Assembly: GCA_003136185.1 (NCBI GenBank)
Contig: PLDN01000119.1
Location: 11,124-44,595 of the forward strand
Length of the DNA: 33,472 bases
Reading direction: 5' to 3'
Source: Acidimicrobiaceae bacterium
GTDB lineage: Bacteria > Actinomycetota > Acidimicrobiia > Acidimicrobiales > Bog-793
The position numbers were made by a program, and so were the translations under genes. Under the pieces are notes generated by a model that did not search any database, was not told the DNA's origin, and saw only the letters and a program-made list of their open reading frames with translations. Below are positions 1-33,472 of the stretch, piece after piece. The stretch's first letter is position 1, and every line of letters begins with the position of its first letter.

Positions 1-203
1 GTGATGCCCTGCTCGCGCTCGGCCCTCAGGCCGTCGGTCAGCAGCGCGAGGTTGACGTAGTCGTCGCCCCGTGCGATCGAGGAGCGCTCGATCGCCTCCA
101 TCTGGTCCTCGAAGACCTGCTTGGAGTCGTACAAGAGCCGCCCGATGAGTGTCGACTTGCCATCGTCGACGGATCCGGCCGTCGCGAAGCGGAGGAGCTC
201 CAT
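1..203 (-). CDS. cysN: Sulfate adenylyltransferase subunit 1 (CysN), N-terminal part
   Basis: This is the first 67 codons of the GTPase subunit of ATP sulfurylase, which with CysD makes adenosine 5'-phosphosulfate from ATP and sulfate; the rest lies beyond the left edge. The translation opens [18 protein letters not shown], the P-loop (GSVDDGKST, residues 10-18) of CysN/EF-Tu-like GTPases. It continues with the family's LLYDSK and RAEREQGIT (switch I) segments. The ATG at 201-203 overlaps the cysD stop as TGATG, so the two genes are very likely translationally coupled. Whether an APS kinase (CysC) domain is fused at the C-terminus cannot be seen. Confidence 0.95.
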
Positions 204-1117
204 CAGAAGTAGCCCTCCTTCTTGCGATCCTCCATGGCAGCCTCTGAGAAACGATCATCAGCCCGCGTCGCACCCCGCTCGCTCACCCTCGTCACCGCCG
301 TCTCGGCAATGACCTGGAGGGGCGTGACGGCGGTCGACTCGACGGCGGCCGTGCAAGTCATGTCACCGACGGTGCGGTAGCGCACGGTGGCCTCGAAAGG
401 CTCTTCCTCGCGGACGTTCTCCCGCGGCGGGGTGAACGGCCCTACAGCGAGAAGCATGCCGGACCGACGGAACACCTGGCGCTTGTGGGAGAAGTAGATC
501 GGCGGCAACGGGATGTTCTCGGTGTCGATGTACTGCCAGATGTCGAGCTCGGTCCAGTTCGACAGAGGAAAGACCCGGAAGTGCTCGCCCGGCCGGTGCT
601 TGGTGTTGAACAGGTTCCAGAGCTCGGGGCGCTGGGCGCGGGGGTCCCACTGCCCGAACTCGTCTCGGAGCGAGAAGACCCGCTCTTTCGCACGCGCCTT
701 CTCCTCGTCACGGCGACCCCCGCCGAACACGGCGTCGTACTGGCCCTCTTCGAGAACCCTGAGCAGCGTGAAGGTCTGCAAACGGTTCCGAGTCGCTCCC
801 GGGGTGGGGGTCTCGTGGATGTCGCCGCGGTCGATGTCCTCTTGCACCGATCCGATGACGAGGCGGATCGCCCGCTCGGCGACCTGCTGGTCGCGGTACT
901 CGATGACCTCGGGGAAGTTGTGCCCGGTGTCGACGTGGACGACCGGGAACGGGACCTTCTGCGGCCAACAAGCCTTCGCTGCGACGTGCAGGAGGACAGC
1001 GGAGTCCTTGCCGCCCGAGAACAGCAGAGACGGACGTTCGAACTCCGCTACCACCTCGCGAATTATGTGGATCGCCTCGGATTCGAGCGCGGCAAGGTGA
1101 GAAAGTCGGTACGTCAT
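203..1117 (-). CDS. cysD: Sulfate adenylyltransferase subunit 2 (CysD)
   Basis: The catalytic subunit of ATP sulfurylase, first step of assimilatory sulfate activation, is 304 residues long, the usual CysD length. The PP-loop ATP-pyrophosphatase motif SGGKDS is at residues 34-39. It is followed by the [16 protein letters not shown] segment and the C-terminal region with [14 protein letters not shown] that is typical of the family. The ATG at 1117 has no good Shine-Dalgarno sequence. A TAGAAT hexamer at 1135-1130 would place the transcript start about 5 nt before the ATG. cysN follows with a TGATG overlap. The gene upstream on the same strand, an SDR, ends 64 bp away and is probably functionally unrelated. 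Confidence 0.97.
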
Positions 1118-1129
1118 TAAACTATGACC

Positions 1130-1135
1130 ATTCTA
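1130..1135 (-). promoter_or_regulatory. Possible -10 box of cysDN
   Basis: On the minus strand TAGAAT (5 of 6 matches to TATAAT) lies 12 nt before the cysD ATG, giving a predicted 5-nt leader. There is no convincing -35 at 16-18 bp. Confidence 0.35.
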
Positions 1136-1181
1136 GTCAGGTTTCCGAGAGCCACCCTGAGCCTAGCTCCGGGCCTCCAGG

Positions 1182-1949
1182 CTACTTCGGTGGCATCCTC
1201 AGGCCGCCATCCAGGCGAATTGTCTCGCCGTTCAGGTAGCCGTTCCCGGCGATCGCGCAGACGAGCTCGGCGAACTCGGCCGGGTAGCCGAGGCGCTTGG
1301 GGAAGAGCACGCCGGCACCGAGTGCCTGGCGGGCCGCCTCCGGCAACAGGCCGAGAAGCGGCGTGTCCATCAGCCCCGGGGCGATCGTGTTCACGCGGAT
1401 TCCGACAGGAGCAAGGTCACGGGCTGCGGGAACCGTCATACCGACGATGCCGCCCTTCGAGGCGGAGTACGAGATCTGGCCGATCTGGCCCTCGAAGGCC
1501 GCGATAGAGGCGGTGTTGACGATGACGCCCCGCTCGTTGTCGGCAAGCGGCTCGGTCTTCGACATGGCGCCTGCAGCCAGCCGCATCACGTTGAACGTGC
1601 CGAGAAGGTTCACGTTCACGACGGTCTTGAACGCGTTGAAGTCGTGCGGCTCGCTTTGGCGACCGATCGTGCGCTGCGCCCAGCCGATGCCGGCGCAGTT
1701 CACCGTGATGCGGAATGTCCCTGCTCCCGCCGCCTGCTCCACTGCCACGCCCACGATCTCCTCGTCACCGACGTCGCCGGCGACATAGTTCGTGCCGCTC
1801 CCGAGCTCGGCCGCCAGCGTCTTAGAGCGCGCCTCGTCGCGGTCGAAGATCGTGCAGACGGCACCCTTGGCGGTGAGGGCTCTCACGGTTGCCTCGCCTA
1901 GTCCCGAGGCGCCCCCGGTCACGAGGGCTGAGGTGTTGTTGATATCCAT
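1182..1949 (-). CDS. SDR-family 3-hydroxyacyl-CoA dehydrogenase (HSD10/FabG-like)
   Basis: A classical short-chain dehydrogenase of 255 residues. It has the NAD-binding TGGASGLG at residues 11-18, NCAG near residue 84, catalytic Ser148, and the Tyr161-x3-Lys165 pair in SYSASK. The start (MDINNTSALVTGG), the IGWAQR segment and the C-terminal LDGGLRMPPK resemble the type-2 3-hydroxyacyl-CoA dehydrogenases (HSD17B10-like). These oxidise 3-hydroxyacyl-CoA in beta-oxidation of fatty or branched acyl chains; this assignment is by resemblance. I chose the ATG at 1949 because a TAATCT -10 box lies 7 nt before it and the longer reading adds 33 arginine-rich residues unlike the family. It is flanked by rnhA and cysD on the same strand. 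Confidence 0.85.
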   Translation of the reverse strand: MDINNTSALVTGGASGLGEATVRALTAKGAVCTIFDRDEARSKTLAAELGSGTNYVAGDVGDEEIVGVAVEQAAGAGTFRITVNCAGIGWAQRTIGRQSEPHDFNAFKTVVNVNLLGTFNVMRLAAGAMSKTEPLADNERGVIVNTASIAAFEGQIGQISYSASKGGIVGMTVPAARDLAPVGIRVNTIAPGLMDTPLLGLLPEAARQALGAGVLFPKRLGYPAEFAELVCAIAGNGYLNGETIRLDGGLRMPPK

Positions 1950-1956
1950 GTCAACA

Positions 1957-1986
1957 AGATTAGGAGAGGTCAGCTCACCTGCCCAA
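1957..1986 (-). promoter_or_regulatory. Predicted leaderless promoter of the SDR gene
   Basis: On the minus strand, TTGGGC (1986-1981) and TAATCT (1962-1957) are separated by 18 bp. The -10 ends 7 nt before the ATG at 1949, so transcription would start at or beside the start codon. Confidence 0.5.
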
Positions 1987-2004
1987 ATCCGCCCCAGCGA
2001 CGGC

Positions 2005-2460
2005 TCAGACCGAAGCCGATCGTTGAGTTCGCGCCGCCTCGGTGGCAAGGCTGTCGACCAGGTCGTTCATCGCGTTGCCGGAGTGGCCCTTCACCCAGGA
2101 CATCTCGATCTCCCCCGCACGCAGGTCGATGACCTGCTCGATGAGCGGGCGCCAGAGGTCCTGGTTGGCGACCGGCTCGCCTTTGGCGTTCCGCCAGCCT
2201 TTGGCTCGCCACCCCGCCCACCAGCGATTCTTGAAGCAATTGACGACATACGTGGAGTCGCTCACGATCGCGAGGCGCCCCGGGTTGGACTCGATCGCCT
2301 GGATCACGGCCATCAGCTCCATGCGCTGATTGGTCGTGTGAGCTTCGTGGCCACTCGAGTAGCGCTGCGTCGACTCGGCCCAGGCCCATCCGCCCGGCCC
2401 GGGGTTGTTGAGGCAAGCGCCGTCGGTGAAGACGACGGTCGAGTCGGTGGATCCGGGCAC
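2005..2460 (-). CDS. rnhA: Ribonuclease HI
   Basis: This enzyme degrades the RNA strand of RNA-DNA hybrids. The reading frame gives about 151 residues (E. coli enzyme 155). The RNase H fold motifs appear in order: FTDGACLNNPGPGGWA (first catalytic Asp), TTNQRMELMAVIQA (catalytic Glu), SDSTYVVN (second Asp), WVKGHSGNAMND (flexible-loop His and last Asp). No in-frame ATG precedes the fold. The GTG at 2460 is chosen because it leaves eight residues before the first strand and a TATGGT -10 box ends 8 nt upstream. It is divergent from aceE with 72 bp between the starts. Confidence 0.93.
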   Translation of the reverse strand: MPGSTDSTVVFTDGACLNNPGPGGWAWAESTQRYSSGHEAHTTNQRMELMAVIQAIESNPGRLAIVSDSTYVVNCFKNRWWAGWRAKGWRNAKGEPVANQDLWRPLIEQVIDLRAGEIEMSWVKGHSGNAMNDLVDSLATEAARTQRSASV

Positions 2461-2468
2461 GGTTGGTG

Positions 2469-2474
2469 ACCATA
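2469..2474 (-). promoter_or_regulatory. Predicted leaderless -10 box of rnhA
   Basis: TATGGT on the minus strand fits TANNNT and ends 8 nt before the GTG at 2460. No clear -35 is visible. Confidence 0.4.
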
Positions 2475-2532
2475 GTGATCCGCAAGCCGCCCGCGGCCGG
2501 ACAACGGGCGAGTCGGCGCGAGAATCGGTCTT

Positions 2533-5268
2533 GTGATCTTTGACGGCTACTCCCATCAGGTCCCCGACATCGATCCGGAGGAGACGACGGAGTGGCTTGA
2601 CTCGTTCGACTCCGTGTTGGAGGGGCGCGGGCGAGAACGGGCTCGTTTCTTGCTGTTGAAGCTGCTCGAGCGGGCACGTGCCGCGCAGGTGGGCGTGCCT
2701 GCCACAGTCTCGACGCCTTACGTCAACACGATTCCGGCCGGTCAGGAACCCTGGTTCCCAGGTGACGAGCACCTCGAGCGGCGAATACGGGCGTACATCC
2801 GGTGGAACGCCGCAGTGATGGTCACGCGGGCGAACGCGCGTGATCCCGGCATCGGCGGCCACCTCTCGACCTACGCCAGCTCCGCCTCTCTCTACGAGGT
2901 CGGCTTCAACCACTTCTTCCGCGGCAAGGCGAACGGCCTTCCCGGCGATCAGGTGTTCTTCCAGGGGCACGCCTCGCCGGGCATCTATGCGAGGGCATTC
3001 GTCGAGGGGCGGCTCGACGAGGCGCATTTGGACAACTTCCGTTTCGAGACCGGTGGCGACGGGCTGTCGAGCTATCCGCACCCCCGCCTCATGCCCGAGT
3101 TCTGGGAGTACCCGACGGTCTCGATGGGGCTCGGCCCGCTCTCGGCGGTCTACCAGGCGCGCTTCAACCGCTACCTGTTGAACCGCGAGATCGTCGACAC
3201 CTCGGCGGCCCGCGTATGGTGCTTCGTCGGCGACGGCGAGTTCGACGAGCCCGAGAGTGCGGCCGCTCTCCGCCTTGCGGCGCGCGAGCGGCTCGACAAC
3301 CTCGTCTTCGTCGTGAACTGCAACCTTCAGCGGCTCGACGGTCCGGTGCGCGGCAACGGCAAGATCATTCAGGAGCTCGAGGCGCTGCTGCGCGGCTCGG
3401 GCTGGAACGTGATCAAGGTCATCTGGGGCCGCAAGTGGGACGAGCTCCTCGCTCGGGACGTCGACGGCGTGCTCGTCAACAAGATGAACACGACGCCCGA
3501 CGGCGACTTCCAGACCTTCTCGACCCAGCCCGGCGCGTACATCCGGGAGCACTTCTTCGGGCCCGACCCCCGCCTGCGCAAGATGGTGGAGCACCTCTCC
3601 GACCTCGAGCTGCAGCAACTGCCCCGCGGTGGGCACGACTATCGCAAGCTCTATGCCGCCTACAAGGCGGCGACAGAGCAGTCGGGCGCGCCCGTCGCGA
3701 TCCTCGCGAAGACGATCAAGGGCTGGACGCTCGGACCGGAGATCGAGGCCCGCAACGCCACGCACCAGATCAAGAAGATGACGCGCGATCAGTTGCGGAC
3801 GCTGCGCGACCGCCTCTACCTGCAAGCAGAGATCCCGGACGAGGCGCTCGACGCCGAGCACCCGCCGTACTTCCGGCCGGCTGCCGACTCGCCCGAACAG
3901 GAGTACCTGGTGGGCCGCCTCGCGGCGCTCGGTGGGTCACTGCCGCACCGCGTCGTCCGGGGACAGGGCGAGTCGGGGCTGGCGGCTCCGGCGCCGTCGG
4001 TCTTCGCAGAGTTCCTCGAAGGCTCGAGGGGACAATCCGTCTCCACCACGATGGCCTTCGCCCGCATGCTGCGCAGCATGTTGCGCGACCCGGCCATCGG
4101 GCAATACGTCGTGCCGATCATTCCCGACGAGGGCCGCACGTTCGGGCTCGACGGCCTCTTCTCCGAAGTGAAGATCTACTCAGCCGACGGTCAGCGCTAT
4201 ACCTCGGTCGACGCCGGGCTCCTGTTCTCGTACGCCGAGGACCAGCGGGGCCAGATCCTCGAGGAAGGCATCACCGAGGCCGGGGCGATGGCCTCGTTCC
4301 AGGCGGCCGGGACTGCCTACGCCAACTGGTCGACGCCCATGATCCCGATCTTTTTGTTCTATTCGATGTTCGGCTTCCAGCGCATCGGCGACATGATCTG
4401 GCAGTCGGCCGACGCGCGGGCGAGGGGCTTCCTCATCGGCTGCACGGCTGGGCGCACGACGATGAGCGGCGAGGGGCTGCAGCACGAGGACGGCCACTCA
4501 CAGTTACTCGCGTCAGTCGTACCGTCTATTCGCGCGTTCGACCCGGCATTCGCCTACGAGGTCGCCTTCATCATGGAGGACGGGCTGCGCGCGATGTACG
4601 GCCCGGATGCCGAGGACGTCGTCTACTACCTAACGATGTACAACGAGAACTACCCGATGCCGGCGCTCTCCGCCGATGCCGCCGAGCGCGACCGTGTGAG
4701 GGAGGGTGTCCTGGCGGGGGCTTATCGTTTCTTACCGGGTCCGAAGCTGAAGCGCGGGTCGGGCGGCGCTGGCCGCAAGGCGACCATCCTCTTCTCCGGC
4801 ACTGCGTGGCAGGCCGCGACAGAGGCAAGCGCACTGTTGGCCGAGAAGTGGAACGTGTCAGCCGAGTGCTGGTCGGTCACGAGCTGGAAGCAGCTGCGCG
4901 AGGGGGCGCTCGAAGCCGAGCGGTGGAATCGCCTGCATCCCGGCGGCGAGCGGCGGGTGCCATACGTCAGCCAGATTCTCTCGCAGGCCTCCGGCCCTGT
5001 GGTGGCCGTCACCGACTACTTGAAGGCGGTGCCCGACCAGATCTCACGTTTCGTGCCGTCGAGGTTCATCCCACTTGGCACCGACGGCTTCGGCCGGTCC
5101 GACACCCGCGCTTCGCTGCGTCGCCACTTCGAGGTCGACGCTGCCCACGTAGTGCTGGCCGTTCTCGCCGGCCTCGCAGAGAACGGCGAGGTGAAAGAGG
5201 ACGAGGTGAGCAAGGCGATCGAGGAGCTCGGCATCGATCCAGAGGTCGTCGACCCGCTCCGCGCGTAG
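2533..5268 (+). CDS. aceE: Pyruvate dehydrogenase E1 component, homodimeric type (AceE)
   Basis: The thiamine-diphosphate E1 of the pyruvate dehydrogenase complex decarboxylates pyruvate and passes the acetyl group to E2. At 911 residues it matches the long homodimeric AceE family (E. coli 887). Visible landmarks are GGHLSTYASSA (His110), FFQGHASPGIYARAF (His146), the ThDP/Mg motif GDGE at 233-236 ending in NCNLQRLDG near 262-270, and HEDGHS at 651-656 with the active-site histidines. The start is GTG at 2533 with GAGAAT 7 nt upstream rather than a ribosome site. No E2 or E3 gene is adjacent, which is common in actinobacteria. A DoxX-like gene follows 28 bp downstream. Confidence 0.96.
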   Translation: MIFDGYSHQVPDIDPEETTEWLDSFDSVLEGRGRERARFLLLKLLERARAAQVGVPATVSTPYVNTIPAGQEPWFPGDEHLERRIRAYIRWNAAVMVTRANARDPGIGGHLSTYASSASLYEVGFNHFFRGKANGLPGDQVFFQGHASPGIYARAFVEGRLDEAHLDNFRFETGGDGLSSYPHPRLMPEFWEYPTVSMGLGPLSAVYQARFNRYLLNREIVDTSAARVWCFVGDGEFDEPESAAALRLAARERLDNLVFVVNCNLQRLDGPVRGNGKIIQELEALLRGSGWNVIKVIWGRKWDELLARDVDGVLVNKMNTTPDGDFQTFSTQPGAYIREHFFGPDPRLRKMVEHLSDLELQQLPRGGHDYRKLYAAYKAATEQSGAPVAILAKTIKGWTLGPEIEARNATHQIKKMTRDQLRTLRDRLYLQAEIPDEALDAEHPPYFRPAADSPEQEYLVGRLAALGGSLPHRVVRGQGESGLAAPAPSVFAEFLEGSRGQSVSTTMAFARMLRSMLRDPAIGQYVVPIIPDEGRTFGLDGLFSEVKIYSADGQRYTSVDAGLLFSYAEDQRGQILEEGITEAGAMASFQAAGTAYANWSTPMIPIFLFYSMFGFQRIGDMIWQSADARARGFLIGCTAGRTTMSGEGLQHEDGHSQLLASVVPSIRAFDPAFAYEVAFIMEDGLRAMYGPDAEDVVYYLTMYNENYPMPALSADAAERDRVREGVLAGAYRFLPGPKLKRGSGGAGRKATILFSGTAWQAATEASALLAEKWNVSAECWSVTSWKQLREGALEAERWNRLHPGGERRVPYVSQILSQASGPVVAVTDYLKAVPDQISRFVPSRFIPLGTDGFGRSDTRASLRRHFEVDAAHVVLAVLAGLAENGEVKEDEVSKAIEELGIDPEVVDPLRA

Positions 5269-5296
5269 GGTTGCTGGCCGTGCAGGTGCCAACGTC

Positions 5297-5773
5297 GTGA
5301 TCTCGGTCGTCCATGCAACGGAGTCGATCGGCCTCGACGCGGGGCGGTGGCTCGCGGTCCTTCGCATCGGCCTCGGCTTGTGGTGGCTCGAGAGCTGGCG
5401 CCACAAGAACAAGAAGGCGTGGTTCTCCGAGGGATCCGGGATCGCCTGGGCACAGTCGGTGGCGGACAAGCACAAGTGGGCGTTTGTCCGCAACGGGTTC
5501 AACAAGGTCGTCAGCCCACGCCCGAAGCTCATGGCGTACGTCGTGGTCTACTCCGAGCTGGCCATCGGGTTGGGCGTGACGTTGGGCTTCCTGACGCCGA
5601 TCGCACTGGCCGGTGGGATCGGCCTCAACATCTTGTACTTCGTTTTGATGATCAAGGACTGGGCCGAGCAGGGCCAGAACTCAATGATGGCGCTCATCGC
5701 GGTGGTATGCCTGTTCGCGCAGGCGAACCAGAGCTTCTCAGTCGATCAGGCGCTGCACTTGTTCGGGGCCTGA
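5297..5773 (+). CDS. DoxX-like integral membrane protein
   Basis: A 158-residue polytopic membrane protein of the DoxX/DoxD superfamily. It has four hydrophobic stretches: a first helix including RWLAVLRIGLGLWWLES, then about residues 75-95, 98-120 and 130-145. The segment with E and P between helices 2 and 3 (SELAIGLGVTLGFLTPIALAGG) is the most DoxX-like part. DoxX proteins are linked to thiosulfate:quinone oxidoreduction and oxidative-stress responses, but most are uncharacterised. A GTG start at 5297, 28 bp after aceE, suggests cotranscription with the E1 gene. No redox cysteine motif is present, so no reaction is assigned. Confidence 0.75.
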   Translation: MISVVHATESIGLDAGRWLAVLRIGLGLWWLESWRHKNKKAWFSEGSGIAWAQSVADKHKWAFVRNGFNKVVSPRPKLMAYVVVYSELAIGLGVTLGFLTPIALAGGIGLNILYFVLMIKDWAEQGQNSMMALIAVVCLFAQANQSFSVDQALHLFGA

Positions 5774-5777
5774 CTCT

Positions 5778-5798
5778 GCGGCGCTTTCGGCCTGCCGC
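5778..5798. terminator. Weak hairpin between convergent genes
   Basis: GCGGC (5778-5782) and GCCGC (5794-5798) could pair around an 11-nt loop in the 29-bp gap between the DoxX stop and the secreted-protein stop. Arms are short and there is no T-tract, so this is only a candidate bidirectional terminator. Confidence 0.25.
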
Positions 5799-5802
5799 TT
5801 GC

Positions 5803-6378
5803 TCAGCTGTTGATCCCGCTAGTCACGGTACTTGCCGAGAAGTTGTTGTAGAAGGCGTCACCGTTGGCGTTGCGGGCATCGGCGTTGGCCGCCACCTGCA
5901 CGGTGAACTGGGTATCGAGGAACTGCGGATACGCAGTCAAGTCGACCGTCAACAATCCACCCGTGAAGGGCAGCCATACCCCACCGGCGTCGGCGCACTG
6001 AGTGTCCTGAAGGCGATGGGTGATCTGCGTCGGATCGGCAGCCGTCAGGCAAGCGAAGGAAGTGGCCGGGGCCGCGCCACTCGATGCGTCCTCGGTTTGG
6101 ATCGTGAGCGATTGACCATCAACGCTTACCGTGACCTGACCAAGCTCCTTCGCGTTGCCGGTGGCGTTCCCAGGGTAGAGGCCGCACCACCCTGAGGTCT
6201 CCCCGACCGAGGCGGTGGCGCACCCAGTATGAGCGGGGGTGGCGCCCGCGCTGCTGACCATCACCGCAGTGACGCCAACCATGAGGCTTCCGCTTACGAG
6301 CGCGACCGGCGCGAGCCGCCAGATGACGCCGCGGCGCCGTCGATTCCGGTTGGTTGAACCAGCAAAGAAGTCGTCCAT
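5803..6378 (-). CDS. Small secreted protein of unknown function
   Basis: A 191-residue protein with a Sec-type signal: basic RNRRRR at residues 11-16, a hydrophobic core at 21-42, and a likely cleavage site after AGA near residue 46. The mature part is Gly/Ala/Thr rich with four or five cysteines and ends in NNFSASTVTSGINS. I do not recognise the family. The start at 6378 is preceded by GAAGGA at a proper distance, which rejects a longer reading that would add 69 arginine-rich residues. Roughly 280 bp upstream (6379-6657) is free of genes and presumably carries its promoter, but I see no convincing -10/-35 pair there. Confidence 0.7.
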   Translation of the reverse strand: MDDFFAGSTNRNRRRRGVIWRLAPVALVSGSLMVGVTAVMVSSAGATPAHTGCATASVGETSGWCGLYPGNATGNAKELGQVTVSVDGQSLTIQTEDASSGAAPATSFACLTAADPTQITHRLQDTQCADAGGVWLPFTGGLLTVDLTAYPQFLDTQFTVQVAANADARNANGDAFYNNFSASTVTSGINS

Positions 6379-6657
6379 GTCAATCAGTCCTTCGTTGTGC
6401 CCGACGATCACAAGCAGTTGTGGTCGCGTTCTCGCGGCGTGCTTGCCGCTCACGATCGTACGACTGCTGCGTCCGGTTGTCACTTGGCAGTCACCTCGCC
6501 CTGTCGAGCGAGCTGCTGCGCGCGCAGGACCGGAGCCCTTGACGGACCGGGGCCGGGCTGCCTCCGCGGTTGGCCTCCGATCCAAGCAATTGTCGACACG
6601 ATCGTCGCATGGTCATATCGGCCATGTCTTGCGGGTAACTTGCGAGGGCCGACCTGC

Positions 6658-7473
6658 TCAGCCGAAGACCCACTGGCGTTGGCTCTCCCCCGCCAGCAGC
6701 CGCCCGAATTGCAGCCCCGGGAAGTGCGCGGCGGCTACCGGGATGTCGGTCCCCTCGAGTTCCCGGGCGAGCGCCACCCGCGAGCGACGGGCGAGCTCAC
6801 GGTCGAAGTCGGCGAGCGCCTCCCAGTCGTCGCTGAGCAACTCCGCCGGGCAGTGCACAACGTCCCCGAGAAGCATGGCGCGTTCCGAGCCAGACGAGAT
6901 CACGATCACGGAGCTGCCAGGAGTGTGGCCGGGGGCGCTCCGGACGTCGAGCCCGGGCAGGATCGTCCCGTCGCCGTCCCACACCTCGAGGCGGTCCTCG
7001 ACCGGGGGGAGCAGCTCCGATACGCGCCGGCCGCCGAGCCACGCCACGGCCGGCCCGTCGTCGTATGGGTCGGCGCCCATGAAGAATTCCCAGTCCGCCT
7101 CGTGGCAGCGGTAGGTCGCGTTCGGGAAGAGGCGCTGCTCGCCGTCGCTGACCCAGCCGACATGATCGAAATGGAGGTGCGTGAGCACGACATCGGTCAC
7201 CTCGCCGGGCGCGGCGCCGAGAGCCGCCAGGCTCTGCATGAACATGCCCGTGCGGGCGGGATCGGCGTGCGGGCCGATGCCGGTGTCGACGAGCGCGAGA
7301 CGGTCCCCACTCCGGACGAGAAAGCCACCCATGTCCATCGTGAGGCGCCCCTTCTCATCGAGGAACTGGCTGTGTTGCTCCCACTCGAGCTCGGACTTGT
7401 TGAACATGTGCTTCGGTCGTGCCTTGAGGCTCCCGTCCGACACGCCGTCGATGGATATATCGCCGATCTTCAT
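6658..7473 (-). CDS. Metallo-beta-lactamase-fold hydrolase
   Basis: A 271-residue MBL-superfamily enzyme. The zinc-binding signature THLHFDHVG is at residues 98-106 (His99, His101, Asp103, His104). It is followed by APGHTPGS with the third-metal-site histidine, GDVVHCP with the bridging aspartate, and a late AAHFPG histidine. The sequence places it among quorum-lactonase/glyoxalase-II-like hydrolases acting on esters, lactones or thioesters; the substrate cannot be read from the sequence. There is no signal peptide, so it is cytoplasmic. The ATG at 7473 is preceded by TACGGT at 8 nt, suggesting a leaderless transcript independent of the broken gene upstream. Confidence 0.9.
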   Translation of the reverse strand: MKIGDISIDGVSDGSLKARPKHMFNKSELEWEQHSQFLDEKGRLTMDMGGFLVRSGDRLALVDTGIGPHADPARTGMFMQSLAALGAAPGEVTDVVLTHLHFDHVGWVSDGEQRLFPNATYRCHEADWEFFMGADPYDDGPAVAWLGGRRVSELLPPVEDRLEVWDGDGTILPGLDVRSAPGHTPGSSVIVISSGSERAMLLGDVVHCPAELLSDDWEALADFDRELARRSRVALARELEGTDIPVAAAHFPGLQFGRLLAGESQRQWVFG

Positions 7474-7481
7474 GTCCGCGG

Positions 7482-7487
7482 ACCGTA
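7482..7487 (-). promoter_or_regulatory. Predicted leaderless -10 box of the MBL-fold gene
   Basis: TACGGT on the minus strand fits TANNNT and ends 8 nt before the ATG at 7473. No clear -35 is visible. Confidence 0.4.
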
Positions 7488-7533
7488 ACAGGGCCGATCC
7501 CCGTGCGCTCGGACGTCGCCTCCAGGGAAGCTT

Positions 7534-7816
7534 CTAGAGGGCGTCCGAGTACGCCAGGTGTGCACCGCAGTGCAGGCAAACGAACAAGTACGCCGTCGGT
7601 GACGAGTCCTTGCCGAGAGCGGCGACTTGCTCGGCGGAGTCGTCGTCGAAGGTCACCGGCCGGTCCAACGCTGCCAGCTCGCCCCTGCCGACCGGACCAA
7701 GGAACGCGGCGGCATCGTCGCACGTCACAGGACTCCTCGGCGGCGCTGACACTGCCGGTCGCAACCGGATCGGGGTGATACCGGAAGACCGGGAGACCGG
7801 GCGGGAGCGTCGTCAC
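7534..7816 (-). pseudogene. CbrC (UPF0167) family remnant with internal deletion and frameshift
   Basis: A GTG at 7816 opens a frame reading LPVFRYHPDPVATGSV, the characteristic N-terminus of CbrC/UPF0167 proteins. After ATGSVSAAEES the frame breaks. The other minus-strand frame then resumes with CDDAAAFLGPVGRGELAAL and ends TAYLFVCLHCGAHLAYSDAL, the CbrC C-terminus. The middle of the protein is missing; the family normally has about 180-200 residues with a CxxC-rich centre, against about 93 codons here. The join near 7720-7730 has TGTGACG next to TGCGACG, a plausible short-repeat deletion junction. The homology is from memory of the family. Function, even in intact members, is poorly known. 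Confidence 0.75.
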
Positions 7817-7875
7817 CGACCGATTATGCACGCCTTGGTGCTCCACGCGGGGTGTCGTCGACCGGCGCGCGCGTC

Positions 7876-8220
7876 TTATAAGTCGGGGCGAGCCGCGCAC
7901 GTCACGCAGAGCGTCGTCGTCGCCAGCGCCTCGAGCCGCTCGGTCGGGATGCCAGATCCGCAGACCTCGCAGAGCCCGTATGTACCTTGCCGCTTCCGCT
8001 CGATCGCACCGTCGATCCCTGCTAACGACCTGCGGGCCTGATCAAGGAGTGACCCGACGCGGGCGCGCTCGTAGCCGAGAGTGGATCCTTCGGCGTCGTG
8101 CTCGTCGTCCGGGCTCTCGCCGGTCGACTCGGCGATCGCTGCGAGGTCTGCCTCGAGATCGGAGATGAGGACGAGCGCGTCAGCACGAGCCTGCGCGGGC
8201 CGGCCGCCCGTAGCGTCCAC
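7876..8220 (-). CDS. DksA/TraR-type C4 zinc-finger protein
   Basis: A DksA/TraR-family protein. The C-terminus carries CEVC (residues 84-87) and CVTC (105-108), joined by GSGIPTERLEALATTTL, the family's four-cysteine zinc finger. The N-terminal part is a predicted coiled coil (ADLAAIAEST, LLDQARRSLAGIDGAIERKRQGTYG). Proteins of this type enter the RNA polymerase secondary channel or act in stress regulation; its own target is unknown. Start choice is uncertain. GTG at 8220 gives 114 residues and leaves 84 bp to the divergent monooxygenase gene. A GTG at 8304 would give 142 residues but would abut that gene's ATG and add a non-family N-terminus. Confidence 0.8.
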   Translation of the reverse strand: MDATGGRPAQARADALVLISDLEADLAAIAESTGESPDDEHDAEGSTLGYERARVGSLLDQARRSLAGIDGAIERKRQGTYGLCEVCGSGIPTERLEALATTTLCVTCAARPDL

Positions 8221-8304
8221 GCCGCAACGCTTAACAGAGATCGTGCCGCCGCGCGCTCGCAGCCGCACTGTGAGCCACAGCGCGGCTGGTGCGACAATGA
8301 ACAC

Positions 8305-9807
8305 ATGGTCGCCACCGACGCGTTGCCAGCGAGCCTCTCACGACCGGTCGAGCACTTCGACGTGCTAATCGTCGGGGCCGGCATCTCCGGCATCGGTGGT
8401 GCGTACCACCTCACCGAGAAGTGCCCGGAGAAGAGCTACGTCATCCTCGAGGCACAGGACGCCTTCGGCGGCACGTGGCGGACCCACCGCTATCCCGGGA
8501 CCAGGTCCGACAGCGACCTGTACACCTTCGGCTACCGGTTCAAGCCCTGGACGACGGCACCGATCGCGACGGCGGAGGAGATCCTCCGCTACCTCGGCGA
8601 CGTCATAGAAGAGAACGACCTCGAGCCGCACATCCGCTACGGGCATGCCATCTCCAGCGCAACGTGGTCGAGCGACGAGAGACTCTGGACCCTCAATGTC
8701 ACGCGGACCGACACGGGCGAGCACCTCGTGTTCACGGCCAACTTCTTATGGATGTGCCAGGGCTACTACCGGCACTCGGAGGGCTACACCCCGACGTGGG
8801 ATGGGATGGACCGCTTCAAGGGACGGATCGTCCACCCACAGACCTGGCCGGAGGATCTGGACTACGCCGGGAAGCGGGTCGTCGTCATCGGGTCGGGAGC
8901 GACCGCCGCGACACTGATCCCGGCGATGGCGGCCGAATGCGCTCACATCACGATGCTGCAGCGCTCGCCGACCTTCTTCTTCACGGGCAGGAACGTGAAC
9001 GAGATCGCCGACACGCTGCGTGAACTCGACATCTGTGAGGAGTGGATCCACGAGATCGTGCGCCGGAAGATCCTGCTCGACCAAGCACAGATCACAAAGC
9101 TATGTCTCGAGTTCCCCGAGCTCGCGCGAGAGGAGCTGCTGAAGCCGATCCGCGAGCTGCTCGGGCCGGAGTTCGACGTCGACACTCACTTCAATCCTCG
9201 ATACCGGCCGTGGCAGCAGCGGATCGCCTTCGTGCCCGATGCCGACCTCTTCGAGGGAATCCGGAGCGGAAAGGCCTCCGTCGTCACCGACGAGATCGAG
9301 TCGTTCACCGAGACCGGCATCGCGCTCAGGTCCGGAGAGAGCCTCGAGGCCGACATCATCATCACGGCAACCGGGTTCAACCTGAGCGTGCTCGGCGACA
9401 TTCAGTTCACGGTGGACGGTGAGCCCATGCAGCTCTCAGACACGGTCACCTATCGCGGAATGATGTTTACCGGCGTCCCCAACCTGGTCTGGGTCTTCGG
9501 CTACTTCCGCGCGAGCTGGACGCTGCGAGTCGACCTGATCGGAGACTTCGTCTGCCGAATGCTCGGGCACATGTCCGACCTCGGAGCGACGGTTGTCACA
9601 CCGGCGCTCAGGGACGAGGACTCGGATATGCACTTGCTTCCTTGGATCGACCCGGAGAATTTCAATCCCGGTTACATGGCGCGAGGCATCCACCTCCTGC
9701 CAAAGCAAGGCGAGAGGGATCCATGGCGACATTCCCAGGACTACTGGACCGACAGAGACGCTTTGCCCGCTGCCGATCTCGACGACGGGACGCTCGTTTT
9801 CAAGTGA
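8305..9807 (+). CDS. Flavin-containing Baeyer-Villiger-type monooxygenase
   Basis: A 500-residue FAD/NADPH monooxygenase that would insert oxygen next to a carbonyl, or oxygenate an N or S centre. The FAD-binding GAGISG is at residues 24-29, FGGTWRTHRYPG follows near 54-65, and the BVMO fingerprint FxGxxxHxxxWP is complete at 171-182. The NADPH Rossmann motif GSGATA is at 196-201, and ATGF is near residue 355. This is the short, roughly 500-residue BVMO class. The ATG at 8305 lacks a ribosome site but has GACAAT ending 6 nt upstream. An LLM oxidoreductase gene starts 52 bp downstream, suggesting a shared oxidation pathway. The substrate is unknown. Confidence 0.92.
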   Translation: MVATDALPASLSRPVEHFDVLIVGAGISGIGGAYHLTEKCPEKSYVILEAQDAFGGTWRTHRYPGTRSDSDLYTFGYRFKPWTTAPIATAEEILRYLGDVIEENDLEPHIRYGHAISSATWSSDERLWTLNVTRTDTGEHLVFTANFLWMCQGYYRHSEGYTPTWDGMDRFKGRIVHPQTWPEDLDYAGKRVVVIGSGATAATLIPAMAAECAHITMLQRSPTFFFTGRNVNEIADTLRELDICEEWIHEIVRRKILLDQAQITKLCLEFPELAREELLKPIRELLGPEFDVDTHFNPRYRPWQQRIAFVPDADLFEGIRSGKASVVTDEIESFTETGIALRSGESLEADIIITATGFNLSVLGDIQFTVDGEPMQLSDTVTYRGMMFTGVPNLVWVFGYFRASWTLRVDLIGDFVCRMLGHMSDLGATVVTPALRDEDSDMHLLPWIDPENFNPGYMARGIHLLPKQGERDPWRHSQDYWTDRDALPAADLDDGTLVFK

Positions 9808-9859
9808 GTCAGCCCTAGTCCCGACGCACCCGCCGGCCGCGCCGGGTAAACAGGGAGCC

Positions 9860-10735
9860 ATGCAGATCGGCGTCGTGTTCCCCCAGACCGAACTCCCGAC
9901 GGATCCCGGAGCTGTGCGGGCCTACGCCCAACGGGTCGAGGAGCTCGGCTACCGGCACATCCTCACCTACGATCACGTCCTCGGTGCGGACCCCTTGGTG
10001 CACACCAACTGGCGCGGGCCCTACGACATCGAGACGACGTTCCATGAACCCTTCGTGCTCTTCGGGTTCCTCGCCGGGGTCACGTCGCTCGAACTCGTCA
10101 CCGGCATCATCATTGCCCCGCAACGCCAGACGGCCCTTCTCGCGAAGCAGGCGGCCGAGGTAGACATCCTGACCGGCGGCCACTTCCGGCTCGGAATCGG
10201 GATCGGTTGGAACGCGGTCGAGTACGAAGCGCTCGGGCAGGACTTCGCTACCCGCGGGCGGCGGGAGGAAGAACAGGTCGAGCTGCTCCGACGGTTGTGG
10301 ACGGAGAGGTCGGTGACGCATGACGGGCGTTTCGATCAGATAAAGGGCGCCGGGCTTGCTCCGTTGCCTGTCCAGCGGCCCATCCCGCTCTGGCTCGGTG
10401 GCCAGTCACCGGCGGCCTACCGGCGCATCGGGCGGCTCGCCGACGGCTGGTTCCCGCAGATCGTTCCGGGCCCGCCGCTCGAGGAGGCCCGAGCCTTTGT
10501 CGCGGAAGGGGCGGCCGAGGCGGGGCGGGACCTGTCGGCGCTGGGCATGGAGGGCCGGATCAGCCAACGCCCCGGTGGCACCGAGAAGTTGATCGATCAT
10601 GCCTCCCGCTGGCGACAGGCTGGGGCGACCCACATATCTGTCAACACGATGGCGGCTGGGCTCGACGGCGTAGACGCTCACCTGGAGGCGCTCGCCGAAG
10701 CAGCCGAGGCGCTCGGGGTCGCTAGCAACCGCTAG
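9860..10735 (+). CDS. LLM-class (luciferase-like) F420-dependent oxidoreductase
   Basis: A 291-residue TIM-barrel flavin/F420 enzyme of the bacterial-luciferase superfamily. Landmarks are GVVFPQTE at the first strand, RVEELGYRHILTYDHV, LVTGIIIAPQRQTALLAKQAAEVDILTGG and FRLGIGIGWN, then PIPLWLGGQSPAAYRRIGRLADGW. These are typical of the F420-dependent TIGR03619/03621-like group, though the cofactor is inferred. AGGGAG precedes the ATG at 9860 by a good distance. It follows the BVMO by 52 bp on the same strand, so the two probably form one transcript acting on related substrates. It could instead be FMN-dependent. Confidence 0.9.
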   Translation: MQIGVVFPQTELPTDPGAVRAYAQRVEELGYRHILTYDHVLGADPLVHTNWRGPYDIETTFHEPFVLFGFLAGVTSLELVTGIIIAPQRQTALLAKQAAEVDILTGGHFRLGIGIGWNAVEYEALGQDFATRGRREEEQVELLRRLWTERSVTHDGRFDQIKGAGLAPLPVQRPIPLWLGGQSPAAYRRIGRLADGWFPQIVPGPPLEEARAFVAEGAAEAGRDLSALGMEGRISQRPGGTEKLIDHASRWRQAGATHISVNTMAAGLDGVDAHLEALAEAAEALGVASNR

Positions 10736-10757
10736 CCATGCGTGCTAAAACGCGCTG

Positions 10758-11336
10758 GTGGTGTTCATCGTCGCGGTCGTCGTCGGCCTCGTGTTTGGTG
10801 GCGGTGACCAGTATCTAGGAAGCCTCAATACACCTGGCCTCTGGACGATCTCGGTGAGCCTTCTATCAGCGCCATGGCTCGTGTTGCCGTTCGCCTTCGG
10901 CTGCAGCCAGGAGCGCCTGAAGCGAGCGGCGGTCGTCGGTCTCGTCGTGACCATGTCGGCTCTCGCCGGCTACTTCCTCATGATCATGAGCCCGTTCGAG
11001 GGAGGTCGCTCGAGCTTCAACGGGACCGAGATCCACGGGCTCCTCTTGTCGAACACCCGCAACATCGTCGGAGGCCTCGTGACCGGGCCTCTCTACGGCT
11101 TCCTCGGGCAGCGGTGGCGCAGTCGGCGAGCGTGGGTGAGCGCCGTGCTCGTCGCGGGTGCGCTCTGCCTCGAACCGTTCGCGGAGGCTGCAGTCGGCCA
11201 TTCGTTTCCGGGCTCGTCTGTCGTATGGCCGGCCGAGATCGTCGTTGGCGTAGCCGTGGCCGGGTACTTCTTGGTCACGGGCCGCGCCCACCGGCGTCGG
11301 GACCGTTCGGGCGTCGGCGGGCCGACCGCTACCTGA
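10758..11336 (+). CDS. Polytopic membrane protein, DUF6518-like
   Basis: A 192-residue protein with five or six hydrophobic segments and a basic cytoplasmic tail (RAHRRRDRSG). The opening helix ending GLVFGGGDQYLGS and the order of loops resemble the actinobacterial DUF6518 family as I remember it; this is a loose assignment. Function is unknown. The start is one of two consecutive GTG codons at 10758/10761 with no obvious ribosome site. It begins 22 bp after the LLM gene and may be read through from it. Confidence 0.65.
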   Translation: MVFIVAVVVGLVFGGGDQYLGSLNTPGLWTISVSLLSAPWLVLPFAFGCSQERLKRAAVVGLVVTMSALAGYFLMIMSPFEGGRSSFNGTEIHGLLLSNTRNIVGGLVTGPLYGFLGQRWRSRRAWVSAVLVAGALCLEPFAEAAVGHSFPGSSVVWPAEIVVGVAVAGYFLVTGRAHRRRDRSGVGGPTAT

Positions 11337-11397
11337 CGAACGATGCGGGACGCGCCGTCACGCCTGGCAGCGGCTGAACCAGGAGTGAGGCGCTGCG

Positions 11398-11430
11398 GTG
11401 GATATCCACTGAGGCGCAATTGGATATCCT
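11398..11430 (+). promoter_or_regulatory. Paired GGATATCC operator and leaderless promoter of the first TA module
   Basis: GTGGATATCCAC (11398-11409) is a perfect 12-bp palindrome. Its core GGATATCC recurs at 11422-11429, 22 bp away centre to centre, about two helical turns. The second copy overlaps TATCCT (11425-11430), a TANNNT -10 box ending 6 nt before the GTG at 11437. The layout fits autoregulation by the antitoxin-toxin complex binding two adjacent sites. Confidence 0.6.
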
Positions 11431-11436
11431 TTCAAA

Positions 11437-11643
11437 GTGACCAAGCGCCTGATCGATGTGGACGACGAGAAACTCGACGCGGTCCGATCACTTCTCGGCA
11501 CCCGCACGCTCAAGGCGACCCTCGACGGCGCGTTCGACGAGGTACTCGCTCTCGATCGGCGCCGCCGGGCCTTGCTGGTGGAACGAGGCATCGACATCGA
11601 GGAGTTGAAGGATCCTGACGCCCGTCGAGCAGCATGGGGCTGA
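11437..11643 (+). CDS. VapB-type antitoxin
   Basis: A 68-residue antitoxin. The start TKRLIDVDDEKLDAVRSLLG and the following TLKATLDGAFDEVL are typical of the small ribbon-helix-helix VapB antitoxins that pair with PIN toxins. The C-terminus (ERGIDIEELKDPDARRAAW) is the presumed toxin-neutralising tail and carries the frequent AAW ending. Its stop overlaps the toxin start by 10 bp. The GTG start at 11437 sits 6 nt after a -10 box and 7 nt after a palindromic site, so translation is predicted to be leaderless and self-regulated. Confidence 0.85.
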   Translation: MTKRLIDVDDEKLDAVRSLLGTRTLKATLDGAFDEVLALDRRRRALLVERGIDIEELKDPDARRAAWG

Positions 11644-12056
11644 GGCCGTACTACTTAGGCGATACGTCCGCGCTCTCGCGGGCAAGACAGCCTGAGGTCG
11701 CCGCCCGTCTGGTACCCCTCCTCGAAAGCGGGCTCGTCGCTCGCTGCACGCCGACAGACCTCGAAGCCGGCTATTCGTCAATGAGCCCTGCGTCGCATCG
11801 CTCGATGCGGGAAGCCCGATCCTCCTGGCCATTCGTGAACATGGACCAGCGCGTTCTGGATCGTGCCGTGACCGTGCAGGACATGCTCGCTTTCAGGAGC
11901 GCGCAGCGCGGAGCGAAGATCGCCGACCTTCTCATCGCAGCAGCCGCGGAAGCTGCCGGGCTGGTCGTCCTTCACTACGACCACGACTTCGATCTGATCG
12001 CAGACGTCACGGGCCAGCGGGCCGAATGGATCGTCCCTGCCGGTCTCGTTTCCTGA
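11634..12056 (+). CDS. PIN-domain toxin (VapC)
   Basis: A 140-residue PIN-domain ribonuclease, the toxin partner of the preceding antitoxin. The four acidic PIN residues are visible: Asp10 in YYLGDTSALSR, Glu44 in CTPTDLEAGY, Asp98 in RGAKIADLLIA, and Asp116/118 in HYDHDFD. The protein should therefore be catalytically competent; family members cleave tRNA or rRNA. The glycine at position 9, before the first Asp, is unusual because a hydrophobic residue is commoner there. The ATG at 11634 lies inside the antitoxin gene. Confidence 0.88.
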   Translation: MGLRPYYLGDTSALSRARQPEVAARLVPLLESGLVARCTPTDLEAGYSSMSPASHRSMREARSSWPFVNMDQRVLDRAVTVQDMLAFRSAQRGAKIADLLIAAAAEAAGLVVLHYDHDFDLIADVTGQRAEWIVPAGLVS

Positions 12057-12075
12057 CTCCCGTGCACATGCATAT

Positions 12076-12104
12076 TGCATGCATCCCAGATATAATGCAT
12101 GCAT
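12076..12104 (+). promoter_or_regulatory. TGCATGCAT repeats and TATAAT leaderless promoter of the second TA module
   Basis: TGCATGCAT occurs at 12076-12084 and 12096-12104, exactly 20 bp apart, each centred on the palindrome TGCATGCA. A further ATGCAT is at 12068-12073. Between them a perfect TATAAT (12091-12096) ends 6 nt before the ATG at 12103, so the second repeat covers the predicted transcription and translation start. This is a compact autorepressor arrangement. No -35 consensus is visible. Confidence 0.65.
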
Positions 12105-12339
12105 GAGCAAGTCGATAACCATCCGTGACGTACCTGACGAGACGAGCGAGTGCCTGGCTTCGCGTGCGGCGGCGACTGGCCGGTCTCTGCAGGAGTACCT
12201 GAAGGCGCGGCTGGTCGAGCTTGCCGCCAGCCCGGACGCAGAGGCCCTCGTCGCGACGATCCGCGCGCGGAAGCTGGTCACAGGCGGGTCGGTCACCGTG
12301 GACCAAATCCTTGCTCACCGTGACGCCGATCGAAGGTGA
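12103..12339 (+). CDS. Ribbon-helix-helix antitoxin (FitA/VapB-like)
   Basis: A 78-residue antitoxin. The N-terminal KSITIRDVPDETSECLASRAAATGRSLQEYLKARL is the ribbon-helix-helix DNA-binding fold seen in FitA-like antitoxins: a beta strand followed by two helices. The C-terminal GGSVTVDQILAHRDADRR is the probable toxin-binding tail. The ATG at 12103 is preferred over one at 12079 because TATAAT ends 6 nt before it and the upstream codons lie in the operator repeats. The stop overlaps the toxin start as GTGA. Its sequence is unlike the first antitoxin, so the two modules are not a recent duplication. Confidence 0.85.
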   Translation: MSKSITIRDVPDETSECLASRAAATGRSLQEYLKARLVELAASPDAEALVATIRARKLVTGGSVTVDQILAHRDADRR

Positions 12340-12728
12340 CGGTGATTGACGCGTCGGTCATGGTGGCAGCGCTGGTCGACGCCAGCCCAGTTGGCAGCTG
12401 GGCGGAGTCCGTGCTGCTCTCCGGTCCGCTTGCCGCTCCTCACCTACTCCCGATCGAGACCGCCAACGTCCTGCGACGCCTGGCTCTGGCAGGCGACATC
12501 TCCTCCGACGTGGCCGCCCTGGCGCACCGGGACCTGCTCGCGATCCGGATGGAGCTGTTCCCCTACGCTCCCCTCGGGGAGCGCGTCTGGGAGCTGCGGC
12601 AGAATGTCACCTCCTACGACGCCTGCTATGTCGCTCTTGCGGAGCTCCTCCGCGTGCCGCTGGCAACACTTGACGCGAGACTCACCCGCATCCCCGGCGC
12701 AACTTGCGAGTTCCGGCTACCCATCTAG
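12336..12728 (+). CDS. PIN-domain toxin (VapC-like)
   Basis: A 130-residue PIN-domain ribonuclease with all four acidic positions in place: Asp5 (VIDASVMVAAL), Glu41 (LPIETANVLRR), Asp95 (SYDACYVALAE) and Asp113 (TLDARLTR). The GTG start at 12336 overlaps the antitoxin stop by 4 nt, implying coupled translation. The last 12 bp overlap the end of the convergent amidohydrolase gene. PIN toxins inhibit translation by cutting structured RNA; this one's target is unknown. It differs clearly from the other PIN toxin 280 bp upstream. Confidence 0.88.
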   Translation: MTVIDASVMVAALVDASPVGSWAESVLLSGPLAAPHLLPIETANVLRRLALAGDISSDVAALAHRDLLAIRMELFPYAPLGERVWELRQNVTSYDACYVALAELLRVPLATLDARLTRIPGATCEFRLPI

Positions 12729-13715
12729 GCGGTAGACCCGCGTAGCCGTACCCGAGAACATCGCGTCACGTTCGTCGATCGAGAACGGCGCAGCGATCTT
12801 CTTCAGGGCGTTCCAGAGCACCCGGTAAGACAAGGACAACCGGTCGACTGGAAAGTTCGACTCGAACATGCAGCGATCCGGTCCGAAACACTCGATCGCG
12901 TGCAAGTAATACGGCCCCTGCGCAGCGACGAATTCGTCTGACGTCGGCGGCCGTTCGGCCTCATTCCATCCGAACCCGTTGTCCGGCATCGCCAGCCCTC
13001 CCAGCTTGGCGACCACGTTCTCGCACTTCGCGATCTCGGCGATGTCGAGTCGCCACTGCTGGAAGATCTCCTCACGATGATCGGTGTAGACCCCCACGCC
13101 GAGCGGCGTGCCGAAATGGTCAAGGACCATGAGCGTCTCGGGTACTGCCCGCGCGAGCGCGGCGAATTCGCCATTCTGATGGTGGTAGTGCCACGTGTCG
13201 TAGGTGAGCGATCGCCGACCGAGCCGGGCCACTCCGGATCTGAACGCCGGATCGGCATAAAGACCCTCCCTCCCTCGGGGGCGGATCATGAGCGCTTCTG
13301 GATGCGGGTCGCTCGCACCGGAATGACGGATGCCGCGGAACAGACCCCGCCCGAGCTCGGCGTGCGCGTCGAGCAGCTCGTCGAGGTGCTCTGCGTCGGT
13401 GAGATCGGCATGGGCGACGATCCCGCCGATCAGCCGCTTCGGCCCCGCCAGAGCCTCGCCTGCGACGAACTCGGTCTCACCCGTCGGCGCGAGGTACGCC
13501 GGATCGCCGCTGCGATATGCCGCTCGGCATTCGACAAAGACGGTTCGCTCGACAGCATGACCACTACTCGTGTCAGCGGTGAGCTCGGCCAGCCCATAAG
13601 GCATCGCCCCACCAACAGGCCACAAGTGATGATGGGGATCCACGATCCGCTGATCGGGGTCGACGACGTCCTCCGCGACCTGATCAAGCCACTCATTCGT
13701 CATCGGTTCCGGCAT
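12717..13715 (-). CDS. Amidohydrolase (Amidohydro_2 family)
   Basis: A 332-residue TIM-barrel metal hydrolase. The metal-binding VDPHHHLW is at residues 25-32, with further conserved pieces GIVAHADL, GLFRGIRHS, LDHFG, AKLGGL and FESNFPVDR near the C-terminus, where the last catalytic Asp sits. Relatives include 4-sulfomuconolactone hydrolase, L-fuconolactonase and ACMSD-like decarboxylases, so hydrolysis of a lactone or decarboxylation is likely; the substrate is not determined. The ATG at 13715 has GAAGGA 6 nt upstream, which rules out longer readings. Its stop codon lies inside the opposing toxin gene. Confidence 0.88.
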   Translation of the reverse strand: MPEPMTNEWLDQVAEDVVDPDQRIVDPHHHLWPVGGAMPYGLAELTADTSSGHAVERTVFVECRAAYRSGDPAYLAPTGETEFVAGEALAGPKRLIGGIVAHADLTDAEHLDELLDAHAELGRGLFRGIRHSGASDPHPEALMIRPRGREGLYADPAFRSGVARLGRRSLTYDTWHYHHQNGEFAALARAVPETLMVLDHFGTPLGVGVYTDHREEIFQQWRLDIAEIAKCENVVAKLGGLAMPDNGFGWNEAERPPTSDEFVAAQGPYYLHAIECFGPDRCMFESNFPVDRLSLSYRVLWNALKKIAAPFSIDERDAMFSGTATRVYRLDG

Positions 13716-14021
13716 GATCGATCCTTCGCTCTCCTGCATTCTTGCCGGTAGACGAGGCGTGCGACGCCCGCATGACGGTCCCCGTCCAGATTGGTCACGA
13801 GGACGTTCGCTCGAGCGCCGACGCCGGGAGATCTCCTGAACAGTGGTCGGCCCGAGGAGGGGACTACTAGCGAGCGCACCCTTGAACTTCTGAGGGCGAA
13901 TGCGTCGCGAGATCACCTTGTCGGATGCGGGACCGCCGGCGGGGTCAACGGCACTGAGCGCCTGGGGATGGGCTCGCCCGGCACCCGTCGGGACGCCGTT
14001 CGGCTCCGTGTGCTCGGCTGC
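13716..14021. other. 306-bp intergenic stretch
   Basis: No gene is supported here. A plus-strand open frame at 13791-14051 has no homology I recognise, a poor amino-acid composition and overlaps the end of the Lrp gene. No clear promoter or hairpin was found apart from the GAAGGA ribosome site of the amidohydrolase gene at its left end. Confidence 0.5.
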
Positions 14022-14480
14022 TCACACTTGACCGTCGGAGCGGAGGAATGAGCCGAGAACCATCATTGTCTTGGTGCCGATGATGTTGCAGCTACCGCGA
14101 AGCCGGTCGATCACCCGCTTGAGGTCCTGGACGTCTCGGACACGGATCCAGGCGAGAGCATCGGGATCACCTGCAACGGTGAACACCGCGTGGATCTCGG
14201 GGATGTCAGCTGCGATCGCCTCGATGCCCTCGACTCGGGTGCTCCCGGAAAAGCGAAGCTCGGCAAAGGCCTCGAGGGGCCGGCCGAGCTTGGCGTGGTC
14301 GAGCAATGTCGTGTACCCGCATATCACTCGCGACTGCTCGAGTCGATCGACCCGGCGCTTCACTGCGGGGGCGGAGAGGTTGACGCGCGCGCCGATGTCG
14401 CCGAACGTCCTGCGGGCGTTCTCTTGGAGCAGGTCTACGATCCGTTCATCGACGGCGTCTAACACGATCGGGGATTTCAT
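14022..14480 (-). CDS. Lrp/AsnC-family transcriptional regulator
   Basis: A 152-residue regulator of the feast/famine family. The N-terminus has the winged HTH (DERIVDLLQENARRTFGDIG, then VNLSAPAVKRRVDRLEQSRVICGY). The C-terminal RAM/ACT-like ligand domain covers about residues 65-145 (EIHAVFTVAGDPDALAWIRVRD). It is divergent from the MdeB-like E1 gene with 108 bp between the starts. In Pseudomonas putida the Lrp-type MdeR controls mdeAB, so a role as amino-acid-responsive regulator of the adjacent catabolic genes is a fair inference. Length and domain order are normal. The ligand is unknown. Confidence 0.92.
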   Translation of the reverse strand: MKSPIVLDAVDERIVDLLQENARRTFGDIGARVNLSAPAVKRRVDRLEQSRVICGYTTLLDHAKLGRPLEAFAELRFSGSTRVEGIEAIAADIPEIHAVFTVAGDPDALAWIRVRDVQDLKRVIDRLRGSCNIIGTKTMMVLGSFLRSDGQV

Positions 14481-14497
14481 CGCGACATATTGCCAGA

Positions 14498-14520
14498 TTT
14501 ATGAGCCCTAATGGCTTAAA
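14498..14520. promoter_or_regulatory. Candidate Lrp/AsnC operator
   Basis: TTTA-tg-AGCC and GGCT-TAAA form a slightly asymmetric inverted repeat (14498-14507 and 14513-14520) between the divergent lrp and E1 genes. The position and AT-rich outer halves suit an Lrp-type site. The assignment is inference. Confidence 0.35.
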
Positions 14521-14553
14521 CCTGCGTCTTTCAGGCCAACTAGGAGGATTTCG

Positions 14554-14582
14554 TTGCGCTGCCGTACCGACGTTCTTAGAGT
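14554..14582 (+). promoter_or_regulatory. Predicted leaderless promoter of the MdeB-like E1 gene
   Basis: TTGCGC (14554-14559) and TAGAGT (14577-14582) are 17 bp apart. The -10 ends 6 nt before the GTG at 14589. Just upstream, AGGAGG (14542-14547) looks like a ribosome site but serves only an out-of-frame TTG, and an in-frame stop at 14577 prevents extending the E1 gene to it. Confidence 0.5.
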
Positions 14583-14588
14583 CTGGAC

Positions 14589-16934
14589 GTGGCTGTCTCG
14601 CCGCCGACCTCGGCCTTCCCGCGCCCGTCAAAGGAAGAACTAGTGGTGCTGCAGAAAATCCAAGAGCGGGTTCTCTGGCTAGCCGTGAGCATGGTCCACC
14701 ACGCAAACAAGGTCCGAGTCACGCCGTCAGGCGTGAAAGTCGGAGGTCATCAGGCCTCTTCGGCATCCATGGTCAGCATCATGACCGCCTTGTTCTTCCA
14801 GCATCTGAAGGCGCCCGACAGGGTGTCGGTCAAGCCACACGCCGCACCCGTACTGCACGCCATTCACTACCTGATGGGCGGCCTCGATGAGCGCTACCTG
14901 ACCCAGCTACGGGCGTTTGGCGGTCTCCAGAGCTATCCGAGCCGGACGAAGGACCCCGACCCGGTGGACTTCTCCACGGGATCGGTCGGAATTGGCGCCA
15001 CGGCATCGATCTGGAGCGCGCTCGCGCAGCGCTACGTCAAGGATCATTTCGCCACTTCGGGGCAAGGGCGCCACATTGCTCTCATCGGCGATGCCGAGCT
15101 TGACGAGGGGGCGGTCTGGGAAGCTCTCGTCGACGCCATGGTCCCCCGGCTGGGCGAGGTTCTGTGGATCGTCGACCTCAATCGCCAATCGCTTGACCGT
15201 GTGGTGCCCGACATCGCTGCCGGTCGCATCGGAGCGATGTTTGACGCTGCAGGTTGGAACACGGTCACAGTCAAGTACGGGTCCCGACTTCGCGAGCTCT
15301 TCGCCATCGACGGGGGCGAGCAGCTTCAGTACCGAATCGACAGCATGGGCAATGAGGAGTACCAGCACCTGCTGTGCACGCCGGTAGGCGAAGTGCGGCA
15401 CGCGTTGGCAGGCAGCGGTGCAGAAGGCCCAGCCATACTGCGGCTCCTGAAAGAGGTCGATGACGAGAGCGTCGTCGACGCATTGAGCAACCTTGGAGGC
15501 CACGATCTGGGCGACCTGCTCGAAGCCTTCGCTGAAGCCGATCGGGTCACCGATCGGCCAACCGTGATCTTTGCCTACACAATCAAGGCTTGGCGCCTGC
15601 CTTCTCAGGGTCATCCAGGCAATCACTCAGCGCTGCTCTCGACCGAGCAGTGGCGCGCACTTGGGCAAGAACTCGGCGCCGACCCTGCTGACCCTTGGGC
15701 GCTCTTCCCCGCCGGCAGCCCCGAAAGCCACACATGCGCAGCCGCCGCTGAGCGACTGTACAGGTCGCCTGTTGCGCCGCATTGTGCCATACAGGTTCCT
15801 GTCGAGCTCGGGCGATCGCATCACACGAGCGAGTCGACGCAGCAGGCGTTTGGACGGTTCTTGTTGGATGTGTCCCGTCACGCTCCTGAGGTGGCGGCCC
15901 GGATCGTCACCGTCAGTCCCGACGTTGCCTCGTCCACCAACCTCGGGGGTTGGATAAACCGAGTCGGCATCTGGCATATGGAGGATCGTCCCGATTGGTT
16001 CAGCGACGACCGCGACACACTGGTTCACTGGAAGGAGTCGCATAAAGGACAGCACATCGAACTCGGTATCGCCGAGGTAAACCTCGTTGGATTACTTTCG
16101 GAGCTGGGTGCAACGTGGTCACGCGATGGCGAGCCTCTCATGCCCATCGGTACGCTGTATGATCCGTTCGTCGCCCGAGCTCTAGAGCCGTGGTCGTTCG
16201 GAATGTACGCGGGAGGGCAATCCATACTGATAGGTACTCCCTCCGGGATAACTCTCGCCCCCGAGGGCGGTGCCCACCAATCCATTATCACTCCTTCTAT
16301 AGGGCTCGAGCAGCCCGGTTGCATTGCGTGGGAGCCCGCGTTCGGCCAAGACCTGGAGTGGACGCTGCTGGCTGCGCTCAGCAATCTAGGTCGGCCCGGG
16401 GGCACTTCTGGGTACTTCAGACTGAGCACTCGCCCGATCGCCCAGGCGCTCGCCGCCGTGCCGGAAGACCCGGAGGCCCGAGAAGATCGGCGTCGCGCCG
16501 TTGTCGAGGGTGGCTATCGGTTGCGCGAGACCGAGGGCCACCCGAACGTGACCCTGGTCGGTGTCGGAGCCGTCATGCCCGAGGTGCTCTCGGCTGCAGC
16601 GGAGCTCGAAGCGAACTCAGTTGCTTGCGACGTGGTGTGTATCACCTCAGCCGACCTCGTGTTTCGTGCTCTCCGGAGGCGACAGGGCTTCGGGTCCGGC
16701 AAAAGCGACATCTTGGAACGGCTCTTCCCGCGGGATCGGGCCGCGCCGATCGTCTCGGTGCTCGACGGTCATCCGCACACTCTGGCGTTCCTTGCTGCGA
16801 TCACGAGCACACCAATCGCATGCCTGGGCGTCGACGACTTCGGCCAGGTCGGTGAGGTCAGCGACCTCTACAAGCACTTCGGGATCGACGCCGCCACCAT
16901 CGTGGGAGCTACATGGGACCTTATCGACCAGTGA
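14589..16934 (+). CDS. 2-oxoacid dehydrogenase E1, MdeB/AceE-like (transketolase superfamily)
   Basis: A thiamine-diphosphate enzyme of 781 residues related to AceE but clearly distinct from the aceE in this window. It retains GGHQASSASM (His54), HAAPVLHAIHYL (His84), GDAE at 167-170 with Asn198 (the ThDP motif, with GDA rather than GDG), IELGIAEVNLVGLLSELG, EGGAHQSI and the C-terminal DDFGQVGEVSDLYKHFGID. These features resemble MdeB, the 2-oxobutyrate dehydrogenase E1 of P. putida, which also lies beside an Lrp regulator. The likely role is oxidative decarboxylation of a short 2-oxo acid using E2/E3 encoded elsewhere. Its neighbours, a threonine dehydratase and an aminotransferase, could both supply 2-oxo acids. 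The GTG start rests on the -10 box 6 nt upstream. Confidence 0.85.
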   Translation: MAVSPPTSAFPRPSKEELVVLQKIQERVLWLAVSMVHHANKVRVTPSGVKVGGHQASSASMVSIMTALFFQHLKAPDRVSVKPHAAPVLHAIHYLMGGLDERYLTQLRAFGGLQSYPSRTKDPDPVDFSTGSVGIGATASIWSALAQRYVKDHFATSGQGRHIALIGDAELDEGAVWEALVDAMVPRLGEVLWIVDLNRQSLDRVVPDIAAGRIGAMFDAAGWNTVTVKYGSRLRELFAIDGGEQLQYRIDSMGNEEYQHLLCTPVGEVRHALAGSGAEGPAILRLLKEVDDESVVDALSNLGGHDLGDLLEAFAEADRVTDRPTVIFAYTIKAWRLPSQGHPGNHSALLSTEQWRALGQELGADPADPWALFPAGSPESHTCAAAAERLYRSPVAPHCAIQVPVELGRSHHTSESTQQAFGRFLLDVSRHAPEVAARIVTVSPDVASSTNLGGWINRVGIWHMEDRPDWFSDDRDTLVHWKESHKGQHIELGIAEVNLVGLLSELGATWSRDGEPLMPIGTLYDPFVARALEPWSFGMYAGGQSILIGTPSGITLAPEGGAHQSIITPSIGLEQPGCIAWEPAFGQDLEWTLLAALSNLGRPGGTSGYFRLSTRPIAQALAAVPEDPEAREDRRRAVVEGGYRLRETEGHPNVTLVGVGAVMPEVLSAAAELEANSVACDVVCITSADLVFRALRRRQGFGSGKSDILERLFPRDRAAPIVSVLDGHPHTLAFLAAITSTPIACLGVDDFGQVGEVSDLYKHFGIDAATIVGATWDLIDQ

Positions 16935-17033
16935 TCAATACCGATGGATGTCTGGTCACAATCTCACCCGGTCAGTATAGTGGAATGCAGTACTGCCGAG
17001 TGGCACTAATCAATCTCGTCGTAGAGGATACAA

Positions 17034-17309
17034 ATGTCCGACCATCTGCTGCTTGTTACCTATTTGTCTCCCGAGTTTCAGCGGGCGCTCAGCGCGGCGA
17101 AAGAGCGCGCTGGGCTCACGGAGTCTGAAGTACCAGTGGTGCACGTCCGGGCGACCGAGGGCGCCGACACTCTCGCCATCGTGGAGGCCACCTTCGTCGA
17201 GGTGGGCAGCGGTCGGAGTCCGCGCTGGGAGCTGCACGAGCGGGCTGGTCAGACTCTCCCGGGGAACTTGCTACGCCGCCGCGATAGCCCGTTTGAGGCG
17301 ACGCCTTGA
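17034..17309 (+). CDS. 91-residue protein of unknown function, coupled to the aminotransferase
   Basis: I do not recognise this protein. It opens MSDHLLLVTYLSPEFQRALS and has an alpha/beta pattern (VPVVHVRAT, DTLAIVEATFVEV) with a charged, Arg-rich C-terminus and no membrane segment or cysteine motif. GAGG lies 6 nt before the ATG. Its stop overlaps the TTG start of the aminotransferase as TTGA. Lying between an E1 and an aminotransferase gene in one unit, it could be a small accessory or regulatory subunit, but nothing in the sequence proves this. Confidence 0.6.
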   Translation: MSDHLLLVTYLSPEFQRALSAAKERAGLTESEVPVVHVRATEGADTLAIVEATFVEVGSGRSPRWELHERAGQTLPGNLLRRRDSPFEATP

Positions 17310-18658
17310 GTACCAACGATGTTGCTGTCGGCGGCCTCTCCCCTGAGGCCGCCGACTTGTACGCCCGAGACATGGCCGCCGTGGCGGGCATCGAGAAGGT
17401 CCGGTTTTTCCCCTTGGCCGTAGTCGCCGGCGAAGGCAGCTGGCTCGTCGAGGCCGGCGGCCGGCGGCTGCTCGACCTGAGTGCTACCTGGTGCGCGGCT
17501 GGCCTCGGCCATGGCCATCCGCGTGTCGCAGAGGCCATTCGACAAGCGGTCGCCACACCTGCGGGAGCGAGCGGCCAGTCCATCGTGCATCCCGATTCGG
17601 TCGGCTTAGCCGAGGACCTCCTCGCCCTCGTGCCCGGCAAGGCGGACCGACGCGTGTATCTCGGTCACGCGGGCAGCGACGCCAACGACGCTGTCCTGCG
17701 AGCAGCCCGGCGCGCCACCAACAAACGGCGGGTCGTGGCATTTCGCCACTCGTATCACGGCGGCTTCGGCATCGCCATGGCTGCGTCGGGCGTCAGCGTG
17801 GACTCCGGCTCCGCTCCATCTGACCCGGACGTCTCCTTTGTTACCTTCCCCAACCCGTACCGGGCGCCGGGAGAAGACCCGAGCCCGGCCGAGGCCGCCC
17901 GGACACAGGCTCTCGCCGAAGTCGAGGAAGCGCTGGCCGCCGGCGACGTAGCCTGCTTGATCGCCGAGCCGATCCTGGCAGATGGCGGTCTCGTGGTGCC
18001 GCCCGCCGGCTTCTTTGCTGACCTCGAGCGGTGCTGCCGACGCCATGGGGTGCTGCTTGTCTGTGACGAGGTCAAGGTCGGTCTCGGCCGCACCGGTCTC
18101 CTCCATGCCTTCCAGCTCGACGGCGCCTCGCCCGACATCGTCACCTTCGGGAAGGTTCTGGGGGGCGGCCTGCCGCTGTCCGCCGCGGTGGGGCCGGCCG
18201 AGGTGCTCGACGTCCCGGCTGCCACAGCTCTGCTCACCACCGCCGGGAATCCGATATGCGCGGCGGCGGGGCGGGCGGTACTCAGAACCATCGTCGACGA
18301 GGAGCTTCCCGAGCGAGCCGGGCGAGCCGGTGAACGGCTTCGCGCCGGGCTGCGCGCGCTGAACCATCCAGCCATCGGTGATGTTCGCGGCCACGGTCTT
18401 GCGATCGGCGTTGAGCTGGTTACCGACCGAGAGACACGCACGCCCGACCGTGCCCTCGCGGCGAAGACCGTCTTCCGGGCTTTCGAGCTCGGAGCTGTCG
18501 TCTTCTACGTCGGCGGCAACGTACTAGAGCTCACTCCTCCCCTCGTCATTACCGACACCGAAGTAGACCTGGCGGTCGAGCTGGTCGGTCGCGCCTTGGA
18601 AGATGCAGCCTCCGGGCGGGTGCCTGACGACGCTGTCACTCCCTACAGCGGATGGTGA
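17306..18658 (+). CDS. Class III pyridoxal-phosphate aminotransferase
   Basis: A 450-residue fold-type I aminotransferase of the omega-amino/GABA class. PLP-site features are AGSDANDAV (122-130), SYHGG (149-153), Asp254 in LVCDEVKVGLGRTG and the Schiff-base Lys283 in FGKVLGGGLPL. The usual DEVQTG reads DEVKVG here, a change at residues that line the PLP pocket, so the substrate may be atypical. Relatives act on 4-aminobutyrate, beta-alanine, diaminobutyrate and similar amines. The TTG start overlaps the stop of the 91-residue gene. It ends 78 bp before the convergent threonine dehydratase gene, with a strong hairpin in between. Confidence 0.88.
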   Translation: MSTNDVAVGGLSPEAADLYARDMAAVAGIEKVRFFPLAVVAGEGSWLVEAGGRRLLDLSATWCAAGLGHGHPRVAEAIRQAVATPAGASGQSIVHPDSVGLAEDLLALVPGKADRRVYLGHAGSDANDAVLRAARRATNKRRVVAFRHSYHGGFGIAMAASGVSVDSGSAPSDPDVSFVTFPNPYRAPGEDPSPAEAARTQALAEVEEALAAGDVACLIAEPILADGGLVVPPAGFFADLERCCRRHGVLLVCDEVKVGLGRTGLLHAFQLDGASPDIVTFGKVLGGGLPLSAAVGPAEVLDVPAATALLTTAGNPICAAAGRAVLRTIVDEELPERAGRAGERLRAGLRALNHPAIGDVRGHGLAIGVELVTDRETRTPDRALAAKTVFRAFELGAVVFYVGGNVLELTPPLVITDTEVDLAVELVGRALEDAASGRVPDDAVTPYSGW

Positions 18659-18680
18659 CAGCCAGGGTAAAGCCACGAGC

Positions 18681-18700
18681 CGCGCCCGAGAGCGGGCGTG
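18681..18700. terminator. Hairpin between convergent aminotransferase and dehydratase genes
   Basis: CGCCCG (18683-18688) and CGGGCG (18693-18698) form a perfect 6-bp stem with an AGAG loop, with one wobble and one further pair outside. It lies midway in the 78-bp gap between two stop codons. There is no T-tract, so it would be a GC-hairpin terminator serving both strands. Confidence 0.5.
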
Positions 18701-18736
18701 TCGCCGGCTGCACCCTCGCCGGGAGCAACCATGGCG

Positions 18737-19705
18737 CTAATTCCATGTCCTTCCCTCAATCTGTTTGAGGTCCAGGTTTCCGCCGCTCAGAACGCAGACG
18801 ACGCGACTGCCCTTCGGAGCGTCCACGAGCCCGCTTCTCACTACGGCCACGCTGGCCGCAGCCGCACCCTCGACCACTAACTTGGTGTGCGCCATAGTCC
18901 AGAGCACGGCGTCGAAAATCGTCCGGTCGGAAACAGTAACAACCTCGCTCACCAGCTCCCTTGCTATTGCGAAGGTCAGCTCCCCTACCCTCTTTGCCCG
19001 CAATCCGTCGACAACCGTGTCGATCTGATCAAGAGTCACTACGTGGCCCGCGTCCATACTTGCCTTCATGGCTGGACCGTCCGAGCTCTCGACGCCGATC
19101 ACGCGAGCAGTCGGCTTGAGGGCATTCACCGCGCAGGCCACTCCCGCAATTAGCCCACCGCCACCGATGGGCACGACAATGACGTCAGTATCTGGCCAAT
19201 CCTCGAGGATCTCCATACCTAGCGTGCCTTGACCGGCAATCAGGGCGAGGTCGTCAAATGGGTGAATGTATGTCAACCCTTCGCTCTCGACCAGTTCAAG
19301 GGCCTTTTCGTTGGCTTCGTCCCAGATCTGGCCGTGCAACACCACCTCGGCGCCATATGCCCGCGTCGCGGCCACCTTGGACGGAGTCGCATTCTCAGCC
19401 ATGACGACGACCCCGCGGATCCCGTACAGTCTTGCCGCAAGAGCAAACCCCTGCGCATGATTGCCGCTCGAGGAACAGACAGCCCCGCGCTCCTTCTCTT
19501 CGCGGCTCAGGGTAGCGAACTTGTTCAACGCGCCGCGTATTTTGAAGGAGCCACCCCGCTGGAAGACCTCTGCTTTGAAGCGAACATCGAAGCCGCTCTC
19601 CTCGCTGAGCAACCTCGAAGTCAGCAATGGAGTGTGGTATGCGTGGGCGGCAACTCTCCCACGCGCCACCTCCAACTCTGCCCTGGTGACTATCGGCTGG
19701 ACCAT
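18737..19705 (-). CDS. Catabolic threonine/serine dehydratase (TdcB/IlvA-like)
   Basis: A fold-type II PLP enzyme of 322 residues that would deaminate threonine to 2-oxobutyrate or serine to pyruvate. The PLP lysine is Lys55 in GSFKIRGA. SSGNHAQG and GGGGL bind the cofactor, and CVLSGGNLD closes the domain. There is no C-terminal ACT regulatory domain, as in catabolic TdcB and unlike biosynthetic IlvA; serine racemase-like activity is another possibility. It starts 15 bp after the SDR gene on the same strand and is the last gene of the long minus-strand series. Its product 2-oxobutyrate is the substrate of MdeB-type E1, the enzyme encoded nearby. Confidence 0.9.
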   Translation of the reverse strand: MVQPIVTRAELEVARGRVAAHAYHTPLLTSRLLSEESGFDVRFKAEVFQRGGSFKIRGALNKFATLSREEKERGAVCSSSGNHAQGFALAARLYGIRGVVVMAENATPSKVAATRAYGAEVVLHGQIWDEANEKALELVESEGLTYIHPFDDLALIAGQGTLGMEILEDWPDTDVIVVPIGGGGLIAGVACAVNALKPTARVIGVESSDGPAMKASMDAGHVVTLDQIDTVVDGLRAKRVGELTFAIARELVSEVVTVSDRTIFDAVLWTMAHTKLVVEGAAAASVAVVRSGLVDAPKGSRVVCVLSGGNLDLKQIEGRTWN

Positions 19706-19720
19706 TAGACTGATAAGACC

Positions 19721-20479
19721 TTAAGACCGCAAGTAGGAGGCACCGTTGACATCGATGATGCTTCCGGTACTGTACTCTGCGCCGGCAGAGGCAAGGAATG
19801 CCACCACGTAAGCCACCTCAGCGGGCGAGCCAGCGCGGCCGAGAGGGCTCTGCTCGCGGATGCTTTGACCGGCTTCGCCGCCAAGAAGCGAGGCAGTCAT
19901 GTCCGTCTCTACAAACCCTGGCGCCACCGTCATGACGTAGATATTGTGTGGTGCGAGTGCTAGGGCTAGCGATTGGCCGAGGCTGTTGAGACCCGCCTTA
20001 CTCGCGCCGTAGGCTGGGTAATCAGGTTCACCGCGGAACGCGCCACGTGATGAGACGTTTATAATGCGCCCGCCGCCAGAACGAATCATGTGCCGCGCGG
20101 CGCAGTAAGAGGCGTTGGCTGCGCCGGACAGGTTCACGGCCAGGGTCCGCTGCCAAGCGGCCTGCCACTGCTCGTAAGTCATCTCAGCGAGACGGTGCTC
20201 CTCGTAGATACCTGCGTTGTTAACCAGTACATCGATCCTTCCGAAGGCCGAGACCGTATCGTCGACCAGCTGCCCCACCGCCAATGCATCGGCCATGTCG
20301 GCCTCCAGCACCACATGTCCGCTGCCCTCTAGAAGAGTACGAGTCTCTTCGGCGGCCACCCTATTCGAGTGACAATGAACCGCCACCGAGGCGCCGTGCT
20401 GAGCGAAGCATGTGGCTATCGCGCGACCGATGCCGCGAGACCCACCGGTGACCAGCACACCCTGACCAGTAAAGTCCAT
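19721..20479 (-). CDS. Short-chain dehydrogenase/reductase (FabG-like)
   Basis: A 252-residue classical SDR. TGGSRGIG at 11-18, NNAG at 87-90, Ser143/144 in NVSSRG, Tyr157 and Lys161 in YGASK are all present, so it should be an active NAD(P)-dependent alcohol/ketone oxidoreductase. GAGGAAGG precedes the ATG at 20479, which is preferred over a TTG at 20500. The substrate cannot be read from the sequence. Clustering with the dehydratase, amidase and permease suggests oxidation or reduction of a hydroxy intermediate of the same pathway. Confidence 0.88.
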   Translation of the reverse strand: MDFTGQGVLVTGGSRGIGRAIATCFAQHGASVAVHCHSNRVAAEETRTLLEGSGHVVLEADMADALAVGQLVDDTVSAFGRIDVLVNNAGIYEEHRLAEMTYEQWQAAWQRTLAVNLSGAANASYCAARHMIRSGGGRIINVSSRGAFRGEPDYPAYGASKAGLNSLGQSLALALAPHNIYVMTVAPGFVETDMTASLLGGEAGQSIREQSPLGRAGSPAEVAYVVAFLASAGAEYSTGSIIDVNGASYLRS

Positions 20480-20674
20480 CCTGAACCTTCCTCGGAACAA
20501 AGCCGATGCTAAACGCCTTGGTCGACTACCGCTGCCTGTCTGACAGCTCGAATGACCGGTCCACCGGCCATCCTGCTGACCTCGCTCACTGGTCCACCTC
20601 GAACGAGTTGACCGTCCCTTGCGCGAACCCGCTCCCGGCCGGCACCCTGCAGTATGTATACGGGCCGACCGTTG

Positions 20675-21697
20675 TCATCGACCCGCGAGGTATCTTCGCG
20701 AGCTATCACGCAGCCTCGCGTGAACATCGATCAGCGAACCGCGACGATCGGGTAGCCATTTTTTGCGGACCTTCGCCAGGCTCGTGTAGTTCGTGTCGCA
20801 AACGTTGGCGAGTGGAGATTCGACGATCTGGGTCAGGAGCTGGTAGGCGTCCAGCCGGGAAAGGCCGTGGTCGCTCACCACCCAGTCGATGAGGTCCATC
20901 TGCGCGATCCGGAAGGCGTCCTCGAGCGGTCTCGCCGAGCCTGTCGACATGATGTAGTCGTCGGATTCCAGCCGCGGCCAGGGCGTCGACCGGTTCTTGA
21001 TGAGCTCTATCAGCACCACAGTGTCCATTGCGCACTCGGCCGCGACGCCGCAGGTCTCGCCCTCGCCCTGGCGAGCGTGCCCATCGCCGAGCGACAGCAG
21101 GGCGCCCTCGACATTCACCCCGAGGTAGCAGGTGATTCCCGCCCGCATCTCCGGGGTGTCCATGTTCCCGCCGTGGGCGGCCGGGGTTAGGGCGCTGAGC
21201 GCCTCCAGGTTCGCCGGGGCGACCCCGACAGTTCCGTGCATGGGATCCATCGGCAGGCTGATGGTGTGGTCGCTGTCGAGCGCCGAGAAGCGGCAGGTCC
21301 GTAGGCCACGGTCGAGCTCCCACATCCACACCCTCTCGGGCAGCGGATCCTGCAACGTTGGCGTAAGGCGTGTAGACGTGAGAGCGCCGAATAACGGTAC
21401 CGTCGTTGAAACCGCCCAATCCCTGCTGGGCTCGATGCTGACGAAATGCACTGCAAGAGTGTCGCCTGGCTCCGCACCCTCGACGTAGAACGGGCCTGTC
21501 TGCGGATTGAAGAAGGGTATCTCGCACACGACCGACACGCGGTCATCGCTGCTCCGGACGCGACCACCAAAGCAGTCCTCTGTCCACAGTTCGAGCACAC
21601 TGCCAGGACGAACCTTCATGATCGGAGGGGCGCCGCCGAACGTCCATGCGAACTGCGACGGCTCTGGTGTGAAAGTGACAACCTCTAGCTCGCTCAT
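20675..21697 (-). CDS. Acetamidase/formamidase family protein
   Basis: A 340-residue FmdA/AmdA-type amidase, which hydrolyses formamide, acetamide or related short amides to ammonia and the acid. Family landmarks are LELWTEDCFGG (35-45), HGTVGVAP (154-161), HGGNMDT (175-181), GDGHARQGEGE (204-214) and AAECAMD (219-225). GAGGAGG gives a strong ribosome site for the ATG at 21697. Gaps of 136 bp to the permease and 195 bp to the SDR leave room for separate promoters. An exact 15-bp repeat lies upstream of the gene and within its 3' end. Fungal and bacterial relatives are usually nitrogen-scavenging enzymes; here it may release ammonia from a pathway intermediate. Confidence 0.88.
   Translation of the reverse strand: MSELEVVTFTPEPSQFAWTFGGAPPIMKVRPGSVLELWTEDCFGGRVRSSDDRVSVVCEIPFFNPQTGPFYVEGAEPGDTLAVHFVSIEPSRDWAVSTTVPLFGALTSTRLTPTLQDPLPERVWMWELDRGLRTCRFSALDSDHTISLPMDPMHGTVGVAPANLEALSALTPAAHGGNMDTPEMRAGITCYLGVNVEGALLSLGDGHARQGEGETCGVAAECAMDTVVLIELIKNRSTPWPRLESDDYIMSTGSARPLEDAFRIAQMDLIDWVVSDHGLSRLDAYQLLTQIVESPLANVCDTNYTSLAKVRKKWLPDRRGSLIDVHARLRDSSRRYLAGR
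20704..20718. repeat. 15-bp direct repeat, copy 1
   Basis: TATCACGCAGCCTCG, inside the 3' end of the acetamidase/formamidase gene. An identical copy is at 21792-21806, on the other side of the gene. Confidence 0.6.
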
Positions 21698-21791
21698 GCA
21701 ACAGCCTCCTCGTCGGGCGCGCCCCACGTCTCGAGGCGATTCCTGCGGCACTTCATCGGTCCCGGACCACGGGCAGCAGAACACAAGTGCA

Positions 21792-21806
21792 TATCACGCA
21801 GCCTCG
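21792..21806. repeat. 15-bp direct repeat, copy 2
   Basis: Second copy of TATCACGCAGCCTCG, in the 136-bp gap between the permease stop and the acetamidase start. The match ends at both sides of the 15 bp. Confidence 0.6.
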
Positions 21807-21833
21807 ACCGTCGATGGCCCGAGCGGCGCGGCT

Positions 21834-23318
21834 TCATTCGGCCACCTCCGCGGCCCTGTCGGCCTCAAACTGCCGGTGCAACTCCTGCTCCTGAAGACGC
21901 CATTCGTCCCCATGAGCAAAGTGCCGCTTGGCGTACAACAGGTAGTAGGCCGACCAGAGCAGCGTCCAGATCACTCCCACAACCACGGCGATTCCGCCGC
22001 CCGGAACCCTGATGGGGCCGAGCTTGGTTCCAGCGCCGCCCGTAAAGAATTGACCGCCAAGCGCAACGAGGACCATCACGACGGCAAAAATAGGGGTGAG
22101 CGGGTACAGCGGTGTCTTCCAGCGCAATTTGTCGGTGAACGCCCGCCCTAGACGCATGCGAAGGATCGGCTGCGAGAGGGAAATCATCAGCCATGCGAAA
22201 AGAAAGCCGAAGGCCGAAAGGCTTGCAACAAAGACATATGCACTGCTCGGGAAGTAAAAGGCCAACAGGGCACCGACAAAGGCGCAGGCGGCCGTCACCA
22301 CTGTGGCGACCGTGGGGGTACGGCGCGTCGGGTTGGTCGTAGCAAAGATGCGAGGAAAGTTGCCCTCACGCGACTGGGCGAACAGCATCCTCGAGGCGGT
22401 GTACAGGCCGCCATCGACGGCGGAGACGGAGGCAATGATGACAATCCAGTTGAGGATGGAAGCGAACGCACCCAGATGCAGCACCCTCAGTGCATCGACG
22501 AACGGGCTGCTGCTCGTGGTCGCGCTGGTCCAGTGGAGCACCGCCAGCAGGGCGACGAGACCGAGAAGGAAAATGGCCAGCACCCCACCGGTGCTGAGGA
22601 AGATAGAACGCGGAACGTCCCGATCTGGATTAGCGCATTCTTCGGCAGCCACGCTGATCATCTCGATTCCGGTGTACGCGAAGAGCACCGTGAGGAGTGC
22701 TGCGAACACTGCGCCGCCGCCCTTGGGGAAGAACCCGCCGTGGCTGCTGATGCTGGCCAGACTGTGGTGTGGCACCCCCACGCCGCTAATCGCCAAGGCC
22801 CCGATCACTATGAAGACCACGAGGCCTATCGCCTTGATCGAAGTCAAGAGGGTCTCGTAGTTACCCATCAGAAGAACGCCGATGATATTGATAGTCATTT
22901 CAAAGGCGATGATGACGAATGCGGTCAGCCAGACCGGGATTCCGGTGTACTGGCTATGCAAGTAGGTGCCGGCGGCGACAGATTCTGTTGCAATGCCCAT
23001 TACCCAAGCCAGCCAGTAATTCCACCCTGTCAGGAATCCTGCCAGCGGTCCCATTGCCTCTCGGGCATACGTCGCGAACGATGCCCGGGGCCTGGCAACG
23101 CACAGTTCAGCGAGGCAGGCCATGACTGCCACCGTGATCACGCCACCGATGACGTAGGAAATCAGCACGGCAGGGCCTGCTATCGCCACCGCCTGGCCAA
23201 CAAACAGCAGGAATCCCGAGGCAATCGCTCCCCCGATGGATAGCGCCACGAGGTGGCGGACTCTCAGCGCATGCCTCAGCTGCGCCTTCGGGTCTTCTTT
23301 TGCCGCGTTCACCGTCAT
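21834..23318 (-). CDS. APC-superfamily amino-acid permease
   Basis: A 494-residue transporter with about 12 hydrophobic helices. The first helix carries the unwound substrate-binding motif of the family (LSIGGAIASGFLLFVGQ), and the second has GPAVLISYVIGGV. A conserved ELCVARPRASFATYAREAMGP segment and YTGIEMISVAAEECANPDRDVPRSI follow, as in GABA/aromatic/basic amino-acid permeases. AAGGAGG before the ATG at 23318 is the best ribosome site in the window. It would bring the amino acid or amine consumed by the neighbouring enzymes into the cell, most likely by proton symport. The exact substrate is unknown. Confidence 0.93.
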   Translation of the reverse strand: MTVNAAKEDPKAQLRHALRVRHLVALSIGGAIASGFLLFVGQAVAIAGPAVLISYVIGGVITVAVMACLAELCVARPRASFATYAREAMGPLAGFLTGWNYWLAWVMGIATESVAAGTYLHSQYTGIPVWLTAFVIIAFEMTINIIGVLLMGNYETLLTSIKAIGLVVFIVIGALAISGVGVPHHSLASISSHGGFFPKGGGAVFAALLTVLFAYTGIEMISVAAEECANPDRDVPRSIFLSTGGVLAIFLLGLVALLAVLHWTSATTSSSPFVDALRVLHLGAFASILNWIVIIASVSAVDGGLYTASRMLFAQSREGNFPRIFATTNPTRRTPTVATVVTAACAFVGALLAFYFPSSAYVFVASLSAFGFLFAWLMISLSQPILRMRLGRAFTDKLRWKTPLYPLTPIFAVVMVLVALGGQFFTGGAGTKLGPIRVPGGGIAVVVGVIWTLLWSAYYLLYAKRHFAHGDEWRLQEQELHRQFEADRAAEVAE

Positions 23319-23460
23319 AAGGTCCCCTCCTTGGGTAAATGGCCGATCTCCGAACGGTACGATTCCGACGCCACGGCGGGAAGCTCGTCGTCGGCCCGCC
23401 CGGCTGCTTCAGCGAGAAGGCAGCCGTATCCGAGCGGCAGAAGCCGCCAAGCGCTATGAG

Positions 23461-23946
23461 CTAGCTGACGAAGGGACTGTCGATCCAGTTCTCTCGCACG
23501 TCAGATATCGTCTCGAGGACAAGTCTCACGTGCGCGAATCGCCAGCTTCCGTCCACGCGACGATATTCATCCGTGTACTTACCGCTGATCCACGTGGGAG
23601 TCTCCTTGCCTCCCACGACAAGAGTGCACGGCTCCCAGAGGTACCACGTTCCTGTGGCGCGGCTGAGGTCGTCGTGAACGGTTATTGCCGGCGCGACCAT
23701 ATAGTGCAAGGCCCATACGATCTGCTTTGAGACCCCGTCAAAGTATGCCATCAGCTCGTCATGACCCTTATGGATGCCGAAACGCTCACCGCCGTCGAAG
23801 ATTCCGTCCTCGGTGAACTGAGCTACGAGCGGCGCCGGTGGATAACCGGCGTCACAAAGCCCAGCATAAGCTGCCTTAAGGTTCTTGATCTCGCGCTCGG
23901 CCTCGAGTTTGCCGAGCCGAATGTCGAAGTCGTTGTCATCGGACAT
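23461..23946 (-). CDS. SnoaL/NTF2-like protein
   Basis: A 161-residue protein of the SnoaL-like (NTF2 fold) superfamily. It has the helix LEAEREIKNLKAAYAGLCDAG, a short strand-rich core (VAQFTEDGIFDGG, ALHYMVAPAITV, ATGTWYLWEP, GKYTDEYRRVDGSWRF) and a final helix. The His in ALHYMV and Asp in FTEDGIFDG sit where catalytic residues lie in dehydratase and isomerase members such as BaiE-like enzymes. GAGGAG precedes the ATG at 23946. It starts 53 bp after the aldolase gene, so a dehydration, hydration or isomerisation step near the aldolase is possible, but the fold hosts many activities. Confidence 0.8.
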   Translation of the reverse strand: MSDDNDFDIRLGKLEAEREIKNLKAAYAGLCDAGYPPAPLVAQFTEDGIFDGGERFGIHKGHDELMAYFDGVSKQIVWALHYMVAPAITVHDDLSRATGTWYLWEPCTLVVGGKETPTWISGKYTDEYRRVDGSWRFAHVRLVLETISDVRENWIDSPFVS

Positions 23947-23999
23947 AGTGTTCTCCTCGCTCTTGCAATGTGACTGTGTGAAACACTTTTTCGCTCCGC

Positions 24000-25064
24000 C
24001 TACGCTGTGCGGGCACGGTGTGACTCCGGGTCGTCATGTAGCTCCTTCGACAGCTCTATGGCGATGTCGATGATCATGTCCTCTTGTCCCCCCACGTAGC
24101 CCGCCTCACCGACGCGCTGAAGGATCTCGTGGGCGGGCACGCCGTAGCGGGCTGACGCTCGCTCGGCGTGGCGCAGAAAGCTCGAGTAAACGCCTGCATA
24201 CCCCTGCACGATGGAGGCCCGGTCCATCGAAGGCAGGCGCGGGATGTAAGGCCGCACCACGTCTTCGGCGGCCGCCAGGGCAGCCTGCGGCTCTACGCCC
24301 GTAACGACACCGAGACGCTCAAAGACCGCGACCAGCACCTCGGTGGGTGCGTTGCCGGCCCCCGCGCCAAGGGCACACAGAGCGCCATCGATCTGCTTGG
24401 CGCCCGACTGGTAGGCGAGCACGGAATTGGCGATGCCGAGGGACAGATTCTGGTGGCCATGAAACCCAACCTCCGCCTCCCCGCGAAACTCCGCCACCAG
24501 AGCAGCGATGCGCTCCTGTGCGTCCGAGAGCATCAATGCGCCGGCCGAGTCCACGACATAGACGCATTGCGCTCCAGCATCGACCATGATCCTCCCTTGC
24601 CGAGCGAGTTCCTCTGGTGAGGCCCGGTGAGAGAGCATCAGAAAGCCGACCGTCTCCATTCCCAGACTCCGCGCAGCCCCAAAGTGCTGGATAGCTACAT
24701 CGGCTTCGGTGCAATGGGTAGCAATGCGGGCGACGGACGCACCTACGTCATGGGCTCGTTTGAGGTCGTCGGCTGTGCCGATGCCTGGAATCAGCAGCAC
24801 AGCGATTCTGGCTCGGTTCGCCTCATCTACCGCTGCCGAGACGAGATCGATGTCGCTTTGACGAGAGAAACCGTAGTTGAATGAGGATCCTCCGAGTCCG
24901 TCGCCATGCGATACCTCGATGACTTGCACGCCCGCCGCGTCCAGAGCGTGGACGGTGACACGTACCTGTTCCTCGCTGAATTGATGGGACATGGCATGGG
25001 AACCGTCGCGCAATGTTGAGTCAGTGATCCGAACGTCCAAGGCCGGAGCGCCAGCGAGGGTCAT
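24000..25064 (-). CDS. mhpE: 4-hydroxy-2-oxovalerate aldolase (MhpE/BphI type)
   Basis: A 354-residue HMGL-like pyruvate aldolase that cleaves 4-hydroxy-2-oxovalerate (or the C6 analogue) to pyruvate and acetaldehyde (or propanal). STLRDGSHA supplies Arg19, Asp20 and His23. The metal ligands are His202 and His204 in GFHGHQN, and Tyr293 in AGVYSSFLRHAE matches the stereocontrol tyrosine of BphI. The communication domain at the C-terminus is complete. The start is ATG 25064 or GTG 25067; both overlap the dehydrogenase stop, so the pair is coupled and probably forms the known aldolase-dehydrogenase channeling complex. No hydratase gene (mhpD) is present. Confidence 0.94.
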   Translation of the reverse strand: MTLAGAPALDVRITDSTLRDGSHAMSHQFSEEQVRVTVHALDAAGVQVIEVSHGDGLGGSSFNYGFSRQSDIDLVSAAVDEANRARIAVLLIPGIGTADDLKRAHDVGASVARIATHCTEADVAIQHFGAARSLGMETVGFLMLSHRASPEELARQGRIMVDAGAQCVYVVDSAGALMLSDAQERIAALVAEFRGEAEVGFHGHQNLSLGIANSVLAYQSGAKQIDGALCALGAGAGNAPTEVLVAVFERLGVVTGVEPQAALAAAEDVVRPYIPRLPSMDRASIVQGYAGVYSSFLRHAERASARYGVPAHEILQRVGEAGYVGGQEDMIIDIAIELSKELHDDPESHRARTA

Positions 25065-25966
25065 CACGAAGCCGCAAGCGCTCTCGACCGCGCGAGGCGC
25101 TCGCCGACGCTCGCCGCGGCTGCGGTCATGATGTCAAGGTTTCCCGCATACGGCGGCAAGTAGTCTCCGGTACCTCGAACCTCGAGGAATACCGCCACGC
25201 GGCCCTGTCCTGCCCACTCTTCACGCGGGCCGTCGAACTGAGGATCGGCGCGGAGCGCATATCCAGGCACGTAACCTTTAACCGTGTCAACCATCTCGAA
25301 CACAGAGGCGGCAATCGCGTCCTGATCCGCATCGTCGGGCACGGTACAGAAGACCGTGTCCCGCATAATCATGGGTGGCTCGACGGGATTCAGGATGATG
25401 ATCGCCTTGCCGCGCGTCGCACCGCCGACGGTAGCCACAGCCAGCGACGTCGTCTTGGTGAACTCGTCAATATTGGCCCGGGTGCCAGGCCCGGCCGATC
25501 GCGAAGCAATGGAGGCAATAATTTCGGCGTAGGCCACCGGCACGACCCGGGACACCGCGCTGACGATCGGAATCGTGGCTTGGCCGCCGCAAGTGATCAT
25601 GCTGATATTCGGGGAGTCCAAGTGCTGAACGAGATTTACGGGCGGACACACGAGCGGGCCCACCATGGCGGGAGTCAGGTCGACGGCTTGGATTCCGGCC
25701 GCAGCATATCTCGGCGCGTTGGCGAGATGAGCTTTGGCACTTGTGGCCTCAAAGACGATTTGCGGACGCTTAGGGCGGTCAAACAACCAGTCGACACCCT
25801 CGGCGGAGGTCTCTATCCCCTGCTCCCTCGCTCTCGCGAGGCCGTCCGACTTCGGATCAATACCGACCATATAGACGACTTCGACATACTCTGAGCGCTG
25901 TAACTTGGCCAACAGATCTGTGGCGATATTGCCGGAGCCTACGATTGCGGCTGGCACCTTACTCAT
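25064..25966 (-). CDS. mhpF: Acetaldehyde dehydrogenase, acylating (MhpF/BphJ type)
   Basis: A 300-residue CoA- and NAD-dependent aldehyde dehydrogenase that converts acetaldehyde (or propanal) from the aldolase to the acyl-CoA. NAD-binding GSGNIA is at 10-15 and the catalytic Cys126 is in [13 protein letters not shown]. The C-terminal [12 protein letters not shown] segment is normal for the family. AAAGGG lies before the ATG at 25966. It heads the minus-strand gene series. About 590 bp upstream has no gene and two copies of a 10-bp repeat. In known pathways it follows meta-cleavage of aromatics or sterols, but no such genes are in the window. Confidence 0.94.
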
Positions 25967-25997
25967 CGAGGTACCCTTTCCCCACCTACTACGGCCG

Positions 25998-26035
25998 CTG
26001 TGTCAGCAGACCAAGCATGTCTGGCCTGTGTCAGC
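25998..26035. repeat. Paired CTGTGTCAGC direct repeat
   Basis: CTGTGTCAGC occurs at 25998-26007 and 26026-26035, 28 bp apart and 32-69 bp upstream of the mhpF ATG. On the transcribed strand each reads GCTGACACAG. The position suits a regulator binding site. Confidence 0.45.
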
Positions 26036-26459
26036 GGCTCTTCCAGTGACCGAGAGATAGCCACTGGATGGAACGAAGGAGAGGGGCGCATGCGGCTTGA
26101 CTGAGACGCGATCGTATCGTCGCTGTGTCGCCAGTCGAAGGAGCCGTCGCTCGTTCTGACCGAGGATCGGCGCGTCGCCTTCAGCATCGTGAGAACCATG
26201 CGACCCTCCGAAATGACCGCTGCTTCGGCCCTGGGGGCGTGGGCGACCTCGCTGGCGATCATGTCAGGGGACTTTACGCTTGCGCACCATTGGGGGTGGC
26301 GCATTTTTCGTCCCAAGGCATTTAGACGCAATAATGTTAACCGCAGAGCAGTTTAGGGGTTAGTAACTTGCGTGACGTGGTACCTGACCGTGATGCGGGT
26401 CGGCCACGGACCTTGCCCGGCTATCGGCGGCTTGGCTTTCCCGCTGAGAACGGCCCTTG

Positions 26460-26475
26460 GCCGGGATCGCCCGGC
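26460..26475 (-). terminator. Hairpin downstream of the second Lrp-linked operon
   Basis: GCCGGG and CCCGGC form a perfect 6-bp stem around ATCG, about 80 bp after the stop of the SDR gene. There is no T-tract, so this is a weak candidate. Confidence 0.3.
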
Positions 26476-26554
26476 GCCGGACGGACCACGCCGCCAACCG
26501 TCGTCGAGGACTGTCTTGCGAATGACGACCGCACGCAGCAGTCGTCGGTCGCTC

Positions 26555-27361
26555 TCAGACGTACTTCCCCATGCCTCCTGCGACGTCGATCATCGAGCCG
26601 GTGATGTAGCTCGCCCGGTCGCTCGCAAGGAAGGCCACGAGGCCCGAGACCTCACCGACCGTCCCGAAGCGGCCGAGCGGTACCTCGGCGGTGGCGAGGA
26701 CGGAGAAGAACTCCTCCTCGGAGGTGTCGGGCGCCCGGCGGCGGCGGATGTTCTCCCACTGGGGCGTGGCAACGAAACCGATATTGACGCTGTTCACGAG
26801 GATCCCCTCGGGACCGAACTCCTGAGCGAGCACCTTCGTCAGATTGAGGCAGGCGGCCCGGATCACCGTGGTGGCGAAGAAGTTCGGGTCGGGGTACTTT
26901 GCGTAGACGGCGTTGATGTTGACGACGCGAGCGGCAGGGCTGCGGCGGAGGTACGGCAGGGCGGCCCGCGTGCAGCGGATCTGCGAGAACAGCTTTACGT
27001 CGAGATCCTTCTCCCAGTCCTCGTCGGTCAAGCTCTCGAAGTTGCCCGGGTGCGCCCCGCCGGCATTGTTGACGAGGACGTCGATGCCGCCGAGAGCGGA
27101 GGCCGCCTCGAGGACGAACCGCTCGACCTCGACCGGGCTCGTCATGTCGGCAGTGAAGCCGTAGACCTCGGCCGTGGCCTCGCCCGCGGCGACCCGGCGC
27201 TCCTCGCTGAGGGCCGCCTCGACCTGCTTCACCTCGTCCCCTTTGCGGGCACAGAAGGCCACCGCTGCGCCCTCGGCGAGCAGCTCGGAGGCGATCGCCC
27301 GACCGATGCCCTTGGTGCCACCGGTGACAACGACGCGGCGCCCGAAGAGGCCGAGCTCCAT
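26555..27361 (-). CDS. SDR-family protein lacking the catalytic Tyr/Lys
   Basis: A 268-residue protein with an intact Rossmann half: VTGGTKGIG at 12-20 and VNNAGG at 98-102. The usual Ser...Tyr-x3-Lys active site is absent. Aligning on the following LTK (174-176), the Tyr position is Thr164 and the Lys position Arg168, and the Ser region reads VNINAVYAK. A subgroup of SDRs shares such replacements, so it may bind NAD(P) with altered chemistry or play a non-enzymatic role. The C-terminal ITGSMIDVAGG is normal. Its ATG directly follows the cupin TAG with no gap, indicating coupled translation with the cupin and aminotransferase. Confidence 0.82.
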   Translation of the reverse strand: MELGLFGRRVVVTGGTKGIGRAIASELLAEGAAVAFCARKGDEVKQVEAALSEERRVAAGEATAEVYGFTADMTSPVEVERFVLEAASALGGIDVLVNNAGGAHPGNFESLTDEDWEKDLDVKLFSQIRCTRAALPYLRRSPAARVVNINAVYAKYPDPNFFATTVIRAACLNLTKVLAQEFGPEGILVNSVNIGFVATPQWENIRRRRAPDTSEEEFFSVLATAEVPLGRFGTVGEVSGLVAFLASDRASYITGSMIDVAGGMGKYV

Positions 27362-27844
27362 CTAACCCGCCGCCTCGGTCGTCTCGCCCGCTGCCGCCGC
27401 TGCCGCCCTGCGCTCGGTCTCCGGGAGCACCGCCATCGCCCGCTCCCGCTCGGAGCGGGCGTGCTCGAGCAGCGTCATCCGGGGCGGGTTGAAGACGTCA
27501 ACCTCGAGGCACTCGCTGTCGTTCGTGTTCGCCCTGTGCGGTACCCAGGACGGCACGACGATGACGTCGCCGCGCCGCATTGTGCGCAGGTCGCCGTCCA
27601 CCTCGAAGTCGAACTCGCCCTCGAGAACGATCACGATCTGCTCCTCCTGGTGCGCGTGCCGGGGCGCCTCGGTGTACGGCGCGAAGTGGACGAAGTTGAC
27701 CATCGTCTGCTCGCCGAGCACGGGGCGGAACTCGAGGCCTGGGACGAACTCGATCGGGGTGATCTGCGAGACGTCGACGAAGCGTCCGGGTGCCCTCGGC
27801 GTCCCCGCTCCCTCGGTGGAGAAGTGATCCTGCTCGCTCGTCAT
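27362..27844 (-). CDS. Single-domain cupin protein
   Basis: A 160-residue beta-barrel cupin. Motif 1 is PRHAHQEEQIVIVLEGEFDF with His63, His65 and Glu68 as metal ligands. Motif 2 is RRGDVIVVPSWVPHRA with His103. Small cupins act as dioxygenases, isomerases or ligand-binding proteins; no specific reaction can be given. The C-terminus is a charged, Ala-rich helix. It lies 9 bp after the aminotransferase gene and abuts the SDR gene, so all three should share a transcript. Confidence 0.88.
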   Translation of the reverse strand: MTSEQDHFSTEGAGTPRAPGRFVDVSQITPIEFVPGLEFRPVLGEQTMVNFVHFAPYTEAPRHAHQEEQIVIVLEGEFDFEVDGDLRTMRRGDVIVVPSWVPHRANTNDSECLEVDVFNPPRMTLLEHARSERERAMAVLPETERRAAAAAAGETTEAAG

Positions 27845-27853
27845 GGCTCTGCC

Positions 27854-29134
27854 TCAGCTCGTGGCGGAGAGAAGGCGGCCGAGCCGGGCGACGCCCTCGT
27901 CGATGTCCTCTTCGGGGACCCCGCTGTAGGCGAGCCGAATCTGGTCCGCGCCCTGGCCGTCGACGTAGAACGGCGACCCGGGCACGTAGGCGACTTTCAT
28001 GCGACGCGCCTCGAGGGCAAGGACACGGGTGTCGGCGCCCGCCCCGTCGGTCAGCCAGACGAAGAAGCCACCCCTCGGGCGTGTCCACTCGACGCTGGCG
28101 GGCATGTGCGCCTCGAGGGCGCCGAGCATCGCTGCGGCCCGCTCAGCGTAGAGAGCCCTGGCGGATGCGAGGTGGGCTGGGAAGTGGCCGCCCTCGACGA
28201 AGCGGCGCATGATGGCCTGGCCGAGCGCGCCGGCGCACTGGTCCGAGTTCTGCTTGGCATGCGTCATCGCCGTCACGACGGTGGCCGGCCCGATCGCCCA
28301 GCCGAGGCGGACGCCAGGAAAGAGGATCTTCGAGAACGTACCGATCTGCAGGACGACGTCAGGGGCGAGCGACCACAGGCTCGGCAGCGGCTGCCCATCG
28401 AAACCCAACTCCCGATACGCCACATCCTCCACCACGAGCAGCCCATAGCGGCGGCAGAGGGCGACGAGCGCCTGACGGCGTTCGAGCGAGAGGCTGAGGC
28501 CAGTCGGGTTCTGGTGGTCGGGGATGACGTAGAGGAGCTTCGGCACCCTCGGAGCGCTTCGCTGCAGCATGGTCTCGAGGTCGTCCACCCGGAGCCCGTC
28601 GGTGTCCATCGACACACCCACGACGAGGGCTTCGGACCCGGTGAAGGCCATGAGGGCGCCGAGGTACGTAGGCGCCTCGACGACGACGGAGTCTCCCGCC
28701 TCGAGCAGCACTCGGGTGAGGAGCTGGAGTGCTTCGATGCCGCCGCTTGTCACGAGCACATTGGCCGGGTCCGGACGCGAGCCCTGGGTGGATGCGACAA
28801 GGTCGGCGACGGCGATCCGGCTCGCGGCGAGGCCCTCGGTCGGTGAGTACTGCAGGCTGCCCGCCGGGTCGTGCTCGAGCAGATCGGCGAGGACCTCCTT
28901 CAGGAGCTTCACGGGGAAGGTCTCGGGTGCCGGGAAGCCACCGGAGAACTTGATCGTGTCCTGCGAGCCGGCGACGGCCAAGATGGCCGTCATTTCGCTC
29001 CCCCCGCTCGCCACGCGGGCTGCGAAGCGTCGTGACCAGTCGAGATCGGGCGCCGCCGTATGCTCGTCGGCGCCAATCGCGACCGGGCGGTCGTATGGAA
29101 TTGCTTTAGCTGCTTCGGCGTTCTGAGTACTCAA
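27854..29134 (-). CDS. PLP-dependent aminotransferase, class I/II (LysN/MocR-like fold)
   Basis: A 426-residue fold-type I aminotransferase of the 2-aminoadipate aminotransferase group. Seen are FSGGFPAPETFP (63-74), LQYSPTEG (94-101), TSGGIEALQLL (129-139), PDHQNPTG with Asn209, Asp237 and Tyr240 in VVEDVAYREL, Lys269 in GTFSKI and Arg276. It lacks the GntR DNA-binding domain of MocR regulators, so it is an enzyme. Relatives transaminate 2-aminoadipate, valine or aromatic amino acids. It starts at TTG 29134 with GGAG upstream and is divergent from an Lrp regulator 95 bp away, which probably controls it. Confidence 0.9.
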   Translation of the reverse strand: MSTQNAEAAKAIPYDRPVAIGADEHTAAPDLDWSRRFAARVASGGSEMTAILAVAGSQDTIKFSGGFPAPETFPVKLLKEVLADLLEHDPAGSLQYSPTEGLAASRIAVADLVASTQGSRPDPANVLVTSGGIEALQLLTRVLLEAGDSVVVEAPTYLGALMAFTGSEALVVGVSMDTDGLRVDDLETMLQRSAPRVPKLLYVIPDHQNPTGLSLSLERRQALVALCRRYGLLVVEDVAYRELGFDGQPLPSLWSLAPDVVLQIGTFSKILFPGVRLGWAIGPATVVTAMTHAKQNSDQCAGALGQAIMRRFVEGGHFPAHLASARALYAERAAAMLGALEAHMPASVEWTRPRGGFFVWLTDGAGADTRVLALEARRMKVAYVPGSPFYVDGQGADQIRLAYSGVPEEDIDEGVARLGRLLSATS

Positions 29135-29174
29135 TTGCTCGCTCCAGGGACTAGATTGTCTTCAGTTGAAAGGA

Positions 29175-29204
29175 ACTCTATGCCATCTTCCTGGTATTTG
29201 ACAA
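29175..29204 (-). promoter_or_regulatory. Candidate promoter of the aminotransferase-cupin-SDR operon
   Basis: On the minus strand TTGTCA (29204-29199) and TAGAGT (29180-29175) are 18 bp apart, predicting a leader of about 34 nt before the TTG at 29134, with GGAG in it. The site lies between the divergent Lrp and aminotransferase genes. Confidence 0.45.
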
Positions 29205-29229
29205 GATCGAGGCTGGAAGTGACCTCGAA

Positions 29230-29805
29230 TTGACAGGCCGACCTCCCCTCTCGGGCCTGCTCGACGTGACGGTGCCGCACCCGAACGAGCCGGCCAAGTT
29301 GGATGCCCTCGATCGGCGCCTCGTCGCACTGCTCGCGATCGACGCCCGGGCCTCCCAGCGCAAACTTGCGCGGGACCTTCACATGTCGCCGCCGGCAGTC
29401 GGCGAACGGATTGCCCGCCTCGAGCGGCTGGGCGTCATCCGGGGCTACACCGTCCGCCTCGGCTGGGCAGCCCTCGGCTACGTCACCGTCTTCCTCGCCG
29501 TGACGGCAATCCAGGGCGCCGACCAGGGTTCGATCTTGCAGGCGCTCCGCAGGCTCCCCGAGGTGGAGGAGGTCATCGTCATCACGGGATCGATGGACAT
29601 GCTCGCCCGGCTCCGGGTGCGCGACCATGCGCATCTCCGTCAGGTGCTGCTCTCGGAAATCTGGCGGATGAACGGCGTACAGCGGACCGAGACCTTCGTC
29701 GGTCTGGCCGAGATGCCCGAGAAGGAGGGCTACGTCGCCGACCTGCTCGACCCCGAGGGCGAAGAGGGCGCGGCGGCCGGCGCCGGCGCAACGCCGAGCC
29801 CGTGA
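29230..29805 (+). CDS. Lrp/AsnC-family transcriptional regulator
   Basis: A 191-residue feast/famine regulator. The HTH spans about residues 25-70 (LDALDRRLVALLAIDARASQ, MSPPAVGERIARLERLGVIRGY). The ligand-binding RAM domain follows (GYVTVFLAVTAIQ, VEEVIVITGSMDMLARLRVRD). It is longer than typical members (about 150) through an N-terminal extension and a Glu/Gly/Ala-rich tail. The start is uncertain: TTG at 29230 with GGAAG about 10 nt upstream, or a later GTG. It is divergent from an aminotransferase operon and 13 bp upstream of a Dabb gene. It is not closely similar to the other Lrp regulator here. Confidence 0.88.
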   Translation: MTGRPPLSGLLDVTVPHPNEPAKLDALDRRLVALLAIDARASQRKLARDLHMSPPAVGERIARLERLGVIRGYTVRLGWAALGYVTVFLAVTAIQGADQGSILQALRRLPEVEEVIVITGSMDMLARLRVRDHAHLRQVLLSEIWRMNGVQRTETFVGLAEMPEKEGYVADLLDPEGEEGAAAGAGATPSP

Positions 29806-29818
29806 GAGGAGCGAGCCG

Positions 29819-30148
29819 ATGAGCGTGCAACACGTGGTGCTGTTCAACTTCGACCCGGAACTGAACGAGGAGGACAAAGCTGAGATGTTCGCCCAGGTGG
29901 GCTCCTGGCCGGCCGAGATCGGCGGCTTCGACGAGCTGCGCCTCGGGCCACCGGCCGACACCGAGCGGACGCGGGGGTTCCACTACCTGCTCTACATGGT
30001 CGTCGGCGACGAGGACGCGCTTGGGCGGTACCTGGTGCACCCGGTTCATCGAGGTTTTGCTGCGTGGGTCGTCGAGCACGGCGGCACGGTCCTCGCCTTC
30101 GACTACCGCCTCGACGAGGGAACCGTCATCCCGACGGGCACCGGCTGA
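29819..30148 (+). CDS. Dabb (stress-responsive alpha/beta barrel) domain protein
   Basis: A 109-residue Dabb protein. VQHVVLFNFDPELNEEDKAE at the N-terminus, FHYLLYMVVGDEDALGRYLVHPVH in the middle and the final strand VLAFDYRL are the family's dimeric alpha/beta-barrel pattern. Members include olivetolic acid cyclase and plant stress proteins; bacterial ones are mostly uncharacterised. GAGAGGAG precedes the ATG at 29819, 13 bp after the Lrp gene, so the two are probably cotranscribed. Confidence 0.85.
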   Translation: MSVQHVVLFNFDPELNEEDKAEMFAQVGSWPAEIGGFDELRLGPPADTERTRGFHYLLYMVVGDEDALGRYLVHPVHRGFAAWVVEHGGTVLAFDYRLDEGTVIPTGTG

Positions 30149-30248
30149 GCCTCGTCGGGCCCCGGCCAGCGGTGAGCTGCTCCAACTGCGCACGAGCTTG
30201 TGCTTATCTTACGATCCGCTCCGGCCGCCGCAGGCGACATGGTGCGGA

Positions 30249-31232
30249 ATGAACGCCAAGGCGATCCCTCGACATGTCTCGGACGTAGTTCCTTTCATGG
30301 ACAACGGTACGAATCGCTGGCAGCTTCTCGCGCGGGTAGCAGGTGCTGGCCTGCTCGCCGCCACCGGAGCGATCCACCTCGACCTCTACCTCACGGGCTA
30401 CCGCACGATCCCGACGATCGGTTGGCTCTTCCTCCTCCAGGTGATCTCCGCCTTCGTGCTCGCCGCGGGGGTACTCGCGACGAAGAGCCGCCTAGTTGCC
30501 ATTTCCGGCGCCCTGTTCGCTCTCTCGACGCTCGGCGGCTATCTGTTATCTCTTTGGATCGGCCTGTTCAACTTCAAGGAGGTATATACGACCGCCGGCG
30601 TCGCCGCCGGCGTGATCGAGGTGGCCACATTCGCCGTGCTCGCCACCGTTGCCCTTGTCCCGCCGGACCGAGCCGCTGGCGCGCAGCGACGCTTTTCTGT
30701 GGAGCGGGTGCTTGTCGGCGTGGCCTCGCGCGCCGGGGCTGTCGCAGCGGCGTCGATCGTCGCAGCGGCTCTGCTCGGAACCGCCCTCGCCACGGCGGGG
30801 TCGACAGCGGCGGCCGCTACAAGCGGCCGGACTGAGTTGGAGACCGCGACGATCCATGGCGCGACTGTGCTGACCAACGCCAAGGGCTTCACGCTCTACT
30901 ACTTCGTACCCGACGAGCCGACGATGTCGCGCTGCTACGGGAGCTGCGCCGCGTATTGGCCGCCGGTCACCGGCCACCCGGTCGCCGAACCAGGCGTCAC
31001 GGGCCAGATCGGCACGATCACGCGCACCGCTGGGTCGCTCCAGGCCGTCTACGACGGCCATCCCCTCTACACCTATATCGGCGACGCTGCGCGTGGGCAG
31101 GCCAACGGCAATGCCCTCGCCCTGAACGGCGGTTACTGGTACGAGGTGACCGCTTCCGGGTCGCTCAGCAAGGTCTCGACGCCGACGTCGCAAGCCCCGG
31201 CAATCGCGACGACTGCGAGCCGACCGGCTTGA
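30249..31232 (+). CDS. Multi-pass membrane protein with C-terminal Lipoprotein_15 (COG4315) domain
   Basis: A 327-residue protein in two parts. Residues 28-183 hold about five transmembrane helices. Residues 200-305 form a domain of the Lipoprotein_15/COG4315 type (ATVLTNAKGFTLYYF, SRCYGSCAAYWPPV, GHPLYTYIGD, WYEVTASG), normally found in secreted or lipid-anchored actinobacterial proteins. It contains the conserved CxxxC pair, Cys229 and Cys233. With five helices the soluble domain would be outside if the N-terminus is inside. The function of the domain is unknown. The start may be ATG 30249 or ATG 30297; neither has a good ribosome site. The C-terminal tail is Ser/Thr/Pro rich. Confidence 0.78.
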   Translation: MNAKAIPRHVSDVVPFMDNGTNRWQLLARVAGAGLLAATGAIHLDLYLTGYRTIPTIGWLFLLQVISAFVLAAGVLATKSRLVAISGALFALSTLGGYLLSLWIGLFNFKEVYTTAGVAAGVIEVATFAVLATVALVPPDRAAGAQRRFSVERVLVGVASRAGAVAAASIVAAALLGTALATAGSTAAAATSGRTELETATIHGATVLTNAKGFTLYYFVPDEPTMSRCYGSCAAYWPPVTGHPVAEPGVTGQIGTITRTAGSLQAVYDGHPLYTYIGDAARGQANGNALALNGGYWYEVTASGSLSKVSTPTSQAPAIATTASRPA

Positions 31233-31344
31233 ACCTTGGACGGTTGGCGCGTCTCCGACGGCTCGCTCAGGGCGGCGACGTCTCCATCGCCACCCCCTCA
31301 GTGGTGCGCCGGCCCTAAGCAGTGCTGAATCCGAGGTCGGCAGG

Positions 31345-31350
31345 TAGCCT
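31345..31350 (+). promoter_or_regulatory. Predicted leaderless -10 box of the HhH-GPD gene
   Basis: TAGCCT fits TANNNT and ends 7 nt before the GTG at 31358. It supports that start over a GTG at 31322. Confidence 0.4.
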
Positions 31351-31357
31351 TGCCGCT

Positions 31358-31942
31358 GTGCCAACAAAGAAACCCAAGCTTTATCTCTCCGGCGACCCGG
31401 AGGCTGACGCACTGATCTCGCGCGACGCATTCGCCCTCTTGATGGGCATGGTCCTCGACCAGCAGATCCCACTCGAGCGCGCCTTCGCCGCACCGGCTGT
31501 ACTGGTGACGCGCCTCGGCAAGCCCCTCGACGCGCGCGCGATCGCGGGCATGGATAGTGAGGAGTTCGCTGCTGCGTTTCGCCAGCAACCGGCGCTTCAC
31601 CGGTTCCCGGGATCGATGGCCGGCCGTGTGCAAGATGTCGCCCGGATCGTCGTCGACGAGTACGGCGGTGACGCCGCCAAGATCTGGAAAACGGCCAAGA
31701 CCGGCGACGAGCTGCTGAAGCGCGTCGAGGCCCTGCCCGGCTTCGGCAAGCAGAAGGCGAAGATCTTCCTAGCCCTCCTCGGCAAGCAGATGGGCGTCGC
31801 ACCCCCCGGTTGGCGTGAGGCGTCGGCTCCCTTCGGCACGGCGGGCAGCCGGATGTCGATCGCCGACATCGACTCGGCCGAGGCGCTCGCTTCGGTGCGC
31901 GAGCACAAGCGCCAGATGAAGGCAGCGGCGAAGGCCAAGTGA
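31358..31942 (+). CDS. HhH-GPD-type base-excision DNA repair protein
   Basis: A 194-residue member of the small actinobacterial HhH-GPD family related to DNA glycosylases. The start of the fold is KLYLSGDPEADALISRDAFA, followed by LLMGMVLDQQIPLERAF, which is typical of AlkA/Ogg-like helices. The helix-hairpin-helix LPGFGKQKAK is at 126-135. The catalytic Asp that usually follows the hairpin is not obvious, as in this family generally, so activity is uncertain. The GTG at 31358 has no ribosome site but a -10 box 7 nt upstream. Its stop overlaps the thiE start as GTGA. Confidence 0.85.
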   Translation: MPTKKPKLYLSGDPEADALISRDAFALLMGMVLDQQIPLERAFAAPAVLVTRLGKPLDARAIAGMDSEEFAAAFRQQPALHRFPGSMAGRVQDVARIVVDEYGGDAAKIWKTAKTGDELLKRVEALPGFGKQKAKIFLALLGKQMGVAPPGWREASAPFGTAGSRMSIADIDSAEALASVREHKRQMKAAAKAK

Positions 31943-32595
31943 GCATCGGCGAGCGCCGCCTCTATCTCTGCACGCCGGACCGGGAGGACCTCGCTTCGTT
32001 CATCGAAGCCTGCGTGAGGGGCGGGGTCGACGTGGTGCAACTCCGCGAGAAACTCACCCCGCCCTCCCGCCTCCTCCCCCGAGCCACCCTCGCCCGCCGC
32101 GTCTGCGCCGACCTCGGCGTCCCGTTCATCGTGAACGACTCACCCGAGCTGGCTGTCGAATGCGACGCCGACGGCGTCCACGTCGGCCAGGACGATGTCG
32201 GCGCGTCAGAGGCCAGGCGGATCGTGGGGCCCGGACGGATCGTCGGGCTCTCTACGCACGAGTCGGCGCAGCTCGTGGTCGCACTCGGGGAGCCGGTCGA
32301 CTACGTCTCGGCCGGTCCGGTTGTCCCGACGCCAACCAAACCTGGACGGCCTGGCACCGGGCTTGCCTACGTGGCGGAGACGGCGGCACGGTGCGGTGCT
32401 CGTCAACCTGCGATGCCGTTCTTCGTCACGGGCAACGCCCGGCCGGACACCGTCGGCGAGATCGTCCGGGCCGGCGCGAGACGCGTCGTCGCTGTTCGTT
32501 GGCTGACCGAAGCGAGCGACCCTCAACGGAGCGCCCGGGAGCTGCGAGATGCGCTCGACCAGGCAATCGCCGCTGCTCAGGGGCTTGAGACGTGA
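31939..32595 (+). CDS. thiE: Thiamine-phosphate synthase
   Basis: ThiE joins hydroxymethylpyrimidine diphosphate and thiazole phosphate to give thiamine phosphate. The 218-residue TIM barrel shows VDVVQLREK (Gln34, Arg36, Lys38), FIVNDSPELAVECDADGVHVGQDD (Asn66, Asp67, Asp78, His81, Gln84), GLSTH and the PTPTKPGRPGTGL loop, all family signatures. The C-terminal end (RRVVAVRWLTEASDP) is slightly divergent from GVAVVSAI-type consensus. The GTG start overlaps the HhH-GPD stop by 4 nt. I see no THI-box riboswitch upstream, so it is probably expressed from the repair gene's promoter. Its cofactor product is used by both E1 enzymes in this window, though no regulatory link is evident. Confidence 0.94.
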   Translation: MSIGERRLYLCTPDREDLASFIEACVRGGVDVVQLREKLTPPSRLLPRATLARRVCADLGVPFIVNDSPELAVECDADGVHVGQDDVGASEARRIVGPGRIVGLSTHESAQLVVALGEPVDYVSAGPVVPTPTKPGRPGTGLAYVAETAARCGARQPAMPFFVTGNARPDTVGEIVRAGARRVVAVRWLTEASDPQRSARELRDALDQAIAAAQGLET

Positions 32596-32626
32596 ATCGG
32601 GGCTACCGCTAACGGGCGCCCCGATT
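32595..32626 (+). terminator. Terminator hairpin of the thiE transcript
   Basis: AATCGGGGC (32595-32603) and GCCCCGATT (32618-32626) are perfect 9-bp arms with a 14-nt loop. The left arm begins on the last base of the thiE stop codon. There is no long T-run after it. Confidence 0.65.
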
Positions 32627-32721
32627 CCTAGACATTGCTTGAAAGGCTCGGCTATCCGGATTACAGCGGACGGGACCATCTTCCGCCCGGGCGACACCGA
32701 GGGTGTCTGGTTGGATTCACC

Positions 32722-32801
32722 AGGTGGTCCAGCGAAGCCGCCTAGCGGCCAGCCACCTCCAGGGTCCCAAAACGTTGACTATCCATCAGTTTGGACCACC
32801 T
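32722..32801. repeat. 10-bp inverted repeat
   Basis: AGGTGGTCCA (32722-32731) and TGGACCACCT (32792-32801) are exact inverse copies separated by 60 bp that hold a smaller GCCGC-cta-GCGGC hairpin. Confidence 0.6.
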
Positions 32802-32930
32802 CCTCTCTCTGGTGGTCACACAATATCCACTCTCGCGGCGTTGGTGGTGACACCTCATCCGCAGGCCCGCCGGCAGGCGGACTTTGCTGTCAGTTCTGCG
32901 CCAACACCACAGTGTGCGGCGGCCGGCCCT

Positions 32931-32936
32931 TACACT
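32931..32936 (+). promoter_or_regulatory. Predicted leaderless -10 box of the MMPL remnant
   Basis: TACACT fits TANNNT and ends 6 nt before the ATG at 32943, suggesting that the ancestral gene had a leaderless promoter here. Confidence 0.4.
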
Positions 32937-32942
32937 GAGCCC

Positions 32943-33230
32943 ATGCTCGAGCGATGGACCCGAGCAGTCCTCCGGTGGCGGATCCTCGTCATCGCGTGCT
33001 GGGTAGCGGTGGTCATCGTGGGAGCGCTCTCGGCAGCGCGACTACCGCGACTCCTCTCGACCTCCCTTGCGGTGCCGGGAAGCAGCTCATAGCAGGCGAA
33101 CACGATCCTCGAGCGGCATTTCGGCGAGAACATCGAGGGAAGCTTCACGGTCGTCCTGCGGACCGCGAGCCCGTCCGAGCGCACGCTCCACACCTTCGAA
33201 CACGAGCTTGCGCTGGCGGCACCGTCGGTG
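32943..33230 (+). pseudogene. MMPL-family transporter, N-terminal remnant with amber stop
   Basis: The frame from ATG 32943 reads MLERWTRAVLRWRILVIACW and continues through a hydrophobic helix to LAVPGSSS, the N-terminus of MMPL/RND-type lipid transporters. A TAG at 33090-33092 interrupts it. The same frame then continues QANTILERHFGENIEGSF and RTLHTFEHELALAAPSV, still typical of the first periplasmic domain. After about residue 96 the similarity ends and a stop follows at 33373-33375. Intact members have 700-1000 residues and 11-12 helices, so this is a decayed fragment: one nonsense mutation plus loss of about nine-tenths of the gene. Confidence 0.8.
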
Positions 33231-33270
33231 CGTATGCCTACCCAGCCAGCCGCCGGTAGAGGCAAGAGTG

Positions 33271-33320
33271 CACATTGTGCGCTAGGTGTCGCGGATCTGC
33301 AACGCGTGGCTCACAATGTG
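33271..33320. repeat. Paired CACA-N-TGTG sites
   Basis: CACATTGTG (33271-33279) and CACAATGTG (33312-33320) are each near-palindromes and inverse copies of one another, 41 bp apart. They lie between the MMPL remnant and the end of the acyl-CoA dehydrogenase gene, and could be a relic operator pair or an imperfect stem. Confidence 0.4.
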
Positions 33321-33323
33321 AAG

Positions 33324-33346
33324 CGGTGGCGCGCCGCGCGCCGCCG
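33324..33346 (-). terminator. GC-rich hairpin after the acyl-CoA dehydrogenase gene
   Basis: GGCGCG (33328-33333) pairs perfectly with CGCGCC (33337-33342) around CCG; beyond one mismatch, three more pairs extend the stem. It lies 9 bp after the stop codon of the minus-strand gene. There is no T-tract. Confidence 0.5.
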
Positions 33347-33355
33347 ACCGACCGC

Positions 33356-33472
33356 TCAGATGCCGATGCGCTGAGCCAGGAGCTCGCGGTGGTACGCCGG
33401 GTCGCCGAGGATCAGCTCTGACGACTTCGCCCGCTTGAAGTACAGGTGAGCATCGTGCTCCCAGGTGAAGCC
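33356..33472 (-). CDS. Acyl-CoA dehydrogenase, C-terminal end
   Basis: The last 38 codons of a gene entering from the right edge. The translation GFTWEHDAHLYFKRAKSSEL and the ending ELLAQRIGI match the C-terminus of acyl-CoA dehydrogenases, where FTWEHDAHLY forms the end of the helical domain near the active site and FAD. These enzymes make the first double bond in beta-oxidation. The catalytic base and most of the protein are outside the window, so the chain-length class is unknown. Confidence 0.88.
   Translation of the reverse strand, partial: GFTWEHDAHLYFKRAKSSELILGDPAYHRELLAQRIGI

Follow-up and report, generated by a model that had tools for sequence, protein, structure and literature searches.

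The open reading frame (ORF) at positions 17034–17309 of the plus strand, which encodes a predicted protein of 91 aa (P0001), is best explained as a lineage-restricted small protein gene that forms the first part of a two-gene unit with a PLP enzyme, occupies a slot held by a permease in relatives of that enzyme, and probably hands ribosomes over to the TTG start of the enzyme gene. This reading is held with about even confidence. All positions refer to the window, that is, the whole stretch of 33,472 nucleotides from an Acidimicrobiaceae bacterium that was analysed.

Gene Layout and Coding Character

The ORF begins with ATG at 17034 and ends with TGA at 17307–17309, and since an in-frame stop lies three codons 5′ of this ATG, it is the most upstream ATG, GTG or TTG available. 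The ribosome-site-like AGAGGA (17023–17028, plus strand) stands 5 nt ahead of the ATG, and another such site, GAGG (17295–17298, plus strand), lies within the ORF, 7 nt ahead of the TTG at which the PLP enzyme gene begins (17306–17308); the background of SD-like 4-mers is 13.7% of positions. The ORF stop and the TTG start overlap by 4 nt, TTGA, at 17306–17309 of the plus strand. Both the ribosome site and the overlap had been pointed out by the sequence-only reading, and both are confirmed. The gap between the upstream E1-like gene and the ORF measures 99 nt and contains a sigma-70-like promoter match, TGGTCA-17-TATAGT (16953–16981, plus strand), with 9/12 consensus matches and some 50 nt ahead of the ATG of the ORF; one promoter-like site was found in the gap vs 0.1 expected in shuffles, as a match to the consensus only. 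The ORF probably has its own promoter. Read-through from the E1 gene is also possible, because no terminator-like site was found in the 99 nt between them. No Rfam element was matched in 16800–17400 at E ≤ 1.

In terms of composition, the GC content steps from 48% in 16938–17033 to 66% in the ORF, and the GC at codon positions 1, 2 and 3 (0.725, 0.505 and 0.758) resembles that of a reference set of 22 window genes chosen by the analyst. Because 11.3% of dinucleotide shuffles stay open, the length of the ORF alone is no argument for coding. The codon-position GC contrast was matched by 0 of 5000 shuffles. Per codon, the log-odds score is 0.102, which ranks in the 18th percentile when set against 304 true-gene windows, and 6% of 1520 wrong-frame windows surpass it. 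The plus strand is favoured over the codon-aligned antisense by 6.25 nats, which was attained by 0 of 295 mirrored gene windows. A gene on the antisense strand was considered and rejected: its frame is open for 85–86 codons, it has no Pfam match, 0 of 97 other genomes matched it at E 0.01, and the codon model favours the plus strand. The ORF is taken as protein-coding with moderate confidence on this compositional evidence, and the earlier impression of a real, coupled coding gene gains from the periodicity, the strand preference and the overlap.

Search for Relatives of P0001

At the family level, P0001 has no match in Pfam (up to E 10), NCBIfam, PHROGs or PDB sequences, which agrees with the earlier statement that its family could not be recognised. 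No match was found in phages, the plasmids gave a single one (a Pandoraea plasmid, E 0.4), and pattern scans of contigs from genomes and viruses, which detect close relatives only, returned nothing. The genome samples overlap one another, and each includes the own genome of the window. Besides this genome, two weak matches (L005 and L006, E 0.003–0.009) were obtained in 98 related genomes, none at E 0.001 in 397 genomes of the order, one in 396 genomes of the phylum (L129, E 2.3e-4) and one in 395 genomes of the class (L135, E 6.0e-4). After multiplying by the number of genomes searched, the expected counts at these last two levels are about 0.09 and 0.24. In the reversed-sequence control of 396 genomes, four matches reached E ≤ 0.01, the best of them (0.0046) being weaker than those in L129 and L135. 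Since a Mur ligase-type gene occupies the other strand at the L129 match, matches of P0001 at about E 2.3e-4 arise by chance. The L135 match lies inside an amidohydrolase (Amidohydro_1, Pfam), at 35% across residues 18–79 in a gap-free alignment of 60 residues; this amidohydrolase resemblance, stronger than any in the reversed-sequence control, may be a distant lead but is not supported. In 14 genomes with homologues of the PLP enzyme, the matches to P0001 were weak throughout, with 3 of the 14 at E ≤ 0.1.

As far as sequence searches can tell, P0001 is an orphan, with no homologue beyond chance-level matches in several hundred related genomes and the collections named above. That is to say, it combines a coding-like ORF with the lack of a detectable homologue outside its lineage in the collections searched, as ORFans do. 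A single-sequence AlphaFold2 model was poor (mean pLDDT 47.4, pTM 0.32). The sequence-only reading had named two things that would speak against a genuine gene, the absence of homologues and synonymous/non-synonymous ratios like those of non-coding DNA; the former was found, but the composition is coding-like.

The PLP Enzyme and Its Permease Slot

The downstream gene (17306–18658, plus strand, TTG start) encodes a class-III fold PLP enzyme of 450 aa. Compared with solved structures, it aligns over its full length with the racemase group at 376–414 bits, vs at most 217 bits for dialkylglycine decarboxylase and GABA transaminases. The top seven chains are alpha-amino-epsilon-caprolactam racemases, an amino acid amide racemase and four deposits entitled ‘Aminotransferase class-III’, which align almost as the racemases do. 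The EPxxxDGG (xDGG) motif, whose Asp is presumably the residue with the racemase role, is present in the window enzyme and, by pattern, in 79 of 80 homologues, leaving one unmatched. These homologues come from the best 80 of 144 candidate loci, taken from named genomes. The transaminase annotation of 17306–18658 is probably wrong, judging by the nearest relatives, the alpha-amino-epsilon-caprolactam and amino acid amide racemases; the ‘aminotransferase’ of the earlier reading, which falls closest to these racemases, is better handled as a racemase-type enzyme. In 98 related genomes, one match besides its own was found at E ≤ 1e-70, with 38% identity, which makes the PLP gene foreign to the close relatives searched. 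Its top homologues among the best 80 of 144 loci have about 71–73% identity, including that of an Acidimicrobiaceae MAG (L049).

In 52 of these best 80 of 144 loci, an APC permease ends at the start of the PLP gene, and sorting the 80 by identity of the PLP enzyme places the permease in 52 of the 59 at ≥57% and in 0 of the 21 below. The stop/start overlap in the 52 permease loci is 4 nt in 46, 1 nt in 5 and 8 nt in 1. Seven loci at ≥57% identity were missed; among them, the permease was present on separate inspection in L067 and L091, a MerR regulator lies upstream in L055 and a glutamine-synthetase-like gene in L058, and L104 ends at the contig end. By this comparison, the PLP gene has long had a coupled stop/start junction, and its normal partner there is the permease. 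In the window, the ORF holds the permease slot and makes the same type of junction, while P0001 is absent from all 80 loci (the best of 144).

Two possible traces of a permease were sought and rejected. A tblastn search of 16935–17305 in six frames with 13 upstream proteins, mostly permease, gave chance-level results (best E 0.03), and a likeness of the ORF C-terminus to the tail of the L049 permease, spotted by eye, was lost on alignment. The own genome (90% complete) yielded no close copy of the permease, its relatives there being 23–26% identical and the best-scoring one 23%.

The wider loci of the PLP homologues show further genes. A glutamine-synthetase-like gene lies upstream of the homologue in L049, L101, L056 and L058 and resembles gamma-glutamylputrescine synthetase at 192–232 bits, below the cut-off of 650; two of these loci, L049 and L058, also have an Amidohydro_2 gene that follows. 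The cluster of PLP homologue, glutamylamine-synthetase-like gene and usual APC permease may, from its gene content, possibly serve amine or lactam utilisation.

The E1 Neighbour and Other Genes of the Window

The upstream neighbour of the ORF is a transketolase/pyruvate dehydrogenase E1-like gene (14589–16934, plus strand, 781 aa), whose closest solved relative is a pyruvate dehydrogenase E1 (159 bits); an AsnC/Lrp-type regulator (14022–14480, minus strand) is divergent from it. The E1 was found at E ≤ 1e-60 in 20 of 98 genomes, own included, and the comparison covered 20 loci from 19 other genomes; at L014 and L033 the sequence breaks off at E1 or soon after it. At E 1e-3, neither the PLP enzyme nor the ORF was detected in any of the 20 loci. 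The divergent AsnC-type regulator adjoins E1 in 5 of the 20 (L028, L029, L030, L033 and L042). At the level of these loci, the pairing of E1 and PLP enzyme is not conserved.

The window holds a second E1-like gene at 2533–5268, with a strong match to the E1 middle domain (284 bits), vs a weak one (29 bits) for that at 14589–16934. In addition, a FitA-like antitoxin gene and the PIN-domain gene behind it overlap by 4 nt at 12079–12728, with another PIN-domain gene just upstream (11634–12056); by their predicted products, the genes at 11634–12728 are a VapBC/FitAB-type toxin–antitoxin module. On the minus strand at 24000–25966, the genes for 4-hydroxy-2-oxovalerate aldolase and acetaldehyde dehydrogenase overlap by 4 nt, a meta-cleavage-type catabolic pair with SDR, cupin and aminotransferase genes around it.

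Origin and Role of the ORF

The sequence-only reading had taken the ORF for a likely accessory subunit or specificity factor of the E1 or the aminotransferase-like enzyme, in view of its position between their genes and of the overlapping stop and start. This now seems very improbable: the ORF is absent from the 20 E1 loci and from the 80 PLP-enzyme loci (best 80 of 144), and the 14 genomes with PLP-enzyme homologues hold only weak matches, so that as a rule neither enzyme is accompanied by it. Nor does it co-occur with E1 or the PLP enzyme across genomes as a conserved accessory subunit would. The proposed E1–aminotransferase unit itself recurs in 0 of 20 E1 loci, the ORF stands beside neither partner elsewhere (the check beside E1 genes gave 0 of 20 loci in 19 other genomes), and the usual coupled partner 5′ of the aminotransferase-like gene is the APC permease (52 of the best 80 of 144 loci). 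Because the junction belongs to this permease partner of the downstream gene, overlapping stop and start codons are not enough to make a subunit of a small ORF next to an enzyme gene.

It is also conceivable, though unlikely, that the ORF is an accidental open frame, or one in decay, within GC-rich DNA at a former permease site, giving no functional protein. The lack of homologues, the share of shuffles (11%) that remain open at the ORF length and the low pLDDT of the model would fit such a frame, but its codon-position periodicity was never reached by the shuffles, the plus strand is favoured over the antisense, the ATG has a well-placed ribosome site, and residue of a permease is undetectable in six frames. 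We give a similarly low probability to the ORF being a real member of an existing family, too diverged or short to be recognised and maybe a fragment of a larger enzyme. Its coding-like composition and the weak L135 amidohydrolase match, which surpasses the best reversed-sequence control, lean that way; against this, about 0.24 matches of that level are expected over the 395 genomes, the better L129 match is antisense to another gene and hence at chance level, and Pfam gave nothing up to E 10.

For the preferred reading, a lineage-restricted gene in the permease slot, the ORF would be transcribed from the promoter at 16953–16981 rather than by E1 read-through only. Ribosomes ending the ORF may then start again on the PLP enzyme gene at its weak TTG, so that translation of the ORF would set the output of the enzyme, as translation of the permease would in relatives. 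We infer this hand-over to be the most economical mechanism. Probably the chemistry does not need the peptide as such, or the peptide plays some minor part specific to the lineage. The codon score on the low side, the weak consensus match of the promoter, the possible E1 read-through across the short gap and the 90% completeness of the genome count against this explanation. A more specific version, which we consider rather doubtful, is that a gene of recent origin emerged at, or was transferred to, the position of a lost permease, where it has been retained for the ribosome hand-over to the TTG and not for its product. Were this hand-over the sole reason for keeping the ORF, it would provide a small, testable case of orphan-gene retention.

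Comparison with Known Systems

The downstream PLP enzyme shares a full-length match and the xDGG motif with the alpha-amino-epsilon-caprolactam and amino acid amide racemases (2zuk, 3dxv, 5m49 and 6gio). Like the APC permease in the cluster around the PLP enzyme (L049, L101, L051 and others), the ORF lies directly upstream of the enzyme gene with an overlap of 1–4 nt; however, the permease is a membrane protein of about 500 aa, whereas the ORF encodes 91 aa, and no sequence similarity was found between them. The ORF adds another case, neatly placed among its neighbours, to the orphan genes already known. As in microbial ORFans, P0001 is short, coding-like and without a detectable homologue in the searched collections, but it differs from them in occupying a defined operon slot, which in relatives belongs to an APC permease.
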